Below, piece after piece: positions 1 through 64,000 of a DNA stretch of 64,000 nucleotides (its first letter is position 1; each line of letters begins with the position of its first letter). The DNA comes from Haliovirga abyssi. GTDB taxonomy: Bacteria; Fusobacteriota; Fusobacteriia; Fusobacteriales; Haliovirgaceae. The stretch lies in NCBI RefSeq assembly GCF_030295325.1, contig NZ_AP027059.1, forward strand, positions 496,001 through 560,000. Direction: 5' to 3'. The notes below the pieces were generated by a model. That model did not search any database and was not told the origin of the DNA. It was given only the letters and a program-made list of their open reading frames with translations. The position numbers and the translations under genes were made by a program.

Positions 1-681
1 AGTTACAAAACAACTTGATAGATTTCCACTATTTTTTCTTAAATTAATAAGAATAGGGGTAGCTAATGAAATTTTTCTACCTGCAATAGAATTATAAACT
101 TGTTTGGCTAAATTTAATCTATTTTCTTTTTTTTCAACAGATGCAATAAATAAAGATACAGTTAAAAAAAGCTCTTGAGGCATTTCAAATGGCTTATCTT
201 CATCAAAAATAATATACCTATTTATCATCATATTTGCACCAGCATAATCAAAATCTAAATCATATTTTGGATTTATAAAAGTTCCTGCTGTTTCTAATTC
301 TTCTTTTGTATAAATTTTCATTATTTTAGAATCATAAAACCCTCTTTCTACAGAATTTTTTACAAATTCATAATAATTTCCATATCCAAAAAAATCATTT
401 TTTCTTTGATGTTGGATCTCTTTATAAAGTTCCCAAATTAAAAGACGAGCAGCAACTATTCTCCATTTAGGCATTTCTATAGATGTTAAATTTAAAGAAA
501 TATCAATTAAAGATTTTTGAATCTCTTTTGTGGTTATTTTGTCATGATAAATTGAATTAACCTGACTTTCTATTTCTAAATAATTAATATCTTCAAAACC
601 ATCGCAAGCCCATTTTAAAGCTTTTCTAATTTCTTTGATATCAATTTGCGATTCTATATTACTTCTATTTAATACATTCAT
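1..681 (-). CDS. nrdA: Ribonucleoside-diphosphate reductase, alpha subunit (class I), N-terminal part
   Basis: The gene runs off the left edge of the window; 227 codons are present. The protein reduces ribonucleoside diphosphates to deoxyribonucleotides in the cytoplasm together with a beta subunit that should lie beyond the edge. The first ~90 residues resemble an ATP-cone, the allosteric activity domain. The visible part ends in GNLSSCFV, where C224 matches the redox-active cysteine of class I alpha chains (E. coli C225). The ATG at 679-681 is chosen because AGGAGG lies just upstream. The promoter carries a pair of NrdR boxes, which supports the identification. Whether it is subclass Ia or Ib cannot be settled from this fragment, although the ATP-cone favours Ia. 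Confidence 0.93.
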   Translation of the reverse strand, partial: MNVLNRSNIESQIDIKEIRKALKWACDGFEDINYLEIESQVNSIYHDKITTKEIQKSLIDISLNLTSIEMPKWRIVAARLLIWELYKEIQHQRKNDFFGYGNYYEFVKNSVERGFYDSKIMKIYTKEELETAGTFINPKYDLDFDYAGANMMINRYIIFDEDKPFEMPQELFLTVSLFIASVEKKENRLNLAKQVYNSIAGRKISLATPILINLRKNSGNLSSCFVT

Positions 682-744
682 CTTCTTCCTCCTTTTGAAA
701 TTATAACATTTTTATAATTATTACATTATAAAAATTAAAAAAAT

Positions 745-791
745 ATACTACATATAGTGGTATGGAAATATTATACCACTTGATATAGTGT
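745..791. promoter_or_regulatory. Paired NrdR boxes
   Basis: Two imperfect palindromes, TACTACATATAGTG (746-759) and CACTTGATATAGTG (777-790), match the NrdR box pattern ACACWATATWTWGTGT. Their centres are 31 bp apart, close to three helical turns, as is usual for paired boxes. The second box lies between the -35 and -10 elements of the nrdA promoter, so repression is the expected effect. The NrdR gene itself is not in the window. Confidence 0.75.
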
Positions 792-798
792 TTGTAAA
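770..798 (-). promoter_or_regulatory. nrdA promoter
   Basis: On the minus strand, TTTACA (798-793) and TATAAT (775-770) are separated by exactly 17 bp. This is a good vegetative sigma-factor promoter, about 90 bp upstream of the nrdA start and overlapped by the NrdR boxes. Confidence 0.7.
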
Positions 799-890
799 GA
801 AAAAAATAAAATATAGAATTTGATAAAAAAAGAGCTTTTTTAAGTTCAATGCCATCAAGTTAAGAAAAAATATGTTTTTTTAGAGATTGA

Positions 891-931
891 TTTTATTATG
901 CTATTAGTAAACTACTAGTAGCATAATAAAA
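891..931. repeat. 19-bp inverted repeat between divergent nrdA and purL
   Basis: Arms 891-909 and 913-931 pair over 19 positions, with one G-T pair and a 3-nt loop. The neighbours are divergent, so no gene ends here and a terminator role for them is unlikely. It could be an operator or a remnant element. Apart from this hairpin and the two promoters, I see no gene in 682-1097. Confidence 0.6.
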
Positions 932-979
932 CGGTTAAATTTGAACTATAATAAATATACAATATATTGCTATTTATAA

Positions 980-1008
980 TTGAAAAAAAATATGAAATAA
1001 GATATAAT
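980..1008 (+). promoter_or_regulatory. purL promoter
   Basis: TTGAAA (980-985) and TATAAT (1003-1008) with a 17-bp spacer. The predicted transcript starts near 1015, giving a leader of about 80 nt. No purine riboswitch fold was recognised in that leader. Confidence 0.65.
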
Positions 1009-1097
1009 GTAGAAAATATTAGAAATCTAAATATTAGAATTAATTTAAATAAAAAAACGTAAAGTTTAACTATAAAAAATATTAATTAGGAGGAAAA

Positions 1098-4000
1098 ATG
1101 AACAACTTTAGAATTTTCGTTGAGAAAAAAGATGAGTTTAGGATTGAGTCTCAAAGTCTTTTAAGTGACTTAAAAGAAAATTTACAAATTCAATCTTTAA
1201 ATAATTTAAGATTGATTAATATTTATGAGGTTTTTGATATTAGTGATGAAGATTTATCAAAAGCAAAACAGTTTGTTTTTTCAGAACCTGCAACGGATAT
1301 TATTTTTGATTCTATCGACCTTTCAGAAGAAAATTACTTTTCTACAGAGTATTTACCAGGACAATTTGACCAAAGATCAGATTCAGCTATGCAATGTTTA
1401 AAGCTTCTTATTCCGGAAAACAGAAGCACAATAAAAAGTGGAAAACTAATTATACTTGAAGGGAATTTATCAAAAGAAGAAATTCAGAAAATAAAAGATT
1501 ATTATATCAATCCTGTTGAATCAAGAGAAAAAGATCTGTCTTTAGATCCAATAGAAGAAGATATAAATGCTCCTTTTGAAGTTGAAATTCATACAAATTT
1601 TATTAATTTAACATCTGAAGAACTTGAGTCATTTAGAATTCAAAATGGGCTAGCTATGAGTTTTAAGGATATTGAATTTGTTCAAAACTATTTTAAAAAT
1701 GAAGAAAAAAGAGATCCTAGCGAAACAGAGATAAAAGTGCTGGATACATATTGGTCTGATCATTGTAGACATACGACTTTTGAAACAGAAATTAAAAATG
1801 TTATTTTTCCAAAAGGAAATTTTAATGAAGTTTTACAAAATACATATAATGAATATCTAAAATCAAGAGAATTTGCACATGGCAGTAAAAAACCAATGTG
1901 TTTAATGGATATGGCAACTATTTCTGCAAGGGAACAAAGGAAATTAGGTGTTCTTGATGACCTTGAAATAAGTGATGAAGTAAACGCATGCAGCGTAAGA
2001 ATAAAAGTAGATGTAAATGGAAATAAAGAAAACTGGCTTCTTATGTTTAAAAATGAAACTCACAATCATCCAACAGAGATAGAACCTTTTGGAGGAGCTT
2101 CAACTTGTATAGGTGGAGCAATTAGAGATCCTTTATCTGGTAGATCATATGTTTATCAAGCTATGAGAGTAACTGGAGCTGCAAATATTAATGAAAAAAT
2201 AGAAAATACAATAGAAGGGAAATTGCCACAAAAAGTTATATCTAAAACTGCTGCACATGGTTATAGTTCATATGGAAATCAAATAGGACTTTCTACTTCA
2301 TTTGTAAAAGAGATTTTTCATGAGGGATATAAAGCTAAGAGAATGGAAGTTGGAGCTGTTGTTGGGGCTGTAAAAGAGGAGTATGTAAGAAGAGAAAAGC
2401 CATTAGCTGGAGATATTGTTATTATGCTTGGTGGTAAAACTGGAAGAGATGGATGTGGAGGAGCTACAGGTTCTTCAAAAGAGCATACGACAGAATCTCT
2501 TGTTACTTGTTCAGCAGAAGTCCAAAAAGGAAATGCACCAGAAGAAAGAAAAATACAAAGACTTTTTAGAAATCCAAATGTAACAAAATTAATAAAGAAA
2601 AGTAATGATTTTGGAGCAGGTGGAGTAGCTGTAGCTATTGGAGAATTATCAGATGGATTAATTATTAATTTAGATAAAGTACCTGTTAAATATTTAGGAT
2701 TAAATGGGACAGAACTTGCTATTTCAGAATCTCAGGAGAGAATGTCAGTTGTAGTGGCAAAAGAAGATGTTCAATTATTCATAAAATTAGCAGAAGAAGA
2801 AAATATAGAATCTGTAGTAGTTGCTGAAATTACTGAAGAAGCTAGACTTATTATGAAATGGAAAGGCAAAGATATTGTTAATCTTTCAAGAGCTTTTTTA
2901 GATACTAATGGAGTTCGTTCAGAAACAGAAGTTGAAATTGAAGAATTTGAAAAAATAGATATTTTTAAAAATAAAATTTCAGGAAATAGTATAAAAGAGA
3001 AGTTTTTAAACAATCTTTCGAAAGATAATGTAGCTTCACAAAAAGGTATGGTTGAAATGTTTGATGCTACTATTGGTGCTACTACTGTACTTATGCCTTA
3101 TGGAGGTAAATATCAATTAACTGAAACAGAAGCTAGTGTGCAAAAAATACCTTATTTAAATGGAGAAACTAATACTGCTAGTATTATGAGCTTTGGTTTT
3201 AATCCAAATATAAGTTCTTGGAGTCCTTTTCATGGTGCAGCATATGCAATGGTTGAATCTATATCTAAAATAGTTGCTGTAGGTGGAAAATGGCAAGGTA
3301 TTAGATTTAGTTTTCAAGAGTATTTTCAAAGATTAGGAAATAATAAGAAAAATTGGGGAAAACCATTTTCAGCTCTTTTAGGAACTCTTTTTGTACAAAA
3401 AGGTTTTGAGCTTCCTGCAATTGGTGGGAAAGATAGTATGAGTGGTAGTTTTAATGATATTAACGTTCCACCAACACTTATATCTTTTGCTGTTAATACT
3501 GAAAATGCGGATAAAATTATATCAAATGAATTTAAAAAAGAGAATAACTATATTTATTTAATTAAGCATAATCCAACAGAAGATTTTATGCCTAATATAG
3601 AAGAATTAAAAGAAAATTATGATTATATATACAAAAATATTTCTGAAGGTAATATTATTTCTGCTTCAACAATTAAATTTGGTGGAGTTGCAGAAGCAGT
3701 TGCGAAAATGTCTTTTGGAAATAAAATAGGTTCACAATTAGATGAACAGTTTGTAGATAACATCTTTGATTTGGATTATGGTTCTATTCTTGTAGAATCG
3801 AAAATAGAATTAAAATATAAAAACGGATTGTTAATAGGAAAAACAACTAATTCTAACTTTATATCTATAGGCAATGAGAAAATAACTTTAGATGAAGCTT
3901 TAGAAGCTTGGACAAAAACTTATAAGAAAGTTTATCCAAGTGAAGTAGATTTAGAAAAAGGAAGATTAGAGATTAAAGATTATAGAAAAGATATTAATAT

Positions 4001-4817
4001 TATATCAAAACCTATAGAAGGTAAGCCAAAAGTTTTTGTTCCTGTATTTCCAGGTACAAATTGTGAATATGATTCTATAAACTCTTTTGTAAAAGCAGGA
4101 GCAATAGCTGATTCAATGGTATTTAGAAATCAAAATTCACAGCAAATAATAGAGTCAATAAACGAAATGAAATCACATATAGATAGTTCACAAATAATTA
4201 TGCTTTCTGGTGGATTTTCAGCTGGAGATGAACCTGATGGTTCTGGTAAATTTATAGCTAATATATTAACTAATAATCTTATTAAAGATGCTATTGAAAA
4301 GTTTTTAAAAAGAGATGGTTTGATACTTGGAATATGTAATGGATTTCAAGCTCTTATAAAAAGCGGATTACTTCCATATGGTAAAATTGGAGAAGTGAAT
4401 TCTGAATCTCCTACATTAGCTAAAAATAATATAAATAGACATATTTCTAAAATAGTAAATACTAGAATTACATCTAATAAATCTCCATGGTTAAATGGAA
4501 TTGAACTTGGTACAATACATAGCATACCAGTTTCGCATGGCGAAGGGAAATTTGTAGCAAATGAAAAACTTTTAAAATCGTTATTTGAAAATGGACAAGT
4601 TGCAACACAATATGTAGATTTTGAAGGTTATCCTAGTATGAATGGAACTTTTAATCCAAACGGCTCATATCAAGCAATAGAAGGTATTACAAGCTTAGAT
4701 GGACGTATCTTAGGTAAAATGGGACATTCTGAAAGAGTAGGAACAAATGTTCATAAGAATATTTATGGAGAAAAAGAGCAAGGTTTATTTATTAATGGTG
4801 TAAAATATTTTAAATAA
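1098..4817 (+). CDS. purL: Phosphoribosylformylglycinamidine synthase, single-chain
   Basis: Converts FGAR, ATP and glutamine to FGAM, the fourth step of de novo purine synthesis. At 1239 residues it is the long form, with synthetase and glutamine amidotransferase domains in one chain, like the clade found in Clostridia and Fusobacteria. The N-terminal region contains the DHCRHTTF block. The C-terminal amidotransferase begins near residue 985 (FPGTNCEYDS) and has the nucleophile C1080 in GICNGFQ and the His/Glu pair H1210 and E1212 in GHSE. AGGAGG at about 1090 supports the start. It stands alone: no other pur gene is adjacent, and a strong terminator follows. Confidence 0.96.
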   Translation: MNNFRIFVEKKDEFRIESQSLLSDLKENLQIQSLNNLRLINIYEVFDISDEDLSKAKQFVFSEPATDIIFDSIDLSEENYFSTEYLPGQFDQRSDSAMQCLKLLIPENRSTIKSGKLIILEGNLSKEEIQKIKDYYINPVESREKDLSLDPIEEDINAPFEVEIHTNFINLTSEELESFRIQNGLAMSFKDIEFVQNYFKNEEKRDPSETEIKVLDTYWSDHCRHTTFETEIKNVIFPKGNFNEVLQNTYNEYLKSREFAHGSKKPMCLMDMATISAREQRKLGVLDDLEISDEVNACSVRIKVDVNGNKENWLLMFKNETHNHPTEIEPFGGASTCIGGAIRDPLSGRSYVYQAMRVTGAANINEKIENTIEGKLPQKVISKTAAHGYSSYGNQIGLSTSFVKEIFHEGYKAKRMEVGAVVGAVKEEYVRREKPLAGDIVIMLGGKTGRDGCGGATGSSKEHTTESLVTCSAEVQKGNAPEERKIQRLFRNPNVTKLIKKSNDFGAGGVAVAIGELSDGLIINLDKVPVKYLGLNGTELAISESQERMSVVVAKEDVQLFIKLAEEENIESVVVAEITEEARLIMKWKGKDIVNLSRAFLDTNGVRSETEVEIEEFEKIDIFKNKISGNSIKEKFLNNLSKDNVASQKGMVEMFDATIGATTVLMPYGGKYQLTETEASVQKIPYLNGETNTASIMSFGFNPNISSWSPFHGAAYAMVESISKIVAVGGKWQGIRFSFQEYFQRLGNNKKNWGKPFSALLGTLFVQKGFELPAIGGKDSMSGSFNDINVPPTLISFAVNTENADKIISNEFKKENNYIYLIKHNPTEDFMPNIEELKENYDYIYKNISEGNIISASTIKFGGVAEAVAKMSFGNKIGSQLDEQFVDNIFDLDYGSILVESKIELKYKNGLLIGKTTNSNFISIGNEKITLDEALEAWTKTYKKVYPSEVDLEKGRLEIKDYRKDINIISKPIEGKPKVFVPVFPGTNCEYDSINSFVKAGAIADSMVFRNQNSQQIIESINEMKSHIDSSQIIMLSGGFSAGDEPDGSGKFIANILTNNLIKDAIEKFLKRDGLILGICNGFQALIKSGLLPYGKIGEVNSESPTLAKNNINRHISKIVNTRITSNKSPWLNGIELGTIHSIPVSHGEGKFVANEKLLKSLFENGQVATQYVDFEGYPSMNGTFNPNGSYQAIEGITSLDGRILGKMGHSERVGTNVHKNIYGEKEQGLFINGVKYFK

Positions 4818-4823
4818 TTAAAG

Positions 4824-4855
4824 AAACTACTTCTTTGTTAAGAGGTAGTTTTTTT
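4824..4855 (+). terminator. purL terminator
   Basis: A 12-bp stem (4824-4835 with 4840-4851, one G-T pair) has a 4-nt loop and runs into seven T. It lies directly after the purL stop. Confidence 0.85.
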
Positions 4856-4867
4856 ATGTGGTCCTTT

Positions 4868-4895
4868 GTAGGGGCAATTCATGAATTGCCCTTAC
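4868..4895. repeat. GGGCAATTC palindromic repeat, copy 1
   Basis: A perfect 20-bp palindrome at 4872-4891 (GGGCAATTCA and its complement), extended by four more pairs on each side with one G-T. A near-identical core, one base different, lies at 20004-20023. Both are intergenic. Confidence 0.8.
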
Positions 4896-4898
4896 GAT

Positions 4899-4938
4899 AA
4901 ACAAACAAACAAACAAACAAACAAACAAACAAACAAAC
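4899..4938. repeat. (AAAC)10 tetranucleotide repeat
   Basis: Ten uninterrupted AAAC units. Such tracts are prone to slippage. This one is about 140 bp upstream of the next start codon and outside any reading frame, so an effect on expression is possible but not shown. The rest of 4939-5080 holds only a possible TATAAT at 5024-5029 with no convincing -35. Confidence 0.95.
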
Positions 4939-5080
4939 AAGTGAACTTTATTGTAAGAATACAGAAGTATATGTAATATAATGTTATGAAAAAAATATTC
5001 TTTTAAAATTTATAATTTTAAGGTATAATAGAAAAATCTAAATAGTTTAATATTAGTTAATATAAATTTAGGAGAAGAAA

Positions 5081-6265
5081 ATGAAAATATCAATTATTTC
5101 TGATGATTTTACAGGAGCAAATGACGTAGGAATTCAAGTTAAAGAATATGGAGTAAAAGTATGCTCTACAATAAATATAAACAAAAATAGTTGTGATGTA
5201 AATGTTATTAGTACGGAAACTAGGAATGCAAAAGAAGAAGAGGCTTATAATAAAATTAAAAAAACATTTATAAAATTAAAATCAAATGGATTTGATAAAT
5301 TTTATAAAAAGATAGATTCTACATTAAGAGGAAATATAAAATCTGAAATAGATGCTATTTTAGAAAATTTAGAAGATGAAGAACAAATATGTTTAGTTGC
5401 AGCATTTCCTAAAATGGGGAGAAAAATTTTAAATGGAATTCACTATTTATGGGATGAACCATTAATAAAAACAGAATTTGCAAAAGACCCAGTAGCGCCA
5501 GTGAAAGATGGAAATTTATTATCAAGAATAGGTAATAAAAAAAAAGAATTGATCAAACATTTTAAGTTAGATGATATTAGAAGTGAAGGATTTGCAAAAG
5601 AGATTAGAGAGTCAAAAAATAAAATTTTAATTTTTGACAGTGAAGTAGAAGAAGATTTGGAAAAAATATCTAAAATATTAGTAAATGAAAAAAAAGATAA
5701 ATATGTAGTAGGTTCAGCAGGAGCTATAGAATATTTAATGAAATATTGGGGATATAAAAAAAGTAAAGTGTTAATTGTATCTGGGAGTTGCTCAAACAAA
5801 AGTATAAAACAAATAAATTATTTTGAGATAAAATATAAAAATAGTTTAGATATAATAAATTTAGATGTATTTAAAAGAGAAAATTTAAAATTAGATTTAA
5901 AAAAAGATATTTTAATAAAATCTTTAAGAAAAAGAGAAGAAATGGATTATGTATTAGAAAAATATAAAATTAATGGAATAGATAAAAAAGAAGCTACAAA
6001 TATTATAAGTGATTATATTGCAAAAGAAACTATAAAAATAGTAAAAAAATATAATATAACAAAAATTATAATATTAGGTGGAGAAACATCCCTTAAAATA
6101 ATAAAAAGTTTAAATATAAACGGTTTAGAGATAAGATTTAAAATAGATACAGGAGTTGTAATTTCAGAGAGTTTTAATAAAAAATATATGATAATAACAA
6201 AGCCAGGAGCATTTGGAGAAGAAGATGTACTGGAAAGAGGTTATAATGTATTAAAAAGTGTATAA
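5081..6265 (+). CDS. Four-carbon acid sugar kinase family protein (DUF1537)
   Basis: Family members phosphorylate tetronates such as erythronate or threonate using ATP. The N-terminal sugar-binding domain opens with the hallmark DDFTGAND (residues 8-15) and contains KKIDSTLRGN. The C-terminal nucleotide-binding domain has ILGGETS and, near the end, TKPGAFGEEDVL. The length of 394 aa is slightly below the usual ~420. AGGAG precedes the ATG. The family is normally encoded with a 4-phosphate dehydrogenase (PdxA2), an OtnI/OtnC-type enzyme and a sugar-acid transporter; none is here, so the substrate cannot be inferred from context. Confidence 0.88.
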   Translation: MKISIISDDFTGANDVGIQVKEYGVKVCSTININKNSCDVNVISTETRNAKEEEAYNKIKKTFIKLKSNGFDKFYKKIDSTLRGNIKSEIDAILENLEDEEQICLVAAFPKMGRKILNGIHYLWDEPLIKTEFAKDPVAPVKDGNLLSRIGNKKKELIKHFKLDDIRSEGFAKEIRESKNKILIFDSEVEEDLEKISKILVNEKKDKYVVGSAGAIEYLMKYWGYKKSKVLIVSGSCSNKSIKQINYFEIKYKNSLDIINLDVFKRENLKLDLKKDILIKSLRKREEMDYVLEKYKINGIDKKEATNIISDYIAKETIKIVKKYNITKIIILGGETSLKIIKSLNINGLEIRFKIDTGVVISESFNKKYMIITKPGAFGEEDVLERGYNVLKSV

Positions 6266-6385
6266 AAATAAGACTATTTTAAGAGAAAAAACAAATAATT
6301 TAGTATAAATTTAAAAAAAGTGTAATGAAATTTAACAAAGTGCCGAGAATATAGATGTTAAATTTTTTTAGAGAGGGGTGATGTT

Positions 6386-6871
6386 TTGAGAAGAGCAGTT
6401 GTTGCAGCACTGTTAGTAGTACTTTTTAGTTACAGTTATTCAGGGATAAGTCAAGAAACTTTTAATAATATTTCATCTAGATTACTAGAAATGAAATCAG
6501 ATTTAAAAGTAGACTTACATAAGAAAAATTATGGAAATGAAGTAGTTGGTACTTTTGAATTAAAAGGAGATAAAATAAAATTGTCATCTTTTATGTTACC
6601 TGTAAAAGGTAGAAAAAATCAAAAAAACTATAACATTACAGAAGAAAGAGATTTAAACAGTTTTAAATTGTTATCTTCTAATCAACTATTACCTAAATAT
6701 TCTTATGGAAAAGAAAAAAATATGTTGCTAAAAGATATTGCTAAAACTACTGGCAAAGGATTAGCAGTTTTATTAGGGTTATTATTTGGAATGAAAATGT
6801 TTTTTTCAAAGAAAAAGAAAAAGAGAAAATCAAGAAAAACAGAAGAGAAAAAATCAAAAAAAGCAGCATAA
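6386..6871 (+). CDS. Small exported or membrane protein with Lys-rich tail, unknown function
   Basis: Not recognised. The 161-residue product starts with a short hydrophobic signal-like segment (residues 4-19). It has a polar region of about 95 residues and a second hydrophobic helix (about 122-140), and ends in a strongly basic tail dominated by Lys, Arg and Ser. A C-terminal membrane anchor with a basic cytoplasmic end is one topology that fits. The start is TTG at 6386: the nearby ATG at 6381 hits a stop after two codons, while GAGAGGGG sits seven bases before the TTG. A terminator shared with the convergent gene follows. Confidence 0.7.
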   Translation: MRRAVVAALLVVLFSYSYSGISQETFNNISSRLLEMKSDLKVDLHKKNYGNEVVGTFELKGDKIKLSSFMLPVKGRKNQKNYNITEERDLNSFKLLSSNQLLPKYSYGKEKNMLLKDIAKTTGKGLAVLLGLLFGMKMFFSKKKKKRKSRKTEEKKSKKAA

Positions 6872-6876
6872 AAAAA

Positions 6877-6914
6877 GAGAAGAAATTGATTTTAATCAAT
6901 CTCTTCCTTTTTTT
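6877..6914. terminator. Bidirectional terminator
   Basis: Arms 6879-6891 and 6894-6906 pair at 12 of 13 positions. They are flanked by an A-tract on the left and a T-tract on the right, so the hairpin can end both converging transcripts. Confidence 0.8.
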
Positions 6915-6924
6915 ATGCAATTTT

Positions 6925-9369
6925 TTAATATTTTATTGTTTTTTCTCTTGAAATATTAACAATTTCTTCAATTGTTAAATCTTTAGGATAAACAGTATCA
7001 ACATAATTAAAACTTATATTTCCAGGTCTAGGTATAATTATTCCTCTTGGATAAGCTTTATATGCACCATCTATTTTAGTTATTACAACTGGAATATCAA
7101 GTTCCTTACTTAATATAGCAAAACTTTTTTTATATTCTTTAATAGAGCCATCATTTGTTCTAGTTCCTTCTGGGAAAATAACAACATTTTTACCAGCTTT
7201 TAATATTGATGCAAGAGATTGTAAAGTTTCTTTTAATCCTTTATTAACATCAATAGGAATAATATTACTATGATCTTTAAAAAATATCATAAATTTAGAT
7301 TTAAAATAATTTGATTTAGAGACAAAATATGTATTTTTTAATATTTTATCAGGCAAACTTCCAACTAATATGAAACCATCAAGAAAACTTTGATGATTTG
7401 CAATTAAAACAAACTGTTTATCTGTTGGGATATTTTTAATATTTTTATTTTTTAATCTAAAATATAACTTTAATATAGGCATAGAAAGCCATTTCGTTGC
7501 AAAAAGTAAAAATGGATTTTTAGGCAAATCATAATTTGGAGTGTTTTTTAATATATTTCCCCAATTTACAGTTGTATTTGTAATTTCTCCCTGTTTCCCT
7601 TCTATATATAAATATAATTTTTCAAGTGTAGGGTTATCAAATATTTCATCTTGCTCCATTTTTATTCCAAATGAAGTTTCTATAAATACTTGTAATTCTA
7701 CTATATCCAATGAATCAAGTCCTAAATCAAGTTCTAAATGATTTTGTGGAAAAGGTTCTATATTTTTGTTTTCTTTTATATATTCTTTTAAAAGTTTATA
7801 ATATTCAGATTCAGGTTCTTTTATCTCTATATTATCATCTCTTTTTATAAATTTATTTAAAAAGCTTTCAAGCTGAAATCTTCTAATTTTTCCAAGCCTA
7901 GTTTTAGGTAGTTCTTCTTGAACAATATCAAATTTCAAAATCTTTTTATAATTTGGAGCATCTTGGTTGTATTTATCTATAATTTTCCATTTTATAGTTT
8001 CATTTATATTAGTAACTCCATTCTGTACTAATTTTCCAAAGTCAGGAAAGATAATTGCATGTAAAATATTATTTTTTTCAATTACACCAATTTCTTTTAT
8101 AAAATCTGATATTTTTAATATCTTTTTTTCTATATCTTCAGGATTTATATTTTTACCATTAGGAAGAACTATCATTTCTTTTTTTCTTCCAGTTATAAAG
8201 ATAAAGTTTTCTTTATCTATATATCCTAAATCTCCTGTTTTTATCCATCCATCTTCTGTGATTGTATTTTTGGTAGCTTCTGGTTTATTATAATATCCTT
8301 TCATAGTATTGTTACCTTTATAATAAATTTCTCCATCAACTATTTTTATAGAGCTTCCAATTACTGGCTGTCCAACAGAACCTATTTTTATGTTATTTCT
8401 TCTATTATATGACATTATAGGACAAGTTTCAGTCATTCCATATCCTTCTGTAAGTGGAAATCCAAGGGTATAAAAGTCTTGAGCAACAGTTTTATCAATT
8501 TTAGCTCCACCAGAAACCATAATTTTAATATTTCCGCCAAAATTATCATGTACTTTTGAAAAGATTTTTTTTCTAATTTTAATAGAATTTATATTTTTAG
8601 CTAAGTTAAACATTGATTTAGCAATAAAGCTTTCATCTATTTTTTTCATAATACTATTATGAAAAAGTTCTAATAAACGAGGAACTCCAATAAATATAGT
8701 TACTCTGTTTTTTTGTAATGCTTCTAAAATATCAGTTGAAGCTAGACTTTTAGAAAAAACTATTGTAGCTCCAACATAAATAGGACCTAATAATGTTCCA
8801 GCAAGAGGTAGTATATGATGTAAAGGAAGTAGTGCTAAAAAAGTATCTTCTTTTTCAAACATTTTATCTTTTATTAATGAGTTCATTAAAAATTTAAAAT
8901 TATTAACGGTAAGCATAACACCTTTTGGATCTCCAGTAGTTCCAGAAGTGTATAAAATCATCGCAGTATTATCCAACTTTGGAGTTTTAATATTTATAAA
9001 GTTAGATTTTTTTTCTATATTTAATTCATCAACATTTATAATATTTAACTTGTCTTTAAATTTTTCAGCTTTAGCTAAAGAACTGTTTGATACAAAAATA
9101 GTTTTGGCATTAGAGTCATTCATAACATATTCTAACTCTTTTTCATTAGAATTAAAATCAACAGGAATAGAAACTCCTTTACAATTCCAGATTGAAAAAA
9201 ACGAATAAATCCATTCAGGCCTATTTTCCATAAAAATAATAGCTTTTTCATCAGTAGATAATTTTGTTAATTTAGAGTATTCATTAATAAAATTAGTAAG
9301 TTCAGAGTAATTAATTTTTAAATCTCCATAAACTATAGCAGTTTTATTATAATCTTTTATAAATTCCAT
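6925..9369 (-). CDS. Acyl-CoA/acyl-ACP synthetase - acyl carrier - 1-acylglycerol-phosphate acyltransferase fusion
   Basis: The 814-residue protein has three parts. The first (about 1-510) is an AMP-forming fatty-acid ligase with TSGTTG at 141-146, a GYGMTE block and the GDLGY...TGRKKE hinge. The second is an acyl carrier domain with the phosphopantetheine serine S553 in LGLDSLD. The third is a PlsC-type acyltransferase with H659-X4-D664 (NHQSFLD) and FPEGTR. It probably activates free or recycled fatty acids, holds them on its own carrier and transfers them to a lysophospholipid. E. coli Aas has the opposite order (acyltransferase first) and no carrier domain. The ATG at 9367-9369 is preferred because GGGG lies just upstream; the frame stays open to 9570, but that extension is low-complexity and lies over the intergenic promoter zone. 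Confidence 0.87.
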   Translation of the reverse strand: MEFIKDYNKTAIVYGDLKINYSELTNFINEYSKLTKLSTDEKAIIFMENRPEWIYSFFSIWNCKGVSIPVDFNSNEKELEYVMNDSNAKTIFVSNSSLAKAEKFKDKLNIINVDELNIEKKSNFINIKTPKLDNTAMILYTSGTTGDPKGVMLTVNNFKFLMNSLIKDKMFEKEDTFLALLPLHHILPLAGTLLGPIYVGATIVFSKSLASTDILEALQKNRVTIFIGVPRLLELFHNSIMKKIDESFIAKSMFNLAKNINSIKIRKKIFSKVHDNFGGNIKIMVSGGAKIDKTVAQDFYTLGFPLTEGYGMTETCPIMSYNRRNNIKIGSVGQPVIGSSIKIVDGEIYYKGNNTMKGYYNKPEATKNTITEDGWIKTGDLGYIDKENFIFITGRKKEMIVLPNGKNINPEDIEKKILKISDFIKEIGVIEKNNILHAIIFPDFGKLVQNGVTNINETIKWKIIDKYNQDAPNYKKILKFDIVQEELPKTRLGKIRRFQLESFLNKFIKRDDNIEIKEPESEYYKLLKEYIKENKNIEPFPQNHLELDLGLDSLDIVELQVFIETSFGIKMEQDEIFDNPTLEKLYLYIEGKQGEITNTTVNWGNILKNTPNYDLPKNPFLLFATKWLSMPILKLYFRLKNKNIKNIPTDKQFVLIANHQSFLDGFILVGSLPDKILKNTYFVSKSNYFKSKFMIFFKDHSNIIPIDVNKGLKETLQSLASILKAGKNVVIFPEGTRTNDGSIKEYKKSFAILSKELDIPVVITKIDGAYKAYPRGIIIPRPGNISFNYVDTVYPKDLTIEEIVNISREKTIKY

Positions 9370-9556
9370 ATTTGTTTCCCCTTTCTTAAAAAACATATTT
9401 TTTAAAGCAATCATTATATTATACACAAAAAACAAAATATTTTCTACAATTACATTTTTCACAATATAATTTTTCCTGAATATGGTTATATAATATGAAT
9501 AAAAGACGATAATTAAATTAGAACTGTATTTAAAAATACACAAGGGGGAGATTGAG

Positions 9557-10282
9557 ATGTCAAATATCAACAGTCTTAATTCAACACAAATTGATACTTT
9601 GTTAAAATCAACAGAGTTAAAAGGAGGTGATAAGAGTAGTAATAATGAAAAAGAAGATATATCAAATTTTACAAAAAAAGATTTTTTAGATATTTCTAAT
9701 CAAATTGATATAATAAATCAGCAAAATAGTAAAGTGAATAAAAAATATAGTGATTTAGAGAAAAAATTAGGAATAGATTCAAATAAATGGGGAGTAGATG
9801 CAGTATCAGATGATATTTTTAATTTTGCAAAAATAGTATATGATAAATATAAAATAAACCACAGTGAAGAAGAAAGTCAAAAAGTTTTGGACGATTTTTA
9901 TAATTTAGCTAAAAAATCAATTACACAAGGGTATAATGAAGCAAAAGATTTTTTAGGTGCAGTATCAGAAGATGTAGCAGCATTAGGAAAAGCTACATAT
10001 GATAGAACAATAGAAAAACTTGACAATTGGTATAAAAATGGTGGAGTTGAAAGTACAGATAAAACAGAAGAAAACAAAACAGAAAATTCAGAAACTAATA
10101 AAATTAAAAATAAAAACACAGAAGAAACTAAAAAAACATATGAAGATTATGACAAGAAAACAAAACAAATGTTAAAGGAATCAGAAATAATAAAAAATCA
10201 AGTTGTAGAATTATTGAAACAGAGTGGATTATATGCAAAAGAGACAGAAACAAAAAAATCTACTATAGATTATGAAGGATAA
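9557..10282 (+). CDS. Soluble helical protein resembling DUF5610, unknown function
   Basis: A 241-residue protein with no signal peptide or membrane segment. Residues ~75-155 (NFAKIVYDKYKINHSEE through GYNEAKDFLG to YDRTIEKLDNW) have the look of DUF5610, a helical domain described mainly in Gram-negative bacteria; this is from memory and needs a profile search. The N-terminus is Ser/Asn/Lys-rich and residues ~160-205 are a charged, probably disordered linker before a last amphipathic helix. GGGGGAG precedes the ATG. The gene is monocistronic; 10283-10482 holds an R2 repeat fragment and the tRNA-Leu promoter. Confidence 0.75.
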   Translation: MSNINSLNSTQIDTLLKSTELKGGDKSSNNEKEDISNFTKKDFLDISNQIDIINQQNSKVNKKYSDLEKKLGIDSNKWGVDAVSDDIFNFAKIVYDKYKINHSEEESQKVLDDFYNLAKKSITQGYNEAKDFLGAVSEDVAALGKATYDRTIEKLDNWYKNGGVESTDKTEENKTENSETNKIKNKNTEETKKTYEDYDKKTKQMLKESEIIKNQVVELLKQSGLYAKETETKKSTIDYEG

Positions 10283-10367
10283 TATTAATAAAAAATAATA
10301 TTCCCATTTTCTTCTAAAAGGCTCAAGGTTCTTTTATGAAAATCATATAAAAAATTATGCCAAATGT

Positions 10368-10429
10368 ATGCAATGTTTTAAGCAGTTTTATAACAAAATA
10401 TGATAACATTATTTTTTAAACGTTCCTAA
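10368..10429 (+). repeat. R2 dispersed repeat, right half
   Basis: The 62 bp align without gaps to 48811-48872 with about ten mismatches (roughly 84 percent), ending in the shared TTTTTTAAACGTTCCTAA. The left half is missing or unrecognisable. Confidence 0.7.
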
Positions 10430-10443
10430 ATAAAAAAATTAGC

Positions 10444-10472
10444 TTGACACTTAAATAAAGTTGTGATAAAAT
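10444..10472 (+). promoter_or_regulatory. tRNA-Leu promoter
   Basis: TTGACA (10444-10449) and TAAAAT (10467-10472) with a 17-bp spacer end eleven bases before the mature tRNA. Confidence 0.8.
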
Positions 10473-10482
10473 ATTCTCCAAC

Positions 10483-10569
10483 GCCGAGGTGGTGAAATTG
10501 GTAGACGCACTGGACTCAAAATCCAGCGGGGGTGACCTCGTGCGGGTTCAAGTCCCGCTCTCGGCACCA
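10483..10569 (+). tRNA. tRNA-Leu (anticodon CAA)
   Basis: An 87-nt class II tRNA with encoded CCA. The acceptor GCCGAGG pairs with the 3' end. The anticodon arm CTGGA-CTCAAAA-TCCAG gives CAA, reading UUG. The long variable arm and the GGTTCAAGTCC T-arm are typical of Leu. Confidence 0.96.
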
Positions 10570-10596
10570 TAAAAGAGATTAAAAATTGTATAGTAT

Positions 10597-10626
10597 AAAA
10601 AGAGATACCTTAAGGTATCTCTTTTT
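10597..10626. terminator. tRNA-Leu terminator
   Basis: A 30-bp perfect palindrome (AAAAAGAGATACC, TTAA, and the complement) ends in five T, directly after the tRNA. Confidence 0.9.
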
Positions 10627-10634
10627 ATGTTAGA

Positions 10635-10822
10635 ATAGGAAAAGTATAAATTTATTATTGTGACTATATTTGAGTTATAATAGTTGAACACTATCTTTTT
10701 TTATAAATTTAATTGGAAGTTTTTTTTAGATGTGATATAATTGAGTAGTAAAGAAAAAATGATAATTGACACTAGGGAAAAAATATTTATGTTTCATAAG
10801 CTAAACCGTATCTTATTTTTTT
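10635..10822 (+). repeat. R1 dispersed repeat, degenerate copy
   Basis: The left end (10635-10656) matches the R1 start. The right end (about 10781-10822) matches ATTTATGTTT followed by an ATAAG/CTTAT hairpin and seven T. Segments A (10641-10651) and A' (10785-10794) still pair at ten positions, with the same two wobbles as the copy at 61074. The middle is diverged. No gene is visible in 10627-10884. Confidence 0.55.
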
Positions 10823-10884
10823 ATTATAAAAAAGATTAAAAAAATTTTAAAATGTAATTAATATTTTATGAAAAGGGGTTATAG

Positions 10885-11466
10885 ATGGCAGAGGGAAAAA
10901 GAGAATTAATAATGGATATAGCAGAAGAGATATTGATTAAAGCAAATTATAAAAGTATGACTACTTTACAAATAGCTAAAATTGGAAAGATTTCAGAAGC
11001 GACTTTATATAAATACTTTAAAGGGAAAAAATATATTTTTTTATCTGTATTAGAGAGATTTTATGATAATATATATAATAATTTTTTTGAAGGTGTAAAT
11101 AGTGGGAATACAATTTCTAAAAATTTTTATTTTATAGGAGAAAATTTATATAACATGTTGAAAAATGAGAATATGTCATATAAGATCGTATATAAAGCAT
11201 ACTCTGAAATAGATGATGAAAAAATAAAAGAAGTTTTGAAAAGAATATTCAATGAGATATTATCTGGTATAAGAGAAGTTATTAATTGGGGAATCGAAAA
11301 GCATGAGATAGACATTAAAGAGATTGATGCAGAAATATTAGCAATGTCAATGTGGGGAGTAATAGATAGTATATTAAGAAAGCATATAGTAGATGATGAA
11401 TGCGACATGGAAAGCGATTACTTTTTAAATTTAGGAGCTATCTTTTTTAATCTTTTGATAAAATAA
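10885..11466 (+). CDS. TetR-family transcriptional regulator
   Basis: A 193-residue repressor-type regulator. The N-terminal helix-turn-helix covers residues ~8-50, with the typical TTLQIAKIGKISEATLYKYFKGK. The C-terminal part is a helical ligand-binding and dimer domain without a recognisable subfamily. AAAAGGGG precedes the ATG. It lies upstream of the repeat lipoprotein and ankyrin genes in the same direction, with 121 bp between; whether it controls them is unknown. TetR proteins usually bind a palindrome near their own promoter, but none stands out here. Confidence 0.9.
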   Translation: MAEGKRELIMDIAEEILIKANYKSMTTLQIAKIGKISEATLYKYFKGKKYIFLSVLERFYDNIYNNFFEGVNSGNTISKNFYFIGENLYNMLKNENMSYKIVYKAYSEIDDEKIKEVLKRIFNEILSGIREVINWGIEKHEIDIKEIDAEILAMSMWGVIDSILRKHIVDDECDMESDYFLNLGAIFFNLLIK

Positions 11467-11587
11467 TTTTTTGGAAACGACTTAAAAATAATAAGAAATA
11501 ACAAAAGAACGTTTAAAAAATAATATTCTAAAATAGGCAAGGTGTTTTTTTTTAATTTTTTTAAATAAAATATGGAGGTTTTGTAAT

Positions 11588-12838
11588 ATGAAAAAAATTA
11601 ATTTATTAGTAATAGTAATTTTGTTGGTGATAGTTGGTGGATGTTTTAGTAGTGAAAATATTAATATTAATGATGGAACGATAACGTTAAATGAAAAAAT
11701 AGAAGTTGCAAAAGAAGAAGTAGAATTAAAGATAGAAGGAATAGTAGAAGGTAAATATTATATAGAAACAATAGGAGATGTGTACTGTAATATTTATAAT
11801 GAAACGGGGGAAGAAATTTCTGGTTTAAATTTAATGAATACATTAAAATCCGGATATTATATAAAAACTCATAATTCGGGAACAATAGAAATAAAATCAA
11901 AAGAGTATGTGCCATTAATAGAATTAAATGAAATAAAAACAGTATCAGGAAACAAATTATTTAAAATAAGAGAAGGCGTATCAGAAGACCAATATTATAT
12001 AGAAACGACGAAAGATGTATGTTATGGAATATATGATGAATCTGGGGATAGAGTTGATTTTAATTTAATGGATAAATTAAAACCTGGCTATTACATAAAA
12101 ACTTATAATTCAGGAACAATAGAAATAAAATCCAAAGATTATACACCATTAATAGGATTAAATGAAATAAAAACAGTATCAGGAGACAAATTATTTAAAA
12201 TAAGTGAAGGTATATCAGAGGGCCAATATTATATAGAAACGACGAAAGATGTGATTTATGGAATATATGATGAATCTGGAAATAGAGTTGATTCTAATTT
12301 AATGGATAAATTAAAATCTGGCTATTACATAAAAATTTATAATTCAGGAACAATAGAAATAAAATCCAAAGATTATACACCATTAATAGGATTAAATGAA
12401 ATAAAAACAGTATCAGGAAAAAAATCATTTAAAATAAGAGAAGGCGTATCAGAGGAGCAATATTATATAGAAACGACGAAAGATGTAGGTTATGAAATAT
12501 ATGATGAATCTGGGGATAGAGTTGATTCTAATTTAATGGATAAATTAAAATCTGGCTATTACATAAAAACTTATAATTCAGGAACAATAGAAATAAAATC
12601 CAAAGAGTATACACCATTAATAGGATTAAATGAAATAAAAACAGTATCAGGAAAAAAATCATTTAAAATAAGAGAAGGCGTATCAGAGGAGCAATATTAT
12701 ATAGAAACGACGAAAGATGTATTTTATGAAATATATGACGAATCTGGAAATAGAGTTGAGTCAGCAATGAATATATTAAAATCTGGCTATTACATAAAAA
12801 CTTATAATTCAGGAACAATAGAAATAAAAGAGAGATAA
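11588..12838 (+). CDS. Tandem-repeat lipoprotein, unknown function
   Basis: A 416-residue predicted lipoprotein. The signal peptide ends in the lipobox VGGC, with the lipidated cysteine at C19. The rest is five repeats of about 78 residues, each with the pattern KIREGVSE.QYYIETTKDV..IYDESG.RVDSNLMDKLKSGYYIK followed by YNSGTIEIKSK; the last repeat is cut short and the first is the most divergent. The spacing of short hydrophobic strands suggests a beta-rich fold. I do not recognise the family. It is probably exported and membrane-anchored, perhaps in surface binding. GGAGG precedes the ATG. Its promoter is not obvious; 11471-11520 carries short R2-like pieces. Confidence 0.8.
   Translation: MKKINLLVIVILLVIVGGCFSSENININDGTITLNEKIEVAKEEVELKIEGIVEGKYYIETIGDVYCNIYNETGEEISGLNLMNTLKSGYYIKTHNSGTIEIKSKEYVPLIELNEIKTVSGNKLFKIREGVSEDQYYIETTKDVCYGIYDESGDRVDFNLMDKLKPGYYIKTYNSGTIEIKSKDYTPLIGLNEIKTVSGDKLFKISEGISEGQYYIETTKDVIYGIYDESGNRVDSNLMDKLKSGYYIKIYNSGTIEIKSKDYTPLIGLNEIKTVSGKKSFKIREGVSEEQYYIETTKDVGYEIYDESGDRVDSNLMDKLKSGYYIKTYNSGTIEIKSKEYTPLIGLNEIKTVSGKKSFKIREGVSEEQYYIETTKDVFYEIYDESGNRVESAMNILKSGYYIKTYNSGTIEIKER
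11704..12838 (+). repeat. In-frame tandem repeats of 234 bp
   Basis: The marker AGTATCAGGA recurs at 11941, 12175, 12409 and 12643, exactly 234 bp (78 codons) apart. A more divergent first unit is 237 bp. Units 2-5 are nearly identical at the DNA level, differing mainly in the codons after AAAGATGTA. The copy number could therefore change by recombination. Confidence 0.95.
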
Positions 12839-12884
12839 AAATTTATTTTTCACCTCAATTTAAGCAAACCTATATTAAATCAAA

Positions 12885-12922
12885 ATTGAGTTATAAAAAG
12901 TTATGACTTTTTATAACTCAAT
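12885..12922. terminator. Perfect 16-bp hairpin after the lipoprotein gene
   Basis: Arms 12885-12900 and 12907-12922 are perfectly complementary with a 6-nt loop. There is no T-tract after it, so it may be a weak or factor-assisted terminator or an mRNA 3' stabiliser. Confidence 0.55.
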
Positions 12923-12966
12923 GGCTATTCTTTAAACTTAATTGTAAAATAATTTTATAAAAAGTA

Positions 12967-12995
12967 TTGACTTTTAATCAAAAATGTAGTAATAC
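12967..12995 (+). promoter_or_regulatory. Promoter of the ankyrin locus
   Basis: TTGACT (12967-12972) and TAATAC (12990-12995) with a 17-bp spacer. The predicted start near 13002 gives a leader of about 160 nt before the 27-codon ORF. Confidence 0.55.
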
Positions 12996-13005
12996 TTATA
13001 TTAGA

Positions 13006-13031
13006 AAAAGGGAATAAAAAAATTCCCTTTT
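13006..13031 (+). promoter_or_regulatory. Leader hairpin at the transcript 5' end
   Basis: AAAAGGGAAT (13006-13015) pairs perfectly with 13022-13031 across six A. It would form at the very 5' end of the predicted transcript. It could protect the mRNA or attenuate it; T follows on only one side. Confidence 0.45.
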
Positions 13032-13161
13032 AAATTTTAAAGATGTTGCCCCAAAATGGAAATCAAATTTAGTTTTGGAACAATATTTTTTTAAAGTTTT
13101 GTGTTCTGAAATTAAATTCAAATTCAAAAATGGAATAAAAAAGAAGCGGGGGGTGCTTAAA

Positions 13162-13245
13162 ATGAAAAATGAAGAGAAAGAAGTTACAAATGAGAATGAA
13201 GAGGATATTTTATATTTATTACAACTATTTGAAGCGTATTGCTAA
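13162..13245 (+). CDS. Possible 27-residue acidic peptide, upstream ORF
   Basis: ATG at 13162 is preceded by a GGGGGG ribosome-binding site. It reads 27 codons, an acidic stretch followed by a leucine-rich end (DILYLLQLFEAYC), to TAA at 13243-13245. That stop directly abuts the AAGGGGG site of the ankyrin gene, so translation of the two may be coupled. It may be a leader peptide or a real small protein. No homologue is known to me. Confidence 0.45.
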   Translation: MKNEEKEVTNENEEDILYLLQLFEAYC

Positions 13246-13258
13246 GGGGGAGAGAAAA

Positions 13259-13984
13259 ATGAAAAAAGTAATAATTGGATTGCTAATGGTATTTTTTCTA
13301 GTAGTGGAGACTTTTGCTGCAACTGGTGAATCTTACTTAAATAAATATATGATGATGGCTGTAAAAAAAGGAGATATTGCAACAATTAGATTATTGAAAG
13401 AAAAAGGCGCTAATCTGAATATAAAAGATAGAAAAGGGAATTCTTTGCTAATGCTTTCTATATATTTAGGGTATGATGATATTTTTGAATATTTAGTAAA
13501 AAACGGAGCAAATTATTTATTAACAGATAATAGTGGAAGAAGTCCATTAATACTTTCTATATATTTAGACAGAGGAAACATGATTAATTATATGCTTGAT
13601 AGTGGACTATTAGAAGGATTAAATATAAAAGATATAAGTGGAAAAACAGCATTAATGATTGCAGTTGCAAAAGGAGATAAAAAATTAGTAACTAAACTAT
13701 TGAAACTTGGAGCAAATCCTAATGAAAAAGATAAATTAGGGAGAACGCCTCTTGCAGAAGCAATGGATTTAAATCTTCCAGAAATAACTAAAATTTTATT
13801 AGAAAATCAAGGAAAAGCAAATCATTCTATAGACAAAGAGAGAGACTTGCTTAGATATGCAACTTTTTCTGGAGATGCTGGTATAATAAGAAATATGCTT
13901 GCGGAAAAAAGAGAAACTACAGAGTCAGATAGTAAATATGCAATAGTAATAATAGAAAGAAATATATTTTTGAAAAAATATTAA
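13259..13984 (+). CDS. Exported ankyrin-repeat protein
   Basis: A 241-residue protein with a signal peptide (MKKVIIGLLMVFFLVVETFA, predicted cleavage after the alanine near residue 20). Five to six ankyrin repeats span residues ~28-215, for example SGKTALMIAVAKGDKKLVTK and KLGRTPLAEAMDLNLPEIT. Ankyrin stacks bind other proteins; export points to the periplasm or outer face. The frame is open to 13169, but the start at 13259 has AAGGGGG at the right distance and begins the signal peptide. The coiled-coil gene follows 39 bp downstream, so the two are probably co-transcribed. Confidence 0.85.
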   Translation: MKKVIIGLLMVFFLVVETFAATGESYLNKYMMMAVKKGDIATIRLLKEKGANLNIKDRKGNSLLMLSIYLGYDDIFEYLVKNGANYLLTDNSGRSPLILSIYLDRGNMINYMLDSGLLEGLNIKDISGKTALMIAVAKGDKKLVTKLLKLGANPNEKDKLGRTPLAEAMDLNLPEITKILLENQGKANHSIDKERDLLRYATFSGDAGIIRNMLAEKRETTESDSKYAIVIIERNIFLKKY

Positions 13985-14023
13985 GGAGTGTCTTAAAAAA
14001 ATTATAAGTGGGGGTGTAATATA

Positions 14024-14878
14024 ATGAAGAAAAATTCGATTAATTTAATCGTGATAATATGTATATTTGTAATTATTAACTTAGTGATTTATCCTGTGGA
14101 TACCCCTAAAAAAATTAAATCGATAGAAAAATATAAAGTTATAAATGGAGAAAATATTCGAAAAGAGATAGATGACTATTTAGAAAAAGCATTTAAAGAT
14201 ATAGAAGGAGAATATAAAAAAATAGATGAATTAAAATTAGAAACTGAAAATTATTTAGAAAAAGCTAAACAGGATGCCCAAAATGCTAGAAGAGAAAGGC
14301 AATTAGCTGAAAAAGAGAGAATAAGTTTACAGGAAGAGAGAAAAAAAGCTGAAGAAGAGAGAATTAAAGCTGAAGAAGAGAGGCTCAAAGCAGAAAGAGA
14401 AAGAATAAAAATTGAAGAAGAAAAAAGAATGTTTGATGTGCGAAAGAAAGAAAATATTATCTATGAATATAATGATTATAAAATGCAAAAATATATTAAT
14501 AAAATAATATCAAGAATGGTTACAAATCCTAACATTATAAAAGATGTTATAAAATATTTTGAAGAAGGAAAAATTGTTGAAAGTGAAGCAAAAGTAATAG
14601 TTTTAAATAAATTAAAAGAAATTTTAAAAGAGAATAGGGGAAAAGAAATTAATCCAAAAGCTGAAAGAGAATATCAAAGTTATTTGCAATGGAAAACAGT
14701 TAAAAATAATTTGATAAATATAATTGAAAGAAAAGATTTTGATATTAAAAAATTAAAAGATGCTATAAATTATATAAAAAATGATGTAGATGTTGAATAT
14801 AAAAAAAATATAGAAAATATAATGGAAGAAGAGCTAAAACAGTTAAAAATTGAAAAAAATATTGGAGAGAAAAAATAA
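14024..14878 (+). CDS. Membrane-anchored coiled-coil protein, unknown function
   Basis: A 284-residue protein. A hydrophobic segment at residues 7-24 is either an uncleaved anchor or a signal. A long charged coiled coil follows (about 60-140), with an EERKKAEEERIKAEEERLK heptad-like run. The second half is a helical domain (about 150-280) with no recognised family. GGGGGTG precedes the ATG. It sits in the same transcription unit as the exported ankyrin protein, so a shared envelope role is possible. A perfect-palindrome terminator follows. Confidence 0.75.
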   Translation: MKKNSINLIVIICIFVIINLVIYPVDTPKKIKSIEKYKVINGENIRKEIDDYLEKAFKDIEGEYKKIDELKLETENYLEKAKQDAQNARRERQLAEKERISLQEERKKAEEERIKAEEERLKAERERIKIEEEKRMFDVRKKENIIYEYNDYKMQKYINKIISRMVTNPNIIKDVIKYFEEGKIVESEAKVIVLNKLKEILKENRGKEINPKAEREYQSYLQWKTVKNNLINIIERKDFDIKKLKDAINYIKNDVDVEYKKNIENIMEEELKQLKIEKNIGEKK

Positions 14879-14901
14879 TAAATTTAGTGTGGGAATTAAT
14901 A

Positions 14902-14941
14902 AAAAAAGAAAGGTGCTTAAATTTAAGCACCTTTCTTTTTT
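14902..14941. terminator. Bidirectional terminator
   Basis: A 40-bp perfect palindrome (arms 14902-14921 and 14922-14941), with A6 at the left end and T6 at the right, sits between converging genes. Confidence 0.93.
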
Positions 14942-14945
14942 AACT

Positions 14946-15944
14946 TTATATTGTCCTATTTAATTTTTCTAAACTAATTTTAGCATATTTTAAAAGTATC
15001 TCATTATTATTAGATTTAATAAATTTTTCTAATAAATCTATATATTTTTTATTATTAGAGTTTCCAATTATAATAAGTGCATTTCTTTTTAAAGTATTAG
15101 CTCCAGTCCAACCAATTGGAGTGTTAGAATAAAATTTTTTCAATTTTTTATTGGACATGAATAAAATTTTCTCAATAGAAATATATAAATTATTTAAAAT
15201 TTTAAACTCTTTTATTGGAGAAGAAGATATATTTTTATTCATAGGACATACATCTTGGCAGATATCGCATCCCCAATAATTATTATAAATCAATTCAGGC
15301 GAAATATTATTTTTAGTAGTTGTTAGATATGCAATACATTTTGTAGCCTCAAGTTTAAAATCGCCTAAAATAGCAGAATTAGGACAACTAGTTTTGCATA
15401 AATTACATTTATTACAGAGTAAATTAAATTCTTCAGATAATTCAGTAGGCGCTAATTCTAAATCAGTTAAAATTTCTCCTAAAAAGATAAAAGAACCATA
15501 TTTTTTTGTATATATTAAAGAATTTTTTCCATAAAGTCCAATTCCGCTATTTTTCGCTATCTCTTTTTCAAAAAGTGGATTTGAGTCTACATATATTTCA
15601 AATTTATTATTAGGATATATATTTTTTAATTCAATTATTATTTTTTCTAAAATATTATTTGCAACATGATGATAGTCTAATCTTAAAGCATATTTTGATA
15701 TTTTATATTCTTTGTATTCTGGAATATTTCCATTGTTATATGGAAATGCAATTGAAATAATAGATTTGATATTTGGAAAAATATTATTTAAATTAGATCT
15801 TTTGTTAAAATCTTTTTCATCAAATTCAACAATATGATTATCAGCTAATTTTGAATTAAAAATATTTTTTAAATATGAAAAGTCAGTTATATTTGTTATT
15901 CCATATACGTCTATATTATAATTTGATAAAATTTTATTTAACAT
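14946..15944 (-). CDS. queG: Epoxyqueuosine reductase
   Basis: Catalyses the last step of queuosine tRNA modification, reducing epoxyqueuosine with cobalamin and two 4Fe-4S clusters. Cluster ligands are visible as C177-X2-C180-X2-C183-X3-C187 (CNKCNLCKTSCP) and C226-X2-C229-X3-C233 (CDICQDVCP). The VDSNPLFEKEIA segment matches the region holding the catalytic aspartate. The C-terminus (about 280-332) looks like the short HEAT-type repeat found in the family. At 332 aa the length is typical. It is the distal gene of a pair with trpS on the minus strand; no other que gene is near. Confidence 0.93.
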   Translation of the reverse strand: MLNKILSNYNIDVYGITNITDFSYLKNIFNSKLADNHIVEFDEKDFNKRSNLNNIFPNIKSIISIAFPYNNGNIPEYKEYKISKYALRLDYHHVANNILEKIIIELKNIYPNNKFEIYVDSNPLFEKEIAKNSGIGLYGKNSLIYTKKYGSFIFLGEILTDLELAPTELSEEFNLLCNKCNLCKTSCPNSAILGDFKLEATKCIAYLTTTKNNISPELIYNNYWGCDICQDVCPMNKNISSSPIKEFKILNNLYISIEKILFMSNKKLKKFYSNTPIGWTGANTLKRNALIIIGNSNNKKYIDLLEKFIKSNNNEILLKYAKISLEKLNRTI

Positions 15945-15969
15945 AACGATTACCTCTAAATTTTAAATT

Positions 15970-16007
15970 CCCCATCATCATTAAAAAAATTTAAAATGAT
16001 AATGGGG
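15970..16007 (-). promoter_or_regulatory. Hairpin between trpS and queG
   Basis: The 13-bp arms 15970-15982 and 15995-16007 pair completely only in minus-strand RNA, where one position becomes a U-G pair; the plus strand would have a C-A mismatch. It therefore belongs to the trpS-queG transcript. No T-tract follows in that direction, so it may stabilise trpS mRNA rather than terminate it. Confidence 0.5.
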
Positions 16008-16032
16008 TTCATATTTTATTTTGATTTTTTCA

Positions 16033-16097
16033 AATCATTTCTAAATCATTGTGTATTTTAAAACAAAATCGGAAGGTTATTTTTAAGCCGTTTCTTA
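16033..16097 (-). repeat. R2 dispersed repeat, left half
   Basis: Read on the minus strand, it starts exactly at the trpS stop codon (TAAGAAACGGCTTAAAAAT). It matches 48768-48824 over about 57 bp with only a handful of mismatches, then diverges. Confidence 0.75.
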
Positions 16098-17069
16098 GTA
16101 AATATTTCCAACTAATCCGACAGCTTTTTTTACTTCTATAATTTTTTCTGTTGCAACACTACGAGCTTTTTCAGCACCATCTTTTAAAACTTTTTTTACA
16201 TAATCCATATTATTAACTAATTCTTCTCTTCTTTCTCTATATGGTTTAAAATATTCTAAAATTATTTCTAAAAGTTCTTTTTTAGCATGACCATATCCAT
16301 AATTTCCACCTAAATATTTTCGTCTCATCTCTTCAAGTTGAGTTTCTGTTGCAAACAATTTATATAAAGCAAAAACATTACAGATGTCAGGATTTTTAGG
16401 TTCTTCTAATGGAGTGCTGTCAGTTACTATTTTCATAATTTGCTTTTTCAAAGATTTTTTAGGAGCAAACATCTCTATTGTATTGTTATAACTTTTTGAC
16501 ATTTTTTGCCCATCTATTCCAGGAACGACAGCCATTGTATCTTTTATTAATTCTTTTGGAAGCTTGAAAATATCCCCATAAATACTATTAAATTTAATTG
16601 CAATATCTCTTGCCATCTCCACATGTTGCTTTTGATCTTTCCCAACAGGTACTATATCAGAATTATAAATTAAAATATCAGAAGCCATTAATATAGGGTA
16701 AGTAAATAGCCCGTGATTTGCAGCAATTCCTTTTGCTACTTTATCTTTATAAGAATGAGCTCTTTCTAAAAGTGCTATTGGAGTTACATTACTTAAAATC
16801 CAAGTTAATTCTGTAACCTCTGGTACATCTGATTGTAAAAATAGTGTAGATTTTTCTGGATCAAGTCCAAAAGCTAAATAATCTAAGACTACATCATATG
16901 TGTTTTTAGTTAATTGTGCTGGACTTGGATGAGATGTAAGCGCATGGTAATCAGCAATAAAATAAAATCCATCATATTTAGATTGAAAATCAATAAATTG
17001 TTTGATTGCACCAAAGTAATTGCCTATATGTAAAGTCCCACTTGGTTGAATTCCTGATAAACTTCTCAT
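16095..17069 (-). CDS. trpS: Tryptophanyl-tRNA synthetase
   Basis: A class I synthetase that charges tRNA-Trp. It is 324 residues, the usual bacterial length. The HIGH-type motif is TLHIGN (H14-N17) and the KMSKS motif is at K189-S193. GIQPSG near the start and the ILSNVTPIALLERAHSYKDK segment are typical. AGGAGG precedes the ATG at 17067-17069. No T-box leader is visible in the 199 bp shared with divergent glgC. queG follows in the same direction. Confidence 0.97.
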   Translation of the reverse strand: MRSLSGIQPSGTLHIGNYFGAIKQFIDFQSKYDGFYFIADYHALTSHPSPAQLTKNTYDVVLDYLAFGLDPEKSTLFLQSDVPEVTELTWILSNVTPIALLERAHSYKDKVAKGIAANHGLFTYPILMASDILIYNSDIVPVGKDQKQHVEMARDIAIKFNSIYGDIFKLPKELIKDTMAVVPGIDGQKMSKSYNNTIEMFAPKKSLKKQIMKIVTDSTPLEEPKNPDICNVFALYKLFATETQLEEMRRKYLGGNYGYGHAKKELLEIILEYFKPYRERREELVNNMDYVKKVLKDGAEKARSVATEKIIEVKKAVGLVGNIY

Positions 17070-17189
17070 AATTAAATCCTCCTAATTGTTATATTTTTTA
17101 CTCTAATTATTATTGTGATTTATTTTAACATTTTAAATAAAAATTTTCAATAAATAAAAAGGAAAATAAAAATTTTATTGTATAATATA

Positions 17190-17216
17190 TTGTAAAAAAT
17201 GAAAAATTAGTATAAT
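17190..17216 (+). promoter_or_regulatory. Possible glgC promoter
   Basis: TATAAT (17211-17216) has a weak TTGTAA (17190-17195) at a short 15-bp spacing; a second TATAAT lies at 17181-17186. The region is very AT-rich, so the exact start is uncertain. Confidence 0.35.
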
Positions 17217-17268
17217 ATATGTAATGAAATACGAAAATGGGAAAAATGAAGACAAATAGGGGGGCTTT

Positions 17269-18561
17269 ATGGGGAAAAAGACAGTAGCTTTAATTTTAGC
17301 AGGTGGAGCAGGAACTAGGTTGGATATTTTATCAAAGCATAGAGCAAAGCCGGCAGTACCATTTGGTGGAAAATATAGGATAATAGATTTTGCTTTAAGC
17401 AATTGTGTGAATTCTGGGATTTATACAGTTGGAATTTTAACACAATATTTGCCTAGATCATTAAGCGAACATATTGGAATAGGTAGACCATGGGATTTGG
17501 ATAGGTCATTTGGCGGAGTAACTTTATTACCACCATATCAAAGATCAGAAGGGGATTGGTACAATGGTACAGCTAATTCGGTATACCAAAATTTAAATTA
17601 TGTAATGGATCATAAAAGTAAAAATACTTTAATTCTAGCAGGAGACCATATTTACAAAATGAATTATCAAAAAATGATTCGTAATCATGAAAAAACAGGT
17701 GCTGATTTAACAGTTGCAGTAAAGGAAGTTCCAATGGAAAATACGAGTCAATTTGGTATATTAGAGGTTGATTCGGAAAATAAAATTATAGAATTTCAAG
17801 AAAAACCAAAAGAAGCAAAAAGTAATTTAGCTTCTATGGGAATATATATATTTAAAACAGAATTATTAAAAGAGTTATTATTGAAATATTGTGGTCCAAA
17901 TGGTGGAGAAGATTTTGGAAAACATATAATACCTAAAATGATAGGAGAATATAAGGTTTTTGCATATAAATTTAAAGGATATTGGAGAGATGTTGGAACA
18001 ATAGAAGAATATTGGAAAGCTAATATAGAACTTGTAAGTGATTATCCGCCAGTAGATTTATATGAGGAAGATTTTAAAATTCATACAAAAAGTGAAGAGT
18101 TGCCACCAGTTAAATTTGGAAAAGAAGGTTCAGCAGTAAGAAGTCTTATATCGAATGGGTGTAGAATTAATGGGAAAGTAGAAAATAGTGTAATATCTCC
18201 AGGAGTTGTTGTGGAAAAAGGAGCTGTTGTAAGAAATTCTATTATTTTTAATGGAACAATAATAAATAAAGATACTATAATAGATAGAAGTATAATAGAT
18301 AAAAAAGTTGTTATTGGAAAAAATTGTAGAATAGGGATAGGAACGGATTATACTCCAAATAAAGAAATTTCGGAAAAACTTTATAGTGGAATAAATTTAA
18401 TAGGAAAATTTGCTTGTGTTCCTGACTCTACATATATAGAAAGAAATTGTAGGATTATGTCAAGAGTAGAAGAGAGTGAATACAAATCTAATAGAGTAAG
18501 AAGTGGTGGGAATATTCATTCTGAAAAAGAAGGTGGGATTTTTGATATGTTTTTGATATAA
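17269..18561 (+). CDS. glgC: Glucose-1-phosphate adenylyltransferase, first copy
   Basis: Makes ADP-glucose from glucose-1-phosphate and ATP, the committed step of glycogen synthesis. The 430-residue chain has the nucleotidyltransferase domain with LILAGGAGTRL (about 8-18) and the KPAVPFGGKYRIIDF allosteric/substrate region. It continues with DHIYKMNY, the EKP motif and GYWRDVGT, then a left-handed beta-helix domain with hexapeptide-like repeats (about 290-390). The ATG has AGGGGGG upstream. A second, different glgC lies at 25451. Both retain catalytic-type motifs, so neither is an obvious inactive GlgD-type subunit. An R1 fragment begins at the stop codon. Confidence 0.94.
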   Translation: MGKKTVALILAGGAGTRLDILSKHRAKPAVPFGGKYRIIDFALSNCVNSGIYTVGILTQYLPRSLSEHIGIGRPWDLDRSFGGVTLLPPYQRSEGDWYNGTANSVYQNLNYVMDHKSKNTLILAGDHIYKMNYQKMIRNHEKTGADLTVAVKEVPMENTSQFGILEVDSENKIIEFQEKPKEAKSNLASMGIYIFKTELLKELLLKYCGPNGGEDFGKHIIPKMIGEYKVFAYKFKGYWRDVGTIEEYWKANIELVSDYPPVDLYEEDFKIHTKSEELPPVKFGKEGSAVRSLISNGCRINGKVENSVISPGVVVEKGAVVRNSIIFNGTIINKDTIIDRSIIDKKVVIGKNCRIGIGTDYTPNKEISEKLYSGINLIGKFACVPDSTYIERNCRIMSRVEESEYKSNRVRSGGNIHSEKEGGIFDMFLI

Positions 18562-18585
18562 GATGAAGCATAGCTCATTTTTTAT
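18561..18585 (+). repeat. R1 dispersed repeat, right-end fragment
   Basis: The 25 bp starting at the last base of the glgC stop codon match the right end of R1 (AGATGAAGCRTARCTYATTT plus a T-tract). It stands directly before a complete copy. Confidence 0.6.
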
Positions 18586-18588
18586 TTG

Positions 18589-18730
18589 TTAGGAGAGTAT
18601 AAATTTGTCCAGAAAATAAGCTACGCCATTTTTTTGAAATATGAGATTTTTCAAGGCAAAATTTTTCAGAAGCCAAAAATTTAGAAAAATATTTATACTC
18701 TACCAGATTAAAGCGTAGCTTATTTTTTTA
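18589..18730 (+). repeat. R1 dispersed repeat, complete copy
   Basis: A 142-bp copy aligning end to end with 61074-61214 (one-base length difference, roughly 85-90 percent identity by eye). Segment A (18594-18604) pairs perfectly with A' (18691-18701), 11 bp. Segment B (18613-18626) pairs perfectly with B' (18713-18726), 14 bp, running into T7. The order A-B-A'-B' is crossing, that is pseudoknot-like or mutually exclusive. It lies between glgC and the ROK gene; nothing else is coding in 18562-18864. Confidence 0.85.
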
Positions 18731-18790
18731 TATATGAAGAGAGAATAATTTATAATTGGAAATGAAAAAATAGTCGATGAATAAAAATAG

Positions 18791-18819
18791 TTGATATAAA
18801 TTTTGAAATTGTATATAAT
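18791..18819 (+). promoter_or_regulatory. ROK glucokinase promoter
   Basis: TTGATA (18791-18796) and TATAAT (18814-18819) with a 17-bp spacer, 45 bp before the start codon. Confidence 0.7.
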
Positions 18820-18864
18820 AATTTTGAGATATTAAAAAACTAAAATATGGAGGTATAAAAAAAT

Positions 18865-19824
18865 ATGTTAAAGTATGTTGTAGGAATTGATGTGGGTGGA
18901 ACAAATATAAAAGCTGGAATATTAAAAAATAATGGAGAAATATTAAAGACTTATTCTATTAAGACAGAAGCTTTTAATGGTGCAGAGGATGTTTTGAATA
19001 GAATAAAAAATCTTGTGGAGAAAATGTTAGATGAAAATAATGTTTATAAAGCAGATGTTTTGGGAATAGGGATGGGAATACCTGGTCCAGTAAATACTGA
19101 TACAGGTGTTGTTAATTTTTGTGCAAATATGGTTGGATGGGAAAATTTTCCAGCAGCAGAAAAATTGGAAAAATTAACAGGATTAAAAGTAAAAGTTGGA
19201 AATGATGTAAACGTAATAACACTTGGAGAAGATTGGCTTGGTGCTGCAAAAGGGTATAAAAATGTATTAGGAATAACATTAGGGACAGGAATAGGTGGAG
19301 GAATAATTTTAAATGGACACCTTATATCAGGGACAAATGGAGCAGCAGGAGAAATTGGACATATGAAAGTAATTGAAGATGGAAAGCTTTGTGGTTGTGG
19401 ACAAAAAGGATGTTGGGAAGCTTACGCATCTGCAACAGGATTAGAAAGAGAAGCAGTATCAAGATTAAGAGTGAATAGAGATACTTTAATTTGGGAAGTT
19501 GTAAATGGAAATTTTTCAAAAGTAAATGCAAAAGTTATATTTGATGCTGCTAAGAAAGGCGATAAGTTTGCACTTGATTTAGTTGACTATGAAGTTAAAT
19601 ATTTATCTATAGGATTGTCTAATCTTATAAATATACTTAATCCTGAAATAGTTGTAATAGGCGGCGGAGTTAGTTTAGCAGGAGATATATTATTTAACAA
19701 ATTAAACAAAGCTTTAGAAAAAGATACGTTAAAAGTATCATTAGATGCTGTGAAAATAGTACCAGCAAAACTTGGAAATAGTGCAGGCCTTGTAGGAGCA
19801 GCTGCATTAATTGTTTTGGGATAA
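18865..19824 (+). CDS. ROK-family glucokinase
   Basis: Phosphorylates glucose, or a related hexose, with ATP. The 319-residue protein has the N-terminal phosphate loop DVGGTNIKAG (residues 9-18) and the GTGIGGG phosphate segment. The ROK zinc/substrate signature GHMKV...CGCGQKGCWE is near residues 165-193, and IVVIGGGVS is near the C-terminus. The spacing matches glucokinases of Firmicutes, Thermotogae and Fusobacteria. It has its own promoter and terminator, and lies between a glgC and the sugar transporter. That fits a role in feeding glucose-6-phosphate to glycolysis and glycogen. Confidence 0.9.
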   Translation: MLKYVVGIDVGGTNIKAGILKNNGEILKTYSIKTEAFNGAEDVLNRIKNLVEKMLDENNVYKADVLGIGMGIPGPVNTDTGVVNFCANMVGWENFPAAEKLEKLTGLKVKVGNDVNVITLGEDWLGAAKGYKNVLGITLGTGIGGGIILNGHLISGTNGAAGEIGHMKVIEDGKLCGCGQKGCWEAYASATGLEREAVSRLRVNRDTLIWEVVNGNFSKVNAKVIFDAAKKGDKFALDLVDYEVKYLSIGLSNLINILNPEIVVIGGGVSLAGDILFNKLNKALEKDTLKVSLDAVKIVPAKLGNSAGLVGAAALIVLG

Positions 19825-19852
19825 ATTTTTTTAAATATATAGTAATATTAAG

Positions 19853-19887
19853 AAAAGACGAGAATTTAATTTTATTCTCGTCTTTTT
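19853..19887 (+). terminator. ROK gene terminator
   Basis: AAAAGACGAGAAT (19853-19865) pairs with 19874-19886 around an 8-nt loop, ending in T5. Confidence 0.88.
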
Positions 19888-19898
19888 CTAATTTAGTG

Positions 19899-19943
19899 GT
19901 AAAGCATAAATTTATTCAGAAAATAAGCTATGCTGTTTTGTTA
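19899..19943 (+). repeat. R1 dispersed repeat, left-end fragment
   Basis: Matches the first 45 bp of R1, including a segment-A-like AAGCATAAAT and B (AAAATAAGCTATGC). The downstream part is missing. Confidence 0.65.
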
Positions 19944-20003
19944 ATTGTACTTTTCATAAACTTATAAGACTATATTTTATATTACCTATTGTTTCACCTG
20001 TAA

Positions 20004-20023
20004 GGGCAATTCACGAATTGCCC
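20004..20023. repeat. GGGCAATTC palindromic repeat, copy 2
   Basis: A 20-bp palindrome with one central mismatch, differing by a single base from 4872-4891. It sits between two R1 pieces. A TTTTAAC heptamer is repeated three times nearby (20072-20092). Confidence 0.8.
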
Positions 20024-20107
20024 ATCTTTACAATCTGGAGCTTTATTTTTAATCTTAATACAAGAGATTTCTTTTAACTTTTAACTTTTAACTTTGAACA
20101 GCCCTGT

Positions 20108-20236
20108 TTACTAAAATCCCTGAAAAAAACTATAATGTTTTTTTGAAATGTACAATTTTTCGAGACAAAATTTTCTTAAAATCCAAGAATTTAGAAAATA
20201 TTTATAATTTGTAAAACGAAATATATCTTTTTTTTA
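20108..20236 (+). repeat. R1 dispersed repeat, degenerate copy
   Basis: The central segment TTTTTTTGAAATGTACAATT to GAAAATATTTATAA aligns well with R1. Segments A and B are decayed and no longer pair convincingly; a T-tract remains at the right end. The 620-bp gap 19825-20446 holds this, the pieces listed separately and the trmB promoter, but no gene. Confidence 0.6.
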
Positions 20237-20382
20237 AATGTTTTTGCAAAAAAACAATTAAAAAAAGATATAAAATAGGATAAAAAATTACCATTTATAT
20301 ATTTTTTTAAAGCTGGAGCCTATATTTTTCAATACTTGGCTGATAATGTGTCTAATAATGGTAAAAAAATACTCAATAAGTG

Positions 20383-20411
20383 TTGACAAAACGAATTCTA
20401 TGTTGTATAAT
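20383..20411 (+). promoter_or_regulatory. Promoter of the TrmB-type regulator gene
   Basis: Consensus TTGACA (20383-20388) and TATAAT (20406-20411) with a 17-bp spacer. A short inverted repeat, GTTGT...ACAAC (20402-20421), overlaps the -10 element and could be an autoregulatory operator. Confidence 0.8.
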
Positions 20412-20446
20412 CTATAACAACAAGAAGTTAGTTAGGAGAGATAACA

Positions 20447-21301
20447 ATGGAGAAGGTTGTTGATGAACTACAAAAATTTAATTTATCAAAAATAGAAGCG
20501 ACAGTGTATTTAACACTTGTTAGGTATTCTGGTTTGAACGGTTCTCAAATTTCAAAACTATTAAATGCGAATAGAGGTTCTGTATATTCAGCATTAAATA
20601 GTTTATATGATAAGGGTGCTGTTTATTTAATGCCAGGAGAAAAAAAAGTATATAAAGCTAAAAAACCTGAAATTTTTATTGAAAACTTAAAAAATAAATA
20701 TATAGAAGATTATAAAAATTCTGCGGAAGTGTTAAAAGATGAGTTTTCAAAATTTGAATCAGTAAAAACGCAAGAACAAGAGTATTGGAATATAAAAGGG
20801 CAGAATAATTTTATATTAAAAGCAAAAGAGCTATTATTTTCTGCTCAAGAAGAGATCTATATAAATACTAACTATAATTTAAGAGCTTTTAGTGAAGAGT
20901 TTAAGGAATTGAATTCTAGAGGAGTAAAAATAATTATGTTTTCTCCAGAAAAAATTGAGACAGAGTTTAAATTTATAGAGCTTTATTCGTTAGGACAAGA
21001 ACCAGATGTAATAAATAAAAAAATGATGTTAGTTGTAGATGATAGCGTGGCTTTGATTATGAGTGGGAAGGCTACTGGAGAATTTATAGGAACTTTTACA
21101 AGTAATAAATATTTGGTAGAAATAGTTTCGGAGCATATTCACTATGATATATATATGTTGAAAATTGGTCAAAAATTTGGCTCTAGTTTATTTAAAGATA
21201 TCAAATTGAAGACGCACCATGAAGAAAATTTTATAAATAAAATAATAGATGGTGTTAAGAATGCGGAAAAAAATAAAAAAAAATTAAAACTTAAAAAATA
21301 A
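20447..21301 (+). CDS. TrmB-family transcriptional regulator
   Basis: A 284-residue regulator. The N-terminal winged helix (about 5-75) has the TrmB pattern LSKIEATVYLTLVRYSGLNG and NRGSVYSALNSLYDKGAV. Residues ~105-245 form a PLD-like sensor domain. The C-terminal ~40 residues are Lys-rich. TrmB proteins in Archaea and Thermotoga control sugar uptake genes by binding the transported sugar or its derivative. Here the gene is 100 bp upstream of the sugar transporter genes in the same direction, which makes them its likely target. AGGAG precedes the ATG. Confidence 0.88.
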   Translation: MEKVVDELQKFNLSKIEATVYLTLVRYSGLNGSQISKLLNANRGSVYSALNSLYDKGAVYLMPGEKKVYKAKKPEIFIENLKNKYIEDYKNSAEVLKDEFSKFESVKTQEQEYWNIKGQNNFILKAKELLFSAQEEIYINTNYNLRAFSEEFKELNSRGVKIIMFSPEKIETEFKFIELYSLGQEPDVINKKMMLVVDDSVALIMSGKATGEFIGTFTSNKYLVEIVSEHIHYDIYMLKIGQKFGSSLFKDIKLKTHHEENFINKIIDGVKNAEKNKKKLKLKK

Positions 21302-21401
21302 ATTTTGGAATCTATTTTAAGAAGGGAGTGGTGTTATAAGAAGAAGATATTTTTTACCATAGTATCAAAGTTTACATACAAAAAAAGAGGAGGTAGAAAG
21401 G

Positions 21402-22481
21402 ATGAAAAAAAGTATTTTAATGGGAGTATTGGCAGTTTTTTTGATTGGTGTATTTGGAGTAGAGGCTCAAGGTGGAGTATTTGATTTCTTATTTAAAAAG
21501 AAAGCAAATAATGGTGCTGTAAAAATAGGATTTTTATTAAAAACAATGCAAGAAGAAAGATATCAAAAAGATAAAAGGTACTTTATAGAAAAAATAAAAG
21601 CATTAGATCCAAAAGTAGAAGTAGTATTTGATTCAGCAAATAATGATGAACAAGCACAAATGGCAAAATTTGAAAATATGCTTGCAAAAGGTGTTAAAGT
21701 TATAGTATTACAACCAGTTAATACAGGTACAGCAGGAAATATGGTTAAAAAAGCACATGAAGAGGGAGTAAAAGTAGTAGGATATGATTCTATGCTTGTA
21801 AATGGACCTTTAGATGTTCATATTACACAAGATAGTTGGGCTGTTGGTAAATTACAAGGTGAAGCAATGGTTGAATGGTTAAAAGCTAAAAAAGGATCAG
21901 TAACAGGAAATGTAGCATTAATTATGGGACAACCTGGAGATTCTAATGCAGCAGCAATGAGTTCAGGAGCATTAACAATAATAAACGAAAATCCTGGATT
22001 AAAATTAGTTGCAAAACAATCACATGAAGGATGGGCTCCAGATAAAGCAATGGCTACTGCAGAAAATGTATTGGCAAAATATAATAATAATGTAGATGCT
22101 TTTATTTGTAACAATAGTGGAATGGCAAGAGGAGTAATAGCAGCATTAAAAGCTCAAGGATTAGCAGATGCTTCAAAAGTATTTGTAGCAGGTTCTGATG
22201 CGGATCTTCCAAACCTTAGATATGTGGCTCAAGGTGTACAAGCAGTAGAAATATTTAAAGCAGTAAAACCTTTGGCAGAAACAGCAGCTGAAGTTGCATA
22301 TAAATTAGCAATGAATCCTAAAGGTAGTGTAGAATCTACTATTAAATATGATAAAAAAATAAACAATGGATATATGGATGTTCCTGTAATAGTAACTCCA
22401 GTATACAGAATAACAAAAGATAACTTAGATGTAGTAGAAAAATCAGGATTTCACACTCATGCTGAAATCTTTGGAAAATAA
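21402..22481 (+). CDS. xylF: Sugar ABC transporter substrate-binding protein, XylF-like
   Basis: A periplasmic binding protein of 359 residues with a signal peptide (MKKSILMGVLAVFLIGVFGV, cleavage likely after VEA). The mature part follows the XylF pattern: KIGFLLKTMQEERYQKDKRY, a FDSANNDEQAQMAKFENML helix, and VIVLQPVN. Later blocks include VVGYDSM and GSDADLPNLRYVAQGVQ. XylF proteins bind D-xylose, but related ones bind glucose, and no xylose isomerase or xylulokinase gene is nearby. The sugar is therefore not certain. GAGGAGG precedes the ATG. A hairpin follows the stop. Confidence 0.85.
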   Translation: MKKSILMGVLAVFLIGVFGVEAQGGVFDFLFKKKANNGAVKIGFLLKTMQEERYQKDKRYFIEKIKALDPKVEVVFDSANNDEQAQMAKFENMLAKGVKVIVLQPVNTGTAGNMVKKAHEEGVKVVGYDSMLVNGPLDVHITQDSWAVGKLQGEAMVEWLKAKKGSVTGNVALIMGQPGDSNAAAMSSGALTIINENPGLKLVAKQSHEGWAPDKAMATAENVLAKYNNNVDAFICNNSGMARGVIAALKAQGLADASKVFVAGSDADLPNLRYVAQGVQAVEIFKAVKPLAETAAEVAYKLAMNPKGSVESTIKYDKKINNGYMDVPVIVTPVYRITKDNLDVVEKSGFHTHAEIFGK

Positions 22482-22504
22482 GATATAAAAAAGTAAAAAA
22501 AATG

Positions 22505-22532
22505 TCCTGTTGTCAACTATTTGGCAACAGGA
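22505..22532 (+). promoter_or_regulatory. Intercistronic hairpin after the binding-protein gene
   Basis: A 12-bp stem (22505-22516 with 22521-22532, one wobble) closes a CTAT loop, with no T-tract. Such hairpins commonly protect the binding-protein mRNA so that it is made in excess over the membrane components. Confidence 0.7.
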
Positions 22533-22643
22533 TAATTTAAAACTTGTGCAATATAAATCAAGACATAAGATTCGAACTATAAAACAGATGTTTTGTATTG
22601 CAAAGGTAATAAATTATAAAAAACTAAAAAAGAAGGTGAGAAT

Positions 22644-24188
22644 GTGTCTGAAGTAGTGTTACAAATGAAAAATATCATTAAAGATTTTCCAGGAGTAAGA
22701 GCATTAGATAAAGTTAATTTTGAGGCAAGTAAAGGCGAAGTTTTAGTGCTAGCAGGAGAAAATGGTGCAGGAAAATCTACACTTATGAAAGTTCTTAGTG
22801 GAGTATGGGCATATCCTAGTTACGAAGGGGATATTTATCTAAAAGGTCAATTAGTAAGATTTAAAAACACGAAAGAGGCTGAAGCAGCTGGAGTGGCTAT
22901 AATTCATCAAGAATTAAATCTTATTCAAGATTTAACAGTTGCGGAAAATGTTTTTTTAGGAAGGCAACCAGGTAAATTTGGAACAGTTAATTGGAATGAA
23001 GTAAACTCTAGAGCTGAAGAAATTTTAGAGAGATTAAATATTAAAGGAATTAAAGCATCAGATAAAGTTGGGTCTTTGACTGTAGGACAACAACAAATGG
23101 TTGAAATTGCCAAAGCTTTATCAATTAATGCTGAAGTTTTGGTATTTGATGAACCTACATCAGCACTTACAACAAGAGAAACAAAAGAGCTATTTAGAGT
23201 TATAAATGATCTAAAAAAACGAGATGTATGTATGATATATATTTCTCATAAAATGGATGAATTTGAAATTGTAGGAGATAGAGTTCAAGTATTAAGGGAT
23301 GGGCAAACAATAGGTGAAGCTACTAAAATAAAAGATACAACTTTGGATGAGATAATAACAAAAATGGTTGGAAGAGACATAAAAGATATGTTCCCAAAAG
23401 TTGAATCTAAGATAGGAGGCAAAGTTTTAGAAGTTAAAAACTACGATGTTGATCATACATATTTACCAGGAGAGAAAAAAGTAAAAAATGCTAATTTCGA
23501 AGTACATGCAGGAGAAGTAGTTGGAATGGCAGGGCTTATGGGAGCTGGTAGAACAGAATTAGTAACAGCAATATTTGGTGGAACTCCAGAATTAGGTAGA
23601 GGTGAAGTATATTTAGATGGGAAAAAATTAAATATAAAATCACCAAAAGATGCTATAGAAGCAGGAATTGCTCTTGTTACGGAAGATAGAAAATTATTTG
23701 GATTATTTCTTGATAAAGATATAATGTTTAATACTACAACTTCTTCTAGGACATTAGGTAATATTTCAAATTCTTTAGGTATGATAAATTTTTTAGAAGC
23801 AAGAAAAATAACAGAGAAATATGTAAAAGAAATAAATGTTAAGACACCAGGAATAGATGTTCCTATTAGTAACTTAAGCGGAGGAAATCAACAAAAAGTT
23901 ATAATTGGGAAATGGCTTGCAACAAAGCCTAAAGTTTTAATACTAGATGAGCCAACAAGAGGGATAGATGTAGGAGCTAAAGTTGAAATATATAAACTTA
24001 TAAATAAGCTAGCAGCAGAAGGAGTAGCAATTATAATGATATCTTCTGAATTGCCAGAAGTAATGGGGATGAGTGATAGAATTTTGGTAATGACAGAAGG
24101 AGAGATAGTTGCAAATATAAAAAGAGAAGAAGTAACAAAAGAAAAAGTAATGGCTTATGCTACAGGAAATTTTAGAGAGGAGATGTGA
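22644..24188 (+). CDS. xylG: Sugar ABC transporter ATP-binding protein, XylG-like
   Basis: A 514-residue double ABC protein of the sugar-importer class. The first Walker A is GENGAGKST (38-46), followed by the SYEGDIYLKG insertion that is characteristic of XylG, then the signature LTVGQQQMVEIAKAL. The second half has LMGAGRTE in place of a canonical Walker A, as usual in this class, and LSGGNQQKVIIGKW with LILDEPTRGID. The start is GTG at 22644; the ATG two bases earlier is out of frame and stops at once. AAGGTGAG is the ribosome-binding site. Confidence 0.9.
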   Translation: MSEVVLQMKNIIKDFPGVRALDKVNFEASKGEVLVLAGENGAGKSTLMKVLSGVWAYPSYEGDIYLKGQLVRFKNTKEAEAAGVAIIHQELNLIQDLTVAENVFLGRQPGKFGTVNWNEVNSRAEEILERLNIKGIKASDKVGSLTVGQQQMVEIAKALSINAEVLVFDEPTSALTTRETKELFRVINDLKKRDVCMIYISHKMDEFEIVGDRVQVLRDGQTIGEATKIKDTTLDEIITKMVGRDIKDMFPKVESKIGGKVLEVKNYDVDHTYLPGEKKVKNANFEVHAGEVVGMAGLMGAGRTELVTAIFGGTPELGRGEVYLDGKKLNIKSPKDAIEAGIALVTEDRKLFGLFLDKDIMFNTTTSSRTLGNISNSLGMINFLEARKITEKYVKEINVKTPGIDVPISNLSGGNQQKVIIGKWLATKPKVLILDEPTRGIDVGAKVEIYKLINKLAAEGVAIIMISSELPEVMGMSDRILVMTEGEIVANIKREEVTKEKVMAYATGNFREEM

Positions 24189-24189
24189 G

Positions 24190-25302
24190 ATGAAAAAATT
24201 TTTAAAAAGTAATGCAACTTTAATAGCTTTGTTAGTGATGTGGGTGATTTTAGCAGGAATATCAGATGTATTTTTTACACCAAGAAATTTAAGTAACTTG
24301 ACACTACAAGTAACAACTATAGGGATAATAGCAGTTGGGATGACAATGGTAATATTATTAGGAGGTATTGATTTATCGGTTGGATCTTTAGTTGGATTAT
24401 CAGCGATAATAGTTACCTTATTAATGCATCATGGAGTTAATGTATGGTTAGCAATAATAATTGATATTTTAATAGTTGGAGTATTAGTAGGGCTTTGGAA
24501 TGGATTTTGGATTGCAAAATATAAAATGCCGCCATTTATAGTAACACTTGCCATGATGACAGTAGCAAGAGGAACTGCAATGGTGTTATCAAATGGAAGT
24601 TCTGTACCAGTAACTGATTCAGTTTTTCCATTAATTGGAGGAGCATTTATTTCAAAATCTTTATCAAGTATTTTATTATTAATAGGAGTAGTGTTTGCAA
24701 TATATGGGATTATGAATGGTGTTAAGCAAAAAAAGAAATACAATATAAAGGTTAATAATGGAGAAATTATATATAATATAGTTTTAACAATATTAGGATT
24801 TGGATTTGCATTTATGGTATTTGAGGGATATAAAGGTATACCTTTTGCAGTTGCGATATTTATAGCAGTAGTCTTTGCAGGAGTGTTTATATTAAGAAAA
24901 ACAAAATTTGGAAGAAATATTTATGCTACTGGTGGAAATGAAGAAGCTGCTAGATTATCAGGAATTAATATATTTGGAGTTAATTTAAGTGTATATACAT
25001 TAATAGCTATACTATCAGCTATATCAGGAATAATATTAGCTTCTAGACTTAATGGAGCATCTCCAAATTTGGGAACTATGTTTGAGCTAGATGCCATAGC
25101 ATCAGTTGCAATTGGAGGTACAAGTTTAAGTGGTGGTTCTGGAACAATTACAGGAACAATAATAGGAACACTTATAATAGGAACATTAAATAATGGAATG
25201 AGTTTAATGGGAATAAGTTCATTTTATCAATTAATTGTAAAAGGATTAATAATCTTATTAGCAGTTTGGTTTGATGTAGCAAGTAAAAAGAAAAAAGCGT
25301 AA
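24190..25302 (+). CDS. xylH: Sugar ABC transporter permease, XylH-like
   Basis: A 370-residue inner-membrane permease with about ten hydrophobic helices. It contains the family signatures GMTMVILLGGIDLSVGSLVG (about 51-70) and GGNEEAARLSGIN, and a final GGTSLSGGSGTITGTIIGTL block. The start at 24190 has AGAGGAG upstream; the frame is open 33 bases further into xylG, but without a better site. It is the last gene of the trmB-xylFGH group, closed by a terminator. Confidence 0.9.
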   Translation: MKKFLKSNATLIALLVMWVILAGISDVFFTPRNLSNLTLQVTTIGIIAVGMTMVILLGGIDLSVGSLVGLSAIIVTLLMHHGVNVWLAIIIDILIVGVLVGLWNGFWIAKYKMPPFIVTLAMMTVARGTAMVLSNGSSVPVTDSVFPLIGGAFISKSLSSILLLIGVVFAIYGIMNGVKQKKKYNIKVNNGEIIYNIVLTILGFGFAFMVFEGYKGIPFAVAIFIAVVFAGVFILRKTKFGRNIYATGGNEEAARLSGINIFGVNLSVYTLIAILSAISGIILASRLNGASPNLGTMFELDAIASVAIGGTSLSGGSGTITGTIIGTLIIGTLNNGMSLMGISSFYQLIVKGLIILLAVWFDVASKKKKA

Positions 25303-25323
25303 ATTTTAAAAGATAATATTTTC

Positions 25324-25352
25324 AAAGGCAATACATTTGATGTATTGCCTTT
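25324..25352 (+). terminator. Transporter operon terminator
   Basis: A perfect 13-bp stem (25324-25336 with 25340-25352) with a 3-nt loop ends in three T, followed by an AT-rich tail. Confidence 0.8.
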
Positions 25353-25379
25353 AAAAATTTAAGAAAATTAAAAAAAATA

Positions 25380-25408
25380 TTGAAAAAGAGTTTCCTGTGT
25401 AGTATAAT
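25380..25408 (+). promoter_or_regulatory. Promoter of the second glgC
   Basis: TTGAAA (25380-25385) and TATAAT (25403-25408) with a 17-bp spacer. TGTAGT (25398-25403) and ACTACA (25420-25425) form an inverted repeat around the -10 and start region, a possible operator. Confidence 0.7.
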
Positions 25409-25450
25409 TGGATTAACACACTACAGAAATAGAACAGGAGGGGTAATTTT

Positions 25451-26725
25451 ATGGAGATGTTAGGAATTATTTTAGCAGGTGGAAGAGGTTCAAGACTTGA
25501 TATTTTATCATATCATAGAGCGAAACCGGGGGTACCTTTTGCAGGGAAATTTAGAATTATTGATTTTGCATTAAGTAATTGTGTTAATTCAGGCATTTAT
25601 GATATTGCAATTTTAACTCAATATTTACCATTGTCTTTAAATGAACATATTGGAATGGGAAATCCGTGGGATTTAGACAGGAAAAATGCAGGAGTAACAT
25701 TATTACAGCCATATACAGGATTAAGTAAAAAAGGTTGGTATATGGGAACTGCAGATGCAGTATTACAAAATCTTCGTTATCTTAAAAGAAAAAATCCAAA
25801 GTATACTTTGATATTATCAGGAGATCATGTTTATAAAATGGATTATAAAAAAATGTTGGATTTTCATAAAAAAAATGGTGCTTCTCTTACAATAGCTTCT
25901 CAAAGAGTTCCAATGGAAGATGCTCATAGATTTGGACTGTTGGAATATAATGATAATATGAAAATAGAAGCGTTCAAAGAAAAGCCAGAGAATCCTACTA
26001 CTAATTTGGCTTCTATGGGGATATATATATTTAATACAGATGTATTAATAAAAAAATTAGAAGAGAATAGAGATATTCCAGAATTGGACTTTGGAAAACA
26101 TATAATACCTGGAATGATAAATGAAGATGAAGTATATGCATATGAATTTGAAGGATATTGGCAAGATGTAGGGACTTATGATTCTTATTGGGAAGCGAAT
26201 TTGGCATTAACAGAATCATATGAAAAGATAGAATTAGATATGTATGATAAGGATTGGCTTATACAAACTAGAAGTGAAGAGAAACCTGGAGTAAAATTTG
26301 GAATTAATACTAAAGCTGTACAAAGTATAATCTGTAATGGATGTATAATTACAGGAGAAGTAGAAAAAAGTGTATTAGGACCAGGAGTAGTTGTAGAGCC
26401 AGGAGCAGTAGTAAAAAATTCAATAATATTTAATGATACAGTTATAAAAAAAGGCGCAATAATAGATAGAGCGATAATAGATAAAGAAGTTGTGATTGGT
26501 GAAAATTGTAAAATAGGTTATGGTGACGATATGACACCAAATGAAGAAAAACCAAAATTATTAAGTAGTGGATTAACTGTAATAGCAAAAGGAGTAAAAG
26601 TTCCATCTAATACAATAATAGGTAGAAACTGTAGGATATTTTCAAAAGTTAAAGAAGAGGCTTTTTCTTCAGGAAATATTAAAAGTGGAACTACAATAGA
26701 ACCGTTAGAAAAAACAGAAGATTAG
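25451..26725 (+). CDS. glgC: Glucose-1-phosphate adenylyltransferase, second copy
   Basis: A 424-residue paralogue of the gene at 17269. It keeps GIILAGGRGSRLD, HRAKPGVPFAGKFRIIDFAL, DHVYKMDYKKM, the EKP motif and GYWQDVGTYD, so it appears catalytic. The C-terminal beta-helix repeats span about 290-390. In many Firmicutes two such subunits (GlgC and GlgD) form a heterotetramer, and a mixed enzyme is possible here. It is followed by glgA, but a terminator and a new promoter separate them, so the two are independently controlled. AGGAGGGG precedes the ATG. Confidence 0.93.
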   Translation: MEMLGIILAGGRGSRLDILSYHRAKPGVPFAGKFRIIDFALSNCVNSGIYDIAILTQYLPLSLNEHIGMGNPWDLDRKNAGVTLLQPYTGLSKKGWYMGTADAVLQNLRYLKRKNPKYTLILSGDHVYKMDYKKMLDFHKKNGASLTIASQRVPMEDAHRFGLLEYNDNMKIEAFKEKPENPTTNLASMGIYIFNTDVLIKKLEENRDIPELDFGKHIIPGMINEDEVYAYEFEGYWQDVGTYDSYWEANLALTESYEKIELDMYDKDWLIQTRSEEKPGVKFGINTKAVQSIICNGCIITGEVEKSVLGPGVVVEPGAVVKNSIIFNDTVIKKGAIIDRAIIDKEVVIGENCKIGYGDDMTPNEEKPKLLSSGLTVIAKGVKVPSNTIIGRNCRIFSKVKEEAFSSGNIKSGTTIEPLEKTED

Positions 26726-26731
26726 AAAATT

Positions 26732-26759
26732 ACGCAGCTTAAAAGAGCTGCGTTTTTTT
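26732..26759 (+). terminator. Terminator between glgC and glgA
   Basis: ACGCAGCTT (26732-26740) pairs with GAGCTGCGT (26745-26753) around AAAA, followed by T6. Confidence 0.88.
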
Positions 26760-26768
26760 GAAAAAAAA

Positions 26769-26797
26769 TTGATTTCTTGTAAATGACAAGGTATAAT
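26769..26797 (+). promoter_or_regulatory. glgA promoter
   Basis: TTGATT (26769-26774) and TATAAT (26792-26797) with a 17-bp spacer. CTTGT...ACAAG forms a small inverted repeat inside the spacer. Confidence 0.7.
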
Positions 26798-26839
26798 TTG
26801 CATTAGAAGAGGTTAAAGAATTGAAAATGGAGGGATTTT

Positions 26840-28255
26840 ATGAAAATTTTATATGTTGCATCAGAAGTAGTGCCATTTATAAAAACAGGTGGATTAGCAG
26901 ATGTAGCGGGAGCATTACCAAAAGCATTAAAAAAATTAGGGAATGATGTAAGAGTTATATTGCCATTATATAAACAAATTAATGAAGATTATAAAAAAGA
27001 TATGAAAGTGGTAGCAGAGTTTAATATGGAATTTGGAGGAAAACAAGAAAAAACTATAATAAAAAAAATTGATAACTATGATTTTCCAGTTTACTTTTTA
27101 GAAAATAGTTACTTTTTTGAAAGAGAAAATTTATATGAAAATGATGATAGAGATATACAGTTTTCTTATTTTTCGAAAGTAGTATTGGAAATATTAGATA
27201 AAATAGATTTTATTCCTAATGTTATTCATGCGAATGATTGGCAAACTGGATTAATAAGTTTAATTTTGAAAAAAGAATATCCACAATATAAAGAGATTAA
27301 AACAGTATATACAATACATAATTTGAGGTATCAAGGTTTTTTTGAAAATAATATTAGTGATTATTTTAATTATGAAGAAATAAAAGATAAAAAATATTTG
27401 AATTTTATGAAACTCGGAATATTAAATTCTGATATATTAAATACAGTTAGTAAAACATATGCTAAAGAAATTCAAACAGATTATTTTGGAGAAGGGTTAA
27501 ATAATATACTGAAAAGCAGAGCAAAGGATTTATATGGAATTGTAAATGGGATTGATATGGATTATTTTAATCCAGCAACGGATAAAACAATATTTAAAAA
27601 TTATGATAGTAAAAGTATAAATGACAAATATGAAAATAAACTAGGTATGCAAAAAGAAGTTGGATTAAAAGAAGACAAAAATACTCCTATTATAGGTTTA
27701 GTATCGAGATTAGTTCCAGAAAAAGGATTGGATTTAATAGTTCATGTTTTTGATGAAATTTTAAAAGATGATGTTCAATTTATAGTTTTAGGTTCTGGAA
27801 TGGATAAATATGAGGATTATTTTTTAGATTTACAAGAGAAATATCCAGATAAAGTTAGAGTAAAAATAGGATATGATGCGAATTTTGCAAATAAAATTTA
27901 TGCATGTAGTGATATGTTTCTTATGCCTTCGTTGTTTGAACCATGCGGACTTAGTCAATTAATAAGTTTAAGATATGGAACATTGCCAATAGTAAGAGAA
28001 ACGGGTGGATTAAATGACACAGTGTTATCTTATAATGAAGATACGGATGAGGGAAATGGATTTAGTTTTACAAATATAAACGCTCACGATATGATGTATA
28101 CAATAAAAAGAGCAATAGATTTTTATAAAAACAGAAAAGATATATGGAACAAATTACTGTTAAGAGCAATGGAAGGAGATTATAGCTGGGAAAATTCTGC
28201 AAGTGAATATATGAAGCTATATGAAAAGTTAATACTAGAGAATAATAAAAATTAA
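26840..28255 (+). CDS. glgA: Glycogen synthase (ADP-glucose type)
   Basis: A GT5 glycosyltransferase that extends alpha-1,4-glucan from ADP-glucose. The 471-residue chain starts with the ADP-glucose-binding KTGGLADVAGALPKAL (residues ~14-29). It has HANDWQTGL and YTIHNLRYQG in the N-terminal lobe, and VSRLVPEKGLDL plus the PSLFEPCGLSQL donor-site block in the C-terminal lobe. Length and order are typical. GGAGGG precedes the ATG. No branching enzyme (glgB) or phosphorylase (glgP) is in the window. Confidence 0.95.
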   Translation: MKILYVASEVVPFIKTGGLADVAGALPKALKKLGNDVRVILPLYKQINEDYKKDMKVVAEFNMEFGGKQEKTIIKKIDNYDFPVYFLENSYFFERENLYENDDRDIQFSYFSKVVLEILDKIDFIPNVIHANDWQTGLISLILKKEYPQYKEIKTVYTIHNLRYQGFFENNISDYFNYEEIKDKKYLNFMKLGILNSDILNTVSKTYAKEIQTDYFGEGLNNILKSRAKDLYGIVNGIDMDYFNPATDKTIFKNYDSKSINDKYENKLGMQKEVGLKEDKNTPIIGLVSRLVPEKGLDLIVHVFDEILKDDVQFIVLGSGMDKYEDYFLDLQEKYPDKVRVKIGYDANFANKIYACSDMFLMPSLFEPCGLSQLISLRYGTLPIVRETGGLNDTVLSYNEDTDEGNGFSFTNINAHDMMYTIKRAIDFYKNRKDIWNKLLLRAMEGDYSWENSASEYMKLYEKLILENNKN

Positions 28256-28361
28256 TAAGTGATTTATTTGAAAAACCAGAACGTTTCTATTTATTTTAGC
28301 AAACAACTTTAAATAGTTTATTTTTTCTAGAAAAACAATGTAATAATAGGAGGTATGAATT

Positions 28362-30659
28362 ATGGAGAAAAATATTAAATTGGAAAAATTAAAAAAAAGT
28401 AAAAAAGCAAAGAAGAAAGTAAAAAAAGTAAAAAAAGAGAATAGGCTTAGAGACAAAATGGCAACAAAATTTATTCTATTTTTATCATTGATAATTATAG
28501 TTGTAATGGCAACTATGAGTGTATCAATAACAGGTATATTTAATAATTTTGCAAAAAATACAATAGAAGGGCAGTTAATGGATAAAATATTAGATGAAGC
28601 AAAATCAACATATCTTGCAAATGAAGAAGGTAGAAAAGGTTTATATACAAAACTAATGAATAATAAGAGGAATAATTTAGAATCATTAAATTCTCTTGTA
28701 AAAGGAACAATAAATAATTATGTGGAAGAGGAAAAAAATGGTATTTTAACTCACGAAGAAGCAATTAATAGAACGAAAGAAATAATTAGAAATATGAGAT
28801 ATGGAAAAAATGGATATTATTTTATTTATGATACAAATGGAACAAGAATTCTTTTACCAACGGCACCAGAAACTGAGGGTAAAAATTATATTGATTTGAA
28901 AGATAAAAAAGGAAAATTTTTAATTAAAGAAATAATAGAAAAAACAACCCAAGGGGATAAAATAGGAAAAAGTGGAGTTGTAGAATATTATTGGAATAAA
29001 CCTAAATTTCCAACTGCGCAATTTAAAAAATTAAGTGTATGTTTTTATATTCCAGAATGGAATTGGGTAGTAGGTACAGGGATATATTTAGATGATGTAA
29101 ATGATGAGTTAAATAGATACCAACATGAAAATTTTAACAAATTAAGAACTTTAATGTTAGCAAAGCCATTTTATGGAAAAAATAATTATCCAATGGTAAT
29201 AACAGAAAATGGAAATATATTAGTAACAAAAAAAGAAACATTATTAAATACTTATATTGAAAAAGATGGAAAAACAGGTGTTCCAATTTTAGATTTAATG
29301 AAAAAACAAGATAGTGGAGTAATTAGGTATTTTTATGGAAAAGAAGGATATAAAATATTAAAATATGAAAAAATAGGTGATAAATATTTTATGGTTTCAG
29401 TTCCTGAACAAGAACTTTTTGCACAAAGTAAAGCAATGGTTAAAAGTATGATAATAATAACAATTATTGTAATCATATCTATAATTTTTATAGTTGGAGT
29501 ATATTTTAAATTCATGATAGAAAATAGAGTTGCTAAAATTTTGGAAAAAGTCCAAATGGCTTATAAAGGGGATTTGACAACTAGAGTTAATATTAAAGGA
29601 AAAGATGAAGTTGGGCGTATAGGGAAAGTTGTAGATGATTTTATAGTAACGATGGAAAAAATAATTATAAATGTAAAAGAATTATCAAAAGTTGTTTATT
29701 TTGATAATAAAAAAATAACAGGTGAATTTAATGAGATAGTGGTAGGTAGTGATAATAACAAAGAGGATTCATTGGAAGGAATGGAAGAAATGCTTTTAAA
29801 AACATTAGATAATGTTAGAGAGCAAACTGCTGCGACAGAACAAAGTTTAGCGTCATTAGAAGAAATATCAGCTACAACAGAATCTGTAATGGAAAAAGCT
29901 AAAGATACAATAAATATATCAAAAGAAACAGTTGATGAGACTCGAATAGGTAAAGAAAATATAAATTTATTGACAAATGAAATGGAAAAAATCCAAGTAA
30001 GCTTTTTAGATTTAGAAGGAAAAACTGTAGAGCTAGTTGATTTTTCTAATAATATAGAAAGTATATTAAGTGCTATAAGTGGAGTTGCAGATCAAACTAA
30101 TCTGTTAGCATTAAACGCAGCAATAGAAGCAGCAAGAGCTGGCGAAGCAGGAAAAGGATTTGCAGTTGTGGCAAGTGAAATAAGAAAATTAGCTGAAGTA
30201 ACGGGAAAAGAAGCTGAAAAAATAGCGGATATTACAGTTAAAATAAAAGATAAAGTTAAAGATACACAAAATGCGGCTAATAACTCGGTTGAAATGGTAA
30301 AATATGGTGTTGATTATGCAGAAAATGTGGAAAAAGTTGTAGAAAATATATTTGAAAAAGCAAATGGTACTAATGAAAAAGTGGCAGAAATTGTAACTTC
30401 AATGGAAGAACAAGCTTTAGCAAGTAATGAAATAATGAAAGCAGTTCAAAATATAACAGATAATTCTGCTGGAATAGAGAGTTTTTCTAGTGATACTTAT
30501 GAAATAGCTAAAAAATCAGTGGAAAAGATAAAATCGGAATTAATTACAATAGAAAAGTTAAAAGATATGTCAAAAAGATTGTATGATGATACGGAGAAAA
30601 TAAAAACAGACAAAATTTCTGATATAAATGAAAGCAAGGGAATAAAAACAAAAAGTTAG
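28362..30659 (+). CDS. Methyl-accepting chemotaxis protein with Cache sensor domain
   Basis: A 765-residue transmembrane chemoreceptor. It opens with an unusually Lys-rich cytoplasmic stretch of about 30 residues. TM1 is at ~40-62. A large extracytoplasmic Cache-type region follows ([19 protein letters not shown], then [13 protein letters not shown] near 225-250). TM2 is near 360-383, then HAMP. The signalling domain has its conserved tip [19 protein letters not shown] at ~580-598. Cache domains usually bind small organic acids or amino acids. AGGAGG precedes the ATG. It is monocistronic, just after glgA; the ligand is unknown. Confidence 0.93.
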
Positions 30660-30697
30660 TGATTCTTGAAAAATAATGTTATCATGTTTGTTCTTAA

Positions 30698-30749
30698 TAG
30701 GAAAGTAAAAAAATTGTCCAGAAATTAATAAAGCGTAGCTTATTTTTTA
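30698..30749 (+). repeat. R1 dispersed repeat, internally deleted copy
   Basis: The R1 left end (TAGGAAAGTA...TTGTCCAGAAA) is joined directly to the right end (AAGCGTAGCTTATTTTTT). The central ~90 bp, including A', is missing. It lies downstream of the chemoreceptor gene. Confidence 0.7.
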
Positions 30750-30828
30750 AATAAAAAAGCTAAAAACATTACTTGTTTTATAAACGAATGTGTAAGTGCT
30801 TTTTAACTCATTCCTTATAGAGAGAAAG

Positions 30829-30874
30829 AAATACCCCATCTAAAATTTATTGATTGTTTAGATGGGGTATTTTT
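30829..30874. terminator. Bidirectional terminator
   Basis: A 16-bp perfect stem (30829-30844 with 30857-30872) with a 12-nt loop, ending in T5, sits between converging genes. Confidence 0.88.
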
Positions 30875-30893
30875 AGCAATTTTTTTAAATATC

Positions 30894-32303
30894 TTATATA
30901 AAAAACTTAATAACTTTTTGTAAAAATGTAGAATTCATTTTTTCCATCATCCAATCTTCAGCAACCATTTTATTCAGCATAGAAATAGTTGGAAATGAAT
31001 GTTGTGTCATTAAAATATCAAACATTGTAAGATTTTTTTGGATAGCTAAAATCCACTCATGTATCATTTCGCTAGCTGCTTCTCCAATAATGGTAACTCC
31101 ATAAATCTTTCCTTTTTTATTTGTTATAACTTTTATAAACCCATCTGGTTGACCATCTGCAACAGTTCTACCATAAGAAGAAAAATCTTTTTTTATAACA
31201 ATATATTTTAAGTTTTTGTTTTTAGCTGCTTTTTCTGTAAGTCCAACTTGAGCTACTTCAGGTTTTGTAAATACAGACCAAGGTACAAAATATTTACTTC
31301 TTTTAAATTTAAGTGGTAAAGGGTTAATAGCATTCATAAGAGCTAACATTCCTTGATGCATAGCAGCGTGAGATAATAGAGCGTATCCATTACAATCTCC
31401 AATAGCGTAGATATTTTTGATGTTAGTTCTCATATATTCATCTATTAAAATTCCTTTTCTATTGTATTTTATACCGGCATTTTCAAGTTTTAGTTCTTCT
31501 AATACAGGTTTTCTACCAGTTGCAATAAGAATTTTTTCAGCTTCAAATACTCCATTGCTGGTATGAGTATAAATAATATTATCTTTAACTTCTATTTTTT
31601 CTATTTTAGTACTGTTATAAACTCCTATATTTTCTTTTTTGAATTTTTTTTCTAAAAGAATTCCGGCATCTTTATCTCCTGCAGGAAGTAAATGTTCATC
31701 CATTTGTATAAGATTTATTTTGCTTCCAAGTCTTGAAAAAGCTTGAGCCATTTCTGTTCCAATAGCTCCACCACCAATTATTGTTAGTGTAGCTGGAATA
31801 TTTTCTTGTTCGAAAATATTTAAATTAGTAAGCATATTTTGTTCGGTTAAAGTTTCTACTCCTGGAATAGGTGGTATAAATGGTTCAGTTCCTGTTCCTA
31901 TAAATATTTTTTTGGCAGAATATTCTTTTCCATTTACTTTAATGGTGTTTTTATTAACAAATTCAGCAGAACCTTCATTTAATAATAAGGTTACTTTCTC
32001 AAAAGCTTTCATCATTTTTTTTCCGTTAATTCTACCTACTTTTTCTCTAACAATTCCTAAAGTTTCTTTTGTATCTGTAAAAACTTTTGCGTTAATGCCA
32101 TACTTTTTTAAATTTTGTGCTATTTGGTTAGCCTCTCCCGCTTTCAAAAGTGCCTTACTTGGAATACATCCACAATTTAAACATTCTCCGCCAACTTTTC
32201 TTTTTTCTACTGCTAAAATATCAAGTCCCATAGCAGCCCCCATAGCAGATACAGCCATCCCGGCTGGCCCCATACCAATTACAATTGCATCAAATTTTTT
32301 CAT
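30894..32303 (-). CDS. Pyridine nucleotide-disulfide oxidoreductase (dihydrolipoamide dehydrogenase/MerA-like)
   Basis: A 469-residue FAD enzyme. The FAD-binding GMGPAGMAV is at the N-terminus (about 10-18). The redox disulfide is in GGECLNCGCIPSK, which has an extra Cys between the two usual ones. The NAD(P)H site GGGAIGTEMA is near 175, and the second FAD motif is IYAIGDCNG. The C-terminal dimer domain ends with QHSFPTISM. There is no heavy-metal domain and no C-terminal Cys pair, so it is not a mercuric reductase. No 2-oxoacid dehydrogenase E1/E2 genes are adjacent, so a true E3 role is unproven. AGGAGG precedes the ATG. Confidence 0.85.
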   Translation of the reverse strand: MKKFDAIVIGMGPAGMAVSAMGAAMGLDILAVEKRKVGGECLNCGCIPSKALLKAGEANQIAQNLKKYGINAKVFTDTKETLGIVREKVGRINGKKMMKAFEKVTLLLNEGSAEFVNKNTIKVNGKEYSAKKIFIGTGTEPFIPPIPGVETLTEQNMLTNLNIFEQENIPATLTIIGGGAIGTEMAQAFSRLGSKINLIQMDEHLLPAGDKDAGILLEKKFKKENIGVYNSTKIEKIEVKDNIIYTHTSNGVFEAEKILIATGRKPVLEELKLENAGIKYNRKGILIDEYMRTNIKNIYAIGDCNGYALLSHAAMHQGMLALMNAINPLPLKFKRSKYFVPWSVFTKPEVAQVGLTEKAAKNKNLKYIVIKKDFSSYGRTVADGQPDGFIKVITNKKGKIYGVTIIGEAASEMIHEWILAIQKNLTMFDILMTQHSFPTISMLNKMVAEDWMMEKMNSTFLQKVIKFFI

Positions 32304-32385
32304 ATTACGCCTCCTTAAAAAGTATATAAATTAAATATTTATATTTATAATTAAACAAAAAAGAATAACTGCTTTATCTTTTTTA

Positions 32386-32417
32386 ATCTAAACATTTTAT
32401 TATTATAATGTTTAGAT
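32386..32417. promoter_or_regulatory. Palindromic operator candidate
   Basis: ATCTAAACATT (32386-32396) and its exact complement (32407-32417) flank a 10-bp AT spacer. It begins directly after the -10 element of the minus-strand promoter, at the expected transcript start. That is the position of a repressor operator or a 5'-end mRNA hairpin. Confidence 0.65.
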
Positions 32418-32446
32418 ATTATACATCTTTTTACTTATAATGTCAA
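32418..32446 (-). promoter_or_regulatory. Oxidoreductase gene promoter
   Basis: On the minus strand, consensus TTGACA (32446-32441) and TATAAT (32423-32418) are separated by 17 bp, about 115 bp upstream of the start codon. The remaining gap 32447-32825 is AT-rich; I see no gene in it. Confidence 0.8.
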
Positions 32447-32825
32447 TAATTGTAAAATTGATGATAAGAGATTTGCTTCTAAAATAGAACGTTATTATAA
32501 ATAAAAAAAGTTATTCAAAGTAGCTTAAATAATGTATAGTTATATATATAAATTTAGCGTTATGAAAAAAATATAATTTATAGTAAGATAAAGGATTTTG
32601 AATTGTATTTAAAAAATGTTTATTTTTATTTCTGATAATATAGTGTTTTAATCTTTAGTATAAAATATAGATATTTATAGTAACATAACTTAAAAAATAT
32701 TTATTTTTGGAATCGGAAATGTGAAGAATGGTATAAAATTATATTATAGAAATAAATTATATATTAAAATATATATTGATTTTAAAGGAGTTAAGGCACA
32801 AATATAAAAAATGCAAAAAAAGTAT

Positions 32826-32854
32826 TTGACAAAATGAGACAAGTGTGGTAATAT
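32826..32854 (+). promoter_or_regulatory. rRNA operon promoter
   Basis: TTGACA (32826-32831) and TAATAT (32849-32854) with a 17-bp spacer, about 95 bp before 16S. Downstream, GGACATTGAAAAC (32881-32893) may take part in antitermination; its first part recurs in the 16S-23S spacer at 34520-34527. Confidence 0.75.
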
Positions 32855-32892
32855 TAATCTCGTCCTCGAGAGAGGGCAAAGGACATTGAAAA

Positions 32893-32907
32893 CTTAATAG
32901 AGAGAAG
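32893..32907 (+). other. 16S processing stem, 5' arm
   Basis: CTTAATAGAGAGAAG is perfectly complementary to 34485-34499 beyond the 16S 3' end, a 15-bp RNase III-type processing stem. Confidence 0.85.
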
Positions 32908-32949
32908 TAAAGCAAACCAAGAAAAAGACAAAAAGGTGTAAAAAAATAT

Positions 32950-34469
<1,520 letters not shown>

Positions 34470-34484
34470 TAAGGAGTATAATAG

Positions 34485-34499
34485 CTTCTCTCTATTAAG
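34485..34499 (+). other. 16S processing stem, 3' arm
   Basis: Complement of 32893-32907. The 16S-23S spacer (34470-34574) carries no tRNA. Its second part, AATTGTATAGTA (34530-34541), pairs with 37549-37560 to form the 23S processing stem. Confidence 0.85.
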
Positions 34500-34574
34500 C
34501 AAGTCTTTTAGAAATAAAAGGACATTGGGAATTGTATAGTAGTAATAATAAGCAGAAGAAAAGAAGAAAAATAA

Positions 34575-37513
<2,939 letters not shown>

Positions 37514-37591
37514 TAAATAGTTTCTTTGATTAAAACTGCTTGTAATATTACTATACAATTTTGAATCTCTTTTTAAAAAAAGAATATTAAA

Positions 37592-37632
37592 GAACTGTTT
37601 AAAGAATAACGTAAGTTTATTTTTAAACGTTC
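37592..37632 (+). repeat. R2-like short hairpin between 23S and 5S
   Basis: The left arm (37592-37609) resembles the R2 left end and the right arm TTATTTTTAAACGTTC (37617-37632) the R2 right end. The two pair imperfectly. It may be a minimal R2 derivative or an rRNA processing site. Confidence 0.5.
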
Positions 37633-37651
37633 ATAAACCAATTATTATTTA

Positions 37652-37770
37652 GCTTGGTGGGTATAGCTAAAGGGGTACACCCAGTTTACATTTCGAACCT
37701 GGTAGTTAAGCCTTTATGCGCCGAAAGTACTTGACTGGTAGCGGTCTGGGAGGATAGGTCCCTGCCAAGC
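37652..37770 (+). rRNA. rrf: 5S ribosomal RNA
   Basis: About 119 nt. The ends GCTTGGTGGG and CCTGCCAAGC pair to form helix I. Internal landmarks include GGGGTACACCC and CATTTCGAACCTGGTAGTTA. Confidence 0.95.
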
Positions 37771-37791
37771 TTTAATTTATACATACTGGTT

Positions 37792-37867
37792 TCCCTGATA
37801 GCTCAGTTGGTAGAGCAGGTGGCTGTTAACCACCTTGTCACTGGTTCGAATCCGGTTCAGGGAGCCA
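37792..37867 (+). tRNA. tRNA-Asn (anticodon GTT)
   Basis: A 76-nt tRNA with encoded CCA. The acceptor TCCCTGA pairs with TCAGGGA. The anticodon arm GGTGG-CTGTTAA-CCACC has GTT at 37825-37827. The T-arm is CTGGTTCGAATCCGG. It is the last gene of the rRNA operon. Confidence 0.97.
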
Positions 37868-37907
37868 TTTTTTTATTTAATGTGGAAAGAAGAAGCAATA
37901 TTGATAA

Positions 37908-37958
37908 AATAGAGAAATATTTATAACTTATGAAATGAAGCCTAGCTTCTTTTTTTTA
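37908..37958 (+). terminator. rRNA operon terminator formed from an R1 right end
   Basis: GAGAAATATTTATAACTTAT followed by GAAGC-CTA-GCTTC (37937-37949) and at least eight T matches the right half of R1. An upstream AAGAAGC (37890-37896) can also pair with GCTTCTT (37945-37951). It is the only terminator-like structure after the tRNA. Confidence 0.65.
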
Positions 37959-37964
37959 TTTTAC

Positions 37965-37993
37965 TTGATTTTTATTAAAAAATAAATTATAAT
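37965..37993 (+). promoter_or_regulatory. Promoter of the panC-ptsI-ptsH-rpoN-ispH-rpsA operon
   Basis: TTGATT (37965-37970) and TATAAT (37988-37993) with a 17-bp spacer, 64 bp upstream of panC. Confidence 0.65.
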
Positions 37994-38057
37994 TAAGTTA
38001 ATTTAAATAAATTTGAAATATTTGAAATTTTGATTATAGTTTATTTTGGAGGATTAT

Positions 38058-38906
38058 ATGGAAATTCTAAAAGAAATAAATGTGGTAAAAGAGGTTATAA
38101 AAAAAATTAAATCGAATAATCAAAGTATAGGATTTGTTCCTACTATGGGGTATTTACATGAAGGACATTTATCTTTGTTAAAGAAAGCAAAGGAAAAATC
38201 AGATGTCCTATTTTTGAGTATATTTGTAAATCCAATCCAATTTGGACCAAATGAAGATTTAGATAAGTATCCAAGAGATTTGGAAAGAGATGTTGAGTTG
38301 GCAAAAAAAGCTGGAGTTGACTATATATTTTTCCCAAATGAATTAAAAATGTATCCACCTGGATATAGCACTTATGTAATGGTAGAAAAGTTTACGGAAG
38401 GTTTATGTGGTGCAAAACGCTTAGGGCATTTTAAAGGAGTAAGTACAATTGTATTGAAATTATTTAATATTATTAGGCCTGATATAGCTGTTTTTGGAAA
38501 AAAAGATGCTCAACAATTAAGAGTTATTGAAAAAATGGTAGAAGATTTAAATCTAGATATTGAAATTTTGGGTGGAGAGATTGTAAGAGAAAAAGATGGA
38601 TTAGCATTAAGTTCTAGAAATAAATATTTGACTTTAGAAGAAAGAAAAGAAGCTGTAGTTTTGAATAAATCTTTAGAATTAGCAGAGTTATTAATTTATA
38701 AAGGTGAAAAAAATAGCAATGTTATAATTGAAAAAGTAGAAGAATTTATAAATAGTAATTCTAATTTTGGAAAAATTGATTATGTTGAAATTGTAGATTA
38801 TAAAAACTTTGAAAAAATATCAGAATTGAGTGGAGAAATTTTAATAGCAATAGCAGTATATATTGGAAATACGAGACTAATCGATAATAGAATCTTAAAT
38901 CTATAA
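38058..38906 (+). CDS. panC: Pantothenate synthetase
   Basis: Joins pantoate and beta-alanine with ATP to make pantothenate, the precursor of CoA. The 282-residue chain has the nucleotidyltransferase motif PTMGYLHEGHLSL (HxGH type). It also has FVNPIQFGPNEDLDKYPR, FGKKDAQQLRVI and REKDGLALSSRNKYL. The ATG at 38058 has GGAGG at the right spacing; a TTG 12 bases upstream lies inside that site. panB and panD are not adjacent. It leads a compact operon; ptsI starts 17 bp downstream. Confidence 0.96.
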   Translation: MEILKEINVVKEVIKKIKSNNQSIGFVPTMGYLHEGHLSLLKKAKEKSDVLFLSIFVNPIQFGPNEDLDKYPRDLERDVELAKKAGVDYIFFPNELKMYPPGYSTYVMVEKFTEGLCGAKRLGHFKGVSTIVLKLFNIIRPDIAVFGKKDAQQLRVIEKMVEDLNLDIEILGGEIVREKDGLALSSRNKYLTLEERKEAVVLNKSLELAELLIYKGEKNSNVIIEKVEEFINSNSNFGKIDYVEIVDYKNFEKISELSGEILIAIAVYIGNTRLIDNRILNL

Positions 38907-38923
38907 GTAAAGAAGGTATTTTT

Positions 38924-40663
38924 ATGATAAAATTAAAAGGAAATTCAATCTTTGAAGGTGTTATAATAGCTAAAGCGAGAATGATAAAAAGAGAAATTAA
39001 AGAAATAAAAATACATTCTATCTCTTCTGAAGAGATAGAATATGAAATTATTAGATTTGAGACTGCATTAGATAATGTAAAAAACGATTTGAAGCATTTA
39101 ATAGATTCGTTAAATGGAAAAGTAAAAAAAGCAGATTTAAAAATATTAAACGCACATAAAATGATGCTAGAAGATCCAGTATTTTTATCAGATATTACAA
39201 CAAAAATAAGAATAGAGAAGATTAATGCAGAAAAAGTTATAGACTTAGTTGTAAAGAAATATGCTGGAATGTTTAGAAGTTTAAGTGATGCTACATATAG
39301 GCAAAGAGCGATAGATGTAGAAGATGTTGGGGAAAAATTAATATTAGCATTGCAGGGAGAGAAAAAAAATTATAAATATTTAAATAATAAAATCCTTATT
39401 ACAAAAGATTTAAAACCTTCAGATATTTTAAGATATCATAATGAAGGAATTAAAATATTAGGGATTGTTACAGAAATAGCAGGAGAAACTTCTCATTCTG
39501 CTATTTTAGCAAAAACATTAGGGATACCAACTCTAATGGAAGTTAAAAATTTAGATAGTTATAATTGGGAAAAATATGGAGATGTAATTTTAGATACAAG
39601 GGGAACTAGTGAACATCTGTTAATAAATCCAGATACAGAAATAAAGAAATGGTATATAAAAGAGTTAGAAGAATTAAAATTGAAAAACGAATTATTAAAA
39701 AAACTTATAGGAAAACCTGCTAAAACTAAAGATAATAAAAGGATATTTCTTAATGCAAATATAGGTGGAGTAGCAGAAATTGAGGAGATAAATAAATATA
39801 AACCTGATGGGGTTGGATTGTTAAGAACAGAGTTTTTATATATGGATTCTAATGATTTTCCAACAGAAGATGAACAATTCGAAATATATAAAAAAATTAG
39901 TGAAGAGTTAGGAAAAGATAAATATCTTACAGTTAGAACTTTGGATATTGGGGCAGACAAAAAACTAAAATATTTTACTATACCAGAAGAAGAAAACCCA
40001 GCTTTAGGATTACGTGCTATACGTATTTCTTTGAAATATAAAGATATTTTTAAAACACAGCTAAAAGCTATACTAAGAGCATCGAATTATGGAAATATAA
40101 AAATAATGTATCCTATGATAGCAAGTTTAGACGAGATTTTAGCTGCTAATACTATATTAGAAGAAGCAAAATTAGAACTTAGAAATGCGAAGATTGGATT
40201 TGATGATAATATTAAAGTTGGAATTATGATTGAGATACCATCCATTGCTATTTTAGCAGATTTCATAGTAAATGAAGTAGATTTTTTTAGTGTTGGAACT
40301 AATGACTTGACACAATATTTACTAGCAGCAGATAGATTAAGTCATGAAGTTGCAAATGTATATACAAATTATCATCCAGCAGTTCTCAGGATAATAAATT
40401 CTGTAGCAGAAATTGCAATAAAAAATGGAAAAAAAATTAGTATTTGTGGTGAAATGGGTGGAGAATCTATGGGAGTTTTGGCATTTTTAAGTTTTGGAAT
40501 AACAGAATTTAGTATGCTACCATCTTTAATTCCCAAAGTTAAAATGCTTATACAAAATATAGATGAAAAAGCTTTAAAAGGATTAAAAGAAAAGTTGCTA
40601 TCTTCAATGACTACAGAAGAAATTAAAAGAAATTTAAATGATTATATTTTAGGAGTGATGTAA
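38924..40663 (+). CDS. ptsI: Phosphoenolpyruvate-protein phosphotransferase (PTS enzyme I)
   Basis: The first PTS component: it takes phosphate from PEP and passes it to HPr. The chain is 579 residues. The active histidine is H191 in GETSHSAILAK. Later signatures are GVGLLRTEFLYM, TLDIGADKK and a C-terminal FSVGTNDLTQYLLAADR, with Cys in ISICGEMGGE. ptsH follows with one base between the genes. This gene order (I before H) is the reverse of the common ptsH-ptsI. No sugar-specific EII gene is in the window. Confidence 0.97.
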   Translation: MIKLKGNSIFEGVIIAKARMIKREIKEIKIHSISSEEIEYEIIRFETALDNVKNDLKHLIDSLNGKVKKADLKILNAHKMMLEDPVFLSDITTKIRIEKINAEKVIDLVVKKYAGMFRSLSDATYRQRAIDVEDVGEKLILALQGEKKNYKYLNNKILITKDLKPSDILRYHNEGIKILGIVTEIAGETSHSAILAKTLGIPTLMEVKNLDSYNWEKYGDVILDTRGTSEHLLINPDTEIKKWYIKELEELKLKNELLKKLIGKPAKTKDNKRIFLNANIGGVAEIEEINKYKPDGVGLLRTEFLYMDSNDFPTEDEQFEIYKKISEELGKDKYLTVRTLDIGADKKLKYFTIPEEENPALGLRAIRISLKYKDIFKTQLKAILRASNYGNIKIMYPMIASLDEILAANTILEEAKLELRNAKIGFDDNIKVGIMIEIPSIAILADFIVNEVDFFSVGTNDLTQYLLAADRLSHEVANVYTNYHPAVLRIINSVAEIAIKNGKKISICGEMGGESMGVLAFLSFGITEFSMLPSLIPKVKMLIQNIDEKALKGLKEKLLSSMTTEEIKRNLNDYILGVM

Positions 40664-40664
40664 A

Positions 40665-40934
40665 TTGAAAAAAATAGAAGTGAAAATAAGAAACAAAGCT
40701 GGATTACATGCAAGACCATCAGCTCTTTTTGTTCAAACTGCAAATGAGTATTTATCAGATGTAATGATAAAAAGTGGAACTGAAGAAGTAAATGGGAAAA
40801 GTATTATGGGGCTAATGCTTTTAGCAGCTGAAAAAGGAAGAAAAATAGAGATAACTGCAGATGGAGAAGATGAAGAAAAAGTTTTAGAAGCTTTAAAAAA
40901 ATTAGTAGAAGAGGATAAATTTGGGGAAGAATAG
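40665..40934 (+). CDS. ptsH: Phosphocarrier protein HPr
   Basis: An 89-residue HPr. H15 in GLHARPSA is the site phosphorylated by enzyme I. S46 in NGKSIMGLM is conserved, together with the flanking residues found in HPr proteins that are targets of HPr kinase, which implies catabolite-type regulation. The start is TTG at 40665 with AGGAG upstream. It is followed 11 bp later by rpoN, a neighbour pairing that recalls the rpoN-PTS linkage of Proteobacteria. Confidence 0.96.
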   Translation: MKKIEVKIRNKAGLHARPSALFVQTANEYLSDVMIKSGTEEVNGKSIMGLMLLAAEKGRKIEITADGEDEEKVLEALKKLVEEDKFGEE

Positions 40935-40945
40935 AGGGGTTAAAA

Positions 40946-42280
40946 ATGAAACTTTTACAAACTCAAAAATTAGAGCAAAAATTAATGATGACTCAGGATA
41001 TGAGGTTATCATTAGAAATATTGCAAATGTCTGTATTAGAAATAGAAGAGCTCATTTCTAATGAAGAGCAGGAAAATCCACTTATAGAAGTTGAAAATGT
41101 AGAAGAATTAGACATTGATGCAGAAAATTCTGATAATGAGTTTGAAATAGAAGAATTATATAGAGATGATGATAAATATGAAGAGATAAAACATTCAAAT
41201 GAACGTGATAAAATTAATATTATAGAAAAGACGTATAGTTTGGAAGAAACAGTTATGGATAAATATTATAGTGAAATTCAATCTATTTCAAATGAAGAAA
41301 TAAAAAAAAATGGATACTATATTCTAGAAAATTTAGATGATAAAGGTTATTATAGAAGTAAAATTAATGATGAAATAGATGTAATAAGAAAAAAAATTAT
41401 GCATATAGACGATTTTGGAATTGGGGCAAAAAATTTCGAAGAATTTTTAATTTTTCAAATTGAAAATGATTTTAAATTTGAGAATAGTGAGTTATTAAAA
41501 GAGATGATTGAAAGAAATTTTCAAGAAATTTTCAGAAAAAAGTATAAAGAATTAAAAAAAATATATAATATTGAAGATTTAATTTTAGAAAAAATTTATA
41601 AAGAACTAGAAAAATATAGACCATACCCAACTTTTGGATTATTTTGGAATAATAGCAATGAAAATATAATTATTCCTGAAGTTGTCGTAGAAAAAGAAAA
41701 TGGAGTATATGAAGTATATTTAAAAGATAAAATGTTTCCAGATATAAAATTAAATAATGAGTATTATAAAGAATTGAGTAAGGATAAATCAGCTATACAA
41801 TTTTTAAAAGAAAAGGCAATGAAAGTCAGAAATTTAAAAAGAAGTATTGAACAAAGAAATTTTACTTTATATAGAGTTTCGAAAGCTATTGTAGATAATC
41901 AAGAAATATTTTTTGAAAAAGGGATGAAATATTTAAAACCAATGACATTATCTGAAATAGGGAATGAATTAAATTTACATGAGTCAACTATTAGTAGAGT
42001 TGTAAATAATAAGTATATGAGTACTCCTAGAGGTGTATTTGAGTTAAAGTTCTTTTTCTCTGGAAAAGTAAAAACTGAAAATAGAGAGGATGTTTCTATT
42101 ATTGGTGTTCAAGAAAGAATAAAAGAGATATTAGAATTTGAAGATAAAAAGAAACCTTTTAATGATGGTGAAATAAGCCAAGTGTTAAGTCAAGAAGGGA
42201 TAAATGTTTCTTCTAGAACTGTAAAAAATTATAGGGAAAATTTGGGGATTTTACCTGGATATTTAAGGAAGGGGCTTTGA
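40946..42280 (+). CDS. rpoN: RNA polymerase sigma-54 factor
   Basis: A 444-residue sigma-54. The N-terminal Gln/Leu-rich activator region is present (QTQKLEQKLMMTQDMRLSLE, then LQMSVLEIEELI), as is an acidic linker (about 50-85). The core-binding and DNA-binding parts include LSEIGNELNLHESTISRVVNN. The RpoN box is degenerate: SSRTVKNYRE in place of the consensus ARRTVAKYRE. The enhancer-binding activators it needs must be elsewhere. I saw no convincing -24/-12 promoter in this window. ispH follows after 3 bp. Confidence 0.93.
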   Translation: MKLLQTQKLEQKLMMTQDMRLSLEILQMSVLEIEELISNEEQENPLIEVENVEELDIDAENSDNEFEIEELYRDDDKYEEIKHSNERDKINIIEKTYSLEETVMDKYYSEIQSISNEEIKKNGYYILENLDDKGYYRSKINDEIDVIRKKIMHIDDFGIGAKNFEEFLIFQIENDFKFENSELLKEMIERNFQEIFRKKYKELKKIYNIEDLILEKIYKELEKYRPYPTFGLFWNNSNENIIIPEVVVEKENGVYEVYLKDKMFPDIKLNNEYYKELSKDKSAIQFLKEKAMKVRNLKRSIEQRNFTLYRVSKAIVDNQEIFFEKGMKYLKPMTLSEIGNELNLHESTISRVVNNKYMSTPRGVFELKFFFSGKVKTENREDVSIIGVQERIKEILEFEDKKKPFNDGEISQVLSQEGINVSSRTVKNYRENLGILPGYLRKGL

Positions 42281-42283
42281 ATT

Positions 42284-43138
42284 TTGAAAATAGTATATGC
42301 AGATAAGTTAGGATTTTGTTTTGGAGTGAATGAAGCATTAACAAAAATAGATACAGTTATAGAAAAAGAAAAAGGTAAAAATATATTTATGCTTGGAATG
42401 ATTGTGCACAATAAAACAGTAATTGATGATTTGTTAGAAAAAGGGATAAAAATTATAAATAACAATAATAATATAGAAAATTTAAATTCAAATGATATTG
42501 TGATAATAAGAGCACATGGAGTTTCGAAAGAAATATATAAGCTTTTAGATGAAAAACGAGTTAAATATTATGATGCTACTTGTATTTTTGTTAAACGTTC
42601 TAGAGAAATACTTGTAAAAAAAGAAAAAGAGGGATATCAAATTATTTTTATAGGAGATAGAGATCATCCAGAAGTAAAAGGAATAGTTAGTTTTGGGAAA
42701 AATGTAATAATATATAAAGATTTTGAAGATATGAAAAATAATATAAAAGAACTTAATAAAAAATATTTTATAATAGCTCAAACAACATTAAATAAAAATA
42801 TGTATTTAGATATTATTGAATACAGAAAAAAATATTTGTTAAATTCAGAAATTGCAGACACAGTATGTGGAGCAACTTATGAGAGACAAAAAGCAGTAGA
42901 AAAGTTAGCTAAAATAGTAGATATAGTTATTATAGTAGGAGGACATAATAGTTCTAATACAAAAAAATTATATAATGTTTCAAAAAATATCAACAAAAGT
43001 AGTTATCATATAGAGAGAATAGAAGAAATAAAAAAAGAATGGTTTGAAAATTGTGAAACTGTAGGAATTACAGCAGGAGCATCTACACCTGAAAAAGTTA
43101 TAAAACAAGTTGAAAAATATATAAAGGAGGCAATATGA
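42284..43138 (+). CDS. ispH: 4-hydroxy-3-methylbut-2-enyl diphosphate reductase
   Basis: The last enzyme of the MEP isoprenoid pathway. The 284-residue protein has its three 4Fe-4S cysteines at C12 (GFCFG), C100 (DATC) and C195 (DTVCGAT), and the NSSNTKKL and GASTPE substrate segments. The start is TTG at 42284, with AAGGAAGGGG upstream. The stop overlaps the next ATG in the sequence ATGA, so S1 translation is probably coupled. In many Clostridia and Fusobacteria these two proteins are one fused chain. dxs of the same pathway lies at 61267. Confidence 0.95.
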   Translation: MKIVYADKLGFCFGVNEALTKIDTVIEKEKGKNIFMLGMIVHNKTVIDDLLEKGIKIINNNNNIENLNSNDIVIIRAHGVSKEIYKLLDEKRVKYYDATCIFVKRSREILVKKEKEGYQIIFIGDRDHPEVKGIVSFGKNVIIYKDFEDMKNNIKELNKKYFIIAQTTLNKNMYLDIIEYRKKYLLNSEIADTVCGATYERQKAVEKLAKIVDIVIIVGGHNSSNTKKLYNVSKNINKSSYHIERIEEIKKEWFENCETVGITAGASTPEKVIKQVEKYIKEAI

Positions 43139-44724
43139 TGGAAAACGTGGAAAATTTTGAAGAGCTATTAGAACAATATTTACCAAATATTGAAAATGGA
43201 GAGGTTGTAAAAGGTCATATTTTAAGAAAAGATACTGACTATGGGTATATGGATATAGGGGCAAAAGGAGAAGCTAAAGTAAGAGTTAATGAAATAAATA
43301 ATTTTGAAATTGGAGAAGATATTGAAGTGGTTGTTACAAGCAAATCAGAAGATAGAGATGGATATTTAAAAGTATCTAGATTGGCATATGATTTGGAAAA
43401 AAATTGGGCAATAATTAATGAAAAATTTGAAAGTAAAGAGGTTTTAGAAGGAGTAGTTACTAAAAAAGTAAATGGTGGATATATTGTTGATATATTTAAA
43501 TATAAAACATTTTTACCTGGATCTTTGTCTTTATTTAAAGACAGCGAAGAAGTTTTAAACAAAAAAATAAATGTAATTATTAAAGATGTGAAAGATGGAA
43601 AAAGAAAAAAAATTATAGTATCAAGAAAAGAGGCAGAAAATAGAAAAATAGAAGAAGAGATGAAAAGCGTTAATATAGGAGACATAGTAAAAGGAAATGT
43701 GAAAGAAATTTTAGATTTTGGAATAATTGTAAAAATAGGGAATTTAAGTGGACTTGTTCATTTTTCAGAAATTTCTTGGAAAAAAGGGATGAAATTTAAA
43801 GAAAAATATTCAGTAGGGGATGAAATAGAAGTAAAAATAATAGATATAAATAGATCAAAAAAGAATTTGAAATTATCAATAAAACAATTGACAACTGATC
43901 CTTGGGAGAATATAGAAGAAAAATATCCTGTAGGAAAAGAGGTAGAAGGAACAGTTGAAAATATAGAAAAATATGGAGCTTTTATAGAAGTTGAAGAAGG
44001 AATAGAAGGATTATTGCATATTAGTGATTTAAGTTGGGGGAAAAAATTAGGGAATATAGAGAAATTCATAAAAATAGGTGATAAAGTAACTGTAAAAATT
44101 ATAGAATTAGATAAAGAAAATAAGAAAATAAAATTAGGATTAAAGCAATTAACAGAAGATCCTTGGAAAAGTGCAGGTGAAAAATATACAATAGGAAAAG
44201 TTGTAGATTCAAAAATTGAGAGTATTCAAAACTATGGATTATTTGTGAAATTAGAAGAAGGAGTAGATGCTTTTGTTCATATTGCAGATATAGCATGGTT
44301 AAATCCATCTGTTAAAGGATATAATAAAGGAGATATGGTAAAAGTAAAAATATTAGAATTTAATGAAGCTGATAAAAGAATAAAAGCAGGAATTAAACAA
44401 TTAGAAGTAAATCCTTGGGATGAAATCTTTGAAAAATATAAAGTTGGAGACAGAGTAAAAAGAAAAATAAAAGAAATAAGTAAATTTGGATTATTTGTAG
44501 AAATCGAATCTGGTATTGATGGGATGATTCATATATCACAAGCATCAAAAGATTTTATAAAAAACCTAGAAGAAAATTATAAAATCGGTGATGAAGTTGA
44601 AGCTGAAATAATAGATTTAGATAAAGAAAATAAAAAAATAAAATTATCTATAAAAAAATTAGAATTAAAAAGAGTAAAAGAAGAAGAAAAAGAGATGATT
44701 GAAAAATATGGAACTACAGAGTAA
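43135..44724 (+). CDS. rpsA: Ribosomal protein S1-like, six S1 domains
   Basis: A 529-residue RNA-binding protein with six S1 (OB-fold) repeats, at about 18-83, 98-168, 178-247, 263-332, 350-418 and 436-507. The later ones have the classic pattern YGAFIEVEEGIEGLLHISDLSW. It helps the ribosome bind mRNA. A second ATG at 43138 is equally placed relative to AGGAGG, so the first Met is ambiguous. It overlaps ispH by four bases. It ends the operon at a terminator that overlaps its own stop codon. Confidence 0.92.
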   Translation: MMENVENFEELLEQYLPNIENGEVVKGHILRKDTDYGYMDIGAKGEAKVRVNEINNFEIGEDIEVVVTSKSEDRDGYLKVSRLAYDLEKNWAIINEKFESKEVLEGVVTKKVNGGYIVDIFKYKTFLPGSLSLFKDSEEVLNKKINVIIKDVKDGKRKKIIVSRKEAENRKIEEEMKSVNIGDIVKGNVKEILDFGIIVKIGNLSGLVHFSEISWKKGMKFKEKYSVGDEIEVKIIDINRSKKNLKLSIKQLTTDPWENIEEKYPVGKEVEGTVENIEKYGAFIEVEEGIEGLLHISDLSWGKKLGNIEKFIKIGDKVTVKIIELDKENKKIKLGLKQLTEDPWKSAGEKYTIGKVVDSKIESIQNYGLFVKLEEGVDAFVHIADIAWLNPSVKGYNKGDMVKVKILEFNEADKRIKAGIKQLEVNPWDEIFEKYKVGDRVKRKIKEISKFGLFVEIESGIDGMIHISQASKDFIKNLEENYKIGDEVEAEIIDLDKENKKIKLSIKKLELKRVKEEEKEMIEKYGTTE

Positions 44725-44750
44725 GGGTTTTTTCCCTTACTCGCTTTTTT
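44719..44750 (+). terminator. Terminator of the panC-rpsA operon
   Basis: GAGTAAGGG (44719-44727) pairs with CCCTTACTC (44734-44742) around T6, then GC and T6. The left arm includes the rpsA stop codon. Confidence 0.92.
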
Positions 44751-44798
44751 ATGTGATAAAATATGAATTTAATGTTTACAAATTCAGGAGGATGTTTT

Positions 44799-45932
44799 AT
44801 GGAAAAAAAATATGGATATGGAAAACAATGGATTTTTGAAGAGGATATTAATGAAGTGGTTAAAGTTTTAAAAAGTGATTTTTTAACTCAAGGACCTAAA
44901 GTAGAAGAATTCGAAAAAAAAATAGCTGATTATATAGGAACGAAATATGCAGTAGTTTTTTCAAATGGTACAGCAGCTCTTCATGGAGCATATTTTGCAG
45001 GTGGATTAAAAAAAGATGATGAAGTAATAACAACTCCAATTACATTTCTGGCTACTTCAAATGCAGCTATATATTTAGGAGGAATTCCTAAATTTGTAGA
45101 TATTGATATTAATAGTTACAATATTGATGTTAATAAAATAGAAGAAAAGATAACTAATAAAACTAAAATGATTGTACCTGTTAGTTATGGTGGATATCCT
45201 GTAAATATTTTAAAAATAAAAGATATTGCTAAAAAATATAATTTGATTGTAATAGAGGATGCAGCACATGCGTTAGGAGCAACTAGAAATGGAATAAAAG
45301 TAGGAAAAGAAGCAGATATGACTATGTTCTCTTTTCATCCTATAAAACATATTACAACAGGAGAAGGTGGAGTAATAGTAACAGATAATAAAGATTATTT
45401 TGAAAAATTAAAAATTTTTAGAAATCATGGAATAGTAAAAGATAAAAAAAAATTAATTAATATTGGCGAAGAGTGGTATTATGAAATGCAATATTTAGGA
45501 TATAATTATAGAATGACAGATTTTCAAGCTGCATTAGGAGTGTCACAATTAAAAAAAATAGATAATTTTGTAAAAAGAAGAAGAGAAATAGCTAATATTT
45601 ATGGAGAAGCGTTTAAAAATATAGACAATATAAAATTGCCACCTGATAGTGAGAAAAATAAAAATGTATATCATCTCTATCCAATTTTAGTTGATAAAAG
45701 AGATGAACTTTATAGAGAATTAAAAAAAGTGGGAATAAACTGCCAAATTAATTATATTCCTATTTATAAACAACCATATTATAAAGAAAAATTTGAGTAT
45801 AATATAGATGAATTTAAAAATTCAGAACTGTTTTATTTAAAAGAACTATCGATACCAATGTATCCAAAATTAAAAGATGAGGATATAAACTATATTATTG
45901 AAATCATTATTGAAAAAATAAAGAAATTATGA
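44799..45932 (+). CDS. pseC: DegT/PseC-type sugar aminotransferase
   Basis: A 377-residue PLP-dependent aminotransferase of nucleotide sugars. The N-terminus YGYGKQWIFEEDINEVVKVL with SDFLTQGP is characteristic of the PseC group (UDP-4-amino-4,6-dideoxy-AltNAc, the pseudaminic acid pathway). The catalytic lysine is in SFHPIKHITTGEGG, with DAAHALGA upstream for PLP. The start at 44799 has AGGAGG upstream; the frame is open 36 bases earlier. No other pse or flagellin glycosylation gene is nearby, so the exact sugar is inferred from family resemblance only. Confidence 0.82.
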   Translation: MEKKYGYGKQWIFEEDINEVVKVLKSDFLTQGPKVEEFEKKIADYIGTKYAVVFSNGTAALHGAYFAGGLKKDDEVITTPITFLATSNAAIYLGGIPKFVDIDINSYNIDVNKIEEKITNKTKMIVPVSYGGYPVNILKIKDIAKKYNLIVIEDAAHALGATRNGIKVGKEADMTMFSFHPIKHITTGEGGVIVTDNKDYFEKLKIFRNHGIVKDKKKLINIGEEWYYEMQYLGYNYRMTDFQAALGVSQLKKIDNFVKRRREIANIYGEAFKNIDNIKLPPDSEKNKNVYHLYPILVDKRDELYRELKKVGINCQINYIPIYKQPYYKEKFEYNIDEFKNSELFYLKELSIPMYPKLKDEDINYIIEIIIEKIKKL

Positions 45933-45938
45933 TAGAAT

Positions 45939-45970
45939 ATTAAAATAGGATTATAATGTTCTATTTTAAT
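45939..45970. promoter_or_regulatory. Inverted repeat before the DUF445 gene
   Basis: ATTAAAATAG (45939-45948) pairs perfectly with 45961-45970; the 12-bp spacer contains TATAAT (45952-45957) without a clear -35. There is no T-tract. It may be an operator around a weak promoter, or a weak 3' hairpin of the upstream gene. Confidence 0.4.
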
Positions 45971-45996
45971 TGCTAGACTGAGAGTAGGAGGTAAAT

Positions 45997-46599
45997 ATGT
46001 TAGAATTATTAATAATGGTTTTTGTAGGAGCATTAATTGGATGGTTTACAAATTATTTAGCTATAAAGCTTTTGTTTAAACCGTATAATGAGATAAATAT
46101 TTTAGGATTTAAATTACAGGGAGTAATACCTAAAAGGCAAAAAGAGATAGCTGAAAATATATCTGTTACAGTAAATGAGCATTTAATTTCAATGAAAGAT
46201 ATTAAAAATTCTGTAAACAGTATTGAAATAGAAAATGAAATAGAAAAGATTGTAGATAAAATTGTAGATGAAAAATTAAAATCGGAATTATTAGAAAAAA
46301 TTCCTATGGTTGGAATGTTTTTGAATGATAAGATTTTAGGTAAAATAAAAGAGTATATAAAAGATGTTTTAGAAGATAATAAAGAAGAGCTTCTTGGAAT
46401 GTTTTTGGAGAAAGTAGAGGAGAAAGTAGATTTTAAAGAGATTGTGAGAGAAAAGATAGAAAATTTTTCCTTAGAAGAGATTGAAGCTTTAGTTTTAGGA
46501 ATTGCAAAAGAAGAATTAAAACATATAGAAATTATTGGAGGAATTTTAGGAGCAATAATTGGACTTGTTCAGTTTTTTATAACACGGGTGATAATATGA
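45997..46599 (+). CDS. DUF445-family membrane protein
   Basis: A 200-residue protein with an N-terminal membrane helix and the family signature GALIGWFTNYLAIKLLFKP (about 12-30), followed by GVIPKRQKEIAENIS. The middle is helical and charged; a second hydrophobic helix closes the C-terminus (about 177-197). This is the short form of the family (YheB-like), whose function is not established. AGGAGG precedes the ATG. The stop overlaps the next start as ATGA, which implies coupled expression with the exported protein. Confidence 0.85.
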   Translation: MLELLIMVFVGALIGWFTNYLAIKLLFKPYNEINILGFKLQGVIPKRQKEIAENISVTVNEHLISMKDIKNSVNSIEIENEIEKIVDKIVDEKLKSELLEKIPMVGMFLNDKILGKIKEYIKDVLEDNKEELLGMFLEKVEEKVDFKEIVREKIENFSLEEIEALVLGIAKEELKHIEIIGGILGAIIGLVQFFITRVII

Positions 46600-48767
46600 A
46601 AAAATTAAATTTATTATTAATATTTTTTATTATAACGGTGGCTTCTTCAGGGGCGATGTTAAAAGGTATTGTTACTGTAGAAGGTAGTGATAATTTTGGA
46701 GTTTTTGTATATTTAGATAAAACAACAAATTATGATATAAGTGATAGAGACGGAAAATTTGAGTTAAATGGTTTTAAAATTGGTAAAACGTATAATCTGA
46801 TTTTTCAAAAAGAGGATTATCCTGAAATTAAAAAAAAAATTAAAATTGATAGAGAAATAAATTTTATAGATATTAAAATTGTAAAAACACAATATAAAAA
46901 GGTTATAAAACAAAAAGTTTTAGGGAAAATAAATTCTGCAATAAAAAAAGATATATTTATAAATTTTGTAAATAAAGGATATGGAATTATTGTAAAACCT
47001 AATAAAAAATTTACTGAAGAATTGGAAGAAGGAAAATATACAGCTAAGATAATTCAAGAGGGTTCTAAAATAAAAAAAATTAAATTTACAGTAAAAAATA
47101 GTAAAACTAATTTAGGAACAATGAAACTGTTCCCAGAAAAGGATACTAAAAGATTAGAGTTGATTTTTAATCAAAAGATAAAGCATGGATATTTATATTT
47201 GTATAAAGATAGTTTGCTAGTTTATTCAAATAAATTAATAAATAATAGATTTTTAAGAATTAATAATCTGGAAAAAGGGAGTTACAATTTAGAAATTAGA
47301 AGTTTAAATTATAAGCTTTATTCTACAGAAATTAATTTGATGAAAAATAATAGTTTAAAAATAAATTTGAATAGATTACTAGATAAAGATAGCATATATT
47401 TAGAGCTATTTCCTGAAAATAAAAAAATGGAAGCTAAAATATATTTAAATAATATAATATTAGAAAAAGTTAAAAATATAAAAAATTTATATTCATTCAC
47501 AGGGCTTCAAAAAAATAAAAAATATGATATAGAAATCAGTTCACCAAAATATAAAAAGTTTATTTCAAAGGGAATAAGGCCTGGAGAAACACTAGAAGTT
47601 AATTTGAAACGAGATATAAAAGGTGCGATTTTAGCAGGAACAGTGTATCCATTTAATAAAAAAGCTAAAATTATGATTTTAGATATTGATAAAAGGGAAA
47701 TATTAGCTAAAACAACTTCTAATGAAAATGGAAATTATGAAATTGAATTAAATAAATTAGATAATTCTGGGAGGAAAATGATAAGGTTTTACTCTGATGG
47801 ATTTAAAGAGTTAAAAAGATATATCTCTTTAAAAAAAGGGGAATATATAAAGGAATATAATGTTGGATTAGAGCCTTTAAAAACTTCTATTAAAGGGGAA
47901 GTAACTTTAAAAAAAGAAGATAAAGGAGAAGTTCTAGTAATAATAAAAGAGTTGAATTTATGGCAGTATACTAAAAATAAAAAATATTATTTTAATAATA
48001 TACCAAAGGGAAAATATACGTTACAGTTTAAAAAAGTAGGGTATTTAAGTGTAGAAAAAACTATAAATTTAAAAAATAAAGAAGAAATCAAATCAAATGT
48101 AAAGTTAGTAGGTATAGGAAAAATAGTTGTAACTAGTAATGTTAAGAATTATAAATTATCAATTAATGGGAAAAATTATCAATCGAAAGAATATGTATTT
48201 AATTTGGATACAGGCTTAGGAAAAAAAATAATAGGAATAAGCAAAAGCGGGTATAAAATATATCAAACTAAATTAACATTAGAAAATCCAAATCAAGTAA
48301 AAATGGTTAAAGTTAATTTAATTAAAAAATCTGATTATGTTTTGGGTATAAAAAATAGATTATTAGAAATAGATAAAATGATTAAAGAATCAAGAATTGA
48401 CAGTGCAGAATTAAAGATATATGAATTAGAGCATATGAATTTGAATAAAGAGTATATGAAAAAATTAAATAGTAGAAAAGTTAATCTTAAAAAAATAAAA
48501 AATAGAATTTTTGATTCTGATAGAAAAATAATCAAAAATATTAAGAACGTAAAAGAAGAAATTGATAAAATGGAAAAATTGGATATAAGTTATTATGAAA
48601 AAAGAAAAAGACTAGAAGAAAAATATAAAATGTCTTTAGAATATTTAGAAAACATAATTAAAGATAATCCACATACAACATTGAGAAAAAAAATATATAA
48701 GTTAGAGGGCGATATTTATAAAAAGCTAGGAATGACTCAAACTGCTAAAATATATTATGAGAAATAA
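46596..48767 (+). CDS. Large exported protein with carboxypeptidase-regulatory-like repeats
   Basis: A 723-residue protein with a signal peptide (hydrophobic to about residue 19, AxA-like SSGA). It is followed by a series of Ig-like or CarboxypepD_reg-like beta domains, recognised by recurring patterns such as YDISDRDGKFELNGFKIGKT, NENGNYEIELNKL and YYFNNIPKGKYTLQFKKVGY. The last ~150 residues are helical and charged, with a TPR-like end (YKKLGMTQTAKIYYEK). It probably sits in the periplasm or on the outer membrane as a structural or binding protein. It is coupled to the DUF445 gene. An R2 repeat begins right after the stop. Confidence 0.8.
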   Translation: MKKLNLLLIFFIITVASSGAMLKGIVTVEGSDNFGVFVYLDKTTNYDISDRDGKFELNGFKIGKTYNLIFQKEDYPEIKKKIKIDREINFIDIKIVKTQYKKVIKQKVLGKINSAIKKDIFINFVNKGYGIIVKPNKKFTEELEEGKYTAKIIQEGSKIKKIKFTVKNSKTNLGTMKLFPEKDTKRLELIFNQKIKHGYLYLYKDSLLVYSNKLINNRFLRINNLEKGSYNLEIRSLNYKLYSTEINLMKNNSLKINLNRLLDKDSIYLELFPENKKMEAKIYLNNIILEKVKNIKNLYSFTGLQKNKKYDIEISSPKYKKFISKGIRPGETLEVNLKRDIKGAILAGTVYPFNKKAKIMILDIDKREILAKTTSNENGNYEIELNKLDNSGRKMIRFYSDGFKELKRYISLKKGEYIKEYNVGLEPLKTSIKGEVTLKKEDKGEVLVIIKELNLWQYTKNKKYYFNNIPKGKYTLQFKKVGYLSVEKTINLKNKEEIKSNVKLVGIGKIVVTSNVKNYKLSINGKNYQSKEYVFNLDTGLGKKIIGISKSGYKIYQTKLTLENPNQVKMVKVNLIKKSDYVLGIKNRLLEIDKMIKESRIDSAELKIYELEHMNLNKEYMKKLNSRKVNLKKIKNRIFDSDRKIIKNIKNVKEEIDKMEKLDISYYEKRKRLEEKYKMSLEYLENIIKDNPHTTLRKKIYKLEGDIYKKLGMTQTAKIYYEK

Positions 48768-48872
48768 TAAGGAATGGCTTAAAAATAACCTTCCGATTTT
48801 GTTTTAAAATACGCAACGATTTAAGCGTTTTTATAACAAAAAAAGAGAAACTTATTTTTTAAACGTTCCTAA
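48768..48872 (+). repeat. R2 dispersed repeat, complete copy
   Basis: 105 bp. The left end TAAGGAATGGCTTAAAAAT and the right end form imperfect terminal inverted repeats (14 of 19). The left half recurs at 16033-16097 and the right half at 10368-10429. It starts one base after a stop codon and ends 26 bp before ruvB. Confidence 0.8.
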
Positions 48873-48898
48873 GAATTATAAGTGAGAAGGTGATATTA

Positions 48899-49921
48899 AT
48901 GGAAGAGAGAGTTCTTTCTACAAAAGAATTTTATGGAGAAGGAGATTTTCAAAAAAGTTTGAGACCGAAGCGGTTTTCAGAATATATTGGACAAGAAAAA
49001 TTAAAAGAAAAATTAGGGATATTTATAGAAGCTGCAAAAAAAAGAGGAGAACCAGTAGACCATATATTAATTTATGGAGCACCAGGGTTAGGGAAAACAA
49101 CATTAGCTGGAGTTATTGCAACTGAAATGGGTGTTAATTTGAAAATAACATCTGGTCCAGTTTTAGAAAAAGCAGGAGATTTAGCTGCAATATTAACTTC
49201 TTTAGAAGAGAATGATGTTTTGTTTATAGATGAAATCCACAGATTGAATTCTGCAGTAGAAGAGATATTATATCCAGCAATGGAAGATGGAGAATTGGAT
49301 ATAATAATAGGAAAAGGACCGTCAGCAAGGTCAATTAGAATAGAATTACCACCATTTACATTAATAGGAGCTACAACAAGAGCTGGATTATTAACTTCAC
49401 CTTTAAGAGATAGATTTGGTGTAGTGCATAGAATGGAATATTATAAAATGGAAGAGCTTATAAAGATTATAAAAAGAGGAAGTAATATTTTAGGGGTTAA
49501 AGTAGAGGAGAGAGGAGCTTTAGAGATAGCTTCTAGAAGTAGAGGAACACCAAGAATATCAAATAGATTCTTAAAAAGAGTTAGAGATTATGCTCAAATA
49601 AGAGGAGATGGAATTATTACTAAAAGAATAGCTGATGAAGCTTTAGAACTTTTAGAAGTTGATAAATTAGGATTGGATGAATTGGATAGAGGTATTTTAA
49701 AAGGGATAATAGAAAAATATAATGGTGGTCCAGTAGGGATAGAAACATTATCTCTTTTGTTAGGAGAAGATAGAAGGACTTTAGAAGAGGTATATGAGCC
49801 ATATTTAGTAAAAATTGGATTTATAAAAAGAACAAACAGGGGAAGAGTTGTAACAGATTTAGCATATGAACATTTAGGGCTAGAAATAGCGGCAAATAGA
49901 AAGAATGAGAAATTATTTTAA
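48899..49921 (+). CDS. ruvB: Holliday junction helicase subunit RuvB
   Basis: An AAA+ motor that drives branch migration with RuvA. The 340-residue chain has Walker [10 protein letters not shown] (60-68), Walker B FIDEIH, the sensor segment GATTRAG and the arginine-finger region PLRDRFG. The C-terminal winged helix contains [16 protein letters not shown]. The ATG at 48899 has AAGGTG upstream; the GTG at 48890 lies inside that site. ruvA is not adjacent. It leads an eight-gene operon-like run. Confidence 0.97.
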
Positions 49922-49945
49922 AAAAACAGATGGAGGGGATAAATT

Positions 49946-51250
49946 ATGAATAATAAAAAAGAGGAATTAAAATTATTTTTAAAAGTTTTAGGAGGAAGTT
50001 TTTTACTATTGTTTATATTTAATTTTGGAGAACATATGTTGTTGCCAATGGCACTAATGGAAAATAAATTGATTTTATTCTTTTATACATTAGTTTTGTC
50101 ATTAATATTAGCTGGAGCACTATATTTTATAACAGTAAAAAGTTTAAAATTATCTAAAAAGGTTGAAGAGAATTTAGTAGAGATGTCAAATGGAAATTTT
50201 AACGTTGAAGTGGAAGATTTTGGAAAAGGAAAATTAGCTGAAAATGTGAAAAAAAGAATAGAAACAGTATTATATAATATTTCTGATGTAATAAATAAAA
50301 TAAAAATTATATACAATGGAGTCTCAACAAGTAAAGGAGAGATATTTAAATCATTAGATGGATTTTTTGAAGTTATATCAAAATTAAAAGATAATTTAGA
50401 AGAACAAAATCATATTTATATGAATGTAATATCGAATATAGAAAAAACAACTGGTGGAATACAAGAGATAGCGGCATCAGCTAATGTAGCAGCAGAAACA
50501 TCACAAAAAACATTGGAATTAACAACAACAACAGTTGAATTAGCAAGTATGGGAATGCAAAATGTAGAAGAGTCTTTAAGCAAAATGGGAGAAATAAAAG
50601 AAAATACTGATAAAACAGCAGAGTCAGTAGCAAAACTAGAAGAGTTAGCGAATCAAATTGGTGGAATAATAGCATCAATAACAAAAGTATCAGAACAAAC
50701 TAATTTATTGGCACTAAATGCGGCAATAGAAGCAGCAAGAGCGGGAGAAGCAGGAAAAGGTTTTGCAGTAGTTGCACAAGAAATAAGAGGACTTGCAGAT
50801 GAAAGTAGAAAAGCAGCAGATAATATAAGTAGCATAGTGGAAGTTATACAAGGGCAAACAAAACAAGCTGTTGAGAAAATGACAAAAACTTCTGAAGTGG
50901 TAACACAAGGGTCTGAAATATCTATTTCAGTGGGAGATAGTTTAAACACTATATTAGATTCTGTAAGTCAAATAAATAACATGATGCATGATGTAGCAGC
51001 AGGTTCACAAGAACAATCAGCAAATACTCATGAAATAGCAGAACAAATGGATAAAATAACAGGTTTAGTAAATGAAGAATTAACAAATAGAAAAGTAGTT
51101 GGGGAATATGTAAATCAAGGAAAAGTATCAGCAGAGGAGATAAGAAATGAAATGGGAGTTCTTGAATATAAGTTTGAAGGGCTTACAAATGAGCTAACAA
51201 AACTAAAAACAAAAGACAATGGGAATAACAAAGAGATTAAGGAGAGATAA
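49946..51250 (+). CDS. Methyl-accepting chemotaxis protein lacking a sensor domain
   Basis: A 434-residue receptor with two close membrane helices (about 12-34 and 43-65), leaving only a short external loop. A HAMP-like segment follows and then the signalling domain with [19 protein letters not shown] (about 252-270). With no ligand domain outside the cell, it may sense the membrane, pH or an internal signal, or work with a partner. TGGAGGGG precedes the ATG. Its stop overlaps the next ATG by one base. Confidence 0.9.
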
Positions 51251-51681
51251 TGAAAATAACTACAAAGACAAGATATGGGATAAGAGCATTAATTCATATT
51301 GCAGAAGAAACAAAAGTAGATGGAGAAAAACTAATTAGAATAAAGGATATTGCAGAATCACAAAAAATTACAGTACAATATTTAGAACAAATATTGTATA
51401 AATTAAAAAAAGGAAAAATTATAGAAGGGAAAAGAGGACCTAGCGGTGGATATAAAATAGCGATAGACCCTTCTAATATAACAATGGAAGAGATTTTTAA
51501 AATTTTAGAATCAGATATAAAAGTTATAAATTGTAATTTGTCAGAGGATAAATGTATGGGACATGATTGTGCAACTGTTTATTTGTGGAATAAAATAAAT
51601 AGTGCAATAGAGGATGTATTGAAAAATATGACACTAAATGATTTATTGAAAAATCATAGTTTAATCATGTTGGGTAAGTAA
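51250..51681 (+). CDS. Rrf2-family regulator with probable Fe-S site
   Basis: A 143-residue Rrf2 winged-helix regulator: RYGIRALIHIAE, ITVQYLEQILYKLKKGKII and the wing GKRGPSGGYKI. Three cysteines, C95, C102 and C107 (CNLSEDKCMGHDC), match the position of the IscR cluster ligands with slightly different spacing. It may therefore sense iron-sulfur status, redox state or NO. No isc or suf genes are adjacent. It starts on the last base of the chemoreceptor stop and is followed by rsmE after one base. Confidence 0.9.
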   Translation: MKITTKTRYGIRALIHIAEETKVDGEKLIRIKDIAESQKITVQYLEQILYKLKKGKIIEGKRGPSGGYKIAIDPSNITMEEIFKILESDIKVINCNLSEDKCMGHDCATVYLWNKINSAIEDVLKNMTLNDLLKNHSLIMLGK

Positions 51682-51682
51682 A

Positions 51683-52387
51683 ATGATAACTGTTGTTATA
51701 GATAAAAATAATATAGAAGATAATGTTGTTAGAATAAAAGAAAAAAGTGAAATAAATCATTTGAAAAATGTATTAAGAGGAAAAGTAGGAGCTGAAGTTA
51801 GATTAATTGATGGAGAAAAAGAATATTTTTCTAAAATAAGTGATATTTCTAAAAAGGAGATAAAATTAGAAATATATAGCGAAAATAAGGAGGATAACTA
51901 TTCTGTAGAAAGAGATATAACAGCTGCAATATCTATTATAAAATCAGATAATATGGATTTGATAATTCAAAAATTAACAGAAATAGGAATAAAGAAAATA
52001 GTACCTATTATTACAAATAGAGTAGTAGTAAAATTAAAAAAGAAAAAAGAGAGATGGGGAAAAATTTCTAAAGAAGCATTAAAACAATGTAGAGGTATAA
52101 AATTTGTAGAGATAGAAGAACCTAAATTGTTAAAAGAGTTTGATTTTGAAAATTATAATAGAATAATAGTTCCATATGAAAAAGAAAAAGAAAATAAGAT
52201 AAAAAATTTAGAGATAAAAAAAGATGAAAAATTACTGTATTTTATAGGACCAGAAGGTGGATTTGAAGAGGAGGAAATTCTTTTCTTAAAAGAAAAAGGA
52301 GCAGAAACTTTTACATTAGGAAAAAGAATATTAAGAGCAGAAACAGCTGCAATTGTTGTTGGAGGAATATTATCAAATGAATTTTAA
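51683..52387 (+). CDS. rsmE: 16S rRNA (uracil-1498-N3)-methyltransferase
   Basis: A SPOUT-fold methyltransferase of 234 residues. An N-terminal PUA-like domain contains HLKNVLRGKVG. The catalytic part has AISIIKSDNMDLIIQKLTEIGI, the SAM-binding knot FIGPEGGFEEEE, and LGKRILRAETAAIV at the end. The length is typical. Its end overlaps mtaB by 11 bases. In many bacteria rsmE and mtaB are neighbours, as here. Confidence 0.95.
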   Translation: MITVVIDKNNIEDNVVRIKEKSEINHLKNVLRGKVGAEVRLIDGEKEYFSKISDISKKEIKLEIYSENKEDNYSVERDITAAISIIKSDNMDLIIQKLTEIGIKKIVPIITNRVVVKLKKKKERWGKISKEALKQCRGIKFVEIEEPKLLKEFDFENYNRIIVPYEKEKENKIKNLEIKKDEKLLYFIGPEGGFEEEEILFLKEKGAETFTLGKRILRAETAAIVVGGILSNEF

Positions 52388-53699
52388 AAAAAAAGTTGCA
52401 TTCTTCACATTAGGATGTAAAGTTAATCAATATGAAACAGAAAGTATAAAAAAAAGTTTTATAGAAAGAGGATATGTGGAAGAAAAGTTTGAAAATTCTG
52501 CTGATATATATATTGTAAATAGCTGTACAGTAACAAGTATAGCTGATAGAAAAACAAGAAATATGTTAAGAAGAGCGAAAAAGATAAATCCAAAAAGTAC
52601 TGTTGTGGTAACTGGATGTTATGCACAAACGAACAGTAAAGATTTGGAAAAAATAGAAGAAATAGATATGATTATTGGTAACGATAAGAAAAATAAGATA
52701 GTAGAAATAATAGAAGATTCAAATGAAGAAGTAATTGTTGGAAATATATTTAACGAAAACAAATATCTGGAGTTAAATTTTTCTACATATCGAGAAATGA
52801 CAAGAGCTTATATAAAAATACAAGATGGATGTGAAAATTTTTGCTCTTATTGTAAAATTCCATTTGCAAGAGGGAAAAATAGAAGCCGTAAATTGGAAAA
52901 TATTATAAAAGAAGTTAAACTTTTAGCTGATTCTGGATATAAAGAAATTATATTAATTGGAATAAATTTAGGAGCATATGGAGAAGATTTTGAAGAGAAA
53001 ATTAAACTTGAAGATGTAATAGAAAAAGTATCAAGAATAGATGGGATAGAAAGAATAAGATTAGGTTCTATATATCCTGATAAAATTAGTGATAGGTTTA
53101 TAGATATTTTAAAAAATAATAAAAAATTGATGAATCATTTGCATATTTCTCTGCAATCAGGCGATGATAAAGTATTAAATTTGATGAAGAGGAAATACAA
53201 TGCAAAAGAGGCTATTGATGTATTGAAAAAGATAAAAAGAGAAATACCAGAAATAGCATTTTCTGGAGATGTAATTGTAGGTTTTCCACAAGAAGAAGAA
53301 AAAAACTTTGAAAATACATATAATTTTATTAAAGAAATCGGTTTTTCTGATTTACATATTTTTCCATATTCAGATAGAGAAAACAGTTTGGCAACTAGTT
53401 TTACAGGGAAAATATCATCTTTAAAGAAAAAAGAAAGAGCTAAAAAATTAGAAGAACTAAGAGAAAAAATGTTTTTAGAATTTAGAGAAAAATATATTGG
53501 AAAAGAAGTAGATGTTTTAATAGAAAAAATAGATAATGTAAAGAATATAGCAGAAGGATATACAAAAAATTATTTGAAAGTTGAGATTGAGGCTAATAAT
53601 GTAAATGATAGCTTTAAAGTAAATGATATTGTAAAAACAAAGATAAAAAAAATAAAAAAGGGGATGCTTATAGGTGGTCCGAAAAAAGAGGAAGATTAA
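52377..53699 (+). CDS. mtaB: tRNA t6A37 methylthiotransferase MtaB
   Basis: A radical-SAM enzyme that converts t6A to ms2t6A at tRNA position 37. The 440-residue chain has the N-terminal cluster domain GCKVNQYE (C14), NSCTVT and TGCYAQ. The radical-SAM motif is C152-X3-C156-X2-C159 (CENFCSYC), and a C-terminal TRAM domain follows. The ATG at 52377 has GGAGGA ten bases upstream, inside rsmE. This subfamily assignment over MiaB or RimO rests on the LGCKVNQYETE opening. It overlaps the next gene by 26 bases. Confidence 0.94.
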   Translation: MNFKKKVAFFTLGCKVNQYETESIKKSFIERGYVEEKFENSADIYIVNSCTVTSIADRKTRNMLRRAKKINPKSTVVVTGCYAQTNSKDLEKIEEIDMIIGNDKKNKIVEIIEDSNEEVIVGNIFNENKYLELNFSTYREMTRAYIKIQDGCENFCSYCKIPFARGKNRSRKLENIIKEVKLLADSGYKEIILIGINLGAYGEDFEEKIKLEDVIEKVSRIDGIERIRLGSIYPDKISDRFIDILKNNKKLMNHLHISLQSGDDKVLNLMKRKYNAKEAIDVLKKIKREIPEIAFSGDVIVGFPQEEEKNFENTYNFIKEIGFSDLHIFPYSDRENSLATSFTGKISSLKKKERAKKLEELREKMFLEFREKYIGKEVDVLIEKIDNVKNIAEGYTKNYLKVEIEANNVNDSFKVNDIVKTKIKKIKKGMLIGGPKKEED

Positions 53700-54654
53700 G
53701 CCAAGATTTTTTATAATTTTGTCAATATTATCGGGGATAGTTTTTTATTTTTTGTTTTTGGATGAGCCATTAAAAATAAAAAAAGTTCATAATATAATAA
53801 CAACTGATAACTTTATTCTTATTAAAAATAATGAATTATATTTAGTTTATGATAAAAAAATAGGTTTTAAGTTGCCAAAAGATACAATTTTTTCAAAAAC
53901 AGAAGAGATAAATAAATTAATAAAAAGAAAAGAATATAGAAAATTACTATTAGAAATAAATTATTTTTTGCCAGAAAAATTAGATGATTATTTTATATTA
54001 AATGAGTATAATATGAAAAATATAGATATAAAAAATATACCTAGAATAAAAATCGGGGACAAATTATATTTTGATAGCTATAGTTTTTCTAAAATATTAA
54101 ATGGGCATAGTTCTAATACAGTAAATTTAAAGAATAAAAATATTATTGTAGACGTTTTAAATGGAAATGGAAAATCTGGATATGCAAAAAAAATAGGAGA
54201 ATTATTAAAAAAGAAACTGGGTTATAGATATAATCCAGCTAATTATGAAAAATATACAGAATATAGTTATATAATTAATAAAAATTTAAGTAAAGATGAA
54301 TTAGAAAAAATTGCAATAAATTTACCAGAAAAATATATAAAAAAAATGAAAAACTATTCTGTAGATACATTAGCAAATTCAATAGTTATTTTAGGAAGAG
54401 AAAAAAAAATAGGATTTAGTATATGGATTTATACAAATAAAATTTTAGATAGAAAGTATTATAACAAATTAAAAGAAAAAAAATATGTTAGAGTTCATAG
54501 AAGTAAAAAAAACAGAAAAATAATTAAAACTTATTTAGAATATAATTCAGAAGATTATTTTACTGCATATAAAATGGGTAAAGTTTTAGGAGTAGATAAT
54601 TTGGTGGAAAACAACAATATTAAAAATAAAATAAATATATACGTGGAGGAGTAA
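53674..54654 (+). CDS. Membrane-anchored LytR C-terminal-domain protein
   Basis: A 326-residue protein. A basic N-terminus and one membrane helix (about 12-28) are followed by an unrecognised region. A LytR_C-type domain spans about 160-250 (VDVLNGNGKSGYAKKIGELL, then SIVILGR). The catalytic LCP phosphotransferase domain is absent. The start is GTG at 53674, within mtaB, with AAGGGG upstream. Its place just before rsfS echoes the LCP-rsfS neighbourhood of some Firmicutes, so it may be a relative that has lost the enzyme part. A cell-envelope role is likely. Confidence 0.75.
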   Translation: MVRKKRKIKPRFFIILSILSGIVFYFLFLDEPLKIKKVHNIITTDNFILIKNNELYLVYDKKIGFKLPKDTIFSKTEEINKLIKRKEYRKLLLEINYFLPEKLDDYFILNEYNMKNIDIKNIPRIKIGDKLYFDSYSFSKILNGHSSNTVNLKNKNIIVDVLNGNGKSGYAKKIGELLKKKLGYRYNPANYEKYTEYSYIINKNLSKDELEKIAINLPEKYIKKMKNYSVDTLANSIVILGREKKIGFSIWIYTNKILDRKYYNKLKEKKYVRVHRSKKNRKIIKTYLEYNSEDYFTAYKMGKVLGVDNLVENNNIKNKINIYVEE

Positions 54655-54659
54655 AAAAG

Positions 54660-54995
54660 ATGAATGATAAATTAAAAGCAATAGTAGAAGGTATCGAAAG
54701 TAAAAAAGGGAAGGATGCGGTTGTATTAGATTTGGCAGGGAAAAATAGCGTAGCAGAGTATTTTGTTATATGTACAGGGAGCTCAGAACCTAATTTAAAA
54801 GCAATTGTAGATGAAGTAGAGGATAAAATGGAAGGATTAAAAGAAACAAGATTAAGAATAGAGGGGTATAATGAAGGAAAATGGGCTATATTAGATTATG
54901 GAGATATAATGGTACATGTATTTTTAGAAGAAACAAGAAAATTTTATAATTTAGAAAATTTGTGGAATCAATCAGAAATTTTATATAGAGGTTAA
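54660..54995 (+). CDS. rsfS: Ribosomal silencing factor
   Basis: A 111-residue RsfS (Iojap family) that binds protein L14 and keeps ribosomal subunits apart under starvation. Visible are AEYFVICTGSSEPNLKAIVD, EGYNEGKWAILDYGDIMVHV and FLEETRKFYNLENLW, all family hallmarks. GGAGG precedes the ATG. nadD, its common partner, is not adjacent. mreD follows after 3 bases. Confidence 0.96.
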   Translation: MNDKLKAIVEGIESKKGKDAVVLDLAGKNSVAEYFVICTGSSEPNLKAIVDEVEDKMEGLKETRLRIEGYNEGKWAILDYGDIMVHVFLEETRKFYNLENLWNQSEILYRG

Positions 54996-54998
54996 TAA

Positions 54999-55421
54999 AT
55001 GGCTGCTATTTTTTATCCAATAATAATATTAATGATATTTATAGAAATGTCTATTTATGTAGATTTTCCATATTTTGCATTGGGATTAACTTTTATTGGG
55101 TATTTGACATATAAAGAAGGAAAAAGAGCAATTATATATAGCATGATAATAGCTTTTTTTACAGATTTTAGTTCATATGGAATAATATTTTTTATGTTTT
55201 ATACATTTTTATTATATCAAATATATAAACATATAAATTTTACTAGAATAAATATAGTTATAGTATCAATATTGGAAATATTATTATATTTTTTATATTT
55301 GGGGATATTTAAAATGAATACATTTGATATTTTAATTATAATTAAAGAATTTATATTTGTATTTATTTATAATTCATTATTTTTTGAGTTAGAAAAATTA
55401 GATGCGTTTAAGAAAAAATAA
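54999..55421 (+). CDS. mreD: MreD-like membrane protein
   Basis: A 140-residue integral membrane protein with four or five hydrophobic helices and a GYLTYKEGKRAIIYSMIIAF segment reminiscent of MreD. Sequence similarity is weak; the identification leans on size, topology and position directly before mrdA (PBP2), with which MreD works in the elongasome. mreB and mreC are not in the window. Confidence 0.6.
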   Translation: MAAIFYPIIILMIFIEMSIYVDFPYFALGLTFIGYLTYKEGKRAIIYSMIIAFFTDFSSYGIIFFMFYTFLLYQIYKHINFTRINIVIVSILEILLYFLYLGIFKMNTFDILIIIKEFIFVFIYNSLFFELEKLDAFKKK

Positions 55422-55528
55422 GATTTGTATATAAAAAAATAAAATTCTGAGAATTGTTTGAGAAAATATATATTTATTTATATTTTTAAAATAAATTTAT
55501 TTTAAATTATTTATAAACTGGAGTAAAG

Positions 55529-57268
55529 ATGAAATTAAATAGAGAAAATGATACAAGAGTATATATATTTATTGGGTTTGTAATATTATTTTTTACAATA
55601 TTGTTAATTAGACTTTTTTTTATGCAGGTTGTGGAATGGAAATATTATAAAAAATTATCTAAAAATAATAGAACTAAAATAAGAGAAATAGAAGCTCCTA
55701 GAGGGAAAATTTACGATAGAAATGGCAAGCTTTTAGTTACTAATGTTGCAGGTTATAAATTGGTTTATTTAAATAAAAGAAAATATACTCCTGAAATATT
55801 AAAGAAGATAGGAGAAATATTAAATAGATCCCAAAAACAAATTATAAAATTAATAAAAAACGGATATATTTATGGATATACTGGCGAAAATGTATTGGTA
55901 GAGGATTTGAATAGAAATATAGCATTAAAACTTATGGAAAACATTGACAATTTCCCATATTTAGATGTAATAACATATCCTAAAAGAAAATATTTATATA
56001 ATGATTTAGCTTCTCATGTATTGGGATATATAAGGAGTATTAATACGAAAGAGTTTGATAAATTAAGAAAATTAGGGTACAATCAAGGAGATAAAATAGG
56101 AAAAAAAGGAATAGAAAAAAAATATGAAAATTTATTAAAAGGTAAAAATGGGTTAGAATACATTGAGGTAAACGCACTTAATAAATTAGTAAATAGATTA
56201 GATACAAATGTTGCAACTCCTGGAAAAGATTTAAAATTATCTATTGATATAGAATTAGAAAAAGATATGTCTAATTATCTAAAAGGGAAAAAAGCAGCAT
56301 TTATTGCAATGGAAGCTAAAACTGGAAGAATTATAACTTTTGTTAGCTCTCCAGGATATGATTTAAATAAGTTTACTGGTAAAATGACACAAAAAGAATG
56401 GAATAGTATCTTGAAAAATCCAAATAGGCCATTAGAAAACAGAGGAAGCGTAGGAACTTATCCACCAGGCTCTATTTTTAAACCAATTGTTGCAATGGCG
56501 GTTTTAAATTCTGGGATTTCACCGGATAAAACAATTTTTGATCCAGGCTATTATAAAATAGGTAAATGGAGATGGAACGATTGGAAACTAAGTGGGCATG
56601 GGATAGTTAATTTAGAAGATGCAATTGTACATTCATGTGATACTTATTTTTATACAATGGGAGATAAAATAGGATATAAAAAAATTGTAGATATGTCAAA
56701 ACAATTTGGAATAGGAAGAAAAACAGGGATTGATATTCCAGAAGAGAGAGCCGGAAACTTACCAGATGAGAAATGGAAGAGAAGAGTTGTAAATGAACCG
56801 TGGTATGGAGGAGATACTATAAATTTATCAATAGGACAGGGATATTTGACAACTACTCCACTTCAGATGTTAGAAGCGTATGATATACTAGCAAATAAAG
56901 GAGTTGGATATAAGCCTCATTTTGTAGAAGAAATAGACGGAAAAGAAGTGAAAAAAGTAATAAAATACAAAGTTAATTTAAAAAAGGAATATTTTGATAT
57001 TATAAACTTAGCATTAAGAAAAGTTGTGAAAGAGGGTACAGCAGCTAATATTAATATGAAAAATATTGAAATAGCTGGGAAAACAGGTTCAGCTGAAAAT
57101 TCTCATTATAAGATTACACATGCTTGGTTTGCTGGATTTGCTCCATATGATAATCCAGAAATTGTTTTTGTGTCTTTTATAGAAGGAGGAGGGCATGGAG
57201 GAAGTCATGCAGCTCCAGCGGCAAAAGAGTTTGTAAAAAAATATTTTGAAAATAGGATGGTGAAATAA
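55529..57268 (+). CDS. mrdA: Penicillin-binding protein 2, peptidoglycan transpeptidase
   Basis: An elongation-specific transpeptidase, anchored by one membrane helix (about 13-32). The 579-residue chain has the pedestal region with EAPRGKIYDRNGKLL. The catalytic motifs are S315-I-F-K318 (active serine), S369-C-D371 at the SxN position, where Asp replaces the usual Asn, and K518-T-G520. It makes the rod-shaped cell wall together with RodA and MreBCD. CTGGAG precedes the ATG. It starts a tight run: minC follows with no gap. Confidence 0.95.
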   Translation: MKLNRENDTRVYIFIGFVILFFTILLIRLFFMQVVEWKYYKKLSKNNRTKIREIEAPRGKIYDRNGKLLVTNVAGYKLVYLNKRKYTPEILKKIGEILNRSQKQIIKLIKNGYIYGYTGENVLVEDLNRNIALKLMENIDNFPYLDVITYPKRKYLYNDLASHVLGYIRSINTKEFDKLRKLGYNQGDKIGKKGIEKKYENLLKGKNGLEYIEVNALNKLVNRLDTNVATPGKDLKLSIDIELEKDMSNYLKGKKAAFIAMEAKTGRIITFVSSPGYDLNKFTGKMTQKEWNSILKNPNRPLENRGSVGTYPPGSIFKPIVAMAVLNSGISPDKTIFDPGYYKIGKWRWNDWKLSGHGIVNLEDAIVHSCDTYFYTMGDKIGYKKIVDMSKQFGIGRKTGIDIPEERAGNLPDEKWKRRVVNEPWYGGDTINLSIGQGYLTTTPLQMLEAYDILANKGVGYKPHFVEEIDGKEVKKVIKYKVNLKKEYFDIINLALRKVVKEGTAANINMKNIEIAGKTGSAENSHYKITHAWFAGFAPYDNPEIVFVSFIEGGGHGGSHAAPAAKEFVKKYFENRMVK

Positions 57269-57826
57269 TTGCTAAAAGGGGTAAAAGAAGGAATTAGTAT
57301 AGAAATTAATAATTATAATGAGGATATAAAAGAATTAAAAGATAAACTTAAAAACAAAGATTTTTTAGGTGAAGATGTAGATTTTATATTAAGAAGAAAA
57401 GATAAAAAATATTTTAGAGAAATTTATGATTTGGTAAATGAGTATGGATATGATGCATATATTCTAAAAGATGAAGAAGAAAAAGAAGAAGTTGAGGAAG
57501 AAAAAACCTTGATAGTTAAAAAGACTGTTAGATCGGGAACTAGAATAGAATTTGATGGAAATATAGTTATCGTAGGAGATGTAAATCCAGGCTCAGAAAT
57601 TTTTGCTGATGGAGATGTATATATCTATGGAAGAGCAAGAGGGATAATTCATGCTGGAAGAAAAGGAGATATTACAAGAAGAATATTAGCTCTAGGAATG
57701 GAAGTGAATCAAATTAGAATTGGGAATATATATGCAAAAGGTGACGGTGGATTAAAAAAAGGAGTATCAGAAACAGCATATGTTGAAGATGGAAGAATAG
57801 TATTACAAGAGTATAAATGGATATAG
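57269..57826 (+). CDS. minC: Septum-site determining protein MinC
   Basis: A cell-division inhibitor of 185 residues. The C-terminal beta-helix domain that dimerises and binds MinD is clear (about 84-185): VRSGTRIEFDGNIVIVGDVN, ADGDVYIYGRARG and GME VNQIRIG. The N-terminal FtsZ-inhibiting domain is present but short. The start is TTG at 57269, directly after the mrdA stop, with AGGATGG upstream. minD and minE, which usually follow, are absent here; dapB comes next. Confidence 0.9.
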   Translation: MLKGVKEGISIEINNYNEDIKELKDKLKNKDFLGEDVDFILRRKDKKYFREIYDLVNEYGYDAYILKDEEEKEEVEEEKTLIVKKTVRSGTRIEFDGNIVIVGDVNPGSEIFADGDVYIYGRARGIIHAGRKGDITRRILALGMEVNQIRIGNIYAKGDGGLKKGVSETAYVEDGRIVLQEYKWI

Positions 57827-57837
57827 GAGGAAATAAA

Positions 57838-58605
57838 ATGTTAAAAGTAGGAGTAATTGGAGCATTAGGGAAAATGGGACAAGAAACAATAAAAGCGGTC
57901 TCTAATGAAGATGAAATGAAAGTTGTAGCTGCATTAGATGTGGTTAAAACAGGCGAAGAAATAAAAATAGGTGAAAACAGTTATAAAATTAGTGATAGCA
58001 TTGAAAAAGCCTCTAAAAATGTTGATGTATTTATTGATTTTACAGGTCCAAAATCAGTGAAAGAAAATGCGAAACAAATAATTGGATTAGGAAAAAATTT
58101 GATTATAGGGGCAACAGGTATTTTAGAAGCTGAAATTAACGAATTAAGAGTTTTAGCTTTGGAAAATAAAGTAAATGTTATGATTATACCTAATTTTGCA
58201 ATTGGAGCAGTTTTGATGATGGAATTTTCAAAAAGAGCAGCTAAATATTTTAATGAAGTAGAAATATTGGAATATCATCATCCATATAAATTGGATGCTC
58301 CGTCTGGAACGGCAATAAAAACTGCAAAGCTAATTCAAGAAACTAAAGAATCTAGAGAAAAATTAAAGGGAAAAGAGATTATAGAAGGAGCAAGAGGAGC
58401 AAATGTTGGAGATATAAATATCCATAGTATTAGATTAAATGGGTTTGTAGCATCACAAGAAGTAATATTTGGTGGAGCGGGACAGACATTAAAAATAAGG
58501 CATGATTCAATAAATAGAGAATCTTTTATGCCGGGAGTTATATTAGCACTTAAAAATATTAATGAAATAGAGGGGGTAATTTATGGAATGGAAGCCATTT
58601 TATAA
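57838..58605 (+). CDS. dapB: 4-hydroxy-tetrahydrodipicolinate reductase
   Basis: A step of the diaminopimelate/lysine pathway, needed for peptidoglycan cross-links. The 255-residue chain has the nucleotide-binding GALGKMGQET near the N-terminus, VDVFIDFTGPKSV and GATG. The catalytic EYHHPYKLDAPSGTA is near 152-166. AGGAGG precedes the ATG at 57838. It ends 23 bases inside the next gene. Confidence 0.96.
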   Translation: MLKVGVIGALGKMGQETIKAVSNEDEMKVVAALDVVKTGEEIKIGENSYKISDSIEKASKNVDVFIDFTGPKSVKENAKQIIGLGKNLIIGATGILEAEINELRVLALENKVNVMIIPNFAIGAVLMMEFSKRAAKYFNEVEILEYHHPYKLDAPSGTAIKTAKLIQETKESREKLKGKEIIEGARGANVGDINIHSIRLNGFVASQEVIFGGAGQTLKIRHDSINRESFMPGVILALKNINEIEGVIYGMEAIL

Positions 58606-60274
58606 TAATAATAAAGAAGGGAAGTTATATGTTATACCTTTAGGAGGAATTGGAGAAATAGGGAAAAATATGACATTGATTCAATATAAAGATGAAATTA
58701 TTTCAATAGATGTAGGATTAACTTTTCCTGGAGAAGATATGTTGGGAATAGATTTAGTGATACCAGATTTTAATTATGTGATTAAAAATTCTTCGAAATT
58801 AAAAGGAATAGTATTAACTCACGGGCATGAAGATCATATTGGAGCTTTGCCATACTTATATAAAGAGATACCAGCAGACATTCCTATGTATGGAAGTAAA
58901 TTAACATTAGCATTAGCAAAAGAAAAATTTGAAAGATTTGATGAAAATGTAAAACATAATTTTAAAGAGGTAAAAGGAAGAGATAAAGTAAAAATTGGGA
59001 AATATTTTGAAGCTGAATTTATAAAAACGACTCATAGTATTTCAGATACTTTTGCTATTGCAATACATACTCCTATAGGAACTATAGTTCATACTGGAGA
59101 TTTTAAAATAGATTTAACACCAATTAATAATGAATCTACAGACTTTTTTAAATTAGCAGAATTAGGAGAAAAGGGAGTTTTATTTTTAATGTCTGACAGT
59201 ACCAATGCTGAAAGAGAAGGGTACACTATGTCAGAAAGAAGTGTTGGAGAGGCATTGCAACAAGAGTGTGAAAAGGCAAAAGGGAGAATAGTTGTAGCAG
59301 CTTTTGCAAGTCATATACATAGATTGCAACAAATTATAGAGGTAGCTACAAATTTAGGAAGAAAAATAGCTATTGATGGAAGAAGTATGATTAGAGTTGT
59401 GGAACTAGCTTCTAGATTAGGCTATTTAAAGATAGAAGATAATGTATTAATTGATCTGAAATCAGTAGATAATTATAAAGATGAAGAGATAGTTTTATTG
59501 TGTACAGGAACTCAAGGAGAACCAATGGCTGCATTATCTAGAATAGCTAATAGAACACATAAACATATAAATATAAAAGAAGGGGATACTGTAATAATAT
59601 CTGCTACACCTATTCCTGGGAATGAAAAAGCAGTATATAAAACAATAAATAGATTAATAAAAAATAATGCTGAAGTTATTTATGAAAAAATATCAGGAAT
59701 TCATGTATCTGGACATGGAAGTCAAGATGAATTAAAGTTAATGTTAAATTTAGTTAAACCTAAATTTTTTATGCCAGTTCATGGAGAGTATAAACATTTA
59801 AAAAAACATAAAGATATGGCATTAGCAGTTGGAATTCCTGAAGAAAATATTATAATCTCTGAAAATGGATTGAAAATTGAAATAACTAAAAATAATGCTA
59901 AAATATCAGGTAAAGTACCATCAGGAATAACATTAATAGATGGGCTTGGAATAGGTGATATTGGAAACATTGTATTAAGAGATAGACAACATTTAGCTCA
60001 AGATGGTATAGTGATAGTAGTTATAACTATTTCAAAAAAAGATGGAGAAATTCTTGCAGGACCAGATATAATTACAAGAGGATTTGTATATGCAAGAGAG
60101 TCTGGAGATCTTATTCGTGGTACTGAAAGTTTGATAAAAGAGGAACTTTCAAAATATAAAAAAGTAACAGAATGGGCAGTATTAAAAAGCGCTGTAAGAG
60201 ATATAACAAGAGGATATTTATATGAACAGACAAAAAGAAATCCAATAATTTTACCTATAATAATGGAGGTTTAA
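58583..60274 (+). CDS. rnj: Ribonuclease J
   Basis: A metallo-beta-lactamase/beta-CASP nuclease of 563 residues that matures and degrades RNA by endonuclease and 5'-exonuclease action. The metal site H80-G-H-E-D-H85 is visible, as are IHTGDFKIDLTP, SDSTNAEREGYTMSE, the beta-CASP blocks and SGHGSQDELKLM. A C-terminal domain of about 110 residues follows. The ATG at 58583 lies inside dapB with GAGGGGG upstream. RNase J is a main mRNA-decay enzyme in bacteria that lack RNase E. Confidence 0.95.
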   Translation: MEWKPFYNNNKEGKLYVIPLGGIGEIGKNMTLIQYKDEIISIDVGLTFPGEDMLGIDLVIPDFNYVIKNSSKLKGIVLTHGHEDHIGALPYLYKEIPADIPMYGSKLTLALAKEKFERFDENVKHNFKEVKGRDKVKIGKYFEAEFIKTTHSISDTFAIAIHTPIGTIVHTGDFKIDLTPINNESTDFFKLAELGEKGVLFLMSDSTNAEREGYTMSERSVGEALQQECEKAKGRIVVAAFASHIHRLQQIIEVATNLGRKIAIDGRSMIRVVELASRLGYLKIEDNVLIDLKSVDNYKDEEIVLLCTGTQGEPMAALSRIANRTHKHINIKEGDTVIISATPIPGNEKAVYKTINRLIKNNAEVIYEKISGIHVSGHGSQDELKLMLNLVKPKFFMPVHGEYKHLKKHKDMALAVGIPEENIIISENGLKIEITKNNAKISGKVPSGITLIDGLGIGDIGNIVLRDRQHLAQDGIVIVVITISKKDGEILAGPDIITRGFVYARESGDLIRGTESLIKEELSKYKKVTEWAVLKSAVRDITRGYLYEQTKRNPIILPIIMEV

Positions 60275-60275
60275 A

Positions 60276-60581
60276 ATGAAAATAACAAGCAAAAGAAGAG
60301 CATATTTAAGAAAACTAGCAAATAAAGAAGTAGCGATAATAAGAGTTGGTAAAGATGGAATAAGTGAAAATTTAATAGAAGCATTAAACAAAGCTTTAAC
60401 AGCTAGAGAATTGGTTAAAATAAAAGTTTTAAATAATTCAGAGGAAGATATAAAAAAAGTTGGGTATGAAATAGCTGAAAAAGTAAAAGCAGAGTTAATC
60501 CATATCTTAGGAAAAACTGCAGTTTTTTTTAGAGAAAATGAAGAAAAACCTATCATTTCAACTGAGTTAAAGGGGATATAA
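60276..60581 (+). CDS. yhbY: YhbY-family ribosome/RNA-binding protein
   Basis: A 101-residue CRM-domain (CRS1-YhbY) protein. It begins MKITSKRRAYLRKLANKEVA and has RVGKDGISENLIEALNKAL and the GKTAVFFRENEEKP end. Family members associate with pre-50S ribosomal particles. It starts one base after rnj, with TGGAGG upstream. Confidence 0.93.
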   Translation: MKITSKRRAYLRKLANKEVAIIRVGKDGISENLIEALNKALTARELVKIKVLNNSEEDIKKVGYEIAEKVKAELIHILGKTAVFFRENEEKPIISTELKGI

Positions 60582-60585
60582 AAAG

Positions 60586-61035
60586 ATGAGTTATAAAGGA
60601 ATTTTTTTTGGAAATGGAATTTTAGACATAGTTTTTGTAGCTTGGTTTATAGCACAAGGATATAAAGTCATAAGTTCTGTATTTAAAGAAAAAAAATTGA
60701 ATTTTAAAAGATTTATAGAAACAGGCGGTATGCCAAGTTCGCATACTGCTTCTGTAGTATCTTTGCTAACAGCTATAGGAATAAAAAATGGAATTAGTTC
60801 AACAGAATTTGCAATTACATTTGTTTTTGCTATGATTGTAATGTATGATTCTTCAGGAGTAAGAAGAGCTGCAGGAAAACAAGCCTCTGTATTAAATAGA
60901 ATAGTAGATGATTTATGGAAAAAAGATGGAAAAAGAATTATGGAAAATGATTTAAAAGAACTTTTAGGGCATACGCCTGTAGAAGTTTTTGCAGGAGCAA
61001 TTTTAGGAGTAGTAGTGGCATTTATTATGAGTTAA
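60586..61035 (+). CDS. DUF212 / divergent PAP2-family membrane protein
   Basis: A 149-residue membrane protein with four hydrophobic helices. The family motif GGMPSSHTASVVSLLTAIG (about 47-65) resembles the PAP2 phosphatase motif, and MYDSSGVRRAAGKQA is also conserved. The substrate is not known; a lipid or polyprenyl phosphate is possible. It is the last gene of the mrdA run, four bases after yhbY. A complete R1 repeat follows 38 bp downstream. Confidence 0.88.
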   Translation: MSYKGIFFGNGILDIVFVAWFIAQGYKVISSVFKEKKLNFKRFIETGGMPSSHTASVVSLLTAIGIKNGISSTEFAITFVFAMIVMYDSSGVRRAAGKQASVLNRIVDDLWKKDGKRIMENDLKELLGHTPVEVFAGAILGVVVAFIMS

Positions 61036-61073
61036 TAAATATTAGAAAATAATATTTTTATATTTTTTATTTA

Positions 61074-61214
61074 CTAGGAAAGTATAAATTTATTCAGAAA
61101 ATAAGCTACGCCGTTTTTTTGAAATATGCGATTTTTCAAAGCAAAATTTTTCAGAAACCAAAAATTTAAAAAAATATTTATGTTTTACCAGATGAAGCGT
61201 AACTTATTTTTTTA
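61074..61214 (+). repeat. R1 dispersed repeat, complete copy
   Basis: 141 bp aligning end to end with 18589-18730. A (61079-61089) and A' (61176-61186) pair at all 11 positions, two of them as G-U wobbles. B (61098-61111) and B' (61197-61210) pair at 13 of 14, with one C-A mismatch. It ends in T7. It lies sense-downstream of the DUF212 gene; 61036-61266 has no gene. Confidence 0.85.
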
Positions 61215-61266
61215 TAAACAAATAGGGAATTAATTTTTTAGTCATTCGTAAGGAGAAGTTTTTATT

Positions 61267-63060
61267 ATGAAAATAAAAGATAAAAATTTAGAAGAGTTAA
61301 AAGATATAGCAAAAGAGATAAGAGAACTTCTTATAGATGTTGTGAGTAAAAATGGTGGTCATTTAGCATCTAATTTAGGAGTGGTAGAGCTTACAATAGC
61401 ACTCCATTATATATTTAATTCTCCAGAAGATATAATGCTTTGGGATGTAGGGCATCAAGCTTATGTACATAAAATATTGACAGGAAGAGAAGAAAGATTT
61501 CCTACGATTAGAAAAAAAGGTGGTTTAACACCTTTTACTAATCCTAATGAGAGTATTCATGATGGATTTATATCGGGACATGCTGGGAATACATTGTCAG
61601 CAGCACTTGGAATACATGAGGCTAAAAAGAATAACAAAGTAATAGCTATAATAGGAGATGCAGCATTAGCAAATGGAGAAAGTTTAGAAGCTATAAATAA
61701 TATTAGTGAAAAAGATAAAAATTTAATAATAGTATTAAATGACAATGAACATTCTATAGGTGAAAATGTAGGAGCTTTGTCAAAATATATGAGTAAAATA
61801 ATGGGTAAGAAAAGTTATAATGACTTTAAAAATGAAGTAGAATTATTAGTTAGAAAAGTAATATTTGGGAATTCTGTAGCTGATTTTATAAAAAGATTAG
61901 AACATACGGTAAAATATTTTTTTAACCCTGGGAATTTTTTTGAAGAATTAGGTATTCATTATATAGGACCTGTTGATGGGCATAATTTAAAAGAGTTAAT
62001 ATCTACTTTTGAAGATGTAAAAGATATGGAAGGACCTGTAATTGTACATATAAAAACAGAAAAAGGGAAAGGGTATAAATTTGCAGAACAAAACAGAGAA
62101 AAATTTCACGGTATATCTCCATTTGATATAAAAACAGGAGAAACTTGTAAAAAAAATGAATCTTATTCACAACTGTTTGGAAATAAACTTGTAGAATTAG
62201 GAGAAAAAAATTCAGAAATAATTGCTATAACTGCGGGAATGATAAAAGGGACAGGTTTAGATAAATTTTTTGAAAAATATCCTAAAAGATCATATGATGT
62301 TGGAATAGCAGAAATGCATGCTGTAACTTTTGCAGGAGGGCTTGCTATAAAAGGGAAAAAACCAGTAGTGGCAATATATTCTACATTTTTACAAAGAGCT
62401 TATGATCAATTAATTCACGATATTGCATTGCAAAATTTACCAGTTTTATTTATTTTGGATAGAGCAGGAATAGTTGGAGAAGATGGGCCTACTCATAATG
62501 GGATATTTGATATTGCCTATTTACAATCTATACCTAATATTAGAATTATGGCACCATTTTCAAAAGAAGATTTAGAAAAATCATTGGAATTTGCAGTAAA
62601 TGATAAATCAGGACCTATTGCAATAAGAATTCCAAGAGATTCAAGCTTTTGTTTGAATGTAGGTTTTGAATATGGTAAATGGCAAGAAATAAAAAAAGGT
62701 AATGAATATTTAGTTATAGCAGTTGGAAGTATGTTAAAAGAGCTGTTAATTATAGAAAAAGAATTGAATAAAAATAATGTTTATCCAACTATTGTAGGAG
62801 TTAATTTTATAAATCCATTAGATGAAAAATATATCTTAGAAAATTTTGTTAAATATGAAAAGATATTTATATTAGAAGAAGGAATATTACATGGTGGGTT
62901 TAGTAGTAAAATATTAGAATTTTTAAATGATAAAAATATTAATAAAATTATACACAGAATAGGAATAGAAGGATTTGTAGAGCATGGAAAAAGAGATGAA
63001 ATATTGACAGATTTAGGATTAAAGGGAAAAAAATTAGTGGATAGGTTATTAAAGAAATAA
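61267..63060 (+). CDS. dxs: 1-deoxy-D-xylulose-5-phosphate synthase
   Basis: The first enzyme of the MEP isoprenoid pathway, using thiamine diphosphate to join pyruvate and glyceraldehyde-3-phosphate. The 597-residue chain has GGHLASNLGVVELT, WDVGHQAYVHKILTGR, the TPP-binding GDAALANGESLEAIN and LNDNEHSIG. Further on are HIKTEKGKGY, AEMHAVTFAGGLA and DRAGIVGEDGPTHNG. It is slightly shorter than the usual ~620. GGAG precedes the ATG. It fits functionally with ispH at 42284, although they are 18 kb apart. Confidence 0.96.
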   Translation: MKIKDKNLEELKDIAKEIRELLIDVVSKNGGHLASNLGVVELTIALHYIFNSPEDIMLWDVGHQAYVHKILTGREERFPTIRKKGGLTPFTNPNESIHDGFISGHAGNTLSAALGIHEAKKNNKVIAIIGDAALANGESLEAINNISEKDKNLIIVLNDNEHSIGENVGALSKYMSKIMGKKSYNDFKNEVELLVRKVIFGNSVADFIKRLEHTVKYFFNPGNFFEELGIHYIGPVDGHNLKELISTFEDVKDMEGPVIVHIKTEKGKGYKFAEQNREKFHGISPFDIKTGETCKKNESYSQLFGNKLVELGEKNSEIIAITAGMIKGTGLDKFFEKYPKRSYDVGIAEMHAVTFAGGLAIKGKKPVVAIYSTFLQRAYDQLIHDIALQNLPVLFILDRAGIVGEDGPTHNGIFDIAYLQSIPNIRIMAPFSKEDLEKSLEFAVNDKSGPIAIRIPRDSSFCLNVGFEYGKWQEIKKGNEYLVIAVGSMLKELLIIEKELNKNNVYPTIVGVNFINPLDEKYILENFVKYEKIFILEEGILHGGFSSKILEFLNDKNINKIIHRIGIEGFVEHGKRDEILTDLGLKGKKLVDRLLKK

Positions 63061-63116
63061 GTTGAAATATAAAGAATAAGGATAAAACCTTATATGACAG
63101 ACAGGAGGAAGTTTGA

Positions 63117-63935
63117 TTGGCAGATAAAAACGTGAGGGTTTTTGTTAATGGTATTTTATTACATCCAGTTATTCAAAAATTAAAATTAGTAGATGATAAG
63201 GGGATAACAGTTTCAACTCATACTTATGATGTATTAAGGGTGGCAATAAAACAGATAAAAAGCAGGTATTTTGACAATTTAGAAGAGGCTTCAGAAGATT
63301 TGGACTTTTTTGCAATTTTAATAGGGATATTAATACATGATACAACTAAGGGGACATTAAGATTAAGTGGATCTAAAAATTCTCATAGTTATATAATGAG
63401 AAATAATCCAGATATTGTAATGAAAGAGGCAGAATCTATAATAGAAGAAGTGGAAAATTTTACAAAATTAAATATAAAGAAGGAAACTAGAGATCATATT
63501 ATTCATATTGTTGCTTCGCACCATGGAAGATGGGGAAGAATAAAACCACAAACAAAAGAAGCACATATAGTTCATGAGGCAGATAAATATTCTGCTATGT
63601 ATCACAGAATAACTCCAATTGGAGCTAAAAAGATTATAAAATTAATGTCAGATGGTTTTTCAAAAGATGAAGTGGTAAAAATAACAGGTTATACAAGTGG
63701 GATAATAGATAATAGATTAAAAAGAGCAAAACAAGAATTAAATATAAAAACAAATAGAGGATTACTTAGCTATTATAATAAATATAAATCAATACCAGAT
63801 GGAGATGAATTTTTTAGTAGAAGAATTAGAGAAACTGAAAAATTAATAAAAAAAGTTGAAGTGATTGGTTTTGAAGATCTTGTATTGAAAAATATTTTAA
63901 TTGATTATATTTATAGAGAAGATATTTTTGAATGA
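63117..63935 (+). CDS. HD-domain phosphohydrolase family protein
   Basis: A 272-residue protein. An HD-type metal site is visible: STHTYDVLR, then LIGILIHDTTKG, NSHSY, IVASHHGRWG and HEADKYSAM, in the order His...HD...H...H...D. Such proteins hydrolyse nucleotides or phosphorylated signals; the substrate is unknown. The C-terminal part has a helix-turn-helix-like segment (DEVVKITGYTSGIIDNRLKR). The start is TTG at 63117, with AGGAGG upstream. It follows dxs by 56 bp. I see no feature in 63936-64000. Confidence 0.85.
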   Translation: MADKNVRVFVNGILLHPVIQKLKLVDDKGITVSTHTYDVLRVAIKQIKSRYFDNLEEASEDLDFFAILIGILIHDTTKGTLRLSGSKNSHSYIMRNNPDIVMKEAESIIEEVENFTKLNIKKETRDHIIHIVASHHGRWGRIKPQTKEAHIVHEADKYSAMYHRITPIGAKKIIKLMSDGFSKDEVVKITGYTSGIIDNRLKRAKQELNIKTNRGLLSYYNKYKSIPDGDEFFSRRIRETEKLIKKVEVIGFEDLVLKNILIDYIYREDIFE

Positions 63936-64000
63936 AAATAGATTAATATTAGAAATAGAGTGATTTTGATTTAAAATTAATTTATAAAATACGAAAAATT

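Follow-up and report, generated by a model that had tools for sequence, protein, structure and literature searches.

Stabilising hairpins at the 5' end of an mRNA, of the ompA type, are a known class of leader structure. TolA-like tethered helices are a known comparison class among membrane-anchored proteins, and in the KatA/AnkB type a catalase gene lies beside an ankyrin gene.

Short upstream ORFs are the nearest described systems at the level of translation. A 2025 review states that such ORFs may serve just to bring the ribosome to the next gene, and that in some of the cases cited a distance of +12 or +13 nt causes a ten-fold or total loss (PMC12548453). In a second paper a distance of about 20 nt nearly abolishes coupling by termination-reinitiation in six gene pairs (PMC10666635). 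Both sources indicate that coupling usually weakens sharply past a few nucleotides. The locus described here resembles short coupling ORFs and bicistronic designs in that an ORF of few codons with a strong ribosome-binding site of its own is followed, after a short gap, by a gene whose ribosome-binding site lies at the stop of the first. It differs from coupling ORFs in its spacing, +13 nt where an overlap of -4 or -1 nt is usual, and in being described from sequence alone.

The locus lies in a stretch of 64,000 nucleotides of the Haliovirga abyssi genome (NZ_AP027059.1, positions 496,001 to 560,000), referred to here as the window. The G+C content of the window is 0.279 and the host genome comprises 2.73 Mb in two contigs. 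This host is the sole member of its family among the 98 genomes of the phylum that were compared; the comparisons are at the level of the order and phylum. When the DNA was re-read, the leader hairpin, the micro-ORF, the ankyrin gene and the gene for a helical protein were found in that order and at the coordinates given in an earlier account made from the letters of the DNA, called the sequence-only reading below (Table 1).

Table 1. Features of the locus and of the related ORF in genome G001 (window positions unless a contig is given).
Feature	Position	Strand	Sequence or remark
Repeat lipoprotein gene, upstream of the unit	11588-12838		lipobox-like VGGC, read by eye
17-bp inverted repeat, perfect stem, boundary between lipoprotein gene and unit	12885-12922		likely two-way terminator; terminator-like on both strands
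Promoter-like site	12967-12996	+	TTGACT 12967-12972, then TAATAC 12990-12995 (17-nt spacer) or AATACT 12991-12996 (18 nt)
Perfect 10-bp hairpin at the expected mRNA 5' end	13006-13031	+	AAAAGGGAAT/ATTCCCTTTT; above chance
CCCC, rare run in the leader	13049-13052	+	predicted pairing with the ankyrin ribosome-binding site
17-bp leader hairpin with G-U pairs	13066-13116	+	predicted fold
Micro-ORF ribosome-binding site	13148-13156	+	GGGGGGTG; duplex energy -13.0 kcal/mol
Micro-ORF, 27 aa	13162-13245 (ATG 13162, TAA 13243-13245)	+	MKNEEKEVTNENEEDILYLLQLFEAYC; binding site, codon use
Ankyrin ribosome-binding site, directly after the micro-ORF TAA	13246-13254	+	GGGGGAGAG; energy -9.9
Ankyrin-repeat protein, 241 aa	13259-13984 (stop 13982-13984)	+	signal-peptide-like N-terminus; Ank_2
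Helical protein, 284 aa	14024-14878	+	N-terminal hydrophobic helix, long charged helix (about residues 42-165), helical C-terminus
18-bp inverted repeat ending the unit	14902-14941		likely two-way terminator; terminator-like
G001 94-aa ORF, C-terminal tail like the micro-ORF peptide	L071:1492-1776	-	sequence search

The order and spacing of the genes, the ribosome-binding sites, the gene-like codons of the micro-ORF, the hairpins and the ankyrin repeats are present in the DNA. The best reading of them, to which we give a probability of about 0.42, is a lineage-specific three-cistron envelope operon in which the micro-ORF is a leader cistron that feeds ribosomes to the ankyrin gene. The transcript would begin near 13003 and its 5' hairpin would shield the end of the mRNA. 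The very strong micro-ORF site would load ribosomes, which would terminate at the TAA; some might reinitiate 13 nt further on, or run through the ribosome-binding site of the ankyrin gene and so keep this site open. The ankyrin protein would be exported by Sec and serve as a protein-binding adaptor in the periplasm, and the third gene would supply a membrane-tethered long helix, a possible partner of the ankyrin protein if it faces the same side. If the micro-ORF does drive the ankyrin gene, the locus would offer a clean case from nature, beyond the model bacteria, of a short ORF with an unusually strong site that feeds an envelope gene across 13 nt, a disputed distance for coupling.

The three cistrons, from about 13003 to the hairpin at 14902-14941, are likely to form a single transcription unit apart from the lipoprotein gene, because inverted repeats flank them and the two genes that follow lie on the opposite strand (the nearest at 14946-15944). 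No such repeat is found between the cistrons. The letters of the promoter named in the sequence-only reading are present and suggest a transcription start near 13003, but promoter-like sites are no more frequent than chance in the region 11400-15000, where 23 were found against 26.5 +/- 4.3 in shuffles.

The micro-ORF is probably translated, as judged from its binding site and codons. Binding-site energies were calculated against the anti-ribosome-binding-site sequence of the host's own 16S RNA, the 3' end of which was taken from the window. The micro-ORF site is the best of the 166 non-genic ATGs in the window and is stronger than the sites of all 45 predicted window genes (range -12.7 to -3.8). 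A sample of 464 kb was also scored, made up of the window and 400 kb sampled from the genome. Of 1748 non-genic ATGs, seven open an ORF of 10-79 codons with an energy of -9 or lower, and the micro-ORF is the strongest of the seven. Among the 372 predicted genes of the same sample ten reach -13.0, a count in which the ankyrin start was placed at or near 13169 and the ankyrin gene hence carries the binding site of the micro-ORF.

The codon score of the micro-ORF is 0.243 per codon, above that of 30% of 4299 gene segments; of 824 stop-free shifted-frame segments, 0.36% score as high. An earlier and smaller codon test found it reached by none of 32 shifted-frame segments and by 11% of 1210 overlapping stop-free intergenic segments, a set that includes the micro-ORF itself and any missed genes. 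The description of a well-initiated micro-ORF with a stop that abuts the next ribosome-binding site therefore holds, given the top binding energy, the gene-like codons and a TAA that runs straight into GGGGGAGAG. Another of the seven strong sites (L102, start 4650, minus strand; -9.3) opens a 37-aa candidate micro-ORF with a gap of 8 nt to the start of the next gene; by its letters it resembles a repeat element and not a gene.

The gap of 13 nt between the micro-ORF stop and the ankyrin ATG is marginal for coupling, in view of the steep fall-off with distance described in both sources (PMC10666635, PMC12548453). The handover of ribosomes stays a tentative bet because coupling weakens so sharply past a few nucleotides. 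With a good ribosome-binding site in front of it, the ankyrin gene may need no coupling.

Alternatively, the 27-aa product of the micro-ORF could be a working peptide that merely shares the operon; its head is acidic, and its C-terminal tail, amphipathic and hydrophobic, would dock on a partner. Residues 2-26 match the C-terminal end of the 94-aa ORF in G001 with 52% identity over 25 residues (E 8.4e-4, the value for that one genome). Both chains end one or two residues past a shared tyrosine, the reversed peptide has a best E of 0.17 in the same 98 genomes, and the codons, as above, are gene-like. Against this, there is one such match in 97 other genomes with about 0.08 expected by chance over the whole search, and in the reverse search with the G001 ORF the micro-ORF has an E of 0.011 and ranks after four genomes that look unrelated. 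The G001 gene also lies in another context, with no ankyrin gene within the 3075 bases seen; its neighbours on the two sides are a 390-aa InlB-repeat protein and a 155-aa ORF. It is suggestive that the similarity falls at the end of both chains; the match statistics are not decisive, and we regard a working peptide of this kind as unlikely.

At E<=1 the micro-ORF peptide has matches in 6 of the 98 genomes, its own included. Conservation of the micro-ORF, named as a check in the sequence-only reading, comes down to the one borderline match in a different context; at order level this is a negative result, but one of little weight in a comparison with no other genome of the same family. No Pfam family was found for the G001 94-aa ORF, and a reading of it as a Nif11-like leader was dropped without Pfam support. 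It is quite improbable that the peptide is a free-standing C-terminal docking tail (xNExDILxLxxLFExY), fused to the 94-aa protein in G001 and translated here as a cofactor that docks on a membrane or a protein and serves the ankyrin/helical pair, with its leader also setting their expression.

The leader hairpin at 13006-13031 is real, as the sequence-only reading had it, in the sense that its class of stem is beyond chance. The 6373 non-coding bases contain six perfect hairpins of at least 9 bp with at least 3 G/C in one arm, where a shuffle yields 0.02 on average; the other five appear to be terminators by their position. Lying three bases past the predicted start, the hairpin fits a role in stabilising the 5' end. 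It is like the ompA-type hairpins in being a few bases from the predicted mRNA start and differs in that the start here is a prediction from the letters. A literature search for support of this role found none. The hairpin could alternatively be a weak terminator, since T-rich sequence lies downstream of it. The genome has a single copy of its inverted repeat (9-bp core), and a reading of it as an operator was rejected for want of a second genomic copy in a search with the exact arms; a TetR-type regulator is encoded two genes upstream (window 10885-11466, E 1.2e-6).

About 130 bases of leader separate the hairpin from the micro-ORF. We considered whether this leader acts as an RNA switch (riboswitch, attenuator or thermometer) and conceals one of the two ribosome-binding sites, that of the micro-ORF or that of the ankyrin gene. 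The leader has two stable hairpins, the second within a region (13060-13120) that was picked after its fold was seen and gives a z of -3.9, matched in at most 1 of 300 shuffles. The rare CCCC run is able to pair with either G-rich site. It is predicted to pair with the ankyrin site with a value of 0.78 in the fold of 13000-13300, more weakly in longer transcripts, and with the micro-ORF site instead when the leader is folded alone. A switch looked likely at first from these folds and then failed the shuffle control. Of 150 dinucleotide-shuffled leaders, 35-64% hide the ankyrin site as much or more, the share varying with the length of the transcript, and 59-75% do so for the micro-ORF site. 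The site is less open than that of the micro-ORF in 18 of 45 genes, and nothing in the leader reaches the Rfam gathering score, the chance matches being far below it. Shuffled leaders mask both sites equally well and we therefore claim no switch, which we consider very unlikely. The masking of the ankyrin site by CCCC, being no stronger than with shuffled leaders, also counts against the best reading.

The ankyrin protein matches Pfam Ank_2 (E 3.9e-25, 88.7 bits against a cut-off of 27.3) with four Ank stretches, which places it among the ankyrin-repeat proteins. Its N-terminus, MKKVIIGLLMVFFLVVETFA|A, by eye fits a Sec signal peptide; the protein is exported-looking. Ankyrin matches at E<=0.001 occur in 47 of 60 genomes, its own counted, and the best of them have 25-40% identity; such matches seem to reflect the repeat as much as descent. 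No relatives were confirmed in collections of genome contigs and viral contigs.

The N-terminus is hydrophobic (>=1.4 on an ad hoc scale) in 16 of the 19 ankyrin loci of relatives that were examined. Single-unit exported ankyrin proteins found elsewhere in the order (L052-L064, for example) are similar in length, about 250 aa, in their hydrophobic N-terminus and in sequence, with about 30% identity over the repeats. They differ in lying mostly beside a gene that we take to be PTS enzyme I-like, and in having no micro-ORF or helical protein. No gene like that of the helical protein lies beside the ankyrin gene at the 19 loci of the 19 relatives, at one paralogue in the host genome or at two further ankyrin loci in G001. 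As we read them, the ankyrin paralogues of the host (L011, L012) have neither a helical partner nor a micro-ORF.

The exported ankyrin proteins of the order appear to have varied envelope-type neighbours. In G001 (L048:2361-5372) the exported ankyrin gene is last in a row of three, after those for a secreted 349-aa protein and an anchored leucine-rich-repeat protein. At L060:4986-6805, and also at L056 and L061, an exported ankyrin gene adjoins genes for small exported proteins with an LprI domain (lysozyme inhibitor); at L060 the LprI-domain protein (E 2.8e-12) is encoded upstream, and the proteins at L056 and L061 are near-identical by eye. We presume that these three genomes are Leptotrichia-like. 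The locus differs from the KatA/AnkB type in that no catalase was found in a domain scan of the six proteins of 9557-14875, nor in 14946-15944, which was read by eye.

It has also been reported that exported ankyrin proteins occur among periplasmic immunity proteins. One reading is that the ankyrin protein might confer immunity or protection, with the helical protein as the corresponding toxin or as a partner; the LprI-domain neighbour in some relatives lends something to it. No toxin domain was found in the scanned neighbours, however, PADLOC matches the ankyrin protein only with models that carry repeats and the helical protein has no known domain, and we hold this to be highly improbable. 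A start of the ankyrin protein at ATG 13169 on the strong upstream site, which would make the micro-ORF an out-of-frame artefact, is almost certainly wrong: the ankyrin frame has no stop as far back as 13169, which would give 271 aa, but the codon scores speak against the extension MKRKKLQMRMKRIFYIYYNYLKRIAKGERK (-0.138 per codon, below 99.5% of gene segments, against 0.243 in the micro-ORF frame), it would place 30 residues ahead of a normal signal peptide, and a separate binding site precedes the start at 13259.

The helical protein was described in the sequence-only reading as an anchored coiled coil. Its N-terminal hydrophobic segment can be read as a membrane anchor, but the coiled-coil label is loose, as the one hydrophobic heptad position is mostly alanine in the middle stretch and the rest are charged; a single long alpha-helix would fit as well. 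The protein is similar to TolA-like tethered helices in that a membrane helix at its N-terminus leads into a long charged helix striped with alanine. It differs from them in having no TolA family match and a C-terminal part predicted to be all-helical. Models made without an alignment have a mean pLDDT of 65.4 for the whole protein and 66.2 for the last 135 residues, where the all-helical prediction is of low confidence. Fold comparisons gave generic helical look-alikes only (Z up to 6.3 and 6.1, below the meaningful level), and a sequence search of solved structures gave five weak coil matches.

No whole-length relative of the helical protein was found in the 97 other genomes of the phylum among the candidates scored, at most 25 first-look candidates per genome, where charged-helix noise may crowd out a weak relative. 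The C-terminal part was searched separately because of this possible crowding. It matches in 31 of 98 genomes at E<=0.05, its own counted, and in one other at E<=0.001; this best match (G002, E 5.9e-4 over 37 residues) lies 68 kb from the ankyrin gene of that genome. Searches of the 60 relatives, genome contigs, viral contigs and plasmids found only short, low-scoring stretches. The protein would be one more lineage-specific tethered helix.

It had been proposed that the ankyrin stack and the coiled coil form an envelope complex, with conserved co-occurrence of the genes as the check. The check was run and lends the proposal no support: in the 98 phylum genomes, which include none of the same family besides the host, the helical protein occurs in the host alone (1/98), exported ankyrin genes elsewhere are in other contexts, and the micro-ORF, ankyrin and helical genes were found together in no other genome. 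At this range the outcome is weak evidence. Operon logic alone makes a complex of the two proteins plausible. An envelope complex with the ankyrin protein in the periplasm is unproven, since the orientation of the helical protein is not readable from its charges (2 lysines before the hydrophobic stretch and 5 in the 16 residues after it). The claim that no known system matches this combination stands for the exact set of genes and does not extend to exported ankyrin proteins, which are common in the order (the 47 genomes above). Apart from the possible micro-ORF coupling and the helical protein the locus is ordinary, and it looks like a lineage-specific operon with no sign of a new system.

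The lipoprotein upstream, suggested as a possible further member of the complex, is set apart by the 17-bp hairpin and is missing from most relatives; at E<=0.001 it is found in 2 of 60 genomes, its own counted. No Pfam family scores above the cut-off for it. Its repeats, read by eye, are near-identical and of 234 nt (78 aa) each. The N-terminal part is weakly like two 574-aa open frames in the host genome, one of which encodes a leucine-rich-repeat-like lipoprotein. Further upstream in the window, a DUF5610 protein (9557-10282, E 3.1e-11) is encoded just before a tRNA-Leu gene (10483-10569).

Follow-up and report, generated by a model that had tools for sequence, protein, structure and literature searches.

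A dispersed repeat of about 140 bp lies preferentially behind terminator T-runs in the genome of Haliovirga abyssi

The intergenic sequence at positions 18589-18730 of the window, i.e. of the whole 64-kb stretch of DNA that was analysed, combines crossed self-complementarity with a T-rich end, which raises the question of whether it is an RNA structure belonging to gene ends or a mobile repeat that lands there. The sequence-only reading had proposed a structured 3'-end or terminator element, possibly spread as a mobile repeat, and its structural part is partly supported by the present analysis. The explanation preferred here, with a probability of about 0.68, is that the sequence, named R1, is a non-coding, non-autonomous mobile element of about 140 bp that targets terminators.

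The R1 consensus, TAGGAAAGTATAAATTTATTCAGAAAATAAGCTACGCC(A/G)TTTTTTTGAAATATGCGATTTTTCAAAGCAAAATTTTTCAGAAGCCAAAAATTTAGAAAAATATTTATGTTCTACCAGATGAAGCGTAGCTTATTTTTTTA, is composed, in order, of A, B, T7, hairpin 1, hairpin 2, A', B' and T7. In the copy at 18589-18730 (copy 1), these parts are all read on the plus strand, namely (i) an arm A (18594-18604), complementary at 11/11 positions to arm A' (18691-18701), (ii) an arm B (18613-18626), followed by the internal T7 and complementary at 14/14 positions to B' (18713-18726), (iii) a hairpin HP1 (TTTGAAA..TTTCAAR; 18633-18655), of 7 bp in the consensus and paired in 94.9% of the cells of 90 copies, (iv) a hairpin HP2 (AAATTTTT..AAAAATTT; 18659-18682), of 8 bp in the consensus and with 94-96% of cells paired, and (v) arm B' running into T7 (18713-18729), which is the right end of the element according to the arm match and to the right-end base frequencies of 59 copies. 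The two perfect pairings claimed for copy 1 were recovered, as was the B:B' mismatch reported for the second copy, whose B and B' arms are 93% complementary. The A-B-A'-B' complementarity is present in the consensus, where the B:B' loop of 86 nt encloses two further hairpins and crosses A:A'. An inverted-repeat search in both full copies found no terminal inverted repeats; since A:A' and B:B' are interleaved, the ends of R1 are not inverted copies of each other. In copy 1, the B:B' form is predicted to fold at -30.2 kcal/mol and the A:A' form at -23.3 kcal/mol, so that a switch between them would be physically possible. The B:B' stem and T7 of R1, despite the 86-nt loop, could in themselves form a putative terminator.

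Several further copies lie in the window, all on the plus strand. A genome-wide R1 model, based on sequence only and built from 30 genome copies, recovered five window copies, with E-values from 3e-38 to 3e-4. The two full-length copies are copy 1 (model match 18590-18729; 123.8 bits, E 1.8e-37), also found as a BLAST family, and copy 2 at 61074-61214 (model match 61075-61213; 126.2 bits, E 3.2e-38). A degenerate copy at 10635-10822 has two recognisable ends and a diverged middle; its left end reads TAGGAAAAGTATAAATTTATT, its right part (10719-10822) scores 17 bits, and directly upstream the sequence contains a perfect intrinsic-terminator hairpin, AAGAGATACC/GGTATCTCTT, followed by a T-run (10600-10623). 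The left part alone of R1 is present at 19899-19979 (25.8 bits, E 6.1e-7), downstream of another intrinsic-terminator hairpin visible in the sequence, AAGACGAGAAT..ATTCTCGTCTT, again followed by a T-run (19855-19884), and a degenerate copy covers most of the length of the element at 20122-20235 (37.9 bits, E 1e-10). The sequence also contains an internally deleted copy at 30698-30750, in which the left end is joined to B'-T6 and which is barely scored by the model on the plus strand, and the right half of an R1 behind the T-run of tRNA-Asn (37891-37956; 18.9 bits, E 2.7e-7, for a short stretch only). Directly upstream of copy 1 stands a B'-T6 remnant of an older R1 copy (18566-18583, 89% identical to 18711-18728), and the T-run of this remnant is the landing site of copy 1. 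The degenerate and partial copies listed by the sequence-only reading are therefore real, three of them being recovered by the model and the fragments at 18566, 30698 and 37908 being found in the sequence. An extra weak match at 19116-19175, within the ROK gene (E 3.7e-4), is probably due to chance.

At the genome scale, R1 is a dispersed non-coding repeat without any ORF, present at about 110 sites in one AT-rich genome. The two contigs scanned (C1, 2.43 Mb, and C2, 0.30 Mb; 2.73 Mb in all) gave 119 matches at E<=0.01, far more than chance would produce, and 135 at E<=1, and 72 of the 119 are essentially end-to-end matches to the model. Near-identical copies occupy unrelated sites of both contigs: those at C1:585715 and C2:165801 share 100% identity across 138 bp, which indicates recent movement, and other pairs reach 99.3%, several exceeding 99%. 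Together with a median pairwise identity of 88.6%, this spread points to movement over a long period as well as recently. Nested and tandem insertions are also present, and some flanks are probably duplicated; R1 is thus a real and mobile feature, as the suggestion of a mobile repeat had anticipated. No copy was detected by the model in 95 other genomes of the same order, exact R1 core patterns had no match across GTDB genomes (84,980 species), and R1 was absent from plasmids in a DNA similarity search and from viral contigs. A search of 60 genomes, in part of whose output the source genome itself was counted among the searched genomes, returned AT-rich matches of 21-66 bp in seven genomes (E 6e-5 to 9e-4), which were taken as chance. 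Rfam returned nothing relevant, either over the whole window or in a permissive search at R1 (E<=5), and no family reached its gathering score. As far as the genomes searched show, the R1 family is lineage-specific.

The stretches surrounding the R1 matches reveal where the element lands. Among 59 non-tandem copies, 48 (81%) have a run of at least five T no further than 20 nt from the left end, whereas the share among intergenic windows is 14% (p 5e-31), and a hairpin of -5 kcal/mol or lower accompanies 30 of these 48 T-runs (62%), against 81 of 331 leading-strand intergenic T-runs (24.5%; p 3e-7). A hairpin with its T-run is found directly upstream in 54% of the left flanks of the same 59 copies versus 5% of shifted windows, and a hairpin occurs on the other flank of R1 in 7%. 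The spacing is fixed, with 8 or 9 nt between the end of the last T-run and the GG of the element in 53 of 71 copies. Furthermore, at least ten R1 copies sit on the B'-T7 of another R1 copy. R1 is therefore found at a constant distance from a preceding T-run, with a preference for that of an intrinsic terminator, and in the same orientation as this terminator. The T-tract and the sense orientation noticed from the window are explained mainly by this position of R1, 8-9 nt behind a pre-existing T-run. Part of the position behind terminators is what purifying selection alone would leave. Truncated copies at C1:791045, C1:912932 and C1:1235799 end just past the internal T7 and retain no more than the left 46 nt, which points to deletions between T-runs.

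The orientation of R1 relative to genes is strongly biased, so that the random orientation named by the sequence-only reading as a refuting outcome did not occur. On C1, 61 of 70 copies (87%) follow the leading strand, and where the upstream gene lies on the leading strand, R1 is sense to it in 55 cases out of 64. The repeat R2, described below, follows the leading strand in 12 of 32 copies of the same genome and has no such bias, so the bias of R1 is not general to repeats. However, 93% of the genes of at least 120 aa at the sampled C1 loci lie on the leading strand, the switch between about 1.1 and 1.2 Mb being sharp, and the orientation of R1 could therefore follow from that of the genes alone; replication and genes are inseparable here, the cases with a lagging-strand gene numbering only five, some of them duplicates of one event. 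The earlier description of the six window loci as sense-downstream of a gene and ending in T6-T8 holds for most R1 copies of the genome but not for every one: 18 copies of at least 40 bits (11 on C1 and seven on C2) are antisense to both neighbouring genes, and on C2 the numbers of sense and antisense copies are about equal. At antisense copies, the right end is often 15 nt or less from the stop codon of the opposite gene, whose TAA with following A's reads as a T-run-ATT on the strand of R1.

The flanks may also carry traces of the joining event. The left and right flanks of a same copy are more similar (mean 7.77) than shuffled pairs (7.09; 0/2000 shuffles), and repeats scoring 11 or more (11-15) occur at six of 44 sites versus 1.9 expected. 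The best flank repeats, at C1:1137874 (TTTTTTTATTGGTTA), C2:171146 (TTTTTCTATTAATT) and C1:343169 (TTTTTTTGTTTAAT), include on both flanks target bases (G or C) that interrupt the T-run, and such repeats would not readily arise by simple recombination between T-runs. Clear long duplications are a minority, the T-run alone being repeated at many other R1 sites; a short duplication of the target on either side of R1, comprising the T-run and at most about 8 further nt, is therefore probable, not proven, at part of the sites.

These observations could be accounted for as follows. Most likely, R1 is mobilised in trans by an enzyme acting on the DNA of a terminator hairpin and its T-run. This enzyme, which the genome may have lost in the meantime or which may have escaped recognition, would make a staggered cut in a T6-7-ATTNNTA-like sequence behind a terminator hairpin and join R1 at the cut T-run. 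The right end of R1, T7-ATT, resembles the landing site, and its B'-T7-ATT would recreate a terminator-like landing site at every insertion, which may explain both the tandem or stacked copies and the T-run kept beside the element. Insertion behind an existing terminator would be nearly harmless, and this may be the main reason for the high numbers of the family. The crossed A-B-A'-B' complementarity would be a property of the mobile consensus, perhaps used by the enzyme to recognise the single strand or the RNA; no maintenance of it after insertion is measurable. A bolder proposal, which is tentative and judged rather unlikely, is a mechanism undescribed for short repeats, in which the mobile form (single-stranded DNA or a U7-ended RNA, folded with crossed stems) would itself recognise the terminator hairpin and T-run of other genes and be joined there with the same polarity, so that every copy would offer the next landing site.

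No transposase is tied to R1 in the genome. The candidate enzyme genes are a single IS200-type Y1 gene (145 aa), whose locus contains no R1 match, and group II introns at C1:75761, C1:2303956, C1:1741473 and C1:69212, two of which have an intact reverse transcriptase; a broken-frame group II intron adjoins an R1 left fragment at C1:1742203. Neither the Y1 gene nor the intron reverse transcriptases carry full R1 ends. One-ended R1 copies were inspected for an autonomous partner, and none opens a longer element, since they run into genes, insertion sequences (IS) or R2. Four loci with a shared extension (L103, L131, L147 and L153) were considered as an autonomous R1 and rejected, as they actually consist of R1 and a separate repeat, three of them in duplicated segments.

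This separate repeat, of about 260 bp, is joined to the right end of the four R1 copies, occurs twice without R1 (C1:1344504 and C1:1348962) and harbours stems as well as a T7 of its own close to its end. R2 is another short repeat (about 100 bp) with GGAACG..CGTTCC inverted ends, found in both orientations at about 40 other places besides L103 (C1:590324-590430); the paralogous segments L131, L147 and L153 are empty there. Several R1 copies are interrupted by R2. IS-like ends, TGTACCCTATAAGATGGACAT and CTGTACCCTTTGTCAAGTACATT, were also observed inside R1 (C1:2326010, C1:1186006, C1:1603745, C1:2134429, C2:179913 and C2:104627), several of them at comparable positions within A' or immediately beyond it, as would be expected if R1 were favoured as a target.

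Three other explanations have to be weighed against a mobile element that targets terminators. R1 could be a structured RNA owned by the host (a terminator, a 3'-end stabiliser or a pseudoknot switch) and selected at gene ends, a reading with which several observations agree: the sequence folds better than shuffles (z -2.67), most of the C1 copies that have a leading-strand upstream gene are sense to it, the four stems of the consensus remain paired in 93.3% of the cells of 90 aligned copies, and paired columns change less (7.2%) than unpaired ones (12.2%), with a base composition that differs between the two sets. However, the genome-wide alignment of these 90 copies, a limited test as they are paralogues of one genome, contains 11 doubly changed cells where shuffles give 15.0, and mutations that retain a G-U pair are not favoured over pair-breaking ones; as covariation does not exceed that of shuffles, an outcome that the sequence-only reading had itself named as refuting, there is no support for selection acting on a fold, be it a pseudoknot, a switch or a terminator. 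Moreover, an older terminator hairpin already stands directly upstream of more than half of the non-tandem copies, which speaks against a structured 3'-end or terminator as the explanation of the position, about half of the C2 copies are antisense, and R1 is restricted to one genome of the order. The copies behave as decaying copies of a structured source, unlike individually selected RNAs, and a host-owned RNA is considered unlikely.

The polarity of insertion would also fit a SINE-like bacterial retroposon, whose U7-ended transcript would anneal to the A-strand of a T-run and be copied by a reverse transcriptase acting in trans. Indeed, the T7 end is found in T-runs with matching polarity, the duplications are of variable length, and the two intact group II intron reverse transcriptases are available in the genome. 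This explanation is nevertheless quite improbable, because partial copies have kept the left end in 26 cases and the right end in eight (some being cut by other insertions), whereas 5' truncation is typical of target-primed reverse transcription; in addition, a link between R1 and a reverse transcriptase was not found, and Rfam detects no portion of a group II intron within R1. Finally, an ordinary repeat without any target choice could have inserted wherever the DNA is T-rich and survived mainly behind genes, and some antisense copies do lie in non-terminator T-runs, e.g. near the stop codon or Shine-Dalgarno sequence of the opposite strand. The 8-9 nt spacing, the excess of hairpins among the T-runs of R1 and the lack of orientation bias of R2 in the same genome make such indifference to the target highly improbable.

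Terminator targeting is the interesting property of the R1 family. If the preferred reading, a mobile element that targets terminators, is true, a short non-coding element aims at gene ends and has thereby found an answer to the question of landing sites that every parasite faces, its landing site being rebuilt by every insertion, and a second kind of terminator-seeking element exists besides group IIC introns. It would also be a warning that 'conserved T-ended intergenic structures' spotted by eye in one genome can be products of transposition and not necessarily riboregulators.

Insertion behind intrinsic terminators has a known precedent in group IIC introns, and R1 is likewise found there. 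Unlike these introns, R1 has only 140 bp, without a domain V match, a GTGYG start or an ORF, and shows probable flank duplications at some sites; the absence of any intron part sets it outside the group II introns. R1 shares with MITEs a short, AT-rich, non-coding sequence, many copies and a probable mobilisation in trans, but its inverted repeats are subterminal and interleaved and no autonomous parent shares its ends; without terminal inverted repeats, it is not a MITE by definition, whereas R2, by comparison, looks like an ordinary one. In REPIN/RAYT systems and in non-autonomous elements of the IS200/IS605 type, single-strand structure takes part in recognition, as it possibly does for R1. 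Nevertheless, R1 has no inverted pair of REP hairpins, its left flank does not consist of a constant tetra- or pentanucleotide, and no RAYT gene with flanking copies was found, the sole IS200-type gene carrying no R1 ends.

In placement, the nearest described repeat is SPRITE of Streptococcus pneumoniae, known from 30 copies with an 18-bp duplex, a U-rich tract and AAAA/TTTT ends, without an established duplication and with 63% of copies on the leading strand (PMC3049150). Like R1, SPRITE is, with BOX and RUP, an AT-rich intergenic repeat of small size that belongs to one species group, and it has a terminator-like T-rich end, a location near gene 3' ends, a mirrored leading-strand bias and no known transposase. 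The architecture differs, and R1 is set apart by description: it has about 110 copies, crossed arms, a loop of 86 nt and 87% of C1 copies on the leading strand, lacks the single long terminator-like hairpin with T-rich tract of SPRITE, and lands at a constant distance downstream of a distinct terminator that predates it. In summary, R1 can be placed among the bacterial jumping repeats already known, its unusual features being the structure of its ends and the landing site that it chooses.
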